This document shows, piece by piece, positions 1 to 64,000 of a stretch of 64,000 bases of DNA. The notes beneath the pieces are model-generated. The model searched no databases. It worked only from the letters and a program-made list of their open reading frames with translations, and was not told where the DNA came from. The stretch's first letter is position 1, and the number at the start of each line of letters is the position of its first letter. This stretch comes from Salinispirillum sp. LH 10-3-1. GTDB taxonomy: Bacteria; Pseudomonadota; Gammaproteobacteria; Pseudomonadales; Natronospirillaceae. The translations under genes and the position numbers were made by a program. The stretch lies in NCBI RefSeq assembly GCF_030643825.1, contig NZ_CP101717.1, forward strand, positions 2,108,001 to 2,172,000. The letters are read 5' to 3'.

Positions 1-1692
1 CAGCAACTTGAGCTGCAACGCTGCATGTCCAGGTTCATCACTCAGTGCTTGTTTAAGTACGGACTCGGCTTCATCGAAGCGCTGAAAAGCGATATAGAGT
101 TCAGCATTTTCTATCGCTTCGGCACTGGCCCCACTGTTCTGTTGAAAGGTAGTACTGGCAGGAGGTGCATAACTCTGCTGCTCGGGATCATCATCACCCG
201 ACAACTCCAAGTCGTCATCAAAGCCGTCGAACGCACCACTGTCGCTCTCACCAGCCACCTCAGCAGAAAAGTCTTCTTCCTCCTGTTTCCGGCGTCGAGC
301 AATGGCACCCATAGCAATAACGACAAACAGCGCTAACGCAACAATAGCCGCGTTGATGGGTTGCGATACCCACTTAATCATTCGATCGAGCCAACCCATC
401 ACTTGATCCATCAGCGTTGGCGGTGGTGCCATAGGCTCTAGCACGATAGTTGGTGGCGTAGTATCGGGTGTTGCAGACATGCTCGGCTGATCTGAGGCGG
501 CCGGGGTCTCCGGCACCATGGTCTGGTCTTGCTCTACTTCCTCAGCCAAGGCTCGAGCGGCAGCCTGCAAGTCAGCGGCTGATGCGCTTTGCAACTCCAT
601 CATTTGAGAAAGCAACGCTACCTGCTCTTCCAACTCATTCAGGCGGGACAATTGATCTTGGTTCTGGCGTCGTAGCTCGTCGTTCAATTCTTGTTGAATT
701 GCCAGATCATTTTGCACGCGCGCCAACTCCGCACGACTGGCTTCACCTTCCGCACCACCCACATCAGAATCTGTCGGCGTACCTACCAGTTCAAGGAAAC
801 CATCAGGATCACGTTGCGCAGGAGCACCTGTAGCGGAGGCGGCATCGCCCGTGGCTGAAATCTGGCTCTGCCCAATCGGTGGTAAACCGCGCAATGCACG
901 GTTCTGGTTGTCTACCTCTGTCACCGCCTGCGCGCGACTGCGCACTACGATTTGCTCACCACTAGGCAGAGTCAGCAAACTTCCGGCCTTTACTCGGTTA
1001 ATGTTGCCACCAATAAAGGCATCCGGGTTAAGGTCCTGAATAGCCAACATTATTTGTTGCGGCGACTGACTGGGATTCTGACGGGCCCGCAAGGCGATTT
1101 CCCACAGGGTATCATTATTCTCAACTCGGTACTGATTGTCGGCCAACTGCTCCTGACGCGGGGTTACTGGCGCAGGTGTGGGACGCGCGGGTTGCGGTGC
1201 TGGCGTAACAGTAGCCGTTGGAGGCGTTGCCGGTGCTGCAGACTGGAAAGAAGGCTCTTGAGCAGGAAAAACCTGAATCTGGCCACTCTCACCTTCGGCG
1301 AAAACAGGTGGATCTAACAGCAAGGTGTATTCGCGCAACAAACGCCCACCGGGCCAGGTCAACTCGACCAAAAAGTCGAGAAAGGGTTCTTCTACGGTAT
1401 CTGTCGTGCTCAAATCTACGACAATGGCAGAGCCAACTTGACGCAGAGAAAAGTCAATCTGGGTAAGGAAGAAGGGCCTTTCTATCCCAGCCCGACTGAA
1501 GTCTGTGGCGGAGGCCAGGCGCACATTTAAGTCCTGCACCGAGAAGTCGCCGGGACTGGTGATTCGAATTTCTGCTTCCAAGGGTTCTGTTAAAGCAGAC
1601 CGAAGAGTAATCTCTCCCAATCCAACCGCTGAAGCAAACCCGGCAACACAAAACAATGTGATTGCACTGACTACCGCAAACAAGCGCGTCAT
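1..1692 (-). CDS. fimV: FimV-type peptidoglycan-binding polar hub protein (C-terminus beyond window)
   Basis: Inner-membrane protein of the FimV/HubP family, which organises the cell pole and supports type IV pili, chemotaxis and secretion in relatives. Read on the minus strand from ATG at 1692. There is a signal peptide (about residues 1-22), then a FimV N-terminal beta domain, a Pro/Thr-rich linker and a LysM domain (about 187-243, with YRVENNDTLWEIA). A coiled-coil Gln/Leu-rich stretch follows, then one transmembrane helix (about 445-466, INAAIVALALFVVIAMGAIA) and an acidic cytoplasmic part that begins a TPR-like repeat at the window edge. 564 residues are visible; family members are usually about 900 or more, so a large acidic C-terminal part is missing. 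It follows asd, as in Pseudomonas, but a strong terminator lies between them, so it probably has its own promoter. Confidence 0.9.
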   Translation of the reverse strand, partial: MTRLFAVVSAITLFCVAGFASAVGLGEITLRSALTEPLEAEIRITSPGDFSVQDLNVRLASATDFSRAGIERPFFLTQIDFSLRQVGSAIVVDLSTTDTVEEPFLDFLVELTWPGGRLLREYTLLLDPPVFAEGESGQIQVFPAQEPSFQSAAPATPPTATVTPAPQPARPTPAPVTPRQEQLADNQYRVENNDTLWEIALRARQNPSQSPQQIMLAIQDLNPDAFIGGNINRVKAGSLLTLPSGEQIVVRSRAQAVTEVDNQNRALRGLPPIGQSQISATGDAASATGAPAQRDPDGFLELVGTPTDSDVGGAEGEASRAELARVQNDLAIQQELNDELRRQNQDQLSRLNELEEQVALLSQMMELQSASAADLQAAARALAEEVEQDQTMVPETPAASDQPSMSATPDTTPPTIVLEPMAPPPTLMDQVMGWLDRMIKWVSQPINAAIVALALFVVIAMGAIARRRKQEEEDFSAEVAGESDSGAFDGFDDDLELSGDDDPEQQSYAPPASTTFQQNSGASAEAIENAELYIAFQRFDEAESVLKQALSDEPGHAALQLKLL

Positions 1693-1760
1693 ATACCCTG
1701 TTCCTTTAACTACTGTACGACTATGTCTTCGCGCTAATGTACCCAAAGACGCTACCTAAC

Positions 1761-1790
1761 AGTACCGCTTTTGTTTTAAAAAGCGGTACT
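1761..1790. promoter_or_regulatory. 12-bp perfect hairpin in the fimV upstream region
   Basis: A perfect 12-bp inverted repeat with a 6-nt loop lies 69 bases upstream of the fimV start. On the plus strand it is followed by TTTTC, which looks like an intrinsic terminator, but I see no plus-strand gene that would need one. On the minus strand it would sit in the fimV leader with no T-run. The rest of the 416-base gap (1693-2108) is AT-rich near 1790-1870 and probably carries the fimV promoter; I cannot fix its -35 and -10. Confidence 0.45.
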
Positions 1791-2054
1791 TTTCACATTT
1801 CCGTACAGATATTCTTCTTGTTAATGACATAACTGAATTTAATATTCCGCCAAGTATTGAATATATGGCGGCTGTACGCAAGCTACCTGCAACCAGCGTG
1901 CCATCAATTTGCGCCATTATTCTGACATAACCTCCGCGATTAACAGGCAAACATCGACTAGGGTAGAGGAAAATCGCTCAGAACAGTGCAGAGCGAAATA
2001 CCACTGCCCGACACAACTTTGACACTCGGCGGTTTGATTTTGGGCCCGCATACA

Positions 2055-2086
2055 AAAAAGGGACGGCTTTGCAGCCATCCCTTTTT
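2055..2086 (-). terminator. Rho-independent terminator after asd
   Basis: The two 14-nt arms of the stem (2055-2068 and 2073-2086) enclose a 4-nt loop. In the minus-strand transcript the single mismatch becomes a G-U wobble and the stem ends in six U residues, so it works in the asd direction. It closes the leuCDB-asd unit and separates it from fimV. Confidence 0.9.
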
Positions 2087-2108
2087 AATGTGCGGCTCAG
2101 GCCACCTC

Positions 2109-3218
2109 TTAGCTTTGCAATATCGTTAGCATACGACGCAATGGCTCCGCCGCACCCCACAACAATTGATCACCGACCGTAAACGCAGAAATATATTCTG
2201 GCCCCATATTCAACTTGCGAATACGGCCAATCGGTACCGTTAAAGTACCGTTCACTTTCGCGGGCGACAAATCGGCGATGCTCAGCTCACGATCATTAGG
2301 CACCACTTTCACCCAATCATTGTGTGTCGCCAAAATCTGTTCGATTTCACCCACCGACAGGTCTTTCTTGAGTTTGATGGTCAACGCTTGGCTATGACAA
2401 CGCATGGCACCGATCCGCACGCAAATACCATCAATAGGTACCTGGCGATCTGAACGACCCAAAATTTTGTTGGTTTCAACCTGTGCTTTCCATTCTTCTT
2501 TGCTCTGTCCGCTTTCCATGGCCTTGTCGATCCATGGAATCAGACTACCCGCCAACGGAGCACCAAAGTTTTGTGTCGGAAACTCGTCTGAACGCATGGT
2601 TTCAGCCACTTGACGATCCACTTCCAGAATAGCCGAAGCCGGGTCATTAACCTGCTCCGCAACAGATTCGTTGATAGCACCCATCTGCTTGATCAACTCT
2701 TTCATGTTTTGCGCACCCGCGCCGGAAGCCGCCTGATACGTCATCGGGCTCACCCACTCGATCAAGTCTTTTTCAAACAAGCCACCCAGAGCAATCAGCA
2801 TCAAGGATACCGTGCAATTACCGCCAACAAAGGTCTTGGTGCCATCGGCCAATGCCTGATCAATAACGCCACGGTTGACCGGATCGAGAATCAAAACTGC
2901 ATCATCTTTCATGCGCAATGTCGACGCAGCGTCTATCCAGTATCCGCTCCAACCTGCATCACGCAGCGGCTGATACACCTCGGTTGTGTAGTCACCACCC
3001 TGACAGGTAATGATGACGTCCATGGCCTGCAGTGCGCTGATATCACGCGCATCTTGCAACAAAGGAATCTCTTTGCCCACATCAGGGCCAGCGATACCAA
3101 CCTGTGACGTACTGAAAAACACAGGGGCGATATTCGCAAAGTCGTTTTCGGCACGCATGCGGTCCATTAATACGGAACCGACCATTCCGCGCCATCCTAC
3201 AAATCCTACTTTTAACAT
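2109..3218 (-). CDS. asd: Aspartate-semialdehyde dehydrogenase
   Basis: Catalyses NADPH-dependent reduction of aspartyl phosphate to aspartate semialdehyde, the branch point for lysine, methionine, threonine and diaminopimelate. The N-terminus ([17 protein letters not shown]) matches the Rossmann motif of the proteobacterial enzyme. The catalytic cysteine is in GGNCTV and a conserved active-site stretch is [14 protein letters not shown]. 369 residues, close to the 367 of E. coli. I chose ATG at 3218, since GAGGA lies just upstream and family proteins begin there; a GTG four codons earlier is less likely. It starts 8 bases after leuB stops, so the two are almost certainly co-transcribed. Confidence 0.96.
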
Positions 3219-3226
3219 GATATTCC

Positions 3227-4306
3227 TCACTCGTTGAGTGCTTTAAGGACTGCTTGTCCCATTTCTGCCGTAGTGACCTTACGTGCTCCTTCGCTCATGA
3301 TGTCGGCGGTACGCAAGCCAGCATCCAACACGCGGCTCACTGCCGCTTCAATAGCGTCCGCCGCAGCGGCTGCCTGCAAGGAGTAACGTAACATCATGGC
3401 GACCGACAAAATGGTCGCCAGTGGGTTTGCAATGCCCTGTCCGGCGATATCAGGAGCACTGCCGTGTATGGGCTCGTACATGCCTTGCTGCTGATCGTTT
3501 AACGAGGCAGATGGTAGCATGCCGATGGAGCCGGTGAGCATGGCGGCGCAGTCAGACAATATGTCGCCGAACATGTTGCCGGTGACCATAACGTCAAACT
3601 GCTTCGGCGCCCGCACAAGCTGCATTGCGGCGTTGTCGACGTACATGTGGCTGAGTTCCACTTCGGGGTATTCAGCACTGATGCGGGTCATGACTTCGCG
3701 CCACAGCACGGTCACTTCCAGTACATTGGCCTTGTCTACGGAGCAAACGCGTTTGTCGCGTTTCATGGCCGCTTGGAAGGCGACGTGAGCGATGCGCTCT
3801 ATCTCTGGTTCGCTGTATATGTAGGTATTATACCCTTCTCGCACGCCTTTTTCATTGGTACGAATACCGCGGGGCTCGCCAAAGTAAATGCCACCGGTCA
3901 GTTCGCGCACAATAAGGATATCCAGACCGGATACGATTTCGGGACGCAAGCTGGACGCTGCGGCCAATTGCGGATACAGAATAGCCGGACGCAAGTTGGC
4001 GAATAGGTTCAAGTTAGAACGCAAGCCCAGCAAGCCTTTTTCGGGCCGCAGCGCCATTTCCAGCTTGTCCCATTTTGGGCCACCGACAGCACCCAACAGG
4101 ATAGCGTCGGAGTTTTTCGCTGCATTCAGCGTTGACTCAGGCAGTGGGCCGCCCGTTGCGTCAATGGCGGCGCCGCCGACCAGACCTTCATTCAATTCAA
4201 TACCCAGCTGATACCGTTCGTTCGCCCACTCCAGCACTTTTACCGCTTCGGTGACAATTTCCGGCCCGATTCCATCACCCGGCAATACCAATACGTTTCT
4301 GCTCAC
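3227..4306 (-). CDS. leuB: 3-isopropylmalate dehydrogenase
   Basis: Oxidatively decarboxylates 3-isopropylmalate to 2-oxoisocaproate, the last step specific to leucine synthesis. The N-terminus ([14 protein letters not shown]) and the metal/NAD signature around [10 protein letters not shown] and the following Gly/Leu-rich stretch are typical; 359 residues against 363 in E. coli. The start is GTG at 4306, preceded by AGGAG; the longer open frame to 4435 only reads through repeat element A. Although it belongs to the leu unit, 363 bases separate it from leuD, filled by two large folded repeats, so transcription or mRNA stability may differ from leuCD. Confidence 0.96.
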
Positions 4307-4355
4307 TGACTTTCTCCTAATTCTGTTCTGACCCACCAATTCATAATTCCTACCA

Positions 4356-4469
4356 GGTTGAGTGGTGGCAATAAGGTGTTGCATGGACGCCGTAAATGCA
4401 TCCATGCAGGCTCGTTGCGGACGTCCTGTCCGCAAACGCCATGAAACACCTTATTGCCACCACTCAACC
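4356..4469 (+). repeat. Folded interspersed element, copy A (plus orientation)
   Basis: Perfect 25-bp inverted arms (4356-4380 and 4445-4469) enclose a core that recurs in copies B, C and D. The core reads GACGCCGTAAA, a short hairpin (TGCAT, CC, ATGCA), the conserved GGCTCG, a second hairpin (TGCGGAC, GTCCT, GTCCGCA) and AACGCC. The arms resemble no other copy. No open reading frame is convincing. Together with copy B it fills the leuD-leuB gap (4307-4669), which otherwise holds only the leuB ribosome site and a featureless 74-base spacer. Confidence 0.85.
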
Positions 4470-4543
4470 GAGCGCTAAGCATCACGGTAAATATCATGTC
4501 GCGCCCATTAAACGCACAGTCTCCAGACTGGCAACCAGCTACC

Positions 4544-4661
4544 GTGTTCTGGGTACTGGGTATGCTGGTAGCGGGCGTCCTGCCGCCAGGACGGCGGCAG
4601 CGAGCCTGCATGGATGCATTTACGGCGTCCCGCTACCAGCATACCCAGTACCCAAGAACAC
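4544..4661 (-). repeat. Folded interspersed element, copy B (minus orientation)
   Basis: Same core as copy A in the opposite direction: 30 bases (4601-4630) are the exact reverse complement of 4385-4414. The arms are perfect over 25 bp (4551-4575 and 4629-4653) and extend 7 bp further past a one-base bulge; their sequence is unrelated to the arms of A. The second hairpin has a different stem (TGCCGCC with GGCGGCA) but the same loop GTCCT. It lies 8 bases after leuD stops, so it is the 3' end structure of the leuD message. Confidence 0.85.
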
Positions 4662-4669
4662 CGAGGAGG

Positions 4670-5305
4670 TTAAAAGAGCCAAGGCGCATCAATCTTGCGT
4701 TTTTCTTCGTACGCGCGAATTGTATCCGCGCGCTCCAGTGTTAAGCCGATGTCATCGAGCCCATTGATCAAGCAATGCTTGCGGAAGCTGTCGACCTCAA
4801 AAGACCATGACTGACCCGTCGATGTGCGCACTTCTTGCGCCGGCAAATCGACGGTTAACTCAAAACCTGGCTCGGCGTACATCGCCGCAAACAACTGCGC
4901 CACAGCAGACTCTGGCAGGATGACGGGCAAAACACCGTTCTTGAAACAGTTATTGTAGAAAATATCCGCATAACTCGGTGCAATGATGACACGGAAACCA
5001 AAGTCTTCGAGTGCCCAAGGTGCGTGCTCACGGCTCGACCCACAACCGAAGTTCTCCTGCGCCAACAGAATGCTCGCACCCTGATAACGCTCCTGATTCA
5101 GCGGGAAGTCAGGGTTCAACGGACGCTGACTATTGTCCATGCCCGGCTCGCCTTCATCGAGGTACCGTAACTCGTCGAACAGGTTTGGGCCAAAGCCGCT
5201 GCGCTTAATGGATTTCAAGAACTGCTTCGGAATGATCATGTCGGTATCGACATTGGCACGGTCCATCGGTGCGACCAAGCCTTGGTGTACAGTTAATGCT
5301 TTCAT
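4670..5305 (-). CDS. leuD: 3-isopropylmalate dehydratase small subunit
   Basis: Small subunit of isopropylmalate isomerase, which converts 2- to 3-isopropylmalate together with LeuC. The swivel-domain motif [14 protein letters not shown] is present. 211 residues against 201 in E. coli. ATG at 5305 gives [20 protein letters not shown], has GGAG upstream, and overlaps the leuC stop as ATGA, which indicates translational coupling. The longer start five codons upstream lies inside leuC and is less likely. Confidence 0.95.
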
Positions 5306-6732
5306 GCTTGGGCACTCCATTCTCTGACGTCAACAAAGTGGCCAGCCACCGCTGCGGCTGCGGCCATCGCCGGGCTAACCAAATGCGTACGCCCACCGAA
5401 GCCCTGACGGCCTTCAAAGTTGCGGTTGGAGGTCGAGGCGCAATGCTCACCAGCGCCCAGTTTGTCGGCATTCATTGCCAAACACATAGAACATCCGGGC
5501 TCACGCCATTCAAAACCAGCCGCAGTGAATACCTGATCCAACCCTTCGGCTTCCGCTTGCTTCTTAACCAAGCCCGAGCCCGGCACGACCAAGGCTTGCT
5601 TCAAGCTGCTGGCCACGCGCTTGCCTTTAACCACGGCGGCGGCGGCGCGCAAATCTTCAATACGCGAATTGGTGCACGAGCCGATAAAGACGCGGTCCAA
5701 TTTGATGTCGGTAATGGCCTGACCTTCTTGCAAGCCCATGTATTCCAAGGCACGTGCCAAGCCAGTACGACGGCTGTCGCTGTTCATATCGGCCATGGTC
5801 GGCACTTTGCTGGTTACACTCGCCACCATCTCTGGCGACGTACCCCAGGTTACCTGTGGCTCTATGTCTTTGGCGTCAATGACGACGACCTTGTCAAAAT
5901 GTGCATCGTCATCGCTGACCAAATCACGCCAGCTCGCTACGGCCTGCTCCCACTGCTCGCCCTTGGGCGCAAAGGGGCGGCCCTTAAAATAGTCGATGGT
6001 GGTCTGATCCACCGCGACCATGCCGGCACGTGCGCCCGCTTCGATGGCCATGTTACAGACCGTCATGCGGCCTTCCATCGACAGGCTCTGAATCGCTGAG
6101 CCGCCAAATTCAATGGCGCAGCCGTTGCCGCCAGCGGTACCTATCACGCCAATGATGTGTAATACGACGTCTTTGGCGGTAACACCCGCACCCAGTTCGC
6201 CATCAACACGCACCAGCATGTTCTGCATTTTCTGCTGTATCAAACACTGTGTAGCCAGTACGTGTTCAACTTCGGACGTGCCAATACCATGCGCGAGTGC
6301 GCCAAAGGCGCCGTGCGTGGAGGTGTGCGAGTCGCCACAGACGATGGTCATGCCGGGCAAGGTTGCGCCCTGCTCTGGCCCCATGACGTGGACGATGCCT
6401 TGGCGTTCGTCACCCATGTCAAACTTGAGGATGCCGAGTTCGCTGCAGTTGTCGTCTAATGTTTGTACCTGAATACGTGAGATCGGGTCGACGATACCGG
6501 CGATGCCCGATTTCCGCTCTTCGACGGTGGTCGGTACGTTGTGGTCTGGTGTGGCGATGTTCGCATCCAGTCGCCACGGTTTACGCCCTGCAAGGCGCAG
6601 GCCTTCAAACGCTTGTGGCGAGGTAACTTCATGCAACAACTGTCGATCAATATAGATGAGACAGCTACCATCATCGCGGGCCTCTACGAGGTGTGCGTCC
6701 CACAACTTGTCATACAATGTTTTACCAGCCAC
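5302..6732 (-). CDS. leuC: 3-isopropylmalate dehydratase large subunit
   Basis: Iron-sulfur subunit of isopropylmalate isomerase (aconitase family). The cluster ligands are visible in [17 protein letters not shown] and GCSMCLAMN; early motifs include [13 protein letters not shown] and [17 protein letters not shown]. 476 residues, slightly longer than the 466 of E. coli. I chose GTG at 6732 (giving [16 protein letters not shown]) because AGGAG lies 7 bases upstream and the family starts there; an ATG at 6780 would add 16 unrelated residues. First gene of the leu unit. Its leader contains folded element C. Confidence 0.95.
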
Positions 6733-6794
6733 GCTGACACTCCTACTCTCATTATTTTTTTCGGACCCGACACTGTGCAAGGTGCACCGGCTGA

Positions 6795-6886
6795 CTCTTA
6801 GGCCTCTTTCAGGGACGCCGTAAACCCATCCATGGGGGCTCGTTGCGGACTTCCTGTCCGCAAACGCCCTTAAAGAGGCCTAAGAG
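6795..6886 (+). repeat. Folded interspersed element, copy C (plus orientation)
   Basis: Arms of 15 bp perfect (6795-6809 and 6872-6886) followed inward by a mismatch and more pairing. The core has GACGCCGTAAA, hairpin 1 as CCCAT-CC-ATGGG, GGCTCG, hairpin 2 as TGCGGAC-TTCCT-GTCCGCA, and AACGCC. Hairpin 1 differs from copies A and B on both sides of the stem while pairing is kept. It lies 62 bases upstream of the leuC start, so it is probably in the leuC leader. The 442-base leuC-lysR gap otherwise holds copy D, the lysR operator-like site and no gene I can support. Confidence 0.83.
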
Positions 6887-6960
6887 CCCACCGTCACACC
6901 GCTAGCCCTTCAGCACGCCCAAACCATTGAAAAACACATGATGAGTGGCTGTAGAGGCTA

Positions 6961-7073
6961 GGCACTGGCGCAGGGGCAGCCTGCAAGGTGCGTGTGCCGC
7001 CATGGATGGCGGCAACGAGCCTACAGGGACGTATTTACGGCGTCTCCTGAAAGGCTGGGTCTGCACCAGTGCC
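6961..7073 (-). repeat. Folded interspersed element, copy D (minus orientation)
   Basis: The core in reverse orientation has GACGCCGTAAA, a 12-nt hairpin-1 segment that pairs weakly (TACG and TGTA), GGCTCG, hairpin 2 as TGCCGCC-ATCCAT-GGCGGCA, then ACACGC. The outer arms (6961-6973 and 7061-7073) pair 12 of 13 positions and continue inward with several mismatches, so this copy looks older than A or B. It is arranged against copy C exactly as B is against A, with a 74-base spacer in both pairs as I draw the arm ends. Confidence 0.75.
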
Positions 7074-7114
7074 GGGTTATTCTGGTATTTCTTTAATGGA
7101 AGGAATTTTAACGC

Positions 7115-7152
7115 TTGCATAAAAATAAAACAAATTCATAATTTTTATGCAA
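7115..7152. promoter_or_regulatory. Operator-like 12-bp palindrome upstream of lysR
   Basis: TTGCATAAAAAT at 7115-7126 is repeated in perfect inverted form at 7141-7152 with a 14-base spacer, ending 22 bases before the chosen lysR start. LysR-type regulators commonly bind imperfect palindromes in front of their own divergently placed gene, so this is a good candidate for an autoregulatory and leuC-regulatory site. That role is inferred; the palindrome is seen directly. Confidence 0.6.
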
Positions 7153-7174
7153 TTGATAACCAATAGGAATGCGA

Positions 7175-8059
7175 ATGGACATCCAAGGCTTGCAAGCGTT
7201 TCTCGCGGTCAGCACTTATGGCAGCTTTTCTGAGGCGGCACTGCGACTGCACCTCACGCAACCAGCGATCAGCAAACGCATACAGAATCTTGAACACCAA
7301 CTGGGCACCGCCTTATTTGACCGCATCGGACGTAAGATCCACCTGACAGACGCCGGCAAAGCCCTGATCCCTGCCGCGCAGCGCATTATACAGGAAATGG
7401 ACAATGCCACGCGCACCATGCAGAACCTAGCCAACCTCGTAGCGGGCAAGCTGTCCTTTGCCACCAGCCACCACATCGGCCTGCACCGACTGCCCGCGTT
7501 ATTACAGAGATTCAATGAAAGCCACCCACAGGTCGAGCTGGACATTCATTTTCTGGAATCGGAACTCGCCTATCAAGCAGTGGAAAAACGCGAAGTTGAA
7601 CTCGCGTTCGTAACCATGACGGGCCAGCAGAGCCGCGTCCTACAGCAAGAGAAACTGTGGCACGATGAACTCACCTTCGTCGCATCGCCGCGCCATTTTC
7701 TAGCGCGCAAGATGGATCTGCAACTGAACGAGTTGTGCTACACCCCCGCTATTTTGCCTTATGAAACCTCGGCGACCTACCAGGTGATTCGCCAACAATT
7801 CGAGAAGCGCAAACTACCGATTAAAACATCGCTGCCAGTGAACTATCTGGAAACCATCAAGATGATGGTATCAGTGGGACTCGGCTGGAGTGTGTTGCCT
7901 ACCATCATGATGGATGAGCAGTTGACCGAGCTGTCTGTAGCGAGCGAGCCACTGAGCCGGTCGCTGGGCATTATCTGGCTTAAAGAGCGCACCTTGTCGA
8001 ATGCTGCCCAAGCTTTCTTAGCGCAAACGCGGGCGGTACAAGCCCAGATGCGACGCTAG
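7175..8059 (+). CDS. LysR-family transcriptional regulator divergent from leuC
   Basis: N-terminal winged helix-turn-helix with the LysR pattern (FSEAALRLHLTQPAISKRIQNLEHQLG, about residues 18-45), then the periplasmic-binding-protein-like effector domain. 294 residues. I chose ATG at 7175 because AGGA has proper spacing to it; the ATG at 7169 directly abuts AGGA. Its position facing the leucine genes suggests that it controls leuCDB in response to a leucine-pathway signal, like LysR regulators next to leu genes in other gammaproteobacteria. The effector is not evident from sequence. The 3' end overlaps the convergent rhombosortase gene by 42 bases. Confidence 0.85.
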   Translation: MDIQGLQAFLAVSTYGSFSEAALRLHLTQPAISKRIQNLEHQLGTALFDRIGRKIHLTDAGKALIPAAQRIIQEMDNATRTMQNLANLVAGKLSFATSHHIGLHRLPALLQRFNESHPQVELDIHFLESELAYQAVEKREVELAFVTMTGQQSRVLQQEKLWHDELTFVASPRHFLARKMDLQLNELCYTPAILPYETSATYQVIRQQFEKRKLPIKTSLPVNYLETIKMMVSVGLGWSVLPTIMMDEQLTELSVASEPLSRSLGIIWLKERTLSNAAQAFLAQTRAVQAQMRR

Positions 8060-8602
8060 CAGAACGAATGCCGCCACCATTGCGCCCAATACCGCGCCGT
8101 ACAAATGCGCAACGGTGAGCACCTCACCCGTTAAGTCCCCTAAATACGATGGCATAGACTGACCAGCCTGCAGCCACTTTTCGCCACTCAACTTAATGCC
8201 AATGAGCGCGGCCAAGGCTGTTTGCCACGGGCGTGATAAGTGAGGGCTTAGCACGATGGCTAGGAGTACCCAGCCATGCAGGGTACCTGAAAAACCGCGA
8301 TAAATAGCCACATCGGGCTGTCCGAAATGAATGGCGCCACTGAGCAGAATACTCAGCAACGCCAGCACCAGCAATCCAGTCCAGCGATTCATCCAATGTG
8401 GCGCCAGCAGGGTTGCCAATAGCAATCCTGCGGCATTGACCAACGTATGCGGCAGATTGCCGTGCGCGAAGTGCCCGCTTAGCATCACCCACCAATGACC
8501 AGACTCGAGCGCCGACCGTGAGTACTGCCAGGCATCAACCCAGAGCAGCCCCAGAAAACAGCCCAGTACCGCTACCCATGGCGTTATGTAGTTCAGATTC
8601 AT
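8018..8602 (-). CDS. rrtA: Rhombosortase (rhomboid-family intramembrane serine protease)
   Basis: About 194 residues with five or six hydrophobic segments. The rhomboid-like signatures are present: GHFAHGNLPHTLVNAAG, the catalytic serine in YRGFSGTLHG, and the catalytic histidine in VAHLYGAVLG. The short length and the GFSG context fit rhombosortase, which cleaves proteins carrying a C-terminal GlyGly-CTERM tail. I chose ATG at 8602 because the 26 residues upstream are not membrane-like. No GlyGly-CTERM substrate is encoded in this window, so its targets lie elsewhere. A general rhomboid protease is the alternative. Confidence 0.8.
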   Translation of the reverse strand: MNLNYITPWVAVLGCFLGLLWVDAWQYSRSALESGHWWVMLSGHFAHGNLPHTLVNAAGLLLATLLAPHWMNRWTGLLVLALLSILLSGAIHFGQPDVAIYRGFSGTLHGWVLLAIVLSPHLSRPWQTALAALIGIKLSGEKWLQAGQSMPSYLGDLTGEVLTVAHLYGAVLGAMVAAFVLLASHLGLYRPRLR

Positions 8603-8728
8603 GCTGCATAGAATATCAAAGTCGTTGGCGAACATCTGAAATAATCTGCATATCTGGCCGTTGTCGTTTGCCCTTTGCACCGAAATTCGCTACAAAGCCT
8701 GTTCGATTTTCGGCAGGATATTTCTACT

Positions 8729-9628
8729 GTGTGGTTTAAAAACGCTTTTGTTTATCAAGTACGTGACACCGAATTTTTACAGCGCCTTCGCCAAGGTGCG
8801 AATTTGGAACAGCATGCCTTTCATCATTGCTTGCCGACGCAGCCGGTCAGTTTAGGCCTGATACCACCGCATGGAGAAATGACCGAATTGCAGTTGGCTA
8901 CACAGGACTTCTTAGTCTGGCAGCTGCGCCGCGAAGAACGCTTGCTTCCCAGTGCGGTGGTGAACGAAGCGTTGGCCGATAAAATCAGTGAGTTGCAGCG
9001 CAAAGAAGATCGTCGCGTCGGCCGCAATGAGAAGATGGACCTGAAAGACGAGGTCACTTTGGAGCTGTTGCCCCGTGCGTTTACGCGCAGTCAGCGGCAC
9101 ATGGTGATTGCCGACCTTAAATCCGGCTGGCTGTATGTCCAATGTGGCAGCGAAGCACGCGCCGACGACATCACTGCGTTCTTGCGCGACGCCTTTGACG
9201 AGCTGCCAGTACTGCCGCTGGGCTCGCTGTGTCAGCCGGAGCCCGTCATTGCTGAGTGGCTGATCAGCGGTGAGCTGCCGGAAGGCATTACGGTGATGGA
9301 CGAGCTGGCTTTGCGCCATGGCACCGAAGACGGCACCATCAAGGTACGTCAACTGCCATGGGACAGTGAAGAAGTACAAAACTTGTTGAGCGTTGGCTAT
9401 CGACCCAGTGAGGTACTACTGAATTGGAACGAACAAATCACCGTTCTGTTGAACGACAAATGCGTCTTCAAACGTCTGAAGTACGCCGATGACATGCTGG
9501 AACAAGCAGCGCAAGAAGGTGGTGATTCGGCGCTGGCAGAATGGGAAGCGGGCCTCCACATCATGACAGCGGCGCTGCGCAGTCTAGCTGATCAAACGCT
9601 GCTGTGGTTTCGTCAGGATCCGGCCTGA
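8729..9628 (+). CDS. rdgC: Recombination-associated protein RdgC
   Basis: RdgC forms a ring-shaped dimer that binds duplex DNA and limits RecA filament growth. GTG at 8729 gives MWFKNAFVYQV, matching the family start (MLWFKN in E. coli); AGGAT lies about 10 bases upstream. 299 residues against 303 in E. coli, with the typical PHGEMTELQLATQDF and LKYADDMLEQA stretches. It is divergent from the rhombosortase and overlaps the convergent DUF2489 gene by 16 bases. Upstream codons to 8675 are in frame but unlike the family. Confidence 0.92.
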   Translation: MWFKNAFVYQVRDTEFLQRLRQGANLEQHAFHHCLPTQPVSLGLIPPHGEMTELQLATQDFLVWQLRREERLLPSAVVNEALADKISELQRKEDRRVGRNEKMDLKDEVTLELLPRAFTRSQRHMVIADLKSGWLYVQCGSEARADDITAFLRDAFDELPVLPLGSLCQPEPVIAEWLISGELPEGITVMDELALRHGTEDGTIKVRQLPWDSEEVQNLLSVGYRPSEVLLNWNEQITVLLNDKCVFKRLKYADDMLEQAAQEGGDSALAEWEAGLHIMTAALRSLADQTLLWFRQDPA

Positions 9629-10101
9629 CGCCTGGCTGAACCGGTAGTAGTAAACACGTAAGACTCCAACACACGAGCAGACGCCAATAACTCAACTTTG
9701 TGCGCTTGCTCGTGCTGTTCCCGCTCGTCGTCTTGGCGTTTGCGCTCGACCGGACTCAGGGCTTTGCGCGCATCGTGCGTCGCCATATCCTTCACTGCCT
9801 CATACAGACGATCAAACACAGCAAATTGGTCACGCTCCTGCTGCTCGAGCTCTAATCCATCCATCAGATGTTTAATGCGAATAGCGCCCTCTGACGGATT
9901 CAAATCCTCGTGTACCAAGTTGGCGGCAATGATCTGAATACTCTCTTGTAGAAAGGCTTCATGCGCTTGTTTTTTCCGCTCAAACTCAGCATCGTGCTGC
10001 GCTTGCTTTTGCCGATGCTGATACAACTTATAGTGCAACCAGCCAGCGTAACCGGCCAAGGCCAATAGAATGGCCAACGCCAAGATAACCCATACCATCA
10101 T
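9613..10101 (-). CDS. DUF2489-family membrane-anchored protein
   Basis: 162 residues with one N-terminal transmembrane helix (about residues 3-22) followed by a long charged, mostly helical cytoplasmic part rich in Gln, Glu and His (FERKKQAHEAFLQESIQIIAANL). This matches the DUF2489 family, whose function is unknown. The start ATG overlaps the stop of the YheU-like gene as ATGA, so the two are translated together. It is the last gene of the ligA unit. The C-terminus overlaps the rdgC 3' end. Confidence 0.7.
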   Translation of the reverse strand: MMVWVILALAILLALAGYAGWLHYKLYQHRQKQAQHDAEFERKKQAHEAFLQESIQIIAANLVHEDLNPSEGAIRIKHLMDGLELEQQERDQFAVFDRLYEAVKDMATHDARKALSPVERKRQDDEREQHEQAHKVELLASARVLESYVFTTTGSARRQAGS

Positions 10102-10394
10102 TTCATCACCTTACCTTGTTCTTTCATCATTTGCGCAAAATCGCGCGTACGAAACAGGCGGCAGCTCTGCGCAACGCCATCAAACACCAAGATCCAGTCA
10201 CCGTGCACCAATCCCGCTTTGACGTTTTCCATTTGCGCATTGACGTCAAAGTTTTCTACGGTATGGTCAGCCAATTCGCTGATCAGGTGCGCCTGTATGA
10301 CACCTTCAAGTGCGTCGTCCGACAACTCTTGCCACGGAATCTGAACAATGTCCTCAACACTCACATCGTCACTGTTTGAATAATCCAAGTTCAT
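10098..10394 (-). CDS. YheU-family (UPF0270) protein
   Basis: 98 residues. The region VQIPWQELSDDALEGVIQAHL, the central ADHTVENFDVNAQMENVKAGL and a final ILVFDG segment match the small YheU/UPF0270 family, whose role is not known. Start: ATG at 10394 follows GGGAG closely and overlaps the end of the upstream gene by 26 bases; family members are about 70-80 residues, so a later start is possible. The N-terminal 20 residues are acidic and not conserved in the family as I remember it. Confidence 0.7.
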   Translation of the reverse strand: MNLDYSNSDDVSVEDIVQIPWQELSDDALEGVIQAHLISELADHTVENFDVNAQMENVKAGLVHGDWILVFDGVAQSCRLFRTRDFAQMMKEQGKVMK

Positions 10395-10802
10395 GCTCCC
10401 ATTCACAATGTACTCGCATGTCCTTGCTGCCCGGTGCGTGAAAGTCACCCTGACTCTCCCAAGAAAAAACGTGCTTACCACTCAGTTCTGTTTCAAGATA
10501 GACAGTCGCAGAGCGCCAATACATGGCCAGTAGCAAGCGCTCAAACTTGCTCATCCAGCGCTCCCACTCATATTCTACCGCACGGTACGAACCGGCAAAC
10601 TGAATCAAGGGCGTGATATAGGTGCCCTGCTCTTCATGGATACCTGGCAAGTGAAACATATCTGCCGTGAGAAAGGGAAACACGTCGGACTGGCCTAAGG
10701 CCAGCACGGCATTGCGATTGGTTTGCCGATAATGCAAACTTTGAAAGCGATCATGTGAGGATACGGAACGAATGACGCCATAGACCAGCGTTTCCTGATC
10801 CA

Positions 10803-10803
<1 letters not shown>
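10369..10803 (-). CDS. Conserved protein of unknown function downstream of ligA
   Basis: 144 residues, no signal peptide or membrane segment. Rich in aromatic residues (EYEWERWMSKFERLLLAMYW, SWESQGDFHAPG). Pseudomonas genomes carry a hypothetical protein of similar size just after ligA, so this is likely an orthologous conserved gene. I do not recognise a domain. ATG at 10803 overlaps the ligA stop as TGATG, which supports both the start and translational coupling; the frame upstream of it lies inside ligA. Confidence 0.65.
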
Positions 10804-13918
<3,115 letters not shown>

Positions 13919-13986
13919 TGAATCGATACTCTGCTATATAGTTGGTTGCTGCATTTCATGCAGGCCAGATTCTAACCTGACAATTC

Positions 13987-14004
13987 GTCGGACAGTGATC
14001 CGAC
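13987..14004 (-). terminator. Small GC-rich hairpin after smc
   Basis: GTCGGA and TCCGAC form a 6-bp stem with a 6-nt loop, starting 10 bases after the smc stop. There is no U-run, so it may be a weak terminator, an mRNA-stabilising hairpin or a REP-like repeat rather than a full intrinsic terminator. Confidence 0.4.
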
Positions 14005-14013
14005 CTACCAAGG

Positions 14014-17000
14014 TTACGATGCCACCATTTCGACGGCTTCATCGAGGTTAACCGACACCAAGCGCGATACGCCGGGCTCGTTCATGGTAACACCCATCAG
14101 CTGATGTGCAATTTCCATGGCGACCTTGTTGTGGGTAATGTAGATGAATTCTACCTGTTCGGACATGGCTTCGACCAGTCGCGAGAAGCGCGCCACGTTG
14201 GCGTCGTCCAATGGTGCATCGACTTCGTCCAGCATACAGAATGGTGCCGGATTCAAACGGAAGATGGAAAACACCAAAGCAATGGCCGTGAGCGCCTTCT
14301 CACCACCCGACAACAGGTGAATGGTGGCGTTCTTCTTGCCCGGCGGGCGGGCCATGATGGCTACGCCGGTGTCGAGCAGGTCCTCCCCCGTCATCTCTAG
14401 ATACGCATGCCCGCCCCCGAACACTTTGGGGAAAAGTTCTTGTAAACCCTGATTCACTTGGTCAAATGTCGTCTTAAAGCGCGTGCGCGTCTCCTTGTCG
14501 ATCTTTCTGATCGCGCCCTCAAGGGTCTCCAACGCGCGCTCCAAATCATCGTTTTGCTGGTCGAGATACTGCTTGCGTTCATTCTGTACCGCGTATTCAT
14601 CAATAGCCGCCAAGTTGATTGGCCCTAAGCGCTGAATACGCTGATTCAACTGTTCAATCAGTTGTTCACACTGCGCAATGGTCAAGTCTTCTGGCAAGTT
14701 CTGCAACAAGGTATTTAAATGATACTGTTGTTCTTGCAGCTGCTCTTCTACCGTGGCTTTGCGGGTTTCGAAGCGTTCCAAGTCCATTTGCTGTTGTTGT
14801 ATGCGTTGTTGCTGCAGCGCAATGGCCTGCTCGAGACGCAAACGATGCTGTTCGAAACCGCGCATTTGCTCATGGTAGCGTTCCGTTTCGGCCCGCGCCT
14901 GCTCAAGCTGCTCAGCCAGGTCCAGTTGCCGAGCAACCTTCTCTTCCAGCTCTTCGCGCAAGGTATCGTCTGGGTCAATCAGCCCCTGGATATCCATGTG
15001 CAGCTCTTCTGCCCGCTCATCCATTTGCTTTTGTTGCAAGTCTGCTCGCCCTAAGCCGCTGCGCAACGACTCAGACTGGCTTTGCAAACCATGGACTTTC
15101 AATTCCAGACTGTGACGCTGTTGCTCTGCTTCGCGTTGGCGCGCTCGCAAGTCTTCCAACACCTGACGGGCATCGTCACGACGCTCGCGTAGGTGCTCTT
15201 TGTCTTCTGCGGTGTCGTCGTTCTGCTGCGCCACAGCAAGTTGCTCACGCGCGTCTTGCAGCGCTTGAAACTCACGTTCGTATTCTTGTTCAGTGTCTTT
15301 CAGCTCACTGCGATAACGATGCAGAGACTGCTGCATCGCCTGATTCGAAGCACTGAGCGCAGACACGCGCGTTTCAACTTCGTGAACGCGACGACGTGCT
15401 TCATCCAACTGAGCCCGATGCTGCTGCCACTGTTGCTCACTGGCATCAATGGTGAGTTGAGAGGCTTCTAAATTCAGTTCGGCATCTTCTACTTCGAATT
15501 CCAACTCGTCGACAGCGGCCTCTAGTTCTTCCAACTTCTGTTGCTGCGCCAACAGCCCTTCACGATCAGCGGTACTGCGAAACACTCGCACCCAGCCGGG
15601 GCCCATCCACACGCCGTCGCGGGTTATCACACTACCATTGGCATCCAGTTGCGCCACGCGCGCCCGCGCGTCAACCACTGAATCAGCAACCAGGACGCTG
15701 TTTAACTGGGTAATAAGCGCTGCCGGTCCCTGCACACCTTCGGCGAGCGACCCAGCCTTAACCGGTGGCATCGGCTGCCCATCGTCCAACCAGTTTAAGC
15801 GCGCCTCCGGCAAGTGTTCCCAAGCCAGTTCCGGCAAACCATTCGCAGGCAACACATGGCTCTGTAACCAATGCCCTAACACCCACTCCACGGCCTGTGC
15901 CCATGGCCCAGAAACCTCCAGGCGCTCCATGACTTGTGGGCTGCGTTGTAACTGCCAACGGTTTAGCCAGTCTTTGACTTGTACTGTATCTCCGGCTTGT
16001 GCCTGTAACACCGCCTTGAGCCGAGTAATTTCCTGCTGTTGCTGGCTGAGCTTCTGACGCAAAGTCTGTACATGATCACGCCGTTGCTGCTGTTGCTCAC
16101 GCTGTGTCTGCAAGGCATCTTCACTGGACAGCGCTTGCTCTTCAGCGTCAGACAGGCGCTGTTGTACCGTTTCACGTTCCAGCTCCAGTTGCATCAACTG
16201 TTCGGTTGCCGGGTCGTCTTCGAGCTTAGCCAGCTCCATCTGCAAACGTTCACGGCGCTGCGTTAACTGGTGAATTTGCCTCTCGGCTTGCTCAATGCGT
16301 GAACGCAGTCGCTCTGACTGCCGTGCGGCTTCTGCCGAACCAAGGCTGTATTCCAACCACTGCTCTTCGTACTGCCGGAACAACAGCTCTTGCTCCTGCG
16401 TCTGCTCGATCGCAATTGCTGCCTCTTCCTGCCAGTGTTCCAGCTCCGGACGCAGCATGGTCAGCTGCTCCTCCATCTCCTCAAGCTGAGCTTTATCCGC
16501 TTCGTGATGCTGACGCAGCTCGTGCCGGTCACGTTCTATGCGACGGATTTGTTCTTGCAGTTGCTGAACTTTTTCGCGCTGATGCGCTGACTGCTGTTCC
16601 AAGCGGGCAATCTCATTACCCATTTCATAATAGGCTTTCTGTACGGTCTGAAAACGGTCATTGGCGTCTTCATTGGCCAGCCGTATCTCTTCCGTTTCGG
16701 CTTCACGCTCACGCAATTCAGCGGTTTGGGCTTCGCGGTCGCGTTCTGCTTCGGCCAATTGCTGACGAATAACTTGCGCATCCTGATCCAGTTCTCGCCA
16801 TCGCAACGCACTCAACTGCGCCCGCTGCTGTTTCTCGTCAGCTTTGTATTGGCGGTACTTCTCTGCCGCCTGCGCTTGACGCTCCAAGTGCGCCAACTGG
16901 CGCTGCAGCTCGTCACGAATGTCGGTCAGGCGTTCAAGGTTCTCAGCCGTTCGCCGCATGCGGTTTTCGGTTTCCCGGCGACGGTCCTTATACTTTGAGA

Positions 17001-17508
17001 TACCCGCCGCCTCTTCCAAAAACACCCGCAGTTCTTCGGGCTTGGATTCAATCAGACGAGAAATCATGCCCTGCTCGATGATGGCGTAACTACGCGGACC
17101 TAACCCAGTACCGGCAAACAGGTCGGTGATGTCTCTGCGACGACACTTGCTGCCGTTTAGATAATAGGTTGATTGGCCGTCACGCGTGACTTTTCGCTTG
17201 ATGGAAATTTCATTGTATTGGGCGTATGGGCCTGAAAGCGTGTGGTCACTGTTATCGAAAATCAACTCCACCGTACATTGCGCCACTGGTTTACGGCGGG
17301 TAGAACCATTGAAGATAACGTCTGTCATGGCTTCGCCACGCAGATTTTTGGCCGAGGACTCGCCCATTACCCAGCGCACCGCGTCAATGGTGTTGGATTT
17401 ACCACAGCCGTTAGGCCCAACGATCGCTGTCAGGTTATTGGGGAACGGGATGTGGGTAGGGTCTACAAAGGACTTGAACCCTGCCAGCTTGATACTCTTC
17501 AGTCGCAT
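14014..17508 (-). CDS. smc: Chromosome segregation protein SMC
   Basis: ATPase that condenses and segregates the chromosome with ScpA/ScpB. Walker A (GPNGCGKSN, about residues 32-40) at the N-terminus, two long Glu/Gln/Arg-rich coiled coils, a hinge region near 500-650, then the signature LSGGEKALTAIALVFS and Walker B (FCMLDEVDAPLDD) at the C-terminus. 1164 residues, normal for SMC. Its presence indicates an SMC-type lineage and not the MukBEF system of enterics. smc, zipA and ligA keep the Pseudomonas order. Confidence 0.97.
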   Translation of the reverse strand: MRLKSIKLAGFKSFVDPTHIPFPNNLTAIVGPNGCGKSNTIDAVRWVMGESSAKNLRGEAMTDVIFNGSTRRKPVAQCTVELIFDNSDHTLSGPYAQYNEISIKRKVTRDGQSTYYLNGSKCRRRDITDLFAGTGLGPRSYAIIEQGMISRLIESKPEELRVFLEEAAGISKYKDRRRETENRMRRTAENLERLTDIRDELQRQLAHLERQAQAAEKYRQYKADEKQQRAQLSALRWRELDQDAQVIRQQLAEAERDREAQTAELREREAETEEIRLANEDANDRFQTVQKAYYEMGNEIARLEQQSAHQREKVQQLQEQIRRIERDRHELRQHHEADKAQLEEMEEQLTMLRPELEHWQEEAAIAIEQTQEQELLFRQYEEQWLEYSLGSAEAARQSERLRSRIEQAERQIHQLTQRRERLQMELAKLEDDPATEQLMQLELERETVQQRLSDAEEQALSSEDALQTQREQQQQRRDHVQTLRQKLSQQQQEITRLKAVLQAQAGDTVQVKDWLNRWQLQRSPQVMERLEVSGPWAQAVEWVLGHWLQSHVLPANGLPELAWEHLPEARLNWLDDGQPMPPVKAGSLAEGVQGPAALITQLNSVLVADSVVDARARVAQLDANGSVITRDGVWMGPGWVRVFRSTADREGLLAQQQKLEELEAAVDELEFEVEDAELNLEASQLTIDASEQQWQQHRAQLDEARRRVHEVETRVSALSASNQAMQQSLHRYRSELKDTEQEYEREFQALQDAREQLAVAQQNDDTAEDKEHLRERRDDARQVLEDLRARQREAEQQRHSLELKVHGLQSQSESLRSGLGRADLQQKQMDERAEELHMDIQGLIDPDDTLREELEEKVARQLDLAEQLEQARAETERYHEQMRGFEQHRLRLEQAIALQQQRIQQQQMDLERFETRKATVEEQLQEQQYHLNTLLQNLPEDLTIAQCEQLIEQLNQRIQRLGPINLAAIDEYAVQNERKQYLDQQNDDLERALETLEGAIRKIDKETRTRFKTTFDQVNQGLQELFPKVFGGGHAYLEMTGEDLLDTGVAIMARPPGKKNATIHLLSGGEKALTAIALVFSIFRLNPAPFCMLDEVDAPLDDANVARFSRLVEAMSEQVEFIYITHNKVAMEIAHQLMGVTMNEPGVSRLVSVNLDEAVEMVAS

Positions 17509-17587
17509 AGAGAGTGCATGCCTTGCGCCAACTTATTGTTATCCATTCAAGGGATTGTAGAGGGTTTTTGTCATGAACAAAATACAC

Positions 17588-17623
17588 CAAAGGCGGCCCT
17601 GCACAGATGCAGACCCGCCTTTG
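17588..17623 (-). terminator. Long stem terminator after the ccm operon
   Basis: A 9-bp stem (17588-17596 with 17615-17623) encloses a second paired segment (CTGCA with TGCAG). On the minus strand it is followed by a modest U-rich tail (UAUUUU a few bases on). It lies 20 bases past the ccmI stop and ends the cytochrome c maturation operon. Confidence 0.7.
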
Positions 17624-17642
17624 TTTACGACTTCATTGTCGA

Positions 17643-18869
17643 TCAACGACCTATAGCAGTAAAACTCAGTAGTACGGACGTATCATCACCCAAGGTAGCG
17701 ACTCGAATCATCGGCGCTTCATGCGTAGCCTGCCCCAAGTCTGCATTGCCGCCTGGGGAAACAAAGGCCGTTACCTCAACCTCTTCGTAGTCGGACAGAC
17801 GCGCATCATCAGACATCCGATCATTATCCGTCAGGGTGAGCCGGCTGGGCATCTGGTCTACCCGGAAACGTTGCACGGCGATCGGTACACCACCACCAAC
17901 GGGGCGCGCCAATACGAACACAACAGACTGCAAGTTCACGTCTATAGGCAGGGGCGTGAATACCACATCGACACGATGCGGGGTACGCTCAGCTACTTCG
18001 AAATCGGGCTCTTGACCTAACCGCTCCTGAGCGGCGCGAATTCCACCAATCACCGTTTCGCGCCCGCTACCTTCAGGCACCAGATCGGCAAACATCTGCC
18101 ATACGTCAATGGCCTGTTGATATTCGCCGCTGGCAAAATAGGCGACACCTAGCGTACCCAGTGCCTGAATATTTTCAGGGTTAAGGCGTATAGCCTCGCG
18201 GAAATCACGCTCAACACTTTCGTTCCACATTTGACCAGCAAGAAAGAAATGCAGCTGCCCGCGACTGGTAAGAATGATCGACAAGTCATCAGGATCAAAC
18301 TCGCCACGCGCTCGATAACGTTCTTCGACTCGGTCGTAAGCGTCTATCGCCTCAGGAAAGCGACCCGCTTGCGTGTAGGTATCGGCCAACATGAACCAAT
18401 CCTCAGCGGTCGCCGAAGACTTACCCAAGACGTATGATTCATAGGCCCCCATAAAGGCCATAAAATCCGCTTCACTGCGATCACGCACCTGAGCTTTTTC
18501 GTATAGGGCAATTTCTTGCTGCGCTCCCAAAGGCACATATAAAGCCGCCGCACTGACTGCAACCAATATGGTTGCCGCCAATGACCATTTCCAGTTCAAG
18601 CGACCACGCGCCTTCATGGTTTCCGTTGCCACTTCTGTCTCGGACAACAGCTGCTTATCTAGCTCTAAGGAAAGGCTCTGAAATTGCTCGTCGTCAATAA
18701 CACCAGCATTCAGCTCTGCTTCTAACTCAGAACGCCGCAACTCATAAGCCTGCACACGATCTGCATTACGCGCCAAAGTTATTTCACGCGACGATCCGTA
18801 CAGTGCCGGATAAGCCAACACGACAGCCAACAGTGCCGTCAGCACCAATAACATTGCAAACATGATCAT
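17643..18869 (-). CDS. ccmI: Cytochrome c maturation protein CcmI
   Basis: Apocytochrome c chaperone of the CcmFHI haem ligase. Two transmembrane helices flank a cytoplasmic loop with a leucine-zipper-like stretch (about residues 1-22 and 95-115), then a periplasmic TPR region (EDWFMLADTYTQAGRFPEAIDAY and a later repeat) and a C-terminal beta-rich domain seen in fused CcmI proteins. 408 residues. The ATG overlaps the ccmH stop as ATGA. Last gene of the operon. Confidence 0.93.
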   Translation of the reverse strand: MIMFAMLLVLTALLAVVLAYPALYGSSREITLARNADRVQAYELRRSELEAELNAGVIDDEQFQSLSLELDKQLLSETEVATETMKARGRLNWKWSLAATILVAVSAAALYVPLGAQQEIALYEKAQVRDRSEADFMAFMGAYESYVLGKSSATAEDWFMLADTYTQAGRFPEAIDAYDRVEERYRARGEFDPDDLSIILTSRGQLHFFLAGQMWNESVERDFREAIRLNPENIQALGTLGVAYFASGEYQQAIDVWQMFADLVPEGSGRETVIGGIRAAQERLGQEPDFEVAERTPHRVDVVFTPLPIDVNLQSVVFVLARPVGGGVPIAVQRFRVDQMPSRLTLTDNDRMSDDARLSDYEEVEVTAFVSPGGNADLGQATHEAPMIRVATLGDDTSVLLSFTAIGR

Positions 18870-19402
18870 AAATCTTTGCCTACCTGACGCCGCAGTTCAG
18901 CCAGTCTGGCTTGCTCTTCGGCGGTCAATTCAGAGTGATGAGTGGGTGTTGTTTGTTCGTCTGCCACGGCATGGGCACGGCGCAGGCCCCAAAAAGCACC
19001 AAACAGCCCTAAAACAGTGACCATGATCAGCGCAATTATCCAGATCATGTGGGTGCCAAAACGCGGTCGATAAGTGACGAAATCTCCCCAGCGATCAATC
19101 ATGAAATCCACAATCTCTTGGTCGCTATAACCCGCCTCCAGCAACTGCGCCGTGCGCTCACGCATATCCAAAGCGATAGGGGCATCGGAGTCAGCAATGC
19201 TTTGATTTTGGCAGCGCGGACACCGAAGCTCATGAGTTAGGGTATGGAAGCGACCTTCATAGCTAGGATCGGAAAAGTCACGAATAGATGGTGCGGTGGC
19301 ACGCTCAGTGGCAGCCTCGGCTAGCAGTGGGGCCGTCACCAGGGTCGCAACAACAAACATCAACAAACGAAGTACTGTGGCGAAACGCGGAGACATCATC
19401 AT
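18866..19402 (-). CDS. ccmH: Cytochrome c maturation protein CcmH
   Basis: Thiol-oxidoreductase subunit of the haem ligase that reduces the apocytochrome CxxCH motif. Signal sequence, then the LRCPRCQNQSIADS motif with the two redox cysteines, a short three-helix domain and a C-terminal transmembrane helix (MIWIIALIMVTVLGLFGAFWGL). I chose ATG at 19402 (the first of three ATG codons), which overlaps the ccmG stop as ATGA; upstream codons lie in ccmG. 178 residues. Confidence 0.93.
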   Translation of the reverse strand: MMMSPRFATVLRLLMFVVATLVTAPLLAEAATERATAPSIRDFSDPSYEGRFHTLTHELRCPRCQNQSIADSDAPIALDMRERTAQLLEAGYSDQEIVDFMIDRWGDFVTYRPRFGTHMIWIIALIMVTVLGLFGAFWGLRRAHAVADEQTTPTHHSELTAEEQARLAELRRQVGKDL

Positions 19403-19923
19403 AAGTTGCGATACACCTCTGCCAACGAAGACTCCCAAACACGATGGTCAATAACACCTACATGACGATGTCTGACAATACCTTCCGCATCAACGAAAAA
19501 GGTTTCCGGGGCGCCAGTAATACCCAAGTCAAACCCCAACATGCCCAACGGGTCGAACACATTCATAACATAGGGGTTTTTCAGGCGCTCTAGCCAATCC
19601 AGCCCACCATCACGGGAATCACGGTAGTTCAGACCCACAATGCGCACACCGTCTGCGGCCAAGTCGTTCAATACCGGATGTTCAATGCGGCAACTGGGGC
19701 ACCAAGAGCCCCACACATTAAAGAGAAACGGCTCACCAATGATATCAGCGTTGGTCAACGTCTCATTTTCATCATACAGCGACTGCAACTCAAAAGCCGG
19801 TAAAGAGCGTCCAATCAAGGTAGACGGCAAGGTTTCGAAGTCTTGATTGGTGGACAAGATATAGCCAAAGATCGTGCCAGCGATCAAGACGATGAAAAAG
19901 GGAATAAACAGTGCCCAACGCAT
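19399..19923 (-). CDS. ccmG: Thiol:disulfide interchange protein CcmG/DsbE
   Basis: Membrane-tethered periplasmic thioredoxin that supplies electrons to CcmH and apocytochrome c. N-terminal transmembrane anchor (about residues 4-24), thioredoxin fold with the active site WGSWCPSC, and the cis-proline loop GITGAPETFFVD typical of CcmG. 174 residues. Its start and the ccmF stop share a base (TAATG). Confidence 0.95.
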   Translation of the reverse strand: MRWALFIPFFIVLIAGTIFGYILSTNQDFETLPSTLIGRSLPAFELQSLYDENETLTNADIIGEPFLFNVWGSWCPSCRIEHPVLNDLAADGVRIVGLNYRDSRDGGLDWLERLKNPYVMNVFDPLGMLGFDLGITGAPETFFVDAEGIVRHRHVGVIDHRVWESSLAEVYRNL

Positions 19924-21872
19924 TAGCTCGCTCCTAATTTAATTCGTCTATAACGCTTGTCCGCGACCGCCAAGCCTGCACCCACTGACATGATGATCGC
20001 ACCCAACCAGATCCAGCGCACATAAGGCTTTACCTGCAGCCGCACGGCCCAGTCGCCACTGCTACCTAATTCTTCTGCCATCGACACATAAAGATCACGT
20101 GGCAAACGCCCAAGAATACCCGCTTCGGTCATCATCTGGCCGGCCGCTGTGTAAAAGCGCTTCTCTGCCACCAGGCTTCCGATTCGCCCGTTATCGTTGT
20201 AGAGGTCAAAGTGCCCCATCTGGGTGATGTAGTTTGGCCCCTCGGCAATTTCGAAGCGTGTAAACTCAAAGGTCCAGTCGCCCAACGTATGGCGATCACC
20301 TGGGCCCATGCGCACGTCTGTCTGCATTTCAAACTGCGTCACCATGGTCACACCGACCACCAATACCGCCAACCCGAGATGGCCAAGCACCATGCCGTAA
20401 TAACTGCGCGAGAGTTTGCGCAGGCCAGACCACAAAGATGAGGCGTTACGGGTACTGTCGTATAGGGCTTTACCCAAACCAAGCACCAACCACCAAGCCA
20501 AGGCGAGGCCAAGCACCACACGCCAATGCAAACTGCCGGCATAAAGCCAGTTACAGAAAGCGCCCAAGGCAATAGCAAGTGCGATGTTGTACCCTGCCCA
20601 AGTTACCACTGGCTTAACATCATGTTTCTTCCAGCGCACCCATGTACCAATACCCATTAACAGTATTAACAAGGGGGCCAGTAAGACGGTGAGATCATTG
20701 AACCACGGCGGCCCGATGGAGATTTTGCGCAAGCCCATCAAATCGTTGGCCACTGGAGCAAAGGTCAAAATAATGATCAACGCAGTAAACAAGGTCAGCA
20801 TCAGGTTATTGCCGAGCAAAAACATCTCACGCGACATCCATCCGAAGCGCGTAGTGCTTTTCAGGGTGGGCAGTCGAATGGCATACAACAGCAAGGCACC
20901 TGCTGTGAACACCACAAAAATACCCAGAATAAACATACCGCGCTGTGGGTCATTGGCAAAGGAGTGTACTGAGGTCAACACCCCAGAACGCACCAGGAAA
21001 GTACCCAGCAAGGTCATACAGAATGTGGTGATCGCCAATAGGACCGTCCAGCTCTTATACACCCCACGCTTGTCGGTAGCCGCCAGCGAATGCATCAGTG
21101 CTGTACCCGTAAGCCAGGGTATCAAGGACGCGTTCTCGACAGGATCCCAGAACCACCAACCGCCCCAGCCCAATTCGTAGTAAGCCCACCAAGAGCCGAG
21201 CGCAATACCCAGGGTCATAAACGCCCATGAAACCGTTGTCCAAGGCCGCGACCAACGGGCCCACGCACTGTCAAGGCGTCCTATCAACAACGCAGCAACG
21301 GCAAATGAGAAGGCTACGGAGAATCCGACATAACCCATATAAAGCAAGGGTGGATGGAAGATCAGCCCAATATCCTGCAATAAGGGATTGAGGTCAGCGC
21401 CGTCTAACGGAGGGAAAGGCAGTACGCGAGCAAACGGGTTCGAAGTGAAAATCAGGAAGGCATTGAAGGCCGTCAGCACCAACCCCATGACCGCGAGCAC
21501 CACGGCAACCATATCCAATGGCAGACGGCGGCTAAAGGCCGCAACCACCACCGCCCAAAAGCTGAGAATCATCACCCACAGCAACATGGACCCTTCATGC
21601 CCGCCCCATACAGCACTGATTTTATAGTACACAGGCAGTGCGCTATTGGAGTGATTTGCCACGTAACTGACGGTGAAGTCATCCTGTAAAAAATTACGCG
21701 TGAGGATAATAAAAGCGATGAACAAAAAAGCCGCACAGCCAAGCGCCATCGGTCGTGCCAAGCGCAACAGCCCAGCGTGTTGACGATAATACCCGACCAA
21801 CGGAAGAACACCCTGTCCAAGGCTCAAAAAGAACGCAAATATTAGGGCCAGTAGGCCAAATTCAGCAGTCAT
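19923..21872 (-). CDS. ccmF: Haem lyase subunit CcmF
   Basis: Large multi-helix membrane protein that takes haem from CcmE and attaches it to apocytochrome c. The WWD domain (WGGWWFWDPVENASLIPW, about residues 233-250) and many transmembrane helices are present. Histidine motifs expected for b-haem ligation are in keeping with the family. 649 residues, normal length. GGAG precedes the ATG at 21872, 9 bases after ccmE stops. Confidence 0.95.
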   Translation of the reverse strand: MTAEFGLLALIFAFFLSLGQGVLPLVGYYRQHAGLLRLARPMALGCAAFLFIAFIILTRNFLQDDFTVSYVANHSNSALPVYYKISAVWGGHEGSMLLWVMILSFWAVVVAAFSRRLPLDMVAVVLAVMGLVLTAFNAFLIFTSNPFARVLPFPPLDGADLNPLLQDIGLIFHPPLLYMGYVGFSVAFSFAVAALLIGRLDSAWARWSRPWTTVSWAFMTLGIALGSWWAYYELGWGGWWFWDPVENASLIPWLTGTALMHSLAATDKRGVYKSWTVLLAITTFCMTLLGTFLVRSGVLTSVHSFANDPQRGMFILGIFVVFTAGALLLYAIRLPTLKSTTRFGWMSREMFLLGNNLMLTLFTALIIILTFAPVANDLMGLRKISIGPPWFNDLTVLLAPLLILLMGIGTWVRWKKHDVKPVVTWAGYNIALAIALGAFCNWLYAGSLHWRVVLGLALAWWLVLGLGKALYDSTRNASSLWSGLRKLSRSYYGMVLGHLGLAVLVVGVTMVTQFEMQTDVRMGPGDRHTLGDWTFEFTRFEIAEGPNYITQMGHFDLYNDNGRIGSLVAEKRFYTAAGQMMTEAGILGRLPRDLYVSMAEELGSSGDWAVRLQVKPYVRWIWLGAIIMSVGAGLAVADKRYRRIKLGAS

Positions 21873-21881
21873 CCAATACTC

Positions 21882-22337
21882 CTAGTAGTCTGCAGGACGT
21901 GTAGGGAGCTGGTGACCAGCAGCCTTAAGTGCGGCCGCCACTTCCGGCGGCATGTAGTTTTCATCATGGCGCGCCAACACCTCGGTAGCGCGGAAGATAC
22001 CATCGGCATCCACACTGCCCATGGCAACAACGCCCTGACCTTCCCGAAACAAATCAGGCAATATGCCAACATAAGACATCGTAATTTCGGACAAGAAATC
22101 GGTCACTTGAAAGCTCACTGCGAGCGTATCGGAATCACGGCGTACACTGTCTACCACCACCATGCCACCTGCGCGAATGGGCTGATCGACCGGCGCCAAC
22201 CCCTCAGCAATTTCCGTAGGAGAAAAGAATAGGTTCACGTGATGCCGGTTTGCGAACAACAACAAAATAACCGCAACACTGAATAAGCCGACCGCAATCA
22301 GGATCAGCGTCAGCTTCTGGCGACGCGCTGGATTCAT
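21882..22337 (-). CDS. ccmE: Haem chaperone CcmE
   Basis: Periplasmic haem carrier. One N-terminal transmembrane anchor, an OB-fold beta barrel, and the haem-binding motif [10 protein letters not shown] in which the histidine binds the haem vinyl group covalently. 151 residues. The start ATG overlaps the ccmD stop as ATGA. Confidence 0.95.
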
Positions 22338-22510
22338 AATACTCCCCGTTTTTTCATTTTCCGGAATTCTTTAAGGACACGTCGCTTCTGCATAGCCAAG
22401 CTCACCAAGTGGCTGGCAATGACAATGATTGCGATGCCGTAGACGGACCAGACGTACACACCGTGTCGGCCCATGCGGATGAAATCGGTAAACGTTTCAA
22501 AGTAGCCCAT
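22334..22510 (-). CDS. ccmD: Haem exporter small subunit CcmD
   Basis: A 58-residue gene with one transmembrane helix ([21 protein letters not shown]) followed by a basic tail ([16 protein letters not shown]), as in the CcmD family that keeps CcmC and CcmE together. It starts at ATG 22510, one base after the ccmC stop, with GAGAAGG upstream, and ends overlapping ccmE. Position between ccmC and ccmE is the usual one. Confidence 0.93.
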
Positions 22511-22511
22511 A

Positions 22512-23273
22512 TTATGCCTTCTCCCACCCGTTCAACTCATCCTGTACCCAGCGTGTTTTGCGCTCCCTATACAAAATTTCCAACCGCGTGCGGTAGATCA
22601 CCAAGGTCGCAACGCATAGGTAAGTAGCCGCCATACTCAGCAACAGAGGAATCAACATTTCCATCGACATGGTCGTCTCACGCGTAATTCGAATGGTGGC
22701 GGGCTGGTGCAGGGTATTCCACCATTCCACGGAGTACTTGATAATCGGTAAATTGACAACACCAACCAGCACCACGATAGCGGCAGCCTTGTCCGCGAGT
22801 TTCTTGTCATCTATCGCGTTATGAATAGCCCACAGGCCGACAAACAAAAAGAACTGTATCAGCATTGAGGTTAATCGCGCGTCCCACACCCAATACGTTC
22901 CCCAGGTTGGCTTACCCCAAATAGCCCCGGACACAAGCGCCAATGCCGTTAAGGACATACCAATGGTAATGCACTGACGCGCCACCATATCAGCCAGCTT
23001 AATACGCCAAACCAAGCTGACCACTGCCATAATAGCCATGCTCAAATACACTGCCATGGACGCACTGGCCGACGGCACATGAACAAAAATAATGCGGTAG
23101 CTATTACCCTGCAGGTAATCCTCCGGTGCGAAAGCCAACCCCCACACCCAAGCAACCAACAAACCACAAACCCCCAAAACACCCAGTATTCGCGCCCAAA
23201 TCAAACTGACGCGATAGAACTTTTGCGGTGAACTCCACTGGTGGATCCATTGCCAACTCAGCCAACCAAACAT
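22512..23273 (-). CDS. ccmC: Haem transporter/handling protein CcmC
   Basis: Six-helix membrane protein that loads haem onto CcmE. The WWD motif reads WGTYWVWDARLTS, with the flanking conserved histidines in FVHVPSA and AIHNAID. 253 residues. I chose ATG at 23273 because GAGG lies just upstream and the family begins MFGWL-like; an earlier in-frame start would lie inside ccmB. Confidence 0.94.
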   Translation of the reverse strand: MFGWLSWQWIHQWSSPQKFYRVSLIWARILGVLGVCGLLVAWVWGLAFAPEDYLQGNSYRIIFVHVPSASASMAVYLSMAIMAVVSLVWRIKLADMVARQCITIGMSLTALALVSGAIWGKPTWGTYWVWDARLTSMLIQFFLFVGLWAIHNAIDDKKLADKAAAIVVLVGVVNLPIIKYSVEWWNTLHQPATIRITRETTMSMEMLIPLLLSMAATYLCVATLVIYRTRLEILYRERKTRWVQDELNGWEKA

Positions 23274-23283
23274 TCTGGCCTCT

Positions 23284-23943
23284 CTAATCGTTAAGTGATA
23301 AACGGAGTGCGCCCGCCGCAACCCAAGGGGATAGCGCCAAAGCAAAAAAAGTAATTGCCCCGGTCATTGCCAAGGGCGCTAAATAATCCAAACCGGCCGT
23401 TGCTGCACCAATAGCTCCTGTGCCAAAAATCAGTACAGGAATATACAAAGGCAGTATCAATAATGACAGCAACAAACCACCGCGACGCAGACCCACCACC
23501 AAGGCGGCTCCGATAGATCCAATGCAACTGAAAGCCAGTGTACCCAAGGTCAAGGTCAGCATGGTGACTGGCATCACCGCCATCGGTAACCCAAGCATCA
23601 TTCCGAGCAACGGCGACATCAGGGTTAAAGGCAACCCAGTGAAGCACCAGTAACACATAATTTTCGCCATAACAGCAGCGGACAACGAGGTATCGCGGGT
23701 CGCCAACTGCTCCAATCCACCGTCTAAATAGTCATAACGGAACAAAGTATCCAGCGACAACAAGGTGGCTAACAGGGCCCCAACCCATAAAATGCCAGGT
23801 GCCAGCAACGTAAGCCGGGCCATGTCTGGCGTCACAGCTAAGGGGAACAACGCGACCACCATGACATTAAATACCAAGGGATTAATCAGCTCGGCGCGGC
23901 GACGCATCGCCAGCAGCAACTCTCGGCGCAACAGATAGATCAA
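23284..23943 (-). CDS. ccmB: Haem exporter permease CcmB
   Basis: Six-helix permease partner of the ATPase CcmA in the CcmABCD complex that releases holo-CcmE. The cytoplasmic start (IYLLRRELLLAMRRRAELINPLVFNVMVVALFPLA) and the conserved LEQLATRDTSL segment fit the family. 219 residues. The ATG overlaps the end of ccmA. Confidence 0.94.
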   Translation of the reverse strand: MIYLLRRELLLAMRRRAELINPLVFNVMVVALFPLAVTPDMARLTLLAPGILWVGALLATLLSLDTLFRYDYLDGGLEQLATRDTSLSAAVMAKIMCYWCFTGLPLTLMSPLLGMMLGLPMAVMPVTMLTLTLGTLAFSCIGSIGAALVVGLRRGGLLLSLLILPLYIPVLIFGTGAIGAATAGLDYLAPLAMTGAITFFALALSPWVAAGALRLSLND

Positions 23944-24572
23944 CGCCGCTCCCCCACCAGATGGATTTCAGTAAAGTGTAAATGCTGTGGTTCGTGGTGC
24001 GTGGTAAACAACAAGCTACCACCGCGTTCGCAATGCCGTTGCATGTGTTGCTCAAGTTCAGCCACACCCGTTTTGTCCAGTGCAGCGAAGGGTTCATCAA
24101 GCACCCAACATGCCGGCATATCCGGCACGTAGAGCTGTGCTAGCGCAACCCGGCGTTGTTGACCGGCAGATAACTCACTGCCCAAACTATCGTCGTAGCC
24201 TAATAACGACACCGCCTGCAATGCCGCGTCGATTTGCGTTTCAATCAACGTAACGCCCGATAGTCGAGCCAAGAAAAACAGATTCTCGGCCACGGTCAAA
24301 TAAGGTGACACGCCCGTTTTATGGCCGATATAAATAAACGGTTGATGCCCATCGGTTCGTTTTACCCAAGAAACCTGCCCATCCAAATAATGGTTCAAAC
24401 CGACAACACCACGCAGCAACGTGGTTTTCCCCGCCCCGTTGGGTCCCACCACACGCAATGCCTGTCCAGCCTGCAGCGCCAGCGACAAGTCGGTAAACAG
24501 CACACGATCATCACGCTCACAAGACAGATGCTCAATACGCAAAACAGGTGTCGCAGTGGGCTCGGGCAGCAA
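23940..24572 (-). CDS. ccmA: Haem exporter ATP-binding protein CcmA
   Basis: ABC ATPase that drives release of holo-CcmE. Walker A GPNGAGKTT, signature LSAGQQRRVALAQL, Walker B CWVLDEPFAALD and the switch histidine in LLFTTHHEP. 210 residues. First gene of the ccm operon (ccmA to ccmI, with overlaps at most junctions), so the promoter should lie in 24573-24678. Confidence 0.94.
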   Translation of the reverse strand: MLPEPTATPVLRIEHLSCERDDRVLFTDLSLALQAGQALRVVGPNGAGKTTLLRGVVGLNHYLDGQVSWVKRTDGHQPFIYIGHKTGVSPYLTVAENLFFLARLSGVTLIETQIDAALQAVSLLGYDDSLGSELSAGQQRRVALAQLYVPDMPACWVLDEPFAALDKTGVAELEQHMQRHCERGGSLLFTTHHEPQHLHFTEIHLVGERR

Positions 24573-24617
24573 GCTATACCTCAGAAGTCGTGAGAAAATG
24601 GGCTATCTAGGCTTCAA

Positions 24618-24636
24618 GACGGCGTCCTGAAAGGCG
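24618..24636 (-). repeat. Possible remnant of the folded interspersed element
   Basis: The 19-base stretch around ACGGCGTCCTGAAAGG resembles the outer junction of copy D (ACGGCGT, two extra bases, CCTGAAAGG) and of copy C. No second hairpin or GGCTCG follows, so this is at most a truncated copy. The match is short enough to be chance. Confidence 0.3.
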
Positions 24637-24678
24637 CAGTAATATAGCACTTTAGGCTGGGAATTTGCACCCTTCCTA

Positions 24679-25140
24679 TCAGCGCTGCTGCATCTCTTGC
24701 ACATCCAATTCACGGGTCAGTAAGGTCTCCAACTCGCGCAGCTGGGCATTGTTCGGATATTTTTTTCGCAAGGATTCAATGAGCATTAGCGCCCGGGCAT
24801 ACTGTTGCTGGCGATAAAGCGTACGAATCTCCAAAATTGCGCGCTGTAACAGTAGGCGGTCAGCCTCGTTACGCTGCTGACGGGCGCCACCAAGGCGCAA
24901 GAACCGATACAGTGTAAAGACTGATAAAATAACCAGAGCCAAACCCACAACACTATAAAGCAACCGCAGAATCAGCCCGGCGGGACCAAAGTCACCAATA
25001 CAAAGGCTGTTCGACATCTGGCACAACAGCCATTCACGTCCACTCAAACCATCAATCATCATGGTAATGCCGACAGCCATCAGGGTGGCGTATATGACCC
25101 CCGGTATGACGTGCAGCAATCGTTGTGTCAGTGTACTCAA
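24679..25140 (-). CDS. Membrane protein of unknown function with a helical repeat-like tail
   Basis: 153 residues. Two transmembrane segments (about 12-30 and 55-80), separated by a loop with two cysteines (LLCQMSNSLCIGDFG), then a cytoplasmic helical part (LEIRTLYRQQQYARALMLIESLRKKYPNNAQLRELETLL) resembling a TPR pair. I do not recognise a family. The start appears to be TTG at 25140, with GGAG 8 bases upstream and an overlap (TTGA) with the stop of the preceding dehydrogenase gene, so the two are coupled. Confidence 0.65.
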   Translation of the reverse strand: MSTLTQRLLHVIPGVIYATLMAVGITMMIDGLSGREWLLCQMSNSLCIGDFGPAGLILRLLYSVVGLALVILSVFTLYRFLRLGGARQQRNEADRLLLQRAILEIRTLYRQQQYARALMLIESLRKKYPNNAQLRELETLLTRELDVQEMQQR

Positions 25141-26087
25141 TAGCCCAACTCCAGATCGACAAGGTTTCTAAGAGATGCTCCGTCCAAATAACGGCGCAAG
25201 TTATCGAGCACAATGGGCAGTACCCATTGTGGCTGGCTTTGTGCAGCAACATGCGGCGTCACTACCACCTGCTTATGCTGCCAATAGGGGTGTTCTTGCG
25301 GCAAAGGCTCGACGCGAAATACATCCAACACCGCACGCCGTTCAGGCTCGGCATCCAGTGCCGACAACAAAGCCTCGTCTTGCACAGTTGCACCACGCCC
25401 CACATTGATAAAGATGGCATCAGCAGCCAACGCATCGAAAAAAGAAGCTGCCAGCACTCCGTCGGTTTCCGGTGTATGTGGCAAGGTGTTAACAACGATA
25501 CGGTACTGGTCCAATATTGGATGGATGCTGTGCCATTGATGGACTGACCCGAAACCCTCTACCGCCCGGCCGGAACGACTCACTCCGTCAACCCGCTCCA
25601 CCCAAGGCGCCAGACGCTGCGCCACTGTTTGACCAATCGCCCCAGTGCCCAGCACCAAAGCCCGATCTTCTTCAACGGTTCGATAATCCATCCATTGCCA
25701 CTGACACTGCTGCTGCAACCGCTGGTAATGTCCAATTTGCCTGGACAGGTTCAATAATTGCCCTAATACGTATTCCGCAATATGTGGCCCGGCGATATCC
25801 CTTGAATTGGTTACGAGTAAGTCTTTCGGCAGCTGCGCGCGTAAGGGCAACAAGGCATCGACACCCGAGAAGAACGTATGATACCACTGAATATTTGGCA
25901 ATCTTGGCAACCAGCGCGCCCCTTCGGGGGTGTCTCCCCACAACACGGAACAGTGCCGCGCTCGTTCGGCGAAGTTTTCCTCATCATCAAAAATAAGCTG
26001 GATAGGCAGGTCTTTATGCTGCGCCAACAGCATGCGCCATTGCGCCGTGCGCTGACTGACCAAAGCGACCTTTAGACGTTGCTTCAC
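25137..26087 (-). CDS. D-isomer-specific 2-hydroxyacid dehydrogenase (GhrA-like)
   Basis: NAD(P)-dependent reductase of 2-oxoacids such as glyoxylate or hydroxypyruvate. Nucleotide-binding motif LGTGAIGQTVAQRL, then the active-site segments NTLPHTPETDGV, FINVGRGATVQDEALLSAL and DVFRVEPLPQEHPYW with the catalytic His in TPHVAA. 316 residues from GTG at 26087, chosen because AGAGG lies 6 bases upstream; the longer frame to 26219 adds unrelated sequence. Exact substrate cannot be read from the sequence. Confidence 0.85.
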   Translation of the reverse strand: MKQRLKVALVSQRTAQWRMLLAQHKDLPIQLIFDDEENFAERARHCSVLWGDTPEGARWLPRLPNIQWYHTFFSGVDALLPLRAQLPKDLLVTNSRDIAGPHIAEYVLGQLLNLSRQIGHYQRLQQQCQWQWMDYRTVEEDRALVLGTGAIGQTVAQRLAPWVERVDGVSRSGRAVEGFGSVHQWHSIHPILDQYRIVVNTLPHTPETDGVLAASFFDALAADAIFINVGRGATVQDEALLSALDAEPERRAVLDVFRVEPLPQEHPYWQHKQVVVTPHVAAQSQPQWVLPIVLDNLRRYLDGASLRNLVDLELGY

Positions 26088-26255
26088 AGAGACCTCTTTT
26101 TTATGAACGTCAGGCCATTCTAAGCGGTGCCACGCCGGGCTACCAGACAAGACCGAAAGGATTCGCGGAATAATCGCTTGAAGTCTTGTTTTTCCTAGAA
26201 AAACTGCCCAACATAGCAACGTCCCATAAACTCTAATAACAACAGAGAGAAAAGC

Positions 26256-27476
26256 ATGAATAAAAATATACTAATCGCTGCCGCTGTCGTGGTGGTCGCT
26301 GCTATTGGTGTAGGCGTTTGGATGCAGTCCGGCGCTGATGAAGGCGATGTAAAAATCGGTTTCTTGGGCGGTTTTACAGGTCCTATTGAAAGCTTGTCAC
26401 CCGCCATCTTTGATGGCGCTCAATTAGCTGTCGCCCAAGTGAACGAGCAAGGCGGCATTCTGAACGGTCGCACCGTGGTGATGCCTTCTGCAGATACCAC
26501 CTGTGTTGACGCGTCAGCCGCTTCTAATGCTGCAGACCGCCTGGTTAACTCTGAAAACGTAACAGCCATTGTAGGCGCACTGTGTACCGGTGCTACGATT
26601 GCTGCAGCGAACAACGCAGGTATCCCAGGCAATGTTGTCATGGTATCACCCGCGTCAACTGCACCTGCAGTAACCACGCTGAATGACAACGATCTGGTAT
26701 TCCGTACAGTTCCTTCAGACGCTTTCCAGGGTGCTGCTTTGGCTCGCCTGCTGCTGTCTAAAGGCATCGACACCGTAGCGGTAACCTATGTGAACAACGA
26801 CTACGGTCGCGGTCTGGCTGACGCCTTTACCGGTGAATTCCAAAACGGTGGCACTGTCGCAGCTAACCTGGCGCATGAAGACGGTCGTGCAGACTACCGT
26901 TCTGAGCTGGGCAACCTGGCTTCGACCGGCGCACAAACTTTAGTCGTTTTGGCTTATGCTGACGGCTCTGGTCAAACCATCCTGCGTCAAGCGCATGAGA
27001 GTGGTAACTTCACTCAGTACGTTGGTGCAGACGGCATGGTTGGTGATGCACTGATTAATGCTGTAGGCGCTAGCGTTCTTGAAGGCATGATCGCTACTCG
27101 TCCTGGCACTCCGGACATCCCAGGCGCAGAGATCTTTGCTGGCATGGCGACTGCTTCTGGCTTAGATCCTAACGCGGTATTCGCAGCTCAGTCTTACGAC
27201 GCGGCATTCTTGCTGGCATTGGCCATTGAGAAAAACGGCTCTGCTGACCGTGCTGGCTTGTCTGCTGCACTGCGTGAAGTAAGCTCTGCTCCGGGCGAAA
27301 TCATTCTGCCTGGCGAGTGGGAAAAAGCTAAGCGCTTGATCGCTGCTGGCACCGCCATCAATTACGAAGGCGCCTCAGGCAGCCACGAGTTTGATGAGAA
27401 TGGCGACGTTCCTGGTGTAGTAGTAGAAATGGTTGTACGCGGTGGCACCTTTGTAACCTTGGGCTTCATCGAGTAA
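26256..27476 (+). CDS. Branched-chain amino acid type ABC transporter substrate-binding protein
   Basis: Periplasmic binding protein of the Leu/Ile/Val family (type I fold). Hydrophobic N-terminal segment (about residues 4-23) with no lipobox cysteine, then VKIGFLGGFTGP. Two cysteines (TTCVDAS and GALCTGA) sit where LivJ/LivK carry a disulfide. The segments TVPSDAFQGAALARLL and AAQSYDAAFLLALAIE are typical. 406 residues. It converges on livM, and the two are separated by a terminator. The ligand could be leucine, an amide or another small molecule. Confidence 0.85.
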   Translation: MNKNILIAAAVVVVAAIGVGVWMQSGADEGDVKIGFLGGFTGPIESLSPAIFDGAQLAVAQVNEQGGILNGRTVVMPSADTTCVDASAASNAADRLVNSENVTAIVGALCTGATIAAANNAGIPGNVVMVSPASTAPAVTTLNDNDLVFRTVPSDAFQGAALARLLLSKGIDTVAVTYVNNDYGRGLADAFTGEFQNGGTVAANLAHEDGRADYRSELGNLASTGAQTLVVLAYADGSGQTILRQAHESGNFTQYVGADGMVGDALINAVGASVLEGMIATRPGTPDIPGAEIFAGMATASGLDPNAVFAAQSYDAAFLLALAIEKNGSADRAGLSAALREVSSAPGEIILPGEWEKAKRLIAAGTAINYEGASGSHEFDENGDVPGVVVEMVVRGGTFVTLGFIE

Positions 27477-27492
27477 GTAGTTGCAAATGTAG

Positions 27493-27518
27493 GGCGGAAG
27501 AGCGCAGCGTCATCCGCC
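27493..27518. repeat. REP-like GGCGGA hairpin
   Basis: GGCGGA and TCCGCC enclose AGAGCGCAGCGTCA. Hairpins of this pattern, often with an internal GCG/CGC pair, are common extragenic repeats in marine gammaproteobacteria. It lies 17 bases after the binding-protein stop and may stabilise its mRNA. Confidence 0.5.
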
Positions 27519-27556
27519 TGAGACAATCCCAATGAGTATAACGTTGGGCAAAAAAA

Positions 27557-27587
27557 AACCGAATCAGTTGCCTGATTCGGTTTTTTT
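27557..27587. terminator. Bidirectional rho-independent terminator
   Basis: AACCGAATCA and TGATTCGGTT form a 10-bp stem with a 6-nt loop, preceded by eight A and followed by seven T residues. It ends the binding-protein transcript on the plus strand and can also stop transcripts arriving from livM. Confidence 0.93.
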
Positions 27588-27622
27588 ATGGGCTTTGCCC
27601 TAACTCCATCTAAATAGGTAAG

Positions 27623-27731
27623 TCATCGGCGGGTGTACTCATACAAAAAAGCACCCGCATACATACTAATATCTATCATCGGCGGGTGTAAACACCCGCC
27701 CTGCGGATACCCGCATATAAATACCCGCCGG
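27623..27731. repeat. Cluster of GGCGGGTG / CACCCGCC repeats after livM
   Basis: TCATCGGCGGGTGT occurs twice (27623-27636 and 27676-27689). Inverted partners lie at 27651-27658, 27692-27700 and, more degenerate, near 27708 and 27723. On the minus strand, just past the livM stop, they can pair in competing ways. One pairing ends in a run of six U (27645-27650), so part of the cluster is probably the livM terminator. Confidence 0.55.
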
Positions 27732-27742
27732 TTGATAGCGGA

Positions 27743-29023
27743 TTAATTATGGTGCGGTACCTTCTCCGGCAACAAACCCTTCGGGGCGTAACGCAATACC
27801 AATGCAATCAACAAACCAATGGAGAACACCCGTGCCTGCAGAGCCCGACTGGAGAGATTAGACGGCGCATCCCAGTCAAACACTGATGAACCAATGGAAG
27901 TAAACACCTGCAACAGCCAAAGCGCCAATGGCTCCGACATGATCCAGATGATGTAAACCACCAATGTACCAATGATAGTACCGAGGTTGTTGCCGGGACC
28001 ACCCAGAATCACCATCACCAATACCAAGAAGGTGTGATTCAATGGGATATAGCCCTGCGGATCAAAGATACCGTTGAAGCTGCCCAATGCAGCACCGCCC
28101 AAGCCCATCAAGAAACACCCTAAAACAAATATCTCAAGGTTGCGCTTGTTGACGTTCTTACCCATGGCAGCCGCCGACACTTCATTGTCTCTTATGGCAC
28201 GGATCATCCGGCCCCAGGGCGCATGATAGGCGCGATGCAGCAAGAAGAAGATCGCCACAATCATCACCGCCGTTACCGATAGATACAGGGCTCGCGCCAT
28301 CACAAAACCGACATCGATGGGTTGTGGCACAGGCCATGGCAGTGGCGACACTGTGGCGGTACCACGGGTCAGCCAGTCCTCGTTCTTCAGCACGGCTTTG
28401 ATGATCTCAGCAACGCCCAAGGTCGCAATGGCCAAGTAATCGCTACGCAGACCTAGACAGATGTGGCCAATGAAGTAGCCAACAAAGCCTGCCAGCACGG
28501 CACCCGCTAGCCAGCCCGTCCATACTGGTAAGCTCAAGCCACCTATATAACCAGCCTGCTCTTCAATAGCCGCCGCGACCGGCATGAAGTTCACCTTAAT
28601 GGTGAAATAGACAATGATGGCGACTACAATCGTCAGCGCCGTGCGTAACTTTTTTGACAAACCTAAACGGTAGGACTGTGAAGCCGCCACTACGAGCGCG
28701 ATGCCGAAGAGGACTTTTAAGAAGACACCGCCCAGCTGCGCGGGCAGCTCAGAGTCCCAAAACGCCGGATTCGTCGGCATGCTGAACAGCATGGCGCAAA
28801 AGCCACCGAGGGCCACAAAGCCCATTACACCGGCATTGAACTGCCCGCCGTAACCCCACTGGATAGTCAGTCCAAGCGCAATAATGGCATAACAAGCAGC
28901 CTCCACCAGCATACGAGTACCGTAGGCCGAACCAAAGGACATAAAGATAAAGAGTACCGCCACCGTCACGATGGCGATCAGCGTGGTCTCACGCACTGGG
29001 AGATTTAAAGGCATATTAGACAT
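27743..29023 (-). CDS. livM: Branched-chain amino acid ABC transporter permease LivM-type
   Basis: Second permease of a Liv-type importer. About ten hydrophobic segments; the cytoplasmic coupling region reads GRMIRAIRDNEVSAAAMGKNVNKRN, typical of LivM. 426 residues, like E. coli LivM (425). Its start overlaps the livH stop region at 29023, and the gene order livG-livF-livH-livM runs on the minus strand. Confidence 0.9.
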   Translation of the reverse strand: MSNMPLNLPVRETTLIAIVTVAVLFIFMSFGSAYGTRMLVEAACYAIIALGLTIQWGYGGQFNAGVMGFVALGGFCAMLFSMPTNPAFWDSELPAQLGGVFLKVLFGIALVVAASQSYRLGLSKKLRTALTIVVAIIVYFTIKVNFMPVAAAIEEQAGYIGGLSLPVWTGWLAGAVLAGFVGYFIGHICLGLRSDYLAIATLGVAEIIKAVLKNEDWLTRGTATVSPLPWPVPQPIDVGFVMARALYLSVTAVMIVAIFFLLHRAYHAPWGRMIRAIRDNEVSAAAMGKNVNKRNLEIFVLGCFLMGLGGAALGSFNGIFDPQGYIPLNHTFLVLVMVILGGPGNNLGTIIGTLVVYIIWIMSEPLALWLLQVFTSIGSSVFDWDAPSNLSSRALQARVFSIGLLIALVLRYAPKGLLPEKVPHHN

Positions 29024-30021
29024 TAGATGATCTTCCCTTTAAACAAGCCGGTAGGACGCCACACCAAGATGGCAATCAGGATAAAGAACGGCACCACGAT
29101 CTTGTACTCAGTACCCACAAAAGACAGATTCGCAGGCAGCTCAAACAGATCCGGGAAGGCACGGTGCAAAGGACGCAGAATCACCGCCCAGTTAAACACT
29201 GCCAGTGTTTCAGCAAAGCCGACCACAAAGCCTCCGGCAATCGCCCCGTACGGATGACCTACACCACCGACTATGGCGGCAGCAAAGATTGGCAAGAGCA
29301 GGAAGAAACTCAAGTCTGGCTTCAGTGTTACATCCAGCGACAACAAGGTGCCAGCCGCTGCTGCCAATGAGCCCGCAATTATCCAAGTAACCATAATAAC
29401 CGTATTGGTATTGATACCCGAAACACGTGCCAAATCAGGGTTATCCGACATGGCGCGCATGGCCTTACCCAGACGCGAACGGTTCAAGAAGAGGTGCAAG
29501 GACACCACCGCCACTACCGTCACAACAAACAGCAACAATTGCGGTTCAGTTACCACGACCCGACTGTCCGAAAAAGGGAAGTCAATACGGAAAATGCGCT
29601 TGGTCTCTTCGATATACAGGCTACGTGAACTGGTGCCTGCAAACAGACGGATAAGCCCTTGCAGCATCAATGTAACACCCAGTGAGCCGATGACGATCAC
29701 AATGGGTTTCACATTGTGCTCGCGCAGTGGCTTATAAAAGGTTTTATCGATGCCGACCGCTGCTACCGCCGTTACAGCCATTGCTAACGGCAACATAACG
29801 AAGGCTGTTGGCAAACCGACCACCGCTCCCACACCGGGAAACATCGCGGTTAGAATAAACACCACGAAGGCACCCAGCGTCATCATATCGGCATGAGCGA
29901 AGTGTGCAAAACGCATGATGCTGAAAACCAGCGTGACACCGATGGCGCCCATCGCATAGATCGAACCGGCCACCGCACCGGAAATCAGCACATTGTTGAT
30001 AAAGAATACTAATTCGTTCAA
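29023..30021 (-). CDS. livH: Branched-chain amino acid ABC transporter permease LivH-type
   Basis: First permease of the importer, with eight or so membrane helices. The N-terminal pattern FINNVLISGAVAGSIYAMGAIGVTLVFSIMRFAHFAHAD and the coupling segment GKAMRAMSDNPDLARVSGI are characteristic. 332 residues, somewhat longer than the E. coli protein (308). It ends on the same base at which livM begins. Confidence 0.9.
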   Translation of the reverse strand: MNELVFFINNVLISGAVAGSIYAMGAIGVTLVFSIMRFAHFAHADMMTLGAFVVFILTAMFPGVGAVVGLPTAFVMLPLAMAVTAVAAVGIDKTFYKPLREHNVKPIVIVIGSLGVTLMLQGLIRLFAGTSSRSLYIEETKRIFRIDFPFSDSRVVVTEPQLLLFVVTVVAVVSLHLFLNRSRLGKAMRAMSDNPDLARVSGINTNTVIMVTWIIAGSLAAAAGTLLSLDVTLKPDLSFFLLLPIFAAAIVGGVGHPYGAIAGGFVVGFAETLAVFNWAVILRPLHRAFPDLFELPANLSFVGTEYKIVVPFFILIAILVWRPTGLFKGKII

Positions 30022-30040
30022 AACGGCTTCTCCTTAATGA

Positions 30041-30745
30041 TTAACCGCCCAAAAAGGCCTTAGCGACCTCTGGATCATTGATCAGGTTTTCACCCGTGTC
30101 AGTAAAGCGGTTTTGACCCGCCGCCAATACAAAGCCTTTGTGGGCAATACGCAAGGCTTGCTTCGCGTGCTGCTCCACCATCAGGATGCCGACACCGGCT
30201 TTATTGATCGTAATGATCCGATCGAAAATTTCGTTCATGTACAAAGGCGACAAACCTGCTGTCGGCTCATCCAGCAACAATAGGCTAGGCTCTACCATCA
30301 GCGCCCGCCCCATGGCGACCATTTGGCGCTGACCGCCAGACAGTTCGCCAGCCGGCTGGTTGCGCTTTTCTTTCAACGGCGGAAAAAATTCATACACCTG
30401 ATCCAGCATATGGGCGTAACTGTCCTTACGAATGTAGGCACCCATTTCCAGATTTTCTTGCACCGTCAAACTTTGAAAAATATTTTTCTCTTGCGGCACG
30501 AAGGCCATGCCCTTGCTGACCAGCAAGGTCGGATCGGCGTTGGTGATGTCGTCATCACGCAACGACACACTGCCCTCATTAACGTGTAACAAGCCGAAGA
30601 TAGCCTTCAACATGGTCGATTTACCGGCGCCATTTGGCCCCACAATGACCCCAATATCGCCCTGCTCTATCGATATGTTGACCCCATTCAGGATGTTCAT
30701 ACCGCCATAGCCACCGTGCACATTGGTCGCTTCAAGTAATGCCAT
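30041..30745 (-). CDS. livF: Branched-chain amino acid ABC transporter ATPase LivF-type
   Basis: ABC ATPase with Walker A GPNGAGKSTMLKAIFGLL, signature LSGGQRQMVAMGRAL, Walker B LLLDEPTAGLSP and switch His in VEQHAKQAL. 234 residues, the usual length for LivF. It lies 18 bases after livG and 19 before livH, consistent with one transcript. Confidence 0.92.
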   Translation of the reverse strand: MALLEATNVHGGYGGMNILNGVNISIEQGDIGVIVGPNGAGKSTMLKAIFGLLHVNEGSVSLRDDDITNADPTLLVSKGMAFVPQEKNIFQSLTVQENLEMGAYIRKDSYAHMLDQVYEFFPPLKEKRNQPAGELSGGQRQMVAMGRALMVEPSLLLLDEPTAGLSPLYMNEIFDRIITINKAGVGILMVEQHAKQALRIAHKGFVLAAGQNRFTDTGENLINDPEVAKAFLGG

Positions 30746-30763
30746 TCAATGCTGCTCCTGTAC

Positions 30764-31534
30764 TCAGTGGACTTCAGGGCCGAAATAGGCTTCGACCACT
30801 TCAGCGTTATTCTGAATTTCTTCAATAGTACCTTCGATCATCACCGCCCCTTGGGCCAAAACGATGACCGGATTACACAACCGGGCGATCATGTCCATGT
30901 CGTGCTCAATCACTAAGAAGGTATACCCTAACTCTTTATTCAGGCGCTGAATGTTAGCGATCAGGTCCTGCAGCAGTGTCCGGTTTACGCCGGCAGCGAT
31001 TTCGTCAAGCAACACCACGCGTGGATTGGCCATCATGGTACGGCCTAACTCCAGCAGTTTTTTCTGACCACCAGACAAGTTACCCGCTAATTCATTCTTA
31101 ACATGGCCTAACGATAGGAAGTCGATAACGTCCAAAGCGCGCTGCCGCACTTGCAACTCCTCCGACCTTACCAAACCAGGTTTGAACCAAGTATTGATAA
31201 TGCTTTCACCCGATTGATTACCTGGCACCATCATGAGATTTTCCAGCGACGTCATGGAAGAAAACTCATGGGCTATTTGAAAGGTACGCAACAACCCCTT
31301 ATGAAATAACTGATCGGCAGGCGTATTGGTGATGTCTTCTCCGGCAAAATGAATGCTGCCTTCGTCGGCTGGCAGGTTACCAGCAATGATGTTGAACAGC
31401 GTGGACTTACCGGCGCCGTTAGGGCCAATCAAGCCCGTAATAGAACCTTCTTTCACCTGGATTGAACAGTCGTTAATGACTTTTAGATGCCCGAAGGACT
31501 TGGATACATTTCTGACGTCAATAATGGAACTCAT
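30764..31534 (-). CDS. livG: Branched-chain amino acid ABC transporter ATPase LivG-type
   Basis: ABC ATPase with Walker A GPNGAGKSTLFNIIAGNLP, the LivG-type insert FQIAHEFSSMTSLENLMM, signature LSGGQKKLLELGRTM and Walker B VVLLDEIAAGVN. The D-loop proline usually seen after DE is replaced by isoleucine (DEIAAG), which is common in LivG. 256 residues from ATG at 31534 with GGAGGG immediately upstream; the open frame continues to 31873 but through the promoter region and the rplT terminator, so it is not coding. Confidence 0.92.
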   Translation of the reverse strand: MSSIIDVRNVSKSFGHLKVINDCSIQVKEGSITGLIGPNGAGKSTLFNIIAGNLPADEGSIHFAGEDITNTPADQLFHKGLLRTFQIAHEFSSMTSLENLMMVPGNQSGESIINTWFKPGLVRSEELQVRQRALDVIDFLSLGHVKNELAGNLSGGQKKLLELGRTMMANPRVVLLDEIAAGVNRTLLQDLIANIQRLNKELGYTFLVIEHDMDMIARLCNPVIVLAQGAVMIEGTIEEIQNNAEVVEAYFGPEVH

Positions 31535-31670
31535 TGACCCTCCCATAATGTGTAGGACTCTGGTTGCCAGTGGCACACTGACTGCTGCACCGAGCCGATT
31601 ATTATAATTCGAGTACTGAGCCGCCCACCGAGGAGCAGTGACGGGCCGGTAAAATCGATATATCCGCGCG

Positions 31671-31698
31671 ATTCTACCGACACACCCAGTAAAATCAA
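31671..31698 (-). promoter_or_regulatory. Candidate sigma-70 promoter of the liv operon
   Basis: On the minus strand TTGATT (31693-31698), a 16-base spacer and TAGAAT (31671-31676) lie about 140 bases before livG. This is the best promoter candidate in the 363-base gap 31535-31897, which otherwise holds the rplT terminator and nothing I can identify. Confidence 0.5.
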
Positions 31699-31806
31699 AA
31701 GCTATATAGGTATTCTGCTGTAAACCGTGAAGACTGAGTGTAAAGTCTTCGCCACGACAAACGCACCACTGGCGCCGGAGCCCAATACACAAGAGAGACT
31801 CCGGAC

Positions 31807-31855
31807 ATAAAAAAACCCGAAACAACCAAGCCATAACCAGGTTATTTCGGGTTTT
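31807..31855 (-). terminator. Rho-independent terminator after rplT
   Basis: AAAACCCGAAA (31812-31822) and TTTCGGGTTTT (31845-31855) form an 11-bp stem around an internal partly paired loop, and the minus-strand transcript ends in a U-run. It closes the thrS-infC-rpmI-rplT unit ahead of the liv genes. Confidence 0.93.
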
Positions 31856-31897
31856 CTGTGTCAACTGGCGCATAACGCCAGTAAACTTATTTGCTTA

Positions 31898-32257
31898 TCA
31901 GGCAGCCAAAGCTTTCTTAGCGCGCTCTGCCAAAGCAGTGAACGCCGCCGCTTCATATACAGCGATATCAGCCAGTACCTTACGATCGATTTCCACGTTT
32001 GCACGCTTCAGACCGTTGATGAAACGGCTGTAAGACAGGCCGTTCTGACGAGATGCTGCATTGATACGAGCAATCCACAAAGCACGGAACTGACGCTTAC
32101 GCTGACGACGGTCGCGGTATGCGTACTGGCCGGCTTTGATAACCGCTTGTTTCGCTACACGGAAAACACGACTACGTGCACCATAGTAACCTTTGGCTTG
32201 CTTAAGAACTTTTTTGTGACGCTGGCGTGCGGTGACGCCACGTTTTACGCGAGGCAT
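31898..32257 (-). CDS. rplT: 50S ribosomal protein L20
   Basis: RNA-binding ribosomal protein needed for early 50S assembly. Basic N-terminus [29 protein letters not shown]-type sequence, with the globular C-terminal domain ending in [12 protein letters not shown]. 119 residues (118 in E. coli). In E. coli L20 also represses translation of its own operon by binding upstream of rpmI. Confidence 0.98.
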
Positions 32258-32294
32258 AGTATAAACCCTTTTCGTTAACTAAATTCGTGAAGAC

Positions 32295-32489
32295 TTAGAT
32301 GTAAGGCAGCATCCGACGGATCAGCGCTTTGTCAGAAGGAGCAATCTGCTGCATGTTACGCAGTTGACGCTTACGCTTCTGAGGCTTCTTGGTCAGGATG
32401 TGACTACGAAAAGATTGCTTATGCTTAAAGCCATTCGCAGTTCTTTTAAAGCGCTTGGCGGCGCCTGATACAGATTTCATTTTAGGCAT
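32295..32489 (-). CDS. rpmI: 50S ribosomal protein L35
   Basis: Small basic ribosomal protein, 64 residues, with [18 protein letters not shown] at its N-terminus and RRMLPYI at the end. GGAG lies 7 bases upstream of the ATG. It is followed by rplT after 37 bases. Confidence 0.98.
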
Positions 32490-32509
32490 TTTAGTACTCC
32501 AAAATACAA

Positions 32510-32607
32510 GGTTTCACCCACCGCTTCACACTTTTATCTAAACCACGACTGTGGTCCATTAGGCTGGCGGTTGCCTGGGTGTATTAATGAGCAGCACAAA
32601 GCTGCTC
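32510..32607 (-). promoter_or_regulatory. Candidate L20 autoregulatory leader between infC and rpmI
   Basis: The 122-base gap before rpmI contains a 7-bp hairpin just after infC (GAGCAGC with GCTGCTC, 32589-32607). Nearer rpmI, GGTTT (minus strand, 32540-32544) is complementary to AAACC (32510-32514) just ahead of the ribosome site. Gammaproteobacterial L20 leaders fold here to block rpmI translation. I infer the role from position; I cannot confirm the pseudoknot. Confidence 0.35.
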
Positions 32608-32611
32608 GGTC

Positions 32612-33145
32612 TTACTTCTTCTTGATTGGCGCCATCACCATGATCATTTGACGACCTTCCAGCTTCGGACGCTGTTCAACCACCGCCTGCTCTTTCAGAT
32701 CCTCTTCGATACGTTGCATCAGCTTCATACCGAGATCTTGGTGCGCCATTTCTCTACCGCGAAAACGCAGGGAGATTTTGGCCTTGTCGCCATCTTCAAG
32801 AAATCGCACTACATTACGTAGTTTGATTTTGTAGTCGCCGTCATCGGTGTTCGGGCGAAACTTCATTTCTTTAATCTGGGTTTGTTTCTGCTTCTTCTTC
32901 GCAGCGGCTTTGGCTTTCTTCTCTTCGAAAACCTTTTTACCGTAATCCATGATCTTGCAGACGATAGGGTCTGCATCGGCGATCTGGACCAGATCAAGAC
33001 TGACCGATTGAGCACGAGCCAATGCATCGGCCAGTGGCACAATACCTACCTGCTCACCATTTTCGTCGATCAGGCGACATTCTGTGGCTTCGATCTCATC
33101 ATTGATCGGACTACGGTTACCTTTGCGCGGCTTAGCGTTCTTAAT
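32612..33145 (-). CDS. infC: Translation initiation factor IF-3
   Basis: Prevents subunit joining and proofreads the start codon. The sequence [17 protein letters not shown] to the C-terminal [14 protein letters not shown] matches IF-3 in full. 177 residues (180 in E. coli). No ATG, GTG or TTG gives the full N-terminus; the in-frame starts behind GGGGAG are two ATT codons at 33148 and 33145. ATT is the known start of infC, through which IF-3 limits its own synthesis. I chose 33145; 33148 is equally possible. Confidence 0.95.
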
Positions 33146-33223
33146 AATTATATCTCCCCAGTTAATTCATTGGTCGCACAGTGTCGCCTTCACAACGGGG
33201 ACACCGTGACTTTTAAGACCAGT

Positions 33224-35149
33224 CTATTGCTGCTTTCGACCCAGCAGCGCAGATTCAGCCGACAACTTCGCGACGAAATCACTCAAAGGCATAGCCCCGA
33301 GGTCTTCACCTTGACGTGTGCGCACTGCAACCTGCTCAGATGCCATCTCTTTATCGCCGATCACGACGATGTATGGCACCTTCTGTAAAGTGTGCTCGCG
33401 GATTTTAAAGCCGATCTTCTCGTTTCTCAAGTCCGCTTGTGCTCGGAAGCCCAGAGCTTTTAACTCTTTCTCGACTTTTTTGCAATAGTCGGCCTGATTA
33501 TCGGTAATATTACAGACCACTACCTGCTCGGGCGATAGCCATACTGGCAAGGCTCCGGCGTATTCTTCAATCAGAATACCAATAAAGCGCTCCAGCGAGC
33601 CTAGGATCGCACGGTGAATCATCACCGGCTCTTTGCGCGCGCCGTCTTCATCGACAAACTGTGCCCCTAAACGACCAGGCATGGAGAAGTCGAGCTGTAT
33701 AGTACCGCACTGCCAAGCGCGACCCAAGGAGTCATACAGCGTAAATTCGATTTTCGGCCCATAAAATGCGCCTTCGCCGGGCTGATAGTCAAATTTCAAA
33801 CCGTTGGCGGTCAGTGCTTCGGCCAAAGCCTGCTCTGACTTGTCCCAAACCTCATCGCTGCCAATGCGCTTTTCAGGGCGTGTCGATAATTTCACATCAA
33901 TGCTGTCGGCAAAACCGAAGTCGGCGTACACGTCATACACCATTTTGATGCACGCGCTGACTTCCTGCAGAATCTGGCTTTCGGTACAGAATACGTGCGC
34001 GTCATCCTGCGTAAAGGAACGCACACGCATCAGACCGTGCAAGGAACCCGAGGGCTCGTTGCGGTGCACGATACCGAATTCAGCCAAGCGATACGGCAGG
34101 TCACGGTAGCTTTTCAGGCCCTGATTAAAGATCTGAATGTGGCCGGGGCAGTTCATCGGCTTAACGGCATACGTGCGCTTTTCCGACTCGGTAGCAAAAA
34201 TGTTGTCGTGGTACTTGTCCCAGTGACCCGACTTCTCCCACATGGAGACGTCCATCACCATGGGTGCACGCACTTCTTCGTATTCGTATTCTTCCAGCTT
34301 GTCGCGCACGTACTGCTCAACCACCTGATAAATGGTCCAGCCTTTTTTGTGCCAGAACACCATGCCGGGCGCTTCTTCCTGCCAATGGAAGAGGTCTAAC
34401 TGCTTGCCCAAGCGGCGGTGGTCACGCTTTTCCGCTTCTTCCAGGCGCAACAAATAAGCAGCCAACTGCTTTTTGTCGGCCCACGCCGTACCGTATACAC
34501 GCTGCAGCATTTTGTTTTCTGAGTTGCCACGCCAGTAAGCGCCCGACACCTTCATCAATTTAAAGTGATGACAGAAACGCATATTGGGCACGTGCGGGCC
34601 ACGGCACATGTCGATGTATTCTTCATGATGATACAGGCCCGGCTGATCATCTTTGGCAATGTCTTCTTCTAGGATCGTTTGCTTGTACATCTCACCGCGC
34701 TGGGCAAATGTATCGTACGCTTCCTGCCAACTGACCTTCTTCTTAACGACGTCGTAGTTGGTCTTGGCCAGTTCGAGCATGCGCTTTTCGAGGGCTACGA
34801 TGTCCTCATCGGTGAGCTTGTGCTCCATATCGATGTCGTAGTAAAAGCCGTTGTCGATAACGGGGCCAATGGCCATTTTTACGTCAGGGTACAGTTGCTT
34901 GATGGCGTGTCCGAGCAAGTGCGCCGTCGAGTGGCGAATGACGTCCAATCCGGCGTCGTCTTTGGCAGTGATAATGCTCAGATCGGCGTCGTCAGTGATC
35001 AGATCACTGGCGTCTTTCTCTACGCCATTCACTTTACCGGCAATGGTCGCCTTGGCTAAACCGGGGCCAATATCTTCGGCAACTTGCAGGATAGTAACGG
35101 GATGAGCAAACTCGCGCTTGCTGCCATCAGGAAGAGTAATTACAGGCAT
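33224..35149 (-). CDS. thrS: Threonyl-tRNA synthetase
   Basis: Charges tRNA-Thr. TGS domain (about residues 1-60), the editing domain with [16 protein letters not shown] and CRGPHVPN, the class II catalytic core with the motif-2 region [19 protein letters not shown], and the C-terminal anticodon-binding domain. 641 residues (642 in E. coli). I chose ATG at 35149 ([14 protein letters not shown]) because the family starts there. The 78-base gap to infC matches the usual thrS-infC-rpmI-rplT order. Confidence 0.97.
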
Positions 35150-35261
35150 AACAGATCTCCAGTGGTGACCCATACCAAGGGCCACTTGTATTGTGCTCAG
35201 GACACACTGCTGTGCGTCAAGAACCGTGATATTTTGACCATTCTGTACGACCAGAGCACAA

Positions 35262-35294
35262 ACAAAAAAGGCACAGTCTGGTTAACTGCGCCTT
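35262..35294 (-). terminator. Rho-independent terminator after tRNA-Val
   Basis: A 10-bp stem (35268-35277 with 35285-35294, one G-U pair in the minus-strand RNA) is followed by six U. It separates tRNA-Val from thrS, so thrS should use a promoter in 35150-35261; TTGACG near 35212 could be its -35, without a clear -10. Confidence 0.9.
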
Positions 35295-35306
35295 CTTCGT
35301 GAATTC

Positions 35307-35383
35307 TGGTAGGCACGATTGGATTCGAACCAACGACCCCCACCATGTCAAGGTGGTGCTCTAACCAACTGAGCTACGTGCCT
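35307..35383 (-). tRNA. tRNA-Val (anticodon GAC)
   Basis: A complete 77-nt cloverleaf on the minus strand. The acceptor AGGCACG pairs with CGTGCCT, the discriminator is A and CCA is encoded. The D arm starts AGCTCAG, the anticodon loop reads TTGACAT (anticodon GAC, flanked by CCACC and GGTGG), and the T arm carries GTTCGAATC. It has its own promoter and terminator. Confidence 0.98.
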
Positions 35384-35397
35384 AGAATGTGCTGCGC

Positions 35398-35425
35398 ATT
35401 TTATCCGGTCTCGGTAAGATGTCAA
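35398..35425 (-). promoter_or_regulatory. Sigma-70 promoter of tRNA-Val
   Basis: On the minus strand TTGACA (35420-35425), a 16-base spacer and TAAAAT (35398-35403), ending 15 bases before the tRNA 5' end. Near-consensus, as expected for a stable RNA gene. Confidence 0.8.
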
Positions 35426-35483
35426 CTGAAAGTAGCTAACAAATTGATTTTCAAAGGGAATCGAGACCGTGAAGGGTCACTAC

Positions 35484-36389
35484 TTACAGGGCCATAGCGA
35501 TGTCCGCACCCAGTCGCGCGTTGTTCAACACCAACTGAATATTGGCGTCCAATGAACTACCGCCAGTTAACTCCGCTACCCGAGCCAACAAGAATGGTGT
35601 TGACGCCTTGCCGCTGACGCCCTGCTCCTCCAGTTCCTGCAACGCCTGCGCTATGGCGCCATCAATCACCGACTTAGGCATGGCGTACTCGGCCGGAATG
35701 GGGTTGGCCACCACCACACCACCGTCCAGCCCCATACCCCACTTACTGCGCAAGGCCTCTGCAATGTCTTCTGGCGTGTCCAAGCGGTAATCGACCGCGT
35801 GGCCAGACTCACGGGTATAAAACGCCGGTAAGTCATCCGTACCAAAGCCCACCACGGGTACGCCTTGCGTTTCCAAGTACTCGCGAGTCAGGCCAATATC
35901 CAATATCGACTTCGCTCCCGCACAGACCACCGCTACCGATGTGCGCGCCAACTCTTGCAAGTCCGCAGAGATATCAAAGCTCGTTTCCGCACCGCGATGC
36001 ACTCCACCGATGCCGCCAGTAGCAAACACGCGAATGCCAGCGAGTGCGGCCATGATCATGGTGCCCGCAACTGTGGTTGCGCCCATCTTTCCAGCCGCCA
36101 ACACAAAAGGCATATCACGGCGACTGCATTTGATCACGTCTTGCCCGGCCTTCCCCAACCGGGTAATTTCCGCTTCGGTCAAACCCACCTTTAGCTTGCC
36201 ATCCATGATTGCCATGGTAGCGGGAATAGCCCCGCGCTGACGAATTTCGGCTTCGACTTTGAGCGCTGTTTCGACATTCTGCGGAAAGGGCATGCCGTGC
36301 GAAATGATGGTGGATTCCAGCGCGACGACGGGTTTTCCCGCTGCGATGGCCGCCGCAATTTCAGGGTGAATATCAAGGTATTTTTGCAT
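35484..36389 (-). CDS. psuG: Pseudouridine-5'-phosphate glycosidase
   Basis: Splits pseudouridine 5'-phosphate into uracil and ribose 5-phosphate (reversibly), the second step of pseudouridine breakdown. PVVALESTIISHGMPFPQN at the start, CSRRDMPFVLAAGKMGATTVAGTM, and FATGGIGGVHRGAETSFDIS are family hallmarks. 301 residues. I chose ATG at 36389, which lies 17 bases inside the end of psuK; the longer frame reads through psuK. No terminator is obvious after it. Confidence 0.94.
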   Translation of the reverse strand: MQKYLDIHPEIAAAIAAGKPVVALESTIISHGMPFPQNVETALKVEAEIRQRGAIPATMAIMDGKLKVGLTEAEITRLGKAGQDVIKCSRRDMPFVLAAGKMGATTVAGTMIMAALAGIRVFATGGIGGVHRGAETSFDISADLQELARTSVAVVCAGAKSILDIGLTREYLETQGVPVVGFGTDDLPAFYTRESGHAVDYRLDTPEDIAEALRSKWGMGLDGGVVVANPIPAEYAMPKSVIDGAIAQALQELEEQGVSGKASTPFLLARVAELTGGSSLDANIQLVLNNARLGADIAMAL

Positions 36390-37479
36390 CTGAAGCCTCC
36401 AACAACTGCAATAGGGCAGTTTCTGATAAATGGGGATGTATGGTATGGGCACTGGTGGTTGCCAGTGCAGCAGCGGCCATGGCGAAACGGGCGCTGTGCT
36501 CAGCATCCCAGTCTTGCAAGGTAGCGTGTGTGATGGCCGCGAGAGCTGCATCACCGGCGCCGGTCACGTTAACCACCTGCACCGGCAAGGCATCGAGCCA
36601 GAGCGAGCTGCCACTCACACTGTACAGTGCACCCTGCCCGCCCAGTGTTAAAAATACCCGCTCCACTCCCTTATCGTGCAGCACGGCGACAGCCTGTTTA
36701 GCACTGGCTGCATCCTGCACCACAACCCCGGTGAGCACTTCAGCTTCTAAGGCATTGGGCTTCAGGGTATGAATGCGGTCAAGATATGGGATTAGGCGCC
36801 CTACTTTGGCGGCGGAGACGGTATCGACGATCACTCGTTGGTGGGCACGCCGCTGAAACAGCCAATATAGCGATTCTTCCGACAAGTTGGCGTCCAATAC
36901 CCACAACGGGGCACGATCCAGAAAGCCCGCACGTTTTTCCAGAGCAGTAGCATCCAAGTATTTCAAAGCCGCCATATCGTTCAACGCGAGTTTCATTTCA
37001 CCATCGGCGTCCAATACCGACAGGTAAACCGACGTGCTGACATCGGCAGGCCGCAATACGTGGTCTACACCGACGCCCGCACTTCGGCACGCCGCCAACA
37101 ATTGGTCGCCCCAAGCGTCCTGCCCGACCACGCTAAAAAACTGCACAACCGAGCCCAAGCGCGCCAAGTTTTCGGCAATATTGCGCCCAACACCGCCAGG
37201 ACTCACGGACAAAGAGCCGGGATTCGAATCACCCATGCGCAGTGCGGCAGCGCTACGGCCAGACAAGTCGATATTGGCACCGCCCACCACGGCGACGTAG
37301 CTCTGCTCAGCCAGAATGTAGCCCTTGCCCGCCACATAGCCTTTTTGCATCAAGTGCATGATGTGCACAGCAACAGCACTGCGACTGATGTTCAGTCGGT
37401 CAGCCAAGGCTTGCTGTGAGATCATGGGATCAGCTCGCAGGCATTCGAGAATGTGCTGCTCGCGCTCGGTAATAGTCAT
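36373..37479 (-). CDS. psuK: Pseudouridine kinase with N-terminal helix-turn-helix
   Basis: PfkB-family sugar kinase that phosphorylates pseudouridine, fused to a winged helix-turn-helix of about 55 residues at the N-terminus (MTITEREQHILECLRADPM, then SQQALADRLNISRSAVAVHI). The kinase domain starts VAVVGGANIDLSGR and ends with the catalytic VTGAGDAALAAI motif. 368 residues. ATG at 37479 is chosen; a TTG five codons earlier is possible. The fused DNA-binding domain suggests that the kinase may also regulate its own genes. It overlaps psuG by 17 bases. Confidence 0.9.
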   Translation of the reverse strand: MTITEREQHILECLRADPMISQQALADRLNISRSAVAVHIMHLMQKGYVAGKGYILAEQSYVAVVGGANIDLSGRSAAALRMGDSNPGSLSVSPGGVGRNIAENLARLGSVVQFFSVVGQDAWGDQLLAACRSAGVGVDHVLRPADVSTSVYLSVLDADGEMKLALNDMAALKYLDATALEKRAGFLDRAPLWVLDANLSEESLYWLFQRRAHQRVIVDTVSAAKVGRLIPYLDRIHTLKPNALEAEVLTGVVVQDAASAKQAVAVLHDKGVERVFLTLGGQGALYSVSGSSLWLDALPVQVVNVTGAGDAALAAITHATLQDWDAEHSARFAMAAAALATTSAHTIHPHLSETALLQLLEASDAKIP

Positions 37480-37570
37480 ATGTTTATTCGCCAAACACTT
37501 GTTTATCTGGTGATGATAGCAATGAGCGGATCATAGAACAAGGGATGCTAAGGACGGGCATGAGTGCGAC

Positions 37571-37675
37571 GAACTTTGGCTGAGGCAGGGGCGCAGGGCG
37601 TATGCCGCAAAGCGCGCATTCCCGGCCCGCCGTTGAGCGCTGGCGGCATACCCCGAAAGCCCGTGCCGAAAGTTC
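37571..37675. repeat. Imperfect nested inverted repeat between uvrB and psuK
   Basis: Outer arms GAACTTT (37571-37577) and AAAGTTC (37669-37675), and inner arms GTATGCCGC (37600-37608) and GCGGCATAC (37643-37651), with imperfect pairing between. The interior is GC-rich. It resembles the leu-region elements in being a nested palindrome, but it lacks GACGCCGTAAA and GGCTCG, so I treat it as a different repeat. Confidence 0.55.
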
Positions 37676-37705
37676 ATAACACAAACGGCGGATGGCTACT
37701 GCGCT

Positions 37706-39718
37706 TTATAGTTTAAGCTGTTCTTTGAGGGACATCAGTTCGTCGCGCAAGGCAGCGGCTTTTTCGAATTCCAAGGCTTTGGCGGCCTTGTGCATTTCAT
37801 CTTCCACTTGACGAATGCGTTTGGTGAGCTCGCCCGGCGTACGATACGCCGCCTTGGGCTCCGCCACCTGCCGAACTTTTTCGCGCAACCCAGTCTGCTT
37901 CTTGGCCTTACCGGGGATAACTGTACCTTCCATGATGTCCTGTACGTTTTTCTTCAGCGCTTGCGGCGTAATACCACGATCCAGATTGTACTGTACCTGC
38001 TTAGCCCGCCGCCGATCGGTCTCGGCAATGGCGCGCTCCATAGAGGGCGTGATTTTCTCCGCGTAGAGGATGGCCTTGCCTTCCAAGTTTCGCGCCGCCC
38101 GCCCCATGGTCTGAATCAAAGCACGCTCGGAGCGCAGGAAGCCTTCCTTGTCGGCGTCCAATATCGCCACCAAAGCGACCTCTGGAATGTCCAAACCTTC
38201 ACGCAATAAGTTAATACCCACTAACACATCGAACTCACCAAGCCGCAGATCACGGACAATTTCAATACGCTCAACGGTATCGATATCGCTGTGCAAATAC
38301 TTAACGCGCACGCCATGATCAGCCAAAAAGTCGGTCAGGTCTTCCGCCATCCTTTTCGTTAAAGTGGTGACCAGAATGCGCTGCCCTTTGGGTACGCGCA
38401 GATGGATTTCCTGCAAGAGATCGTCGACCTGCGTGCTTTGCGGGCGAATCTCCACTTCAGGGTCAATCAACCCGGTCGGCCGGACAACCTGCTCGACCAC
38501 TTGGCCGGAATGCGCCGCCTCATAAGGGCCCGGTGTCGCCGAAACGAACACCAACTGGGGCGCTAAACGCTCCCACTCTTCGAATTGCAACGGTCGGTTA
38601 TCCAGCGCAGAAGGCAGGCGAAAACCGTATTCCACCAAGGTTTCCTTGCGCGAACGGTCACCGCGGTACATACCACCCAATTGAGGGATGGTCACGTGGC
38701 TTTCATCCACAAACACCACGGCATCTTTCGGAATGTAGTCAAACAGCGTCGGTGGCGGCTGTCCGGCACCACGACCTGACAGGTAGCGACTGTAGTTCTC
38801 GATGCCATTGCAGTAGCCCAGCTCCTGCATCATCTCCAAATCATACATGGTGCGCTGTTCCAGGCGCTGCGCTTCGACCAGACGATTCTCTTTGCGCAAA
38901 ATCTCCAGCCGTTCTTTTAACTCGACCTTGATATGATCAAGCGCACCCAAAATAGTCTCGCGCGGCGTGGCGTAGTGTGTTTTGGGGTAGACGGTGTAGC
39001 GTTGAAGTTGCTGAATGACTTCACCGGTTAAGGGATCAAACAGCACCAGCTTTTCTATTTCGTCATCGAACAACTCAATGCGAATGGCTTCCGTTTCAGA
39101 TTCCGCAGGAAAGATGTCGATGACATCGCCGCGCACCCGATAATTACCACGGAAGAAATCGATGTCGTTGCGCGTGTATTGCAACTCAGCGAGCCGGCGT
39201 AGCACACTGCGCTGATCAATCTGATCCCCCTTCACGAGGTGCAGGATCATCCGCATATAGGATTCAGGTTCACCCAGACCATAAATGGCCGAAACCGTTG
39301 CCACGATCAATACATCGCGTCGTTCCAGCAGCGATTTGGTGGCCGACAAGCGCATTTGCTCAATCTGTTCGTTGACCGTGGCGTCCTTGTCGATAAAGGT
39401 GTCCGAGGCCGGAACATAGGCTTCAGGCTGATAATAGTCGTAATAAGAAACAAAGTACTCAACCGAGTTCTCCGGGAAGAACTCCTTAAACTCACCGTAC
39501 AGCTGCGCCGCCAAGGTTTTGTTGTGCGCCATGATGATGGCCGGGCGTTGCACGGTCTCAACCACCTTTGCCATGGCGTAGGTCTTACCACTGCCGGTCA
39601 CGCCCAGCAGGGTCTGCGCACGCAAACCGGCTTCCAGGCCCTTTGCTAAACCCTCAATGGCCTGCGGTTGATCACCGGCAGGCGCATAAGGCGAATGAAC
39701 CTTGAAGGGTTTGCTCAT
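37706..39718 (-). CDS. uvrB: Excinuclease ABC subunit B
   Basis: Damage-verifying helicase of nucleotide excision repair. Walker [17 protein letters not shown], the beta-hairpin region with [15 protein letters not shown], helicase motifs ([40 protein letters not shown]) and the C-terminal UVR motif ([22 protein letters not shown]-type). 670 residues (673 in E. coli). I chose ATG at 39718 with AGGAG upstream; the longer start adds ten unrelated residues. Probably a single-gene unit. Confidence 0.97.
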
Positions 39719-39744
39719 GAATGCTCCTTTAGGTGAAAGCTCCG

Positions 39745-40935
39745 TCAAAGAACTGCGGCGATGGCCTTACACAGGTAAGTCATACGGTCAGTGTTCATAC
39801 CGGCCACGTTGATACGGCCAGACCCCACCATGTAAATAGCGTACTCGTCGCGCAACCGCTCGACCTGCGTTTTGCTCAAGCCAGAGAAGCTGAACATACC
39901 CTTCTGCTCGGCGATGAAACTGAAGTCTTGCTGCACGCCTTGCGCCTTCAAACCGGCCACAAATTCATGACGCAGTGTCAGAATGCGCGAACGCATGGCG
40001 GCTACTTCTTCGTGCCAGCGCGCTGTCAGTTCTGGATCAGTAAGAATGGTCGCTACCACCGCTGCGCCGTGGCACGGAGGGTTTGAATAAACCGCTCGAA
40101 TGATGGACTTTAACTGGCTCAATACGGCGGTAGCAGCGTCGGGAGTTTTCGCTACCGCCGTCAGTGCACCAACACGCTCATTGTACAGACCAAAGTTTTT
40201 AGAAAAGGAGCTGGCGATGAATACTTCAGGCATCTGCTCCACCAATAGGCGGAGACCAGCGGCGTCTTCATCCACCCCGGCGGCAAAGCCTTGGTAAGCA
40301 AAATCCATGAAAGGCAACAGGTCTTGAGCTTGCAGTACCTTAACGATCTGACCCCACTGCGCAATGGTAGGATCAACACCGGTTGGGTTATGACAGCAGC
40401 CATGCAGCAAAACAGCTTCGCCTGCCTGTGCAGACGACAAGTCAGCCAGCATACCGTCGATATCCAAACCGCGCGTGTCAGCGTCGAAATAGCGATAGGT
40501 TTTCACCGTCAGGCCTGCAGCGGCAAAGATACCGTTGTGGTTGGCCCACGTCGGGTCGCTTACCCAGATGGTTTTAATGCCCAACTGACGCACCAGGAAT
40601 TCCGCACCAATGCGCAATGCGCCGGTACCGCCTGGCGCCTGTACGGTGGTGACACGACCGGAGTCAAGCAGCGGCGCTTGGGCACCAAAAAGTAATTTCT
40701 GCACGGCACCGGCATAAGCGGCAGTACCCTCAATGCTCAAATAACCCTTGGTGGTTTCGCTGTTGACTAAGCGACGTTCGGCTTCTTTGACCGTGTCCAG
40801 AATTGGGGTATTACCCCCGGCGTCTTTGAACACGCCAACCCCCAGATTGATCTTTTCCGCCCGCGTTTCCGCTTTAAATGCTTCGTTCAGGCCAAGAATG
40901 GGGTCAGCAGGTGCCACAGACACTCGTTCAAACAT
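39745..40935 (-). CDS. aspC: Aspartate/aromatic amino acid aminotransferase
   Basis: PLP-dependent class I aminotransferase of the AspC/TyrB group. The start [21 protein letters not shown], the cofactor lysine in [15 protein letters not shown] and the C-terminal arginine region [29 protein letters not shown] are all typical. 396 residues, the same as E. coli AspC. The sequence does not separate aspartate from aromatic preference. ATG at 40935 is used; AAGGA lies about 10 bases upstream. Confidence 0.93.
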
Positions 40936-40968
40936 GATGAACAATTCCTTGATTGGAGGATTGAGGTA

Positions 40969-40994
40969 GAGCAGCCAGTATAGACGGGCTGCTC
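40969..40994 (-). terminator. Hairpin after folE2
   Basis: GAGCAGCC and GGCTGCTC form an 8-bp stem with a 10-nt loop, 25 bases past the folE2 stop. It lacks a U-run, so it may be a weak terminator or an mRNA 3' stabiliser. Confidence 0.4.
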
Positions 40995-41018
40995 AGGCCA
41001 TTCAATCAAGCAATCAAT

Positions 41019-41972
41019 TTACCAAGGCTGATAGCCGCCCGCTACACCCTTGCTGTTGATCGCGGTTGCATCGTGCGCGTGCAGGCTTTCGAAGTGGTCG
41101 ACACGCAACCAGAAATCGCGCGCCCAACTCTGCTGGTTGAGGATCGCCGTGACACGACGTGCCGCGTCTTCACAGAACATGAGGTTTCGTGCGTTCAGGC
41201 GAGCGAACTCTTGTTCGTCTTCGCGCTTCACCGCCGTCTGTACCGGCGTATTCAACGACGCTTCGATCGCATCAATCAACGACAAAAACGGGAATGCCGT
41301 CAAATTCGGGTCAACTTTGATTTTGACTCGCGCATTAGAACGCTGACTGTGCGGAGTTGCCCCAATGCCTTCTTCGGTGGCCAGATAAGCCAAAACGTCT
41401 TCCACATTTACTTGACCGTCAGCGCCAAAGCGCGCAGCAAAGTCTTGTTGGATGATCTGGCGAGACAGGGCCGCAGAACAGGGGCACGTGGAGGAATACG
41501 GTACATTCACTTCCATTTCCAGCTCTGCCTGCCCATCTTTATAGCTCGCACGAATTGCAGCAGGGTAGGCTTTGTGCCCTGCATTTCCGCTTTTGAGCGA
41601 TGAACGCAGCGTCACCAAGTCGAATTCGGCCGCTATGCTGGCGCGCTCACTCAGCCCTTGATGGGTCTCAATAAAGGTATCCAATTGACGAGCAAACTCA
41701 GCAGGCGTCACTGCATCGCTTCTCGACATTTGCTCAACCGACAGATACAGCCGCGACATATGAATGCCTTTGGCGTTCGGATCATCCAAGCTAACATAGG
41801 TATTAAGCTTGGCCTGCACTTGCAGAGGTCGCTCCGACTGCGCATCGCGCAACGGAAATGGCAAACTGATGCCACTCATTCCAACCCAATCCAGAGTACC
41901 CTTTTGCACTGGTTTGCCGGCCTCGGCAACGTCTGGCATCAGTTGGCTCACTTGAGTGTCTTTCACATTCAT
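41019..41972 (-). CDS. folE2: GTP cyclohydrolase I, type IB
   Basis: Makes dihydroneopterin triphosphate, the first committed step of folate synthesis. The family motif YSSTCPCSAALSRQI carries the metal-binding cysteine, and WVGMSGISLPFPLRDA near the N-terminus is typical of COG1469. 317 residues. Type IB enzymes accept metals other than zinc and in some bacteria are induced by zinc shortage. I looked for a Zur-like palindrome upstream and saw none. Divergent from trmH. Confidence 0.93.
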   Translation of the reverse strand: MNVKDTQVSQLMPDVAEAGKPVQKGTLDWVGMSGISLPFPLRDAQSERPLQVQAKLNTYVSLDDPNAKGIHMSRLYLSVEQMSRSDAVTPAEFARQLDTFIETHQGLSERASIAAEFDLVTLRSSLKSGNAGHKAYPAAIRASYKDGQAELEMEVNVPYSSTCPCSAALSRQIIQQDFAARFGADGQVNVEDVLAYLATEEGIGATPHSQRSNARVKIKVDPNLTAFPFLSLIDAIEASLNTPVQTAVKREDEQEFARLNARNLMFCEDAARRVTAILNQQSWARDFWLRVDHFESLHAHDATAINSKGVAGGYQPW

Positions 41973-42116
41973 TCAGTAATATCCTACTGCTTTAGTCAGG
42001 TATAAAGCAGGCTAGTTTAGCCGAAACGGGTTGTTTTTTCATCTGTTTTGATGATGCTTTTTCCCTATGGCCTAGATTGATTTATACTCGCGCTTCGTTT
42101 TTGCTAATGAAACATT

Positions 42117-42833
42117 ATGACGCCCGAACGCTTCCAGAAAATCCGCACCGTATTAGGCCAACGCCAGCCCGACTTAAGGGTAATGACCGACGGCGTACAT
42201 AAAGCCCAGAACCTCTCAGCGATACTGCGCACCTGTGATGCCAGTGGTGTACTTAATCTGCATATTGCAGCCGCCAGCGGACAGCGCACCGGTATTTGGA
42301 AGCGCAGTGCCGGTGGCAGTGCACGCTGGGTGAAACGTCATGTCCACAGCAGTGGCAAAGAAGCAGCCGCTCATTTAAAACAGGCTGGTTTCAAACTCTA
42401 TGCTGCACATCTGTCTGCACAGGCGGTAGACTATCGCGACGTCGACTACACCCTGCCATGCGCCATTGTGATGGGTGCCGAGAAAGAGGGAGTGAGTGCA
42501 GAAGTCATCGCGGAGATAGACGCTGAAATCACCATTCCTATGTTTGGTATGGTCGAATCGTACAATGTGTCGGTGGCCGCAGCCTTGATTCTTTCCGAGG
42601 CGCAACAACAGCGTCAACGCGCCGGCTTATATCAGGGCCCTTCGCGCTTACCAGCGGATGAATATACCGCTACACTGTTTGAGTGGTGCCATCCTAAGAT
42701 GGCACGGTACTGCCAGCAACACAGCCTTCCTTACCCGCCATTGGATGATGACGGCGATATCGCCAACCCGTCGCAATGGTACGCTGACGTGCGAGCCAAC
42801 CGAATCCGCGAATCCATTGGAGCAACCGATTAA
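42117..42833 (+). CDS. trmH: tRNA (guanosine(18)-2'-O)-methyltransferase
   Basis: SPOUT-class enzyme that methylates the ribose of G18 in the D loop of tRNA. Motif 1 (NLSAILRTCDASGV), motif 2 (CAIVMGAEKEGVS) and motif 3 (IPMFGMVESYNVSVAAALIL) are clear. 238 residues (229 in E. coli TrmH). TATACT about 40 bases upstream may be the -10. Its stop shares a base with the start of the efflux gene, so the two are coupled. Confidence 0.92.
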   Translation: MTPERFQKIRTVLGQRQPDLRVMTDGVHKAQNLSAILRTCDASGVLNLHIAAASGQRTGIWKRSAGGSARWVKRHVHSSGKEAAAHLKQAGFKLYAAHLSAQAVDYRDVDYTLPCAIVMGAEKEGVSAEVIAEIDAEITIPMFGMVESYNVSVAAALILSEAQQQRQRAGLYQGPSRLPADEYTATLFEWCHPKMARYCQQHSLPYPPLDDDGDIANPSQWYADVRANRIRESIGATD

Positions 42834-43960
42834 TGACCACCATTAACCGCCGTGATGAACGCGGTTCCGCCATGCAGAAAGTCACCTGGATCAGTACCGC
42901 AGTTGATTTACTTCTGTCCGTACTCAAGTTGGTGGTCGGTTTTCTCGTCCGCTCGCCCGCACTGATCGCGGATGGTATTCACAGCCTGTCTGACCTGCTG
43001 ACCGACTTCTTGGTCTTAATCATCAACAAGGTTGCGCATTCCGAGCCGGACGAAGACCACCCTTACGGGCACGCCCGTTTCGAGACTCTAGGCACCGTTA
43101 TTCTAGGCATCGTCTTGACAGCTGTCGGTATTGGGCTGGCATGGGACAACATCATCAGGCTCCTTGCTGGTGACGCACCCAGCAACCCGAGCATCTGGGC
43201 CATCGGCGTTGCAGCGGTGTCGTTGGTCGCCAAGGAGCTCTTGTTTCGCTACGGCATGCGGTGGGCGAAAAAGCTGAATTCCGCGCTATTGGAAGCCAAT
43301 GCATGGCACAGCCGCAGTGACGCCTGGTCCAGCCTCGTGGTGCTGATCGGCGTGGTGGCCACGTGGTTCGGTTATGGCTGGATAGAGTCTTGGGCGGCAC
43401 TGATCGTCGCGGTACTGATTGGTAAAATGGGTATTGAGCTGGGCTGGAATGCATTACAAGACCTCGCCGACCGTGCCATTCCGCAAGACATCCAGAACCG
43501 GATTCGTCAGGAAATTAAGGCGGTACCTGGCGTTGATAACGTGCACCACCTACGCACTCGCCTGATGGGCAACGAAATTTTCATCGATGTGCATATTCAG
43601 GTAGGCAATTTTATTTCGGTATCCGAAGGTCACCAGATTGGTGACTATGTGATTGCCCGTCTGAGACGCAACTTCCCAGACCTGACAGACATAACCTTGC
43701 ACGTTGACCCAGAGGATGACGCCGCCATTGAGCGACCAGGCATGGCCCCGCTTCGCCCGGATATCATGTCCGCTATGGACAAGTACCCGGCCTTAAGTGA
43801 CCACCAACGCATGCAAATACATTACCGCCGTCAGCGGGCGCGGCTTGAGCTTTATTTTGTGGATGCACCGGCTACCGATTGCATACGAGAGCGTGAACAA
43901 GCTCTGCAAGAATTGGATTGGCTGGAAGATATTGAGTTGTATCAGAGTGCTCGCCGCTGA
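42833..43960 (+). CDS. Cation diffusion facilitator family metal efflux protein
   Basis: Six-helix divalent metal exporter with a C-terminal cytoplasmic regulatory domain. Metal-site motifs HxxxD in helix 2 (ALIADGIHSLSDLLTDF) and helix 5 (AWHSRSDAWSSLVVL), and HPYGHARFETLG in the loop. 375 residues, longer than FieF (300) because of an extra C-terminal tail after residue 290. Substrate (Fe, Zn, Mn, Co) cannot be told. Overlaps the trmH stop by one base. Confidence 0.9.
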   Translation: MTTINRRDERGSAMQKVTWISTAVDLLLSVLKLVVGFLVRSPALIADGIHSLSDLLTDFLVLIINKVAHSEPDEDHPYGHARFETLGTVILGIVLTAVGIGLAWDNIIRLLAGDAPSNPSIWAIGVAAVSLVAKELLFRYGMRWAKKLNSALLEANAWHSRSDAWSSLVVLIGVVATWFGYGWIESWAALIVAVLIGKMGIELGWNALQDLADRAIPQDIQNRIRQEIKAVPGVDNVHHLRTRLMGNEIFIDVHIQVGNFISVSEGHQIGDYVIARLRRNFPDLTDITLHVDPEDDAAIERPGMAPLRPDIMSAMDKYPALSDHQRMQIHYRRQRARLELYFVDAPATDCIREREQALQELDWLEDIELYQSARR

Positions 43961-44042
43961 CGGTCAGTGGCGGGCTATAAGCAGCCTTTAATAGCCTAAG
44001 AGACAAAATCCGACCATTATTCACTGCGCTGAATTGAGAATA

Positions 44043-44061
44043 AGGGGGCTTAACGCCCCCT
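44043..44061 (-). terminator. GC-rich terminator between convergent genes
   Basis: AGGGGGC and GCCCCCT form a 7-bp stem with a 5-nt loop, 6 bases past the DUF2914 stop. The minus-strand tail is UUAUUCU, fairly U-rich. It may serve both converging transcripts. Confidence 0.7.
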
Positions 44062-44066
44062 AGACA

Positions 44067-44471
44067 TTACTCAGCATTGATGTAGTGCGACTCAACAATA
44101 AAGCCTTCGCCATCAATAATATCCACGCGCCACTCACCCGATTGTGATGCCGGGATGGTCTTCGACGACCAAGTGCGCCAGCGTGGGCCACCCACATTGA
44201 ATCCTACTTCGGACTCAACGCGTTCGTTGTACATCCAGCGATGCAACACACGCTGTCCAGTAAAATCACGCAGGTCAGTAAACAGGTACACACTGCCCAA
44301 ACCTGCGGGAATGACATCCAATTGATCAACCGGCTCACGATCATCAATGCCCGTAGTGAAAATAGCCCGGGCCACTTCACCGACGAGCTCCACAGGTTCC
44401 CCATGATTACCGGCGTGTGCCACACTGAATGACAGCCAGACGGTCGCTAAACACAACATAAGACGTTTCAT
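44067..44471 (-). CDS. Secreted DUF2914-family protein
   Basis: 134 residues with a signal peptide cleaved near residue 20 (LMLCLATVWLSFSVAHA). The mature part has the DUF2914 pattern: RAIFTTGIDDREPVDQL, a VYLFTDLRDFTGQ strand, HRWMYNERV and the tail SSKTIPASQSGEWRVDIID. The family is an all-beta domain of unknown function, often in the envelope. No operon partner is close; aroC lies upstream at 44553. Confidence 0.75.
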   Translation of the reverse strand: MKRLMLCLATVWLSFSVAHAGNHGEPVELVGEVARAIFTTGIDDREPVDQLDVIPAGLGSVYLFTDLRDFTGQRVLHRWMYNERVESEVGFNVGGPRWRTWSSKTIPASQSGEWRVDIIDGEGFIVESHYINAE

Positions 44472-44552
44472 CTGAAATCTCCTTCTTGCTTCAAACTGAG
44501 CCTGTATAGTAGTGCGCTCAGCCGCAGATAACCAGTTCTAGGAGATCCGTGT

Positions 44553-45641
44553 TCAGGCAATCGGTGGCAGCGGCGGCACCACACCACTGTTCTGGCCGCG
44601 ATGACGCAGAAAATGGTCCATCAGCACCAAGGCCATCATGGCTTCAGCGATCGGAGTCGCACGAATACCGACGCAAGGATCGTGGCGACCCTTGGTTTCT
44701 ACCGAGATAGCGTTACCTTTTCGATCAATACTCCGGCCGGGTAACCGCAAGCTCGAGGTCGGTTTGAGGGCAAGGTGCGCAATGATATCCTGGCCGGTAC
44801 TGATACCTCCCAGAATGCCCCCAGCGTGATTACTGAGAAAACCTTCCGGGGTCATCTCATCGCGGTGTTCAGTGCCCTTCTGCGCGACCGAGGCGAAGCC
44901 ATCACCAATTTCTACACCTTTAACTGCGTTGATGCTCATCAACGCGTGGGCTAACTCGGCGTCTAAACGGTCGAATATCGGCTCTCCTAAACCCACGGGT
45001 AACCCAGAAGCCACGACACTGACCTTGGCACCCACCGAATTACCCTCTTTGATCAGCGCCTGCATGTACTCTTCCAGTTGCGGAATTTTATCCGGGTCTG
45101 GGCAGAAAAAAGCATTGTCATTGACGATGGATAAATCAATGGGGGCCAGCTCTATGGGGCCTAACTGGGACAAATAACCGCGTATTTCCACACCCAGTTG
45201 CTCACGCAGATACTTCTTCGCAATGGCTCCGGCAGCTACACGCATAGCGGTTTCGCGCGCCGACGAGCGACCACCACCACGGTAGTCACGAAACCCGTAT
45301 TTTTGATCGTACGTGTAGTCGGCATGCGCTGGGCGATAGGTGTCTTGAATATTTGAATAGTCTTTAGAGCGCTGATCGGTATTTTCAATCATCAAGCCAA
45401 TTGAAGTGCCTGTGGTCTTACCTTCGAACACGCCCGACAGAATGCGCACCTGATCAGCCTCACGGCGCTGCGTGGTGTAGCGCGATTGACCGGGTTTACG
45501 TCGGTCCAAATCTATCTGCAAGTCAGCTTCGGAGATTTCCAAGCCCGGCGGACAGCCATCTACAATGGCACCTAAAGCAGGGCCATGACTTTCGCCAAAG
45601 GACGTAAGGGTAAACAGTTTACCAAAGGTGTTACCTGACAT
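44553..45641 (-). CDS. aroC: Chorismate synthase
   Basis: FMN-dependent last step of the shikimate pathway, converting EPSP to chorismate. The signature [44 protein letters not shown]-type region and [17 protein letters not shown] are all present. 362 residues (361 in E. coli). It follows prmB as in E. coli, with 106 bases between and no clear terminator. Confidence 0.97.
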
Positions 45642-45747
45642 GCGTTATTGCTCTCTGTGGATACGGTCTAATTGCGGCTAAGCAGTGCGCCGTTTATAAA
45701 ATAAAAATCAGTCAAAATAGTATATCAGAGGGCCCTGCAAGGGACAG

Positions 45748-46674
45748 TTAGAAATCGCCGATCAAGTCTTCCCGACTGATCACACAAATGCCATGACCGC
45801 CCTGCTCGAACTCCAACCACGTCAGTGGTAGGTTGGGAAACGCCGCATCCATGGCGGCAGCACTGTTGCCGACTTCAACGAACAGCAGTCCTCCGGGTGT
45901 CAGGAAATCAGCGGCCTCGGCCAACATCCGCCGCGTCAGATCCAAGCCATCCTTACCGGAACCCAGCGCCAGCGCCGGTTCGTGCTGGTATTCGGCGGGC
46001 ATGTCAGCGAGGTCTTCAGCATCAACATAGGGAGGATTAGCGAGTATCAGATCATACTGACGCCCGGCCAGCGCGACGAACAAGTCAGACTCAACGGCCC
46101 GCACACGGTCGTCAACCTGATGGCGCCGGATATTACGTTCCGCTACATCCAGTGCTGTCCGACTGATGTCTGCCAGATCGACCAAGGCATCTGGAAACTC
46201 AAAGGCCGCCGCAATACCAATACAACCCGAACCAGTGCACATATCCAGAATACTGGCGGGTTCGTTTTGCAACCAAGGACTGGCATGATTCGCCAAAATT
46301 TCGCCAAATGGCGAACGCGGTATCAACACATCCGGTGATACATAGAACGGCAATCCGGCGAACCAGGCTTCGCCAGTGATGTATGGCAGCGGTAGGCGCT
46401 GTTCGATGCGCTGGCCGAGCCACTGCGCCACCCTGTGGCGCTCGCTCGGCAACAAGGTGAGCGTCAATAGTTCCGGACCAGCCGTGAGTGGTTGAGCGAT
46501 CGCCGACAACACAAGGAAGCTGGCTTCATCCCAAGCATTGTCTGAGCCGTGCCCAAAATACACGCCGTGACGCGTCATCTCACTGCTGCACCAGCGGACG
46601 AAATCGCCTACGGTGCTCAGGGTCAGATATTCTTCGGGGTGTTGCCAATGTGGCAACAAGTCTTGGTGCTCCAA
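45748..46674 (-). CDS. prmB: 50S ribosomal protein L3 glutamine methyltransferase PrmB
   Basis: N5-glutamine methyltransferase that modifies ribosomal protein L3. The SAM motif ILDMCTGSGCIGIAAAFEF and the catalytic NPPY in YDLILANPPYVDAEDL are clear, and the YFGHGSDNAWDEA stretch identifies PrmB against PrmC. 308 residues. I chose TTG at 46674 because AGGAG lies 8 bases upstream and the downstream N-terminus aligns with the family; the frame extends to 46749 through another gene's end. Confidence 0.9.
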   Translation of the reverse strand: MEHQDLLPHWQHPEEYLTLSTVGDFVRWCSSEMTRHGVYFGHGSDNAWDEASFLVLSAIAQPLTAGPELLTLTLLPSERHRVAQWLGQRIEQRLPLPYITGEAWFAGLPFYVSPDVLIPRSPFGEILANHASPWLQNEPASILDMCTGSGCIGIAAAFEFPDALVDLADISRTALDVAERNIRRHQVDDRVRAVESDLFVALAGRQYDLILANPPYVDAEDLADMPAEYQHEPALALGSGKDGLDLTRRMLAEAADFLTPGGLLFVEVGNSAAAMDAAFPNLPLTWLEFEQGGHGICVISREDLIGDF

Positions 46675-46693
46675 CCCTGATCTCCTAACACTA

Positions 46694-47533
46694 CTACCGA
46701 TACTGCGGCGGCAGAATGACTTTAACGCGCGCTTGCGGGTTGGCATCATTCGGGGCGAGGTAGCCTACCGAGTCAACATTGACTCGATCACCGGCCACGC
46801 CAGCCGACGTCCAACGGTCCCGCACTTGATCTGCTGCCGCCTGGCCAGCTGCCCGTGCTTGCCCTAACGATGAACTGTAATCGTGTCCGACCAACATCAA
46901 CGACCACTCCGGATGGCGGTCGAGGATATCAAGCCATACATCGGGCTCGTAATCGGTTGCCCTGATGGCGGCACCGGCGCGCAAACGATCAGGTATGACA
47001 TCACTGCTCAGTTGCTGTGAAGCCTCCAGCCAATAGACATAGTTGGTCTGGGTACCGCGCCGCACGACATACAGCACGCGTATATTGCCATCCACTTTGC
47101 CGGTAGAATAGAACTGATTGCGGTTCAGGCCATACAGCATCGGGATGCCAAATACATGAACCGCCCAATGCTGGCTGGAGCCACAGCTAACAGCACGACA
47201 GCTGAAGGTTTCTTCATAGCCCTCTGCCTTCCACGTCTCCATGATGCGCTCGTAAATGGCAGCTTCGCTGTGATTGCTGGAGATTTCGTACAACTCCCAA
47301 CGCAAACGCTGAACTTCGAGACGCTCCTCGTTATCGGCCACATAATCGCTACCAATGCGTTTTACCGCACTCTTGAGCCACCAAAACTGCTGCGGCTCTG
47401 TCTCCACACTCTGGTCCATCAACCGAGACGGCTGGAAACCACGTAACACGTCCGCCACGGACGAAGCCCATGCGTTCGAGGGTAAAGCAAGTGACAAGGC
47501 CACAGCGACCCCAGTCAGCCAAATTTTATTCAT
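46694..47533 (-). CDS. Periplasmic DUF4892-family protein
   Basis: 279 residues with a signal peptide (about 1-23, WLTGVAVALSLALPSNAWA). The cysteine-bearing segment FSCRAVSCGSSQHWAVHVFG followed by MLYGLNRNQFY matches DUF4892. The last third (LVGHDYSSSLGQARAAGQAAADQVRDRW to VKVILPPQYR) looks like a loose OmpA-type domain. Function unknown. ATG at 47533 overlaps the stop of the hydrolase gene as ATGA, with GAGG upstream. Confidence 0.8.
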   Translation of the reverse strand: MNKIWLTGVAVALSLALPSNAWASSVADVLRGFQPSRLMDQSVETEPQQFWWLKSAVKRIGSDYVADNEERLEVQRLRWELYEISSNHSEAAIYERIMETWKAEGYEETFSCRAVSCGSSQHWAVHVFGIPMLYGLNRNQFYSTGKVDGNIRVLYVVRRGTQTNYVYWLEASQQLSSDVIPDRLRAGAAIRATDYEPDVWLDILDRHPEWSLMLVGHDYSSSLGQARAAGQAAADQVRDRWTSAGVAGDRVNVDSVGYLAPNDANPQARVKVILPPQYR

Positions 47534-48387
47534 AGTGTTATCCTCTGCTCTAGGGTTAGCCACAATTCGTCGGGCTGTGACTCCATATGAAAATGATGAC
47601 CTCCAGGCCACCAAGTCACAGTCGTTATTGGCAACTCAAGTCGTAAGCGTTCCACAATGTTGGGAGAGAAAAACCCAGACTCGCCTAGTATAGCGTGCCA
47701 AGGGCAAGTAAGTCTGGCTGTCAGCGCTTTGGCTTGGTCATCTAACATACGCCAAACCGACCCAATTCGGACTCTTGGGTCCAGTCGAAAATGCCATTCG
47801 GCTGCCTCACCCTCACCAACACAACACACTCCACGCGAGGTCAGCTGCGCATTTGCTGGCGCGCTGACTGGGCTGCCAATGCGTGCACGACGCGCAATCG
47901 CCGCGGCTAAACTGGCCGCCGGAGCCAAGCGTTTTATAGGTTGTAATTGTTCTGTAAGGGACGCCAAGTAGCGCTCTAACTGACGGTCAACAGGATCAGT
48001 GGCGAGGCCAACGATATCAAGGGTCACAATGCCACGCACTAAATCGGGCCGAAGAGCAGCAATCAGAGTGCCGAGCATCCCCCCTAGCGAATGGCCCAAA
48101 AGCCAAACCGGTGCTGCGGCCAGTTCCAGTCTGGCGACCAAAACGGGAATATAGTCCCACAGATTATAAAACTGCGACGCAGGAAAGTGGCTTGAATGAC
48201 CGTGCCCCGGCAAATCAATAGCGATCAATTGGTAGTCGGACGATTTGCGCTCTAACGCTTCACCTAACGCCGCAAAACTGGCGGCATTGTCTTGCCAACC
48301 GTGCAGCGCAAATACAGGAAAGTTTCCACTGCCCCACTGGCATTCTGCCAGTGTTAGCCCTAACAGCTCGTGCTTCTTCTCACGCAT
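47530..48387 (-). CDS. Alpha/beta hydrolase
   Basis: 285 residues. The oxyanion region FALHGWQDNAASF, the nucleophile elbow LLGHSLGGMLG and the catalytic histidine in PGGHHFHME are visible, with a helical cap between. It could be an esterase or lipase-like enzyme; the substrate is unknown. It overlaps a second hydrolase gene by 8 bases upstream and the DUF4892 gene by 4 downstream. The two hydrolases differ too much to be a recent duplication. Confidence 0.8.
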   Translation of the reverse strand: MREKKHELLGLTLAECQWGSGNFPVFALHGWQDNAASFAALGEALERKSSDYQLIAIDLPGHGHSSHFPASQFYNLWDYIPVLVARLELAAAPVWLLGHSLGGMLGTLIAALRPDLVRGIVTLDIVGLATDPVDRQLERYLASLTEQLQPIKRLAPAASLAAAIARRARIGSPVSAPANAQLTSRGVCCVGEGEAAEWHFRLDPRVRIGSVWRMLDDQAKALTARLTCPWHAILGESGFFSPNIVERLRLELPITTVTWWPGGHHFHMESQPDELWLTLEQRITL

Positions 48388-49183
48388 CTGCCACGGCCTC
48401 TTTACGCGCGAGCAAGGTCAACAGAAATTCTGCCGACGCCTCAGGCAACTCAAGGGGAAACAAATGCCCGCCAGGCACCTGGTGAACCGGAATACCTAAG
48501 CGTTCGCGCATCAACCGCACATGATGTGCTTTAACGAGCCGAGTGTCTTCACCGACCACGACCTGCAAGCCGTCATGGCGTTTATGATAGTGGCGTACCC
48601 AATTGGTTGGGTACGTACGAAAAATACTGGCTTCGATCTCGGGTCGAAAGCGCAAAGACCAAAGCCCGTGCTCATTGAGCTCGGTAACCGCATGAACGTA
48701 GTCCCACAGTACATCGTCAGGAAAACGCCGAAACAGCGGGCGCGTTCGCCAATAGGCAAAGGCATCTTCCTGCGTCTGCCATTCTGCGCGGCGACGAGAA
48801 GCTCGACCGGCAGGCGTAACCTTGTCCAGCCAAGGAGTTCGTTTCATCAGGGCAAACATGGACGATTCCCAGAACGTCATCAAGGGCACGTCCAACACCA
48901 ATACAGACTTGAACAAGTCAGGCCGTAATAACGATGACATAAACATCAAACCACCGCCCAACGAATGCCCTACACCGACCACCGGCTCTCCATGTTGTTC
49001 TATATCATGAATCAAATGATCACAGAGCTTGAACCAATTATTGGTTACAGGGTATTGCGGATGATGCCCGATAAAATCCGTCATCGCCAAATCGTATGTC
49101 GACTGAAAAGGCGTCAAAAACCGCCGATAAGTTGCCACTGGAAAACCATTGGCGTGCGCGAAATGCAATATAGGCTTGGTCAT
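48380..49183 (-). CDS. Alpha/beta hydrolase
   Basis: 267 residues. HANGFPVATYRRFLTPF near the N-terminus, the nucleophile elbow VVGVGHSLGGGLM and the terminal histidine in VPGGHLFPLELPE. The long middle segment (about residues 110-190) is a positively charged cap with many Arg residues. First of two overlapping hydrolase genes on the minus strand; it starts 10 bases after sixA stops. Substrate unknown. Confidence 0.8.
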   Translation of the reverse strand: MTKPILHFAHANGFPVATYRRFLTPFQSTYDLAMTDFIGHHPQYPVTNNWFKLCDHLIHDIEQHGEPVVGVGHSLGGGLMFMSSLLRPDLFKSVLVLDVPLMTFWESSMFALMKRTPWLDKVTPAGRASRRRAEWQTQEDAFAYWRTRPLFRRFPDDVLWDYVHAVTELNEHGLWSLRFRPEIEASIFRTYPTNWVRHYHKRHDGLQVVVGEDTRLVKAHHVRLMRERLGIPVHQVPGGHLFPLELPEASAEFLLTLLARKEAVADA

Positions 49184-49193
49184 AGATTAGAGA

Positions 49194-49631
49194 TCACAAC
49201 CATGCAAACGACAAGTTTGCTGGCAGTACGTCATCGCCCTGCAAGTGCGCCAGCGAACCCGTACCAAAGCTCGTCTGATTGACCGACTGCCCACTGAGGC
49301 GTGCCGCCAGATAACTGACCAGTGGATTATGGGTAACCAACAATACCGAACCGCTGTACTGAGACAGTTGTTCTAGCGCCATATCGACCGGTGCTTCAGG
49401 CGTTAGCCAATCGGCTACCTGCACAGTCGAGGCGCTGCGTTGCTTGAGCACCTGCAGTGCACTTTCATGCGTGCGCAAATAAGGGCTATGCAGCAGAACA
49501 TCCAGCTGGGCTGGCAGGTGCTCGGCTGCGGCCAACACCTCTGCTTGCCCGTGCGGCGTCAAACGGCGCTGAGAGTCGTGTGTCGCTCTCGGCTCAGCTT
49601 CCCCATGCCGCAACAAATACAACTCAATCAT
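49194..49631 (-). CDS. sixA: Phosphohistidine phosphatase SixA
   Basis: Histidine phosphatase superfamily enzyme that removes phosphate from phosphohistidine proteins. The catalytic RHGEAEP is at the N-terminus (IELYLLRHGEAEP) and the second histidine is in VLLVTHNPLVSYLA. 145 residues. ATG at 49631 overlaps the upstream gene by 8 bases; the longer frame lies within that gene. Confidence 0.88.
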   Translation of the reverse strand: MIELYLLRHGEAEPRATHDSQRRLTPHGQAEVLAAAEHLPAQLDVLLHSPYLRTHESALQVLKQRSASTVQVADWLTPEAPVDMALEQLSQYSGSVLLVTHNPLVSYLAARLSGQSVNQTSFGTGSLAHLQGDDVLPANLSFAWL

Positions 49632-49926
49632 TGCCAGGTTCCGCACCCTCACGCACCGACACCTCTGGCCAGTCATTAAACGGAAAGGGTTTGTATTCGG
49701 AGTTGAAGGTCAGGTAGGTGGCGCACTGCTCCACAAAGGTAACCGTGCTGGCAGATATCTCTAGCAATGTGGGCTGCTTCTCACCACGCACCATCACAAA
49801 TACTAATTGCACTAAGGCAAAGATGCCGAGAAATACCCACGCGATGCGGCTGACCAGCCAGAATAAAATCATGTACAGCACACGAAATAACAAATATTCC
49901 CACTTACTTCTCTCGTTACTAGACAT
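49624..49926 (-). CDS. DUF4389-family membrane protein
   Basis: 100 residues with a pair of close transmembrane helices (FRVLYMILFWLVSRIAWVFLGIFALVQ-type segment, about 14-40) and a short cytoplasmic tail (LTFNSEYKPFPFNDWPE), which is the DUF4389 pattern. Function unknown. It lies 9 bases after gpsA and overlaps sixA, the same gpsA-DUF4389-sixA order that I recall in pseudomonads. Confidence 0.75.
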   Translation of the reverse strand: MSSNERSKWEYLLFRVLYMILFWLVSRIAWVFLGIFALVQLVFVMVRGEKQPTLLEISASTVTFVEQCATYLTFNSEYKPFPFNDWPEVSVREGAEPGND

Positions 49927-49935
49927 GTTGCTTCC

Positions 49936-50961
49936 TCATTCCTGATCGAACATGAAGTCGACGTCTTGCGCACGCTCACCTAACATCAGATGTTCGGCAA
50001 TCAGGTCGACGTTCTGATTATTGTGAACGACTTCATAGAGCCCTTTGACAAGCGGCATATAGACACCGAGCTCGTCAGCCTTCTCCTTCACCATGCGCAG
50101 TGTATTAACACCTTCAGCGGTCTCGCCTAATTGCTTGACAGCTTGTTTCAACGAATAGCCTTGGCCAATAGCATAGCCGACCCGGTAGTTGCGACTCAAT
50201 GGCGAGGTACAGGTAACGATTAAGTCTCCCATCCCAGCCAAGCCGATAAAAGTGAGAGGATTGGCTCCCATCTTAACGGCAAAGCGGCTCATTTCTGCGA
50301 GGCTACGCGTCATCAGCATCGCACGCGTGTTCTCACCCATGCCCAATGCACCCGCCATACCACTGACAATAGCGTAGATATTCTTCAAGGCACCGGCCAG
50401 CTCTACACCGTAGATATCAGGATTCGCATACACTCTGAACGTCCGGCTTCCCAGCAGGTCATGCACGGTATTACGCAGAGATGATGAAGCAGAAGCAACC
50501 ACCGTAGCCGTCAGTTGGCCTTGCGCGATTTCTTTAGCCAGATTAGGACCACTGATGACGCCGATAGCGTGTTCGGGGGCCAGTTCGCGTAGAATATCAC
50601 TCATTAAATGGAAGGTTTGTGGCTCGATACCTTTTGTTAAGCTCACCAAGCCAGCACCTTTCGGCAAATACGCTAAAGCATCCGACACCACAACACGAAA
50701 AGCTTTACTGGGTACCGCCACGAACAATACATCACAATCCCCTACTGCTGCCGCCATATCATTGGTTGGGGTCAGGTTCTCATGCAGCTCGTACTTTGGC
50801 AGGTAACGGGTATTCATACCGCTTTCCCGGATGTCTTCCAGCTGTTTCTCACTGCGCATCCATAACCAAGCATCACAACCGTTTTGGGCGGCAATGTTGG
50901 CGATTACGGTTCCAAAGCTGCCGCCACCAAGGACTGCAACCTTCGCTGATTTCTTACTCAT
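49936..50961 (-). CDS. gpsA: Glycerol-3-phosphate dehydrogenase [NAD(P)+]
   Basis: Reduces dihydroxyacetone phosphate to sn-glycerol 3-phosphate for phospholipid synthesis. N-terminal [20 protein letters not shown] nucleotide-binding motif, [38 protein letters not shown] and [12 protein letters not shown]. 341 residues (339 in E. coli). Confidence 0.96.
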
Positions 50962-50992
50962 AACATTCCTTGACTGCTTGCCATCCGGTCAA

Positions 50993-51484
50993 TCAGCACT
51001 GGCCTTGTTCCAAAGCACAGACTAAATCACGAAAGGTATTCTGATTCGTTTCGTTTAACGACATAAGCACACGGTGTGCTTCGAGCACGCGGTCTCGTAT
51101 TTCCTCTTCGTCGCTGTCGATGGCCTCTACCACCTCGGCCTGGGTGCCTGCCAAGTCCATGGTATCCACCATATGATAGACGGTATCGGCAAAACCCATG
51201 CTTAACAGCACCCGCTGTATGTCCGGCGAGCGCCACACCAATACTGGCACGAAATGCAGCAGCTGCTGTACTTGTATGCTCAGCTTAGCCAATAACCCCA
51301 GCGTGGTGCTGTCTAAGCCGTCGGCCTCTGTGAGGTCAACCATAACATGTTGATAGCGCCCCGTTGTCAGCATTTTTTGAATACAGCTTTCAAGGGTTGT
51401 CGATAGAGTGAGGCGTACATCCCCTACTAATTTCAAGATGTACGCATCATCGGTCTCAGCGACCAGGATTTGACCTTGTCTCAT
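50993..51484 (-). CDS. STAS-domain anti-sigma factor antagonist (RssC-like)
   Basis: 163 residues. The STAS domain (about residues 5-100) carries the expected phosphorylatable Ser/Thr in ADGLDSTTLGLLAKL; a helical tail follows. The ATG at 51484 overlaps the rssB stop as ATGA, so it is the translational partner of the response regulator, as in Pseudomonas where RssB dephosphorylates the STAS protein RssC. The longer frame lies inside rssB. Confidence 0.85.
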   Translation of the reverse strand: MRQGQILVAETDDAYILKLVGDVRLTLSTTLESCIQKMLTTGRYQHVMVDLTEADGLDSTTLGLLAKLSIQVQQLLHFVPVLVWRSPDIQRVLLSMGFADTVYHMVDTMDLAGTQAEVVEAIDSDEEEIRDRVLEAHRVLMSLNETNQNTFRDLVCALEQGQC

Positions 51485-52683
51485 ACGTTGTCTTTCCGGA
51501 GTCTGTTCCAATGCGTGACCGACAGAATGGTCATGTCGTCTGGCGACTCCTCAATGTCCTGCAGTCTAAGTTGAGCGCAAATGGCGGGTACACTGAAATC
51601 ACAGGCACTGACCAATTCCATCCACGCTTGTTCTCGATCAGCCAGTGGCTGGTCGGTATTAATCTCCAGTAAACCGTCTGAACACATAGCGACTGCAAAT
51701 TCGCTATCGTAATTTAAGGTAAACTCTTCATAGCGCGCATTTGGGAACAACCCCAAGGCTGAACTAGGTAGCTCGAGCGCTTTAACCGCACCGTCGACCT
51801 TTAGTATAGGGTAAGGAAAATGCGCTGCGTTGGCGTAACAGTAAGTTTGGTTTAAAGAATCCAGGATACCGATGAACAAGGTGGCGTGCTTGCCTATCTT
51901 ACTGCGCAACAATTCTTGGTTAAGATGAGCCAGCACCTCGGCTGGGTGAGCAATGTGTTGCGAGACCTTGTAACGCCATTCGTTCTTTAAACGAATCACT
52001 TCGTTGCGGATCAGGATAGTCACCATCGCCGACGACACGCCATGACCTGCGACATCGACAATATAATGAAGCAAAACACCGGGCTGTAGTTCAAAGTAGT
52101 CAACAAAGTCACCACTCAAAAACAACGAGGGGTGCAGCTCGTAGTCCGCATTAAGACCATGTGCCTGAAAAGGCTTGGGTGGCAGCATGCTTTGCTGTAC
52201 GTGACGTCCTGCGCGCAGATCGGCCTCTAAGGTCTCAATGGTGTCCTGGAGACGCTGATTGGTATCTTCGAGTGTTTCACGATAAGTATTGTTTTCATGC
52301 AATAGACGGACGCGTTCAAGCGCCTTGTCGATGGCGTGTTCCACCACCGCCAAGTCGGTTACTGGCTTTACGATGTAGTCCGAAGCGCCGAACCGCAACG
52401 CTGATACGACGTCAGACATAACACCGGCGCCCGACACAACAATAAAGGGTACATCTGGGCGTCGATCAACAACTTCTTGCAATACGGCCAATCCGTCCTT
52501 GCGCGGCATGCGCAGGTCGCACAACACCAAATCAGGTTGATCAGCATAAAAGACTTCAAGGCCGGCTACTCCGTCGGCGGCCTGCAGTACATCATACCCC
52601 GAGTCTTCGAGATATCCGGCCAACGATTCACGTACCGATGCGTCATCGTCAATAACCAACAAGGTGGCTTTGCCCACAGCCAT
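51481..52683 (-). CDS. rssB: Response regulator with PP2C-type phosphatase domain (RssB-like)
   Basis: 400 residues. The receiver domain has the phosphoacceptor Asp56 in LVLCDLRMPRKDG and the conserved lysine in YIVKPV. A coiled linker leads to a SpoIIE/PP2C-type phosphatase domain (LSGDFVDYFELQPGVLLHYIVDVAGHG, later CSDGLLEI and PDDMTILS). This is the Pseudomonas-type RssB, a phosphatase for its STAS partner, not the E. coli RpoS adaptor in the strict sense. Divergent from the PilZ gene. Confidence 0.9.
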   Translation of the reverse strand: MAVGKATLLVIDDDASVRESLAGYLEDSGYDVLQAADGVAGLEVFYADQPDLVLCDLRMPRKDGLAVLQEVVDRRPDVPFIVVSGAGVMSDVVSALRFGASDYIVKPVTDLAVVEHAIDKALERVRLLHENNTYRETLEDTNQRLQDTIETLEADLRAGRHVQQSMLPPKPFQAHGLNADYELHPSLFLSGDFVDYFELQPGVLLHYIVDVAGHGVSSAMVTILIRNEVIRLKNEWRYKVSQHIAHPAEVLAHLNQELLRSKIGKHATLFIGILDSLNQTYCYANAAHFPYPILKVDGAVKALELPSSALGLFPNARYEEFTLNYDSEFAVAMCSDGLLEINTDQPLADREQAWMELVSACDFSVPAICAQLRLQDIEESPDDMTILSVTHWNRLRKDNV

Positions 52684-52808
52684 GAACTGCCCTTACATTT
52701 CATTTTCGAGCGAGCGTACTCCTTCACTCCATGCCCTGCAAGAGGGCGTCTGGAAAATCTGGCCTTACTACCTTATTTCATCTTTGCATCAACAACCGCA
52801 TTTTGCCT

Positions 52809-52837
52809 TTGACACCAGCGCTAATAATTTTTATAAC
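52809..52837 (+). promoter_or_regulatory. Sigma-70 promoter of the PilZ gene
   Basis: TTGACA (52809-52814), a 17-base spacer and TATAAC (52832-52837), 72 bases before the PilZ start. Close to consensus. Confidence 0.8.
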
Positions 52838-52909
52838 AGATGGTGTGGGTAATTTTCACACGCCTGTTCGCCAAACTGGTGAAAGCCAACAACGAGAAGG
52901 GCTATTCTG

Positions 52910-53206
52910 ATGATTGATCGCGATTACATGGAAAAACGTTCCTTCATGCGCATGAATATGGATGCTCCTGCGGTAATTCAGATGGAAGACGGGACACAGA
53001 AGCATTGCATCTGCAAAGACTTAAGCGCCGTAGGCATGCTGATCGAAGTCGATCAATCGGTGGCTGTAGGTACCCAATTTCAAGTGCACTTACCGGCACT
53101 TACTGGTCAATTTGCACCATTAGATGCAGCGGTGAAAGTTCACCGAGTAGATGAAATGGGCGGTGGTAAATACCAGCTGGGTCTAGAAATAGAACAAATT
53201 AAATAA
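52910..53206 (+). CDS. PilZ-domain c-di-GMP-binding protein
   Basis: 98 residues, a single PilZ domain. The c-di-GMP motif RxxxR is in KRSFMRMNM and DxSxxG in CKDLSAVGMLI. PilZ proteins bind c-di-GMP and adjust motility or surface behaviour. It is the only plus-strand gene in the chemotaxis end of the window, and its own promoter is near consensus. The downstream gene is convergent and 8 bases away. Confidence 0.9.
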   Translation: MIDRDYMEKRSFMRMNMDAPAVIQMEDGTQKHCICKDLSAVGMLIEVDQSVAVGTQFQVHLPALTGQFAPLDAAVKVHRVDEMGGGKYQLGLEIEQIK

Positions 53207-53214
53207 CCCACGCG

Positions 53215-53739
53215 TTATTGTCGCGCGTTCATGCTTGGCTGGTTGAGCAACAATATCAATTCTGCTTCAGACCTAGTGAGGCCAGTACTGCGAATCACTT
53301 GGTCAATTTGCGCGCCTGAGCGCAGCATTGTCTGCGCCGTGTCGAACTGGACTAAGGTGTCTTCTTCGCTATCATCATCGGCCACGACAACATCTACTTT
53401 CGCCTTTTTAGCCTCTTCTTTAGGGACCAACTGAGGAGTCGATGATTTCGGTGACGCATTGCCGACAGGGGAGCTGGCAGGTTGGGACTGAGTGTCTTTA
53501 ATGGCTTTAAACTGTTGCTGCACATGATGCGATTGACGGGCCACCGCCAACAGCTTCTTTCCTAGGCCAATATTTCCTGCCTGAATCATGGACAACTCCC
53601 GACGCATCGCCTCGACCTCATGAGTCAACCGACGATTCCGTCGACCAGCGGAGACCCACAAAGAAAACAAGACAAGCACCAACAAAACGACAAAAGGCAC
53701 TAAAAGTGCCAGTAATTGTGCGTCATCTAAGACTGTCAT
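53215..53739 (-). CDS. DUF2802-family protein of the chemotaxis cluster
   Basis: 174 residues. One N-terminal transmembrane helix (ALLVPFVVLLVLVLFSLWVSA), a coiled-coil segment, an acidic linker, and a C-terminal helical part (MLRSGAQIDQVIRSTGLTRSEAELILLLNQ) that is the DUF2802 signature. In Pseudomonas a protein of this family is the last gene of the same cluster. Function not established. I chose ATG at 53739 because AGGT lies 7 bases upstream. Confidence 0.8.
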   Translation of the reverse strand: MTVLDDAQLLALLVPFVVLLVLVLFSLWVSAGRRNRRLTHEVEAMRRELSMIQAGNIGLGKKLLAVARQSHHVQQQFKAIKDTQSQPASSPVGNASPKSSTPQLVPKEEAKKAKVDVVVADDDSEEDTLVQFDTAQTMLRSGAQIDQVIRSTGLTRSEAELILLLNQPSMNARQ

Positions 53740-53794
53740 GAGCACACCTGAGTGTGCTCGTCAGTGTTCGAGTTCCTTTTACTCTCTAACTGCA

Positions 53795-54274
53795 TTAGAT
53801 CTCGCCAAGTTCCTGCCATTCGTCCATGCTGAACAAACGATCCAACTCAACCAAAATGAGTAGCTCGTCATTCTTATGACAAACGCCTTGAATGAACTTA
53901 GACGTCTCATCGTTACCCACGTTCGGAGCGGTTTCTATCTCGGACTGGCGCAAATAAACCACCTCGGCCACCGAATCCACCAAGATACCAACTACCTGCA
54001 TATCAGTTTCAATAATGACAATACGAGAGTTGTCGGTCACTTCAGACGGGGACATTCCGAAACGCTCTCGCGTATCAATAACCGTTACCACGTTACCACG
54101 CAAGTTAATGATACCCAGAACATAAGAGGGAGCACCGGGCACAGGAGCGATTTCCGTGTAACGCAACACCTCTTGAACCTGCATCACGTTGATGCCGTAG
54201 GATTCATTCTCTAAACGAAAAGTTACCCACTGAAGAATTGGATCATCGGAGGTTTTGGCAGCTTGTGTACTCAT
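53795..54274 (-). CDS. cheW: Chemotaxis adaptor CheW
   Basis: Links chemoreceptors to CheA. CheW fold with WVTFRLENESYGINVMQVQEV, ILGIINLRGNVVTVIDTR-like region, and VDSVAEVVYLR. 159 residues. The core of the cluster's signalling array. No CheW partner gene overlaps; a 191-base gap separates it from parP. Confidence 0.93.
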   Translation of the reverse strand: MSTQAAKTSDDPILQWVTFRLENESYGINVMQVQEVLRYTEIAPVPGAPSYVLGIINLRGNVVTVIDTRERFGMSPSEVTDNSRIVIIETDMQVVGILVDSVAEVVYLRQSEIETAPNVGNDETSKFIQGVCHKNDELLILVELDRLFSMDEWQELGEI

Positions 54275-54465
54275 AGTTTATTCACCTTAAATCAGCCTAC
54301 TGCACCCAAGCAGCACGTTTACGACTCAGCAGACGCAGACAATACTGCTCTCGACATAATCAATATAGCCTAATTTACCCTTGTTCGGCAGCGGACCCAA
54401 CAACAAATTAATTAAACCCAAGTTCTCGCTCATAGTTTCGCACCGCCAACGCCGCCAAAACCCTT

Positions 54466-55371
<906 letters not shown>

Positions 55372-55383
55372 GATACACCAGTG

Positions 55384-56160
55384 TCACGATGCAATCTCCT
55401 GTTGCAACGTGCGTAGCAAACTCCCGTAGGATTCACAACCGCGAGAATTAGGGTCTAGCTGACAGATCGACAAACCCTCTCTCGATGCATCACGCAGTCG
55501 CGTATCGATCGGTATCGCTGACTTCCACAATTTATCGTCATAGGTCTGGCGCAGCGTCCGCAAACTGCGCTGCCCTGCCTGTGTACGACGGTCAAACATG
55601 GTAGGGACAATCAGATACTTCAGTTGTTTTTTGCGCGAAGCGGTTACCATTTGCAGCGTATGAATCATACGCTCCAAGCCTTTCAAGGCCATAAACTCGG
55701 TCTGTACTGGCAGAATGAGCACCTGCGCAGCGGCAATCGCATTGATCAACAGCACACCCAACAGCGGTGGCGTATCAATCAACACATAGTCAAAATCATC
55801 CCACAACTGAGTCAATGCGCGCGACAACACCAAACCCATACCGCCCTGCTGGGAAATATTACGCTCCAGTGTAGCTAATGCGGTATTGGCGGGTAATAAG
55901 CACACGTTGGGCATATTTGTATCGACGACCAACTGCGCGGTCATGTGATCAGGCACGCGGCCTTGATGCATGAACAAATCATACACACTGTGTTCGATAG
56001 TATCTGGATTGAGGCGGAAATAACTGGTCAGGCTGCCTTGTGGATCCATATCCACCATCAACACGCGCTTACCCTGCTCTCCGAGTAAAGCGCTTAAACT
56101 GACGACCGATGTTGTCTTACCAACACCGCCTTTCTGATTTGCAACGGCCCAAACGTGCAC
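55384..56160 (-). CDS. parC: ParC-type ParA-family ATPase of the chemotaxis cluster
   Basis: 258 residues. Deviant Walker A in VANQKGGVGKTTSVVSLSALLGEQG, switch region DMDPQGSLTSYF and DYVLIDTPPLLGVLL. In Vibrio and Pseudomonas this ATPase places chemotaxis arrays at the pole and acts with ParP. I chose GTG at 56160 (MHVWAVANQ) because GGGAG lies 8 bases upstream and relatives start at the same residue. 111 bases separate it from motD. Confidence 0.88.
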   Translation of the reverse strand: MHVWAVANQKGGVGKTTSVVSLSALLGEQGKRVLMVDMDPQGSLTSYFRLNPDTIEHSVYDLFMHQGRVPDHMTAQLVVDTNMPNVCLLPANTALATLERNISQQGGMGLVLSRALTQLWDDFDYVLIDTPPLLGVLLINAIAAAQVLILPVQTEFMALKGLERMIHTLQMVTASRKKQLKYLIVPTMFDRRTQAGQRSLRTLRQTYDDKLWKSAIPIDTRLRDASREGLSICQLDPNSRGCESYGSLLRTLQQEIAS

Positions 56161-56271
56161 GTTTGTCACTCCCGTAATTTTTTATTGTATCTGCCAACTG
56201 CGTTCCAACTTTAGATATTTCACTTAACGAGTTCAATCTGACCGGGTCTCAACTCGGTTCCACCCACTCGT

Positions 56272-57024
56272 TTAATCACTCCAAGGCCTACTGATTAAAA
56301 TTTCGATGCGTCGATTGGCAGCTCGGTGCTCTGCTGTATCATTCGGTCGCAACGGCTGAAAACCGCCATAGCCTTGCGCCACAATGCGCTGCGGCGCAAT
56401 TCCATCTCGCTGCATAAAACGCGCAACAGAGGCCGCTCGTCGACTGGATAGCTGCCAGCTGGCTTCTGCTGAGGCTATTTGGTCATCCGTATGCGCGCCA
56501 ACATTGATCACCACAACCTCATCGCGCAAAGCCCTTGCAATAACGTATAGCACATCTTCCCCTTGAGCACGTAGGTTGATGTCCCCTGGCTGAAACAAAC
56601 TGTCGCTGGCCAATAGCACCATTACCCACTCAGGCGAACTAATGACTGAGGGCGTATCAGCGCCTCGGTGGTTTGCGAAGGCATGTACCATAGTGTCTGC
56701 AATGCCTTGCAGTAGAGTATCTGACTCAGTGTCCACCAAGGCCTCAGAAGCAACGTTCAGTTCAATGTCAGGGCTCGACGGTGCGCGCAATCCAGACACT
56801 ACCGACTCTGGTTCATGGAGGGACTGGTCTGGTGGCTCGATGGTACCCAGTACCGCTTGGACAGTGTCCGACAATGCGCCGATGCGCGCTGAGTCCAACT
56901 CTGCATTAACCATCAAAAAAGCAAATAGCGCCACCAGTATCGTTGTGAAATTAGCGTATGATGACAGCCATCGGGAAGAATGTGGTGCTGACTGTGGCGA
57001 AAAACTTCGAGCAGAGCGTCGCAT
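56272..57024 (-). CDS. motD: Stator protein MotD (MotB family) with Asp-to-Asn channel residue
   Basis: 250 residues. One N-terminal transmembrane helix, then a linker and an OmpA-type peptidoglycan-binding domain with HTDDQ, SSRRAASVARF and NRRIEILI. The motif normally read YADF, which holds the ion-carrying aspartate, reads SSYANFTTI here (Asn codon AAT at the expected position). The rest of the fold is intact. It is paired with MotC. ATG at 57024 follows AGGT; a TTG one codon earlier is possible. A second stator pair is expected elsewhere in the genome. Confidence 0.85.
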   Translation of the reverse strand: MRRSARSFSPQSAPHSSRWLSSYANFTTILVALFAFLMVNAELDSARIGALSDTVQAVLGTIEPPDQSLHEPESVVSGLRAPSSPDIELNVASEALVDTESDTLLQGIADTMVHAFANHRGADTPSVISSPEWVMVLLASDSLFQPGDINLRAQGEDVLYVIARALRDEVVVINVGAHTDDQIASAEASWQLSSRRAASVARFMQRDGIAPQRIVAQGYGGFQPLRPNDTAEHRAANRRIEILISRPWSD

Positions 57025-57028
57025 CAAA

Positions 57029-57757
57029 TCACCTGAAGTGCCGGAGTCGTTGAGCCATGTGTCGGGGATTTTCGCCTTGTTGAATCGCCATTAGACCCGT
57101 CAGCGTCATTTCCCTATGTCGATACAAGCGCTGTGCCTGCCAGCGCAAACGTGAGGCTACCGGCAGAAATAACAGATTGGCCAACGCCAGTCCGTACAGT
57201 ATCGCTACGAAGGCGGTTGCAATACCGACTCCCAAATTGGTGGTATCAGACACCTCCACCATTACTTGGATCAAACCAAGCACGGCTCCTAGAATTCCCA
57301 TAGTAGGCGCATAACTGGCCAATTGCTCAAAGAACTCAGCCCCCTCTAAGTACTGTTCCTCTTCTGCAACCATCGCCACGGTTAAGTGTTGCTGCACGCC
57401 TTCACCCTTGACGCCATCAACCAGCAACAACATACCTTCTTGCAAAAAAGCGTCCGGTTGCAAGCTGGCCTCTTTTTCCAACGCCAACACGCCGTCTTTA
57501 CGCGCAAGTTGGCCCCAGCGCGTCAAAGCATCAATCGTTTCACTAAAAGAAGGCTTACTCGGCGATAGCAATCGTTGCAGCACAAAGCGCAGATTTATCA
57601 AGCGGGCCCGATCACTTTGGGCGACACCGACCCCCAGAGTCGCACCAAACACAATCATCAAAGCCGGGAGATTAAAGAGTGCCAATGGACTTCCGCCTTC
57701 CAGCACAAAACCGAAGAGAATAAGTCCACAGGCAATTAGAGTTCCGAGCGCTAACAT
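57029..57757 (-). CDS. motC: Stator protein MotC (MotA family)
   Basis: 242 residues with four transmembrane helices. The conserved proline of helix 3 (SYAPTMGILGAVLGLIQVM) and of helix 4 (ALANLLFLPVASRLR) are both present. The cytoplasmic loop between helices 2 and 3 is about 110 residues (LQRLLSPSKPSFSETIDALTRW and on). Its stop is 4 bases before the motD start. Unlike MotD it shows no abnormal key residue. Confidence 0.9.
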   Translation of the reverse strand: MLALGTLIACGLILFGFVLEGGSPLALFNLPALMIVFGATLGVGVAQSDRARLINLRFVLQRLLSPSKPSFSETIDALTRWGQLARKDGVLALEKEASLQPDAFLQEGMLLLVDGVKGEGVQQHLTVAMVAEEEQYLEGAEFFEQLASYAPTMGILGAVLGLIQVMVEVSDTTNLGVGIATAFVAILYGLALANLLFLPVASRLRWQAQRLYRHREMTLTGLMAIQQGENPRHMAQRLRHFR

Positions 57758-57770
57758 CCGCGTCGCTCGC

Positions 57771-58784
57771 TTACATTACACTGACGAGCGTTTTTGCAAT
57801 ATCGTCTAGCGGAATATCGGCATCCGACAGCCCAGCACTGCGAATCGAACCGGGCATGCCATCAATGACGCAGCTGGCAGCGTCCTGAGTCCATACATGA
57901 GAACCTGCTTGTTTAAGTAAACGAGCACCATCACGACCGTCAGCCCCCATGCCAGTCAAGACAATGGCCAACGCACGGTCACGATAATATTTCACCGCAC
58001 TGCCGAAGGTTAAGTCCACCGAGGGTTTGTAGTTCAGACGTTCGTCACCATCCATAATTCGCACTGAGTTGCGTGAGCCCAACATCATTTGTTTGCCGCC
58101 TGGCGCAAGCAACGCGAGTCCGGGTTCCAAGACACTACCGTCTTTGGCTTCAGCCACTCGAATCTGACACTGTCGATCGAGACGCTCCGCAAAAGGTCCA
58201 GTAAAAGCCTCTGGCATGTGTTGAATCAGTAATATCGGCACACGGATTGTGGCCGGAATTTGTGTCAGCACCTTCTGCAAGGCAACGGGGCCACCAGTAC
58301 TGGTGCCAATCAGAATAATTTCCGGTTTGCGTGGTAGTGAAATTTTACCGGGCCGCCGCTCACTGGCGGCTGCAACGCGTGGCTTCTGCCGTTTTTTGGC
58401 AACGGCCAGAATTTTATCAATGAGCTGCTGCTTCAGCAGTTCATTCTGCGTCATGTTCTCGCGGAATTTTGGCAAATAGTCCAGTGCGCCGGCATCCAAC
58501 GCATCCAGCGTCACCCGTGCACCCGAGGTAGTCAATGAGGAAAACATCAGTATAGCGGTCGGTGCCTTCGCCATAATCTCGCGCACCGCCGAAATGCCAT
58601 CCATTACGGGCATTTCATAGTCCATCGTTATGACATCAGGCTTAAGCTGAATCGCTTTTTCTACTGCTTCGCGCCCATGGCTTGCAGTCCCTACTACCGT
58701 CAGCTCCGAGCTGTTCCGCAAAATAGAAATAATCTGCTGGCGAAAAAACGAGGAGTCGTCGACCACCAGAACACTGATTGTCAT
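57771..58784 (-). CDS. cheB: Chemotaxis methylesterase CheB
   Basis: Removes methyl groups from receptors and deamidates them. N-terminal receiver domain with Asp55 in VITMDYEMPVMDG, then the esterase domain with the catalytic serine in IGTSTGGPVAL, the histidine in IQHMPEAFTGPFAERL, and LTGMGADGRDGA. 337 residues. No CheR methyltransferase gene is in the window. Confidence 0.95.
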   Translation of the reverse strand: MTISVLVVDDSSFFRQQIISILRNSSELTVVGTASHGREAVEKAIQLKPDVITMDYEMPVMDGISAVREIMAKAPTAILMFSSLTTSGARVTLDALDAGALDYLPKFRENMTQNELLKQQLIDKILAVAKKRQKPRVAAASERRPGKISLPRKPEIILIGTSTGGPVALQKVLTQIPATIRVPILLIQHMPEAFTGPFAERLDRQCQIRVAEAKDGSVLEPGLALLAPGGKQMMLGSRNSVRIMDGDERLNYKPSVDLTFGSAVKYYRDRALAIVLTGMGADGRDGARLLKQAGSHVWTQDAASCVIDGMPGSIRSAGLSDADIPLDDIAKTLVSVM

Positions 58785-58820
58785 TACTGTCTCTCTTTAG
58801 CTGACCTGACCCTAATGGGT

Positions 58821-61016
58821 TCAAGCATAATGATTTAGCATACTGGGCACATCAAGAATCAGAGCAATACGGCCGTCACCCGTTATGGTTGCACCCGCCA
58901 TACCAGCAGTACCGTTCAAGGTTTTGCCCAGCGGCTTGATCACCACCTCTTCTTGACCGACCAGCTGGTCTACCACAAAGCCGACCTGCTGCGTGCCCAC
59001 GGATACGACCACCACATGACCACTTTCTTTACCGTGTTGCACTGACCCTTTAATCAACCAGCGCTTGAGATAGAACAAAGGCAATGGACGCCCGCGTACC
59101 ACCACCACTTCTTTGCCATCGACCACGTTGGTCTTAGTCAGATCCAAATGGAATATTTCGTCGACATTAACCAAAGGCAACGCAAAGGCCTGCTCGCCCA
59201 ACATGACCATCAAGGTGGGCATGATGGCCAAGGTCAACGGCACCTTGATGCGAATACTGGTGCCCTTACCCATGTGAGATTCAATATCAATGCTGCCGTT
59301 CAGCTGGGCGATTTTGGTTTTCACCACATCCATGCCCACACCGCGACCCGACACATCAGAAATTTCTTTCTTGGTAGAGAATCCTGGCGCAAAGATTAAG
59401 TTAAACGCTTCTTTATCAGACAGTCGATCCGCTGCATCTTGATCCATCACACCGCGCTCGACGGCAATGCCGCGCAAGCGGTTCGGGTCCATACCGCCGC
59501 CATCGTCGTGAATAGACAACAGAATATGGTCGCCCTCTTGCTCGGCTGACAAGGTGATTTTGCCTACTTTGGTTTTGCCTGCCGCCACTCGAACATCGGG
59601 CGCTTCGATACCATGGTCAACTGAATTGCGCACCAAGTGCACCAAGGGGTCAGCCAAGGCTTCGACCAAGTTTTTATCCAAGTCGGTATCTTCGCCAATC
59701 AACTCTAAGTTAATTTCTTTCTTCAGGCTGCGAGCCAAGTCTCTCACCACGCGTGGGAAACGACCAAAGACCTTCTTGATCGGCTGCATGCGCGTTTTCA
59801 TTACAGAGTTCTGCAAGTCCGTTGTTACCACATCGAGGTTAGCAACAGCTTTTTGCATTTCCTCGTCGCCTTGAGCTTCACCTAAACGCACCAGTCGGTT
59901 GCGCACCAGTACGAGCTCGCCCACCATGTTCATGATGTCGTCAAGACGCTTGGTATCGACCCGGACGGTAGCCTCTTGCGCCAACGCAGCGCCCTTGGCA
60001 TCCCCACCCAGAGTCGGCTGAGCGGGCGGTGCTGCAGCCGCGGCTGGTTTAATGTCCGCTTTAGGCGCCGGTGCTGTGGCTGGTGTGGCTTTCGGTGCCA
60101 CCGGGGCAGCCCCTTTTGCACTGGAAGTATCATCCGCAGATGGCACATCGGCCACTTGCTTCACTTTGTCCTGATCAAACTTTTCCGCTACGGTGCCGTC
60201 AAACTGGCCCTTACCGTGCAGGTTATCCAACAACTGCTCAAATTCATCATCGGTAATTTCATCACCGTCCCCAGCAGACGGTGTTGCTGCGGGTTTACTT
60301 TTTGCCGCGGGCACGTCCGCCGCCTCGACCTTGAACTGACCTTCACCGTGCAACTCATCGAGCAGCTTCTCGAATTCATCATCAGTGATTTCGTCGTCAG
60401 CACCCGCCGTCGGCTTGGACTTCTCAGCAGGCTGCGACTTTTCAATTTCGACGGCGGGCGCAGATCCCGAACCACCCTGCTGTAGAGCATCCAGCAGATG
60501 CTCAAACTCATCGTCGGTGATATCACCACCTGCCACAACAGCATCAGAGTCGCTGCCCGCACTGGACACTGGCTCTGGCTCAGACGGCGCCGCTGGCGTT
60601 TCCGCCAAGACCTCTCCTTCACTCGTCTCGGGTAAGGTCATACGCTCCAAGTCAGCCAGCAATTGCGGCGACGCTGGATCGGGCATAGAGCCTGCGCGCA
60701 CTTGATCAAACATCACATTAACCGTGTCCAAGGCCTGCAACACAATATCCATCAAGGCAGAGGTTACCGGACGTTCACGCTTGCGCAATACGTCAAACAC
60801 GTTCTCAGCGATATGACAGCAATCAACTAACGGAGTTAACTGCAGGAAGCCAGCGCCCCCCTTCACAGTATGGAAGCCACGGAAAATGGAATTCAGCAAA
60901 TCAGGGTCTTCTGGACGCCGCTCCAGCTCAACCAATTGCTCCGACAGGGATTCCAGTATTTCACCCGCCTCAACGAGGAAGTCCTGCAATATTTCTTCGT
61001 CAGCATCAAAGCTCAT
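58821..61016 (-). CDS. cheA: Chemotaxis histidine kinase CheA
   Basis: 731 residues. The P1 domain has the phosphorylated histidine (His49, FHTVKGGAGFLQL). A long linker follows with three repeats of the form ITDDEFE-LLD (about residues 165-180, 208-229 and 252-273). Then come P3 (from about 350), the P4 ATPase with LVHLVRNSVDHGIE, DDGGGMD and GRGVGMD, and the P5 CheW-like domain. No separate P2 domain is recognisable; the repeats take its place. Between cheZ and cheB, as in Pseudomonas. Confidence 0.96.
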   Translation of the reverse strand: MSFDADEEILQDFLVEAGEILESLSEQLVELERRPEDPDLLNSIFRGFHTVKGGAGFLQLTPLVDCCHIAENVFDVLRKRERPVTSALMDIVLQALDTVNVMFDQVRAGSMPDPASPQLLADLERMTLPETSEGEVLAETPAAPSEPEPVSSAGSDSDAVVAGGDITDDEFEHLLDALQQGGSGSAPAVEIEKSQPAEKSKPTAGADDEITDDEFEKLLDELHGEGQFKVEAADVPAAKSKPAATPSAGDGDEITDDEFEQLLDNLHGKGQFDGTVAEKFDQDKVKQVADVPSADDTSSAKGAAPVAPKATPATAPAPKADIKPAAAAAPPAQPTLGGDAKGAALAQEATVRVDTKRLDDIMNMVGELVLVRNRLVRLGEAQGDEEMQKAVANLDVVTTDLQNSVMKTRMQPIKKVFGRFPRVVRDLARSLKKEINLELIGEDTDLDKNLVEALADPLVHLVRNSVDHGIEAPDVRVAAGKTKVGKITLSAEQEGDHILLSIHDDGGGMDPNRLRGIAVERGVMDQDAADRLSDKEAFNLIFAPGFSTKKEISDVSGRGVGMDVVKTKIAQLNGSIDIESHMGKGTSIRIKVPLTLAIMPTLMVMLGEQAFALPLVNVDEIFHLDLTKTNVVDGKEVVVVRGRPLPLFYLKRWLIKGSVQHGKESGHVVVVSVGTQQVGFVVDQLVGQEEVVIKPLGKTLNGTAGMAGATITGDGRIALILDVPSMLNHYA

Positions 61017-61027
61017 ACAACAGCTCC

Positions 61028-61804
61028 CTAAAAGCCCAGACTGGACAGTAGATCGTCGACGTCATCTTGGCTGGAGACAGTATCTTCGGTTTTCTTAACC
61101 GTGGGGCCATGTCCTGCCAAGCTATCTTTTTCTTTTTCTGGCGCTTTTTCGCGCGTAAAACCAGCAACGTTTTCTACTTTACTGGCCAGCAACATCAGGT
61201 CGACGAGGCTTTTTTCAACATCGCGAACCAAACCGGTTACCCGCTGAATGACCTGCCCAGTCAAGTCCTGAAAGTCCTGTGCCAGCAGGATGTCTGATAA
61301 ATGACCGTACAGCGCTTTGGAGTCTCCGCCTAAACGATCGAGAAACTGATCCATTTTCCAATACAGTTCACGAAATTCATCTGCCGACATTTCACGCCGT
61401 GATAAACGTTGCCACTCAGTGCGCAATTCATCTGCCACTATGCCGAGATCATTTGCAATCGGCATACACTCATCGACTTTATCCATGGTTTTGTTGGCAG
61501 CATCTTCGGTCATTTTTACCACGTAACCGAGACGGTCTGTCGCATCAGCCATCTCCGACAGCTGCGTGAAGTCTTCGCCGATATTGGCATCAATGTGGAA
61601 GTTGGTTATGGCGTCGTGCAGACCACGTGTGAGGCGGCCGACTTCTTTATACAATGTCTGCTCACGCGCATCTTGCAGTTGCTGGATAATATTCATAGCG
61701 GCATTGAGATCGCCACGCTCAATGTGCCCCTGCAACTCATGGGATTTAAGCTTAATCAGCTCTTCGAATTCTTGTCTGGCGTTGTCTGCACCTGTCTGAC
61801 TCAT
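61028..61804 (-). CDS. cheZ: Chemotaxis protein CheZ
   Basis: Phosphatase of CheY-P, mostly long helices. The catalytic region reads AQDFQDLTGQVIQRV, and the C-terminal CheY-binding tail ends DDVDDLLSSLGF. 258 residues. It starts 18 bases after the cheY stop. Confidence 0.94.
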   Translation of the reverse strand: MSQTGADNARQEFEELIKLKSHELQGHIERGDLNAAMNIIQQLQDAREQTLYKEVGRLTRGLHDAITNFHIDANIGEDFTQLSEMADATDRLGYVVKMTEDAANKTMDKVDECMPIANDLGIVADELRTEWQRLSRREMSADEFRELYWKMDQFLDRLGGDSKALYGHLSDILLAQDFQDLTGQVIQRVTGLVRDVEKSLVDLMLLASKVENVAGFTREKAPEKEKDSLAGHGPTVKKTEDTVSSQDDVDDLLSSLGF

Positions 61805-61822
61805 AAGTACTCCGTCAGTCGG

Positions 61823-62215
61823 TTACTTGCTCGCATCCACGCGCTCAAAAATCTTTTCGATTTTTTCTTTCAGCGCTGCAGCAGTGAAGGGCTTGACCAC
61901 ATATCCGTTTACGCCAGCTTGTGCCGCCGCCACGATCTGGTCGCGTTTTGCTTCCGCAGTGACCATGAGAACCGGCAACGTTTTTAGACGATCGTCCGCG
62001 CGCACCTTCTGCAGTAGCTCGATGCCCGTCATGCCTGGCATATTCCAGTCAGTGACCAGAAAATCAAAGTCGCCACTTTGTAACATTGGCCAGGCGGTAC
62101 TTCCGTCATCGGCCTCATGCGTATTTGTAAACCCTAAATCCCGCAGCAGGTTTTTAACAATGCGACGCATCGTTGAAAAATCATCCACCACCAGAATTTT
62201 CATGTTCTTATCCAA
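61823..62215 (-). CDS. cheY: Chemotaxis response regulator CheY
   Basis: Single receiver domain that controls the flagellar switch. The acidic pocket is [10 protein letters not shown], the phosphoacceptor is Asp56 in [10 protein letters not shown], and the lysine is in [10 protein letters not shown]. 130 residues. I chose TTG at 62215 (MDKNMKIL) because GGAGG lies 5 bases upstream; the internal ATG at 62203 would have no ribosome site nearby. It is 90 bases downstream of fliA. Confidence 0.93.
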
Positions 62216-62305
62216 GGCTACCTCCAAAACACGCAAACCCGGTTAAGGTTATCGGCGCAAATTAACTTTTTTTAATAAACACGCTTAATAATATACAGGT
62301 ATACG

Positions 62306-63058
62306 TCACTCTTCACCTTCGCGCCAGTCTCTTAATCTGGCTCTGAGTCGATGAGTGGCCTGCGAATGAATCTGACTGACCCTTGATTCGCTGACTCCGA
62401 GTACCGCACCGATCTCTTTTAAGTTGAGCTCTTCGTCATAGTATAAGGATAGTATGAGTTGCTCCCGTTCGGGTAGTGTTTTTATAGCATCCACCATTGA
62501 GGCGTGCATGCTCGATGATTCGTGACGGGATGAGGGGCCCTGCTCAACCGCCGAATGCCAACTCTGATCCGACTCTGCGGATGACGAACTTTCCATCAAT
62601 TCTTCAAAACTGAATAAACGCGCGTTCTGGGTGTCTTTCAACAAGGAATAGAACTCATCGAGTGAAATGCCCATTTCAGCCGCAACTTCTTGATCCTGTG
62701 CATCACGCGACTCGCGCATTTCTACAGTACGGATCGCATCCGATACACGTCGACTGTTGCGATGCACACTGCGCGGCACCCAATCACCTTTCCGCACCTC
62801 GTCTAACATTGAACCACGAATCCGAATACCCGCATAGGTTTCAAAGGTAGCGCCCTTGGTACGGTCATAATTCTTGGCCGCTTCGATCAGACCGATCATG
62901 CCAGCCTGAATGAGATCCTCTGCCAATACGGTGTCTGGTAGTCTAGCCATTAGATGATGCGCAATTCGCTTTACCAGCGTCGCATGCGCTGTTACCAGCT
63001 CATCCATCTGACTTTTTTTGTTTTGCGACTCATACATGTATGGAGGCACCTGTAACAT
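62306..63058 (-). CDS. fliA: Flagellar sigma factor FliA (sigma 28)
   Basis: Sigma-70 family factor for late flagellar and chemotaxis genes. Region 2 includes DLIQAGMIGLIEAAKNYDRTKG and RIRGSMLDEVRKGDWVPRSV, and region 4 includes LNLKEIGAVLGVSESRVSQIHSQA. 250 residues. It starts 3 bases after fleN stops, so the two are co-transcribed. I did not find a convincing sigma-28 promoter in the 90 bases before cheY. Confidence 0.96.
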   Translation of the reverse strand: MLQVPPYMYESQNKKSQMDELVTAHATLVKRIAHHLMARLPDTVLAEDLIQAGMIGLIEAAKNYDRTKGATFETYAGIRIRGSMLDEVRKGDWVPRSVHRNSRRVSDAIRTVEMRESRDAQDQEVAAEMGISLDEFYSLLKDTQNARLFSFEELMESSSSAESDQSWHSAVEQGPSSRHESSSMHASMVDAIKTLPEREQLILSLYYDEELNLKEIGAVLGVSESRVSQIHSQATHRLRARLRDWREGEE

Positions 63059-63061
63059 TCA

Positions 63062-63883
63062 CTATCTCACACTGCCGGTAATCAAACGCTCTACAAAGAA
63101 CTCCAAGTGTCCTTTGGGCGAGGTTGGCAATGGCCACCGTATCATTTGCTGTGCTAGTTGCTCGTAGGCGATTGAGGCCTTGGTATTTGGGTAGGCATCG
63201 ACCACTGACTTTTGCTTTTGCACCGCACGCCTTACATTATCATCAAAAGGTATCTCACCTGCGTACTGCAAAGCAACGTCTACAAAACGCTCTGTCACAC
63301 TGGTGAGCTTCTGGTACAACCGCATGCCCTCGTTTTTGGTTCTGACCATATTGGCCAAAATACGGAACCTATTCATATTGTAGTCGTGATTGATGACTTT
63401 AATCAGTGCATAGGCATCGGTAATGGAGGTTGGTTCGTCACATACCACCACCAAGACTTCTTGACAGGCCCTCACGAAGCTAACAACGGTCCGGGAAATG
63501 CCTGCAGCGGTATCGACAATCAGCACATCCATTTCATCTGCCAACGATGAGAAGGCGTGTATGATTCCGGCATGCTCTTGCTCGGCTAAATTGGCCATAT
63601 AGGGCGTGCCAGATGATGCAGGAATGACTTTAATGCCGCACGGGCCTTCAACCATGACGTCTTTGAGACCACAGCGGCCGTCGAGGACGTCCACCAGGTT
63701 TCGGGTAGCCCGCAAACCGAGCAATACGTCGATATTTGCCAACCCTAGGTCAGCATCCAATACCACCACGCGCTTGCCCAGTTTTGCCATAGCAACCGCT
63801 GCGTTGATGGACACATTACTTTTCCCAACGCCGCCTTTGCCTCCTGTAACGGCAATTACCTGAACGGGTTCCTGTTTCGCCAT
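63062..63883 (-). CDS. fleN: Flagellar number regulator FleN/FlhG
   Basis: ParA/MinD-type ATPase that limits the number of flagella and acts on FleQ. Walker A VTGGKGGVGKSNVSINAAVAM, DADLGLANIDVLLGL, and the DTAAGIS segment in VLIVDTAAGISRTV. 273 residues (280 in P. aeruginosa). FleN with FlhF sets polar flagellation, so this organism is probably polarly flagellated. Confidence 0.93.
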   Translation of the reverse strand: MAKQEPVQVIAVTGGKGGVGKSNVSINAAVAMAKLGKRVVVLDADLGLANIDVLLGLRATRNLVDVLDGRCGLKDVMVEGPCGIKVIPASSGTPYMANLAEQEHAGIIHAFSSLADEMDVLIVDTAAGISRTVVSFVRACQEVLVVVCDEPTSITDAYALIKVINHDYNMNRFRILANMVRTKNEGMRLYQKLTSVTERFVDVALQYAGEIPFDDNVRRAVQKQKSVVDAYPNTKASIAYEQLAQQMIRWPLPTSPKGHLEFFVERLITGSVR

Positions 63884-63947
63884 AGTGCGCCTGTTCCTGA
63901 CTGCTAGGGTTCAAACTGCTAGAGCTCCAGCAGCGTCTTTACGTAGA

Positions 63948-64000
63948 CTAACCGGTGAGGGCTACTTTGGCCCCCGAGAAATCTCGCTTTAAGCTGGCAT
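63948..64000 (-). CDS. Possible end of the gene upstream of fleN (expected flhF)
   Basis: Two of three minus-strand frames stay open from the window edge, to stops at 63948-63950 and 63919-63921. flhF normally precedes fleN. The first frame (ASLKRDFSGAKVALTG) seems the more protein-like, but I cannot identify either. The 64 bases to fleN hold no gene. Confidence 0.25.
   Translation of the reverse strand, partial: ASLKRDFSGAKVALTG

What the first reader, a model, noticed from the sequence alone, without database searches (positions are those of the whole stretch)
56930..56985. MotD with asparagine in place of the ion-channel aspartate
Stator B subunits carry an essential Asp in the channel helix (YADF in MotB and MotD). 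Here the codon is AAT and the motif reads YANF, while the peptidoglycan-binding domain and the partner MotC keep their key residues. In E. coli an Asn at this site abolishes torque. The pair may be a non-conducting stator, a regulator that competes for stator sites, or be decaying. An acidic pair at the far end of the helix (AELDS) is unlikely to substitute.
Basis: partly seen in the sequence, partly recalled or inferred. Interest (0 to 1): 0.7.

Follow-up and report, generated by a model that had tools for sequence, protein, structure and literature searches.

The report
Flagellar stator pair without ion-binding residues
This bacterium keeps a full-length pair of flagellar motor proteins (MotC and MotD) in which both residues that bind the driving ion have been replaced, so the pair probably makes no torque and a second, intact stator drives the flagellum; it is one case in a family of bacteria where this stator is being disabled or deleted again and again.

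Summary
MotD (minus strand, 56272-57027) reads SYANF; the Asp codon is AAT at 56950-56952. In 391 genomes of the order only this one has Asn in the motif, whereas 64 of 146 genomes have Asp. It is Thr in 109 of 110 MotC motifs from the order; the exception is this gene. T186I in Vibrio PomA was isolated as non-functional. No other membrane acid replaces the Asp. Rotor-facing R/E, both prolines and the peptidoglycan motif are kept. The genome has an intact PomAB pair with all Na+-site residues and a full fli/flh/che cluster. So MotCD is almost certainly non-conducting. In the family the cheB-parA slot is eroding repeatedly: both genes deleted in four genomes (including the sister genus), orphan channel-dead MotC in three, another MotC Thr loss plus a degraded MotD in one. 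PomAB is kept in 20 of 22. MotC here evolves at normal rate, MotD about twice as fast, with no stops. Most likely a recently de-energised stator on its way out; a selected non-conducting regulator is the main rival.

The parts
56272..57027 (-). motD, 251 codons from TTG (250 from ATG at 57024); MotB_plug TM helix and OmpA-like peptidoglycan-binding domain, intact ORF
   Evidence: hhalign to 15 relatives' MotDs P=99.9
56950..56952 (-). codon AAT = Asn in place of the channel Asp (SYANF)
   Evidence: invariant Asp in 15 aligned relatives; Asn only here in 391 order genomes
57029..57757 (-). motC, 242 codons; MotA_ExbB + MotA_N domains; keeps R86, E94, P151, P199 (E. coli R90, E98, P173, P222 equivalents)
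57200..57202 (-). codon ATA = Ile186 in place of the TM4 ion-site Thr (AFVAILYG instead of AFVATIYG)
   Evidence: 109 Thr: 1 Ile over 110 MotC motifs from 294 order genomes
56425..56495 (-). retained peptidoglycan-binding motif of MotD (HTD ... WQLSSRRA), approximate limits
   Evidence: aligned with PomB of solved structures
57771..58784 (-). cheB, upstream neighbour; one side of the slot that is empty in sister genomes
55384..56169 (-). parA-like gene, downstream neighbour; other side of the slot

Best explanation
The motC-motD pair encodes a stator that can still fold, pair, reach the rotor and bind peptidoglycan, but has lost the ion-binding site (MotD Asp to Asn, MotC TM4 Thr to Ile), so it neither conducts ions nor generates torque. 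The flagellum is driven by the separate PomAB pair. The pair is a comparatively recent casualty in a family in which PomAB has made MotCD dispensable and MotCD is repeatedly disabled or deleted. Shown: both substitutions, their rarity, intact ORFs, intact PomAB, repeated erosion in relatives. Inferred: loss of conduction (from mutants of homologues), retained folding and assembly, recency, and PomAB as sole motor.
For: Asn only here among 391 order genomes; Asp in 64 of 146. MotC Thr186 in 109 of 110 motifs, Ile here. No acid elsewhere in MotD TM or MotC TM3/4. Homologue mutants: PomB-D24N and PomA-T186A lose Na+ binding, PomA-T186I non-functional (PMC6677748); P. aeruginosa MotD-D23A behaves like a motD deletion but is made and sits in the membrane (PMC12288467); B. 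burgdorferi MotB-D24N is non-motile yet partly assembled (PMC6663468). Own PomAB keeps Asp27, T158, T185, T186 and is conserved in 20 of 22 family genomes. fli/flh/che genes incl. fliG, fliM full length. Sister genus g7 has cheB and parA adjacent, motCD gone; also G005, G007; orphan MotC without the Thr in G001, G010, G021; G014 lost the Thr and has a degraded MotD ORF. MotD terminal branch 2.3x its neighbours' (most others 0.3-1.9) and 7 of 24 invariant positions broken.
Against: MotC evolves at an unexceptional rate (ratio 1.12) and its TM3-4 is otherwise conserved (25 of 29 invariants), unlike the clearly released MotCs of G001 and G010. MotD's excess change without a stop is not neutral: 1 aa change per site would bring about 14 nonsense hits. 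Both point to recent loss or to continued selection. No expression, motility or conductance data.
Confidence: 0.52

Rival explanations
1. A selected non-conducting stator: MotCD assembles at the rotor in competition with PomAB and acts as a brake, placeholder or load/surface sensor; channel residues were lost because ion flow is not needed.
For: Both ORFs intact and adjacent, rotor-facing and peptidoglycan motifs kept; neutral simulation makes survival of the accelerated MotD ORF unlikely without selection. MotCs in G001, G010 and G014 keep cytoplasmic and C-terminal invariants (12/13, 10/13, 13/13) better than TM3-4 ones (8/29, 10/29, 19/29), as if the rotor-facing part were still used. Dominant-negative competition by MotB-D30A is proposed in P. 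aeruginosa (PMC12288467).
Against: Sister genus and two further relatives deleted the pair outright. In the window itself there is no bias towards the cytoplasmic part (12/13 vs 25/29, p=1). With 6 of 48 MotC and 7 of 24 MotD invariants changed, hitting both ion residues by chance has a probability of about 4%, not negligible. Ion-dead stators tend to leave the motor faster (as summarised in PMC12288467).
Confidence: 0.33
2. The pair still conducts by another route (a displaced carboxylate, or Asn deamidated to Asp).
For: ORFs intact; MotC evolves at normal rate.
Against: No new acid in MotD TM or MotC TM3/4; AELDS acids occur at the same plug positions in Asp-bearing relatives. The Thr is lost too. 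D-to-N at this site is dead in E. coli, Borrelia and Vibrio (PMC6663468, PMC6677748). Asn-Phe deamidates slowly (general knowledge).
Confidence: 0.06
3. Sequencing error or a mutation of this one strain.
For: No second genome of the genus is held.
Against: Two independent codons in two genes hit the same ion site; the whole MotD is divergent (27-35% identity to all relatives); closed, 99.96% complete genome.
Confidence: 0.05

Closest known systems
MotC/MotD stator of Pseudomonas aeruginosa (NCBIfam PRK09109 / PRK09038)
   Same: Same locus order cheA-cheB-motC-motD-parA-cheW as relatives of the order, same domains, orthologous by synteny and profile
   Different: Channel Asp is Asn, TM4 Thr is Ile; scores below both equivalog cut-offs (MotD 136 vs 283 bits, MotC 230 vs 237)
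Laboratory mutants PomB-D24N and PomA-T186I (Vibrio), MotB-D32N (E. coli), MotB-D24N (Borrelia), MotD-D23A (P. aeruginosa)
   Same: Same or equivalent substitutions, which abolish ion binding or torque; where examined, synthesis and membrane insertion survive (PMC6677748, PMC6663468, PMC12288467)
   Different: Here natural and present in a genome sequence, with both sites hit together
PomAB Na+ stator (own genome, near C1:2594920-2596500)
   Same: Same fold and family
   Different: Keeps Asp27 and T158/T185/T186; strongly conserved in the family (59-73% for PomB)
Orphan MotC ORFs between cheB and parA in G001, G010, G021 (and a doubtful one in G008)
   Same: Same genomic slot, T186 lost
   Different: motD absent, TM3-4 strongly diverged

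Membership tests
MotCD flagellar stator | A subunit with MotA_N and MotA_ExbB domains | tested here: met
   30.6 and 88.8 bits, both above cut-off; aligned over full length to solved MotA/PomA
MotCD flagellar stator | B subunit with one TM helix (MotB_plug) and OmpA-like domain | tested here: met
   26.0 (cut-off 24) and 61.5 bits
MotCD flagellar stator | Locus between cheB and parA/cheW in the chemotaxis operon | tested here: met
MotCD flagellar stator | Ion-binding Asp in the B-subunit TM helix | tested here: not met
   Asn
MotCD flagellar stator | Conserved TM4 Thr of the A subunit (PomA T186 / E. coli MotA T209) | tested here: not met
   Ile; 109 of 110 motifs Thr
MotCD flagellar stator | Rotor-facing Arg/Glu and the two TM prolines of the A subunit | tested here: met
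   R86, E94, P151, P199
MotCD flagellar stator | Peptidoglycan-binding motif of the B subunit (TD ... LS..R ... NRR) | tested here: met
   HTD, WQLSSRRA, ANRRIEI kept; binding itself not tested
MotCD flagellar stator | NCBIfam equivalog score cut-offs | tested here: not met
   PRK09038 136 of 283; PRK09109 230.2 of 237
MotCD flagellar stator | Ion-driven torque | not testable with these tools
   needs motility assay
Non-motor relatives ExbBD / TolQR | A subunit scores as ExbB/TolQ rather than MotA | tested here: not met
   22.5 and 19.4 bits vs 230 for the MotC model
Pseudogene | Stops, frameshifts or loss of coding constraint | tested here: not met
   both ORFs open; MotC rate normal, MotD accelerated but without stops

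The most novel reading that the evidence does not exclude
In this bacterial family the MotC protein, with or without MotD, has been turned repeatedly into a non-conducting rotor-binding regulator of a PomAB-driven motor: a stator that is not a motor, kept for its cytoplasmic face.
Probability: 0.27. Interest if true: 0.78.

Novelty: new variant of a known kind. Interest (0 to 1): 0.55.

Why it matters
Channel-dead stators are known as laboratory mutants; the paper searches made here found no report of a natural one. Here is a natural double loss of the ion site in a pair with intact interfaces, beside a working second stator, in a family with several stages of the same process, including MotC without MotD. 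It gives a system to ask what a stator does besides driving rotation (competition for rotor sites, load and surface sensing) and how dual-stator bacteria go back to one stator.

Tried and rejected
Scan of 84,980-species contigs with the single MotD protein found only two distant matches. The G710 Asn hit in the class scan lies in an unrelated, phage-like ORF. dN/dS of orphan motC between G010 and G021 was uninformative: too few changes, dS 0.018. Region test for the window MotC gave no bias (p=1). The G008 MotC-like ORF is doubtful (hhalign 61%, no Pfam hit), as are details of the G014 MotD-like ORF (92%, no Pfam hit). Promoter/terminator scan found nothing above chance.

Full report
Observation. 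The ORF at 56272-57027 (minus) is MotD: MotB_plug and OmpA domains, 251 codons from TTG or 250 from the ATG at 57024, which follows an AGGTGA stretch at the end of motC. The codon at 56952-56950 is AAT and the motif reads RWLSSYANFTTIL. The window lies in a closed 3.47-Mb genome, 99.96% complete, the only genome of its genus held.

Is Asn unusual? MotD-like loci of the order read directly all have Asp. A degenerate DNA pattern for the motif with Asn matched 1 of 391 order genomes (this one) and, in a sample of 369 genomes of the class, this genome and one unrelated phage-like ORF. The same pattern with Asp matched 64 of 146 order genomes. Every other family MotD caught by the pattern with any codon at this site has Asp. 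The pattern only sees genes with intact flanks, so strongly eroded MotDs escape it (G014 is one).

A second lesion. Alignment of the window MotC with 15 relatives shows 48 invariant columns, 6 of them changed here; one is T186, now Ile. A pattern for GIA.AF.A-x-.YG in 294 order genomes gave 110 matches: 109 Thr and one Ile, this gene. The position equals T186 of Vibrio PomA and T209 of E. coli MotA (correspondence given in PMC6677748); in the alignments printed against solved MotA chains the window's Ile stands opposite Thr. PomA T158, T185 and T186 coordinate the ion near PomB D24 in the cryo-EM structure (PMC10374538). PomB-D24N, PomA-T158A and PomA-T186A lose the Na+-binding signal, and PomA-T186I was isolated as non-functional (PMC6677748). 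MotC-type proteins have Ala at 158 and 185, so T186 is the remaining hydroxyl of this site. No new acidic residue lies in the MotD helix or in MotC TM3/TM4; the acids of AELDS stand where relatives have SEVDK or SSVDS.

What is kept. MotC keeps R86 and E94 (spacing as R90 and E98 of E. coli MotA, which from general knowledge work on FliG), P151 and P199, and 25 of 29 TM3-4 invariants. MotD keeps the HTD, WQLSSRRA and ANRRIEI parts of the peptidoglycan-binding domain, though E177-G178 of the usual EG[HYF] are G-A.

The rest of the motor. The genome has one other MotB and MotA pair: PomA/PomB near C1:2594920-2596500, with WMATFSDLM (Asp27) and T158, T185, T186. This pair is found at 59-73% PomB identity in 20 of 22 family genomes including its own. 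Upstream of the window the genes flhF, flhA, flhB, fliR, fliP, fliO, fliN, fliM, fliL, fliK, fliJ, fliI, fliH, fliG and fliF are open, named here by sequence reading and order (fliF runs to the end of the fetched stretch); cheY, cheZ, cheA, cheB, fliA and flhG-like genes are in the window.

The family picture. In 20 relatives the interval between cheB and parA was read. Eleven have motC and motD with Asp and Thr. G006 and G012, the sister genus of this organism (100% support; ParA 78-80%), and G005 and G007 have cheB and parA side by side with both genes gone. G001, G010 and G021 have an open motC without motD and with Val or Leu at 186. G014 has motC with Leu at 186 and a strongly degraded MotD-like ORF in which Gly stands at the Asp site (hhalign 92%, tentative). 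G008 has a doubtful MotC-like ORF. On a tree of five concatenated proteins these cases fall in several separate places, so the losses are repeated, although some inner nodes have weak support. In four Asp-bearing MotDs of genus g2 (G013, G015, G017, G019) the peptidoglycan motif is gone instead.

Rates. On a fixed topology the terminal branch of MotC relative to ParA plus CheB is 1.12 for the window, 0.3-1.7 for most normal genes, 2.1 for G014, 4.2 for G001 and 5.2 for G010. For MotD it is 2.33 for the window; most others lie between 0.3 and 1.9 (one very short branch, G004, gives 4.0; the degraded G014 gives 21). So the window's MotC is still constrained while MotD changes faster. A neutral simulation gives about 7 nonsense hits per 0.5 amino-acid changes per site in motD, so the excess change is unlikely to have accumulated on an unselected gene. 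Either the ion site was lost late, after a period of relaxed but real selection, or the protein is kept for something else. If the ion residues were random members of the changed invariants (6 of 48 and 7 of 24), both would be hit with a chance of about 4%; this is suggestive, not compelling.

How it works, most likely. Non-conduction is close to certain given the homologous mutants (my estimate 0.9). Equivalent mutants are still made and inserted: MotD-D23A in P. aeruginosa behaves like a deletion but is abundant in the membrane, MotB-D30A looks dominant negative (PMC12288467), and Borrelia MotB-D24N occupies about 45% of stator sites (PMC6663468). So this pair may sit at the rotor as a passive unit. 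Whether that is a use or only a remainder is open; I favour a recent casualty (0.52) over a selected regulator (0.33), because close relatives removed the pair without visible replacement at the locus and because the window shows no region bias of its own. The channel-dead MotCs of relatives, which keep rotor-facing and C-terminal invariants better than channel ones (Fisher p = 0.0001 in G001, 0.02 in G010 and G014), are the best argument for the regulator. Limits of that test: few columns, chosen after seeing the data, and the species share history.

Comparison with the known. It is a MotCD pair by descent, locus and domains, but fails two defining features of a working stator and lies below both NCBIfam equivalog cut-offs. 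In the open-access literature searched I found the substitutions only as laboratory mutants; this is not proof that no natural case has been described. The family is probably Saccharospirillaceae-like (G003 has the size I remember for Gynuella, whose family one search gives); this rests on memory and was not tested.

Noticed in passing
L160 3469-4131, L161 3711-4373, L163 3266-3994 (G010, G021, G001): Open motC-like genes between cheB and parA with no motD; TM4 Thr lost, cytoplasmic part better conserved than TM3-4.
   Followed up: partly
L091, L090, L092, L093 (G013, G015, G017, G019), C-terminal part of motD: MotDs of genus g2 keep the channel Asp but have lost the TD and NRR peptidoglycan-binding residues: the opposite of the window's change.
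   Followed up: partly
L158, about 2400-3200 on the reverse strand (G014): Very diverged MotD-like ORF of about 223 aa, Gly at the Asp site, no Pfam match, directly behind a motC with Leu186.
   Followed up: partly
L164, about 3080-3960, reverse strand (G008): Open ORF in the motCD slot resembling only the MotC cytoplasmic segment (AKGALSLES...HLLVDQ); homology weak. No close PomB found in this genome.
   Followed up: partly
window 52910-53206 (+): Small PilZ-domain protein (98 aa) next to the chemotaxis cluster; PilZ proteins such as FlgZ/YcgR act on stators, a possible link.
   Followed up: no
window 54466-55371 (-): CheW-domain protein with a long Glu-Pro repeat in its N-terminal half.
   Followed up: no
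L154, L155 (G004 C1:171332-172078, G011 C26:95759-96508): Second copies of the parA-like chemotaxis gene (51-52% identity) at another place in two relatives, perhaps a second chemotaxis cluster.
   Followed up: no
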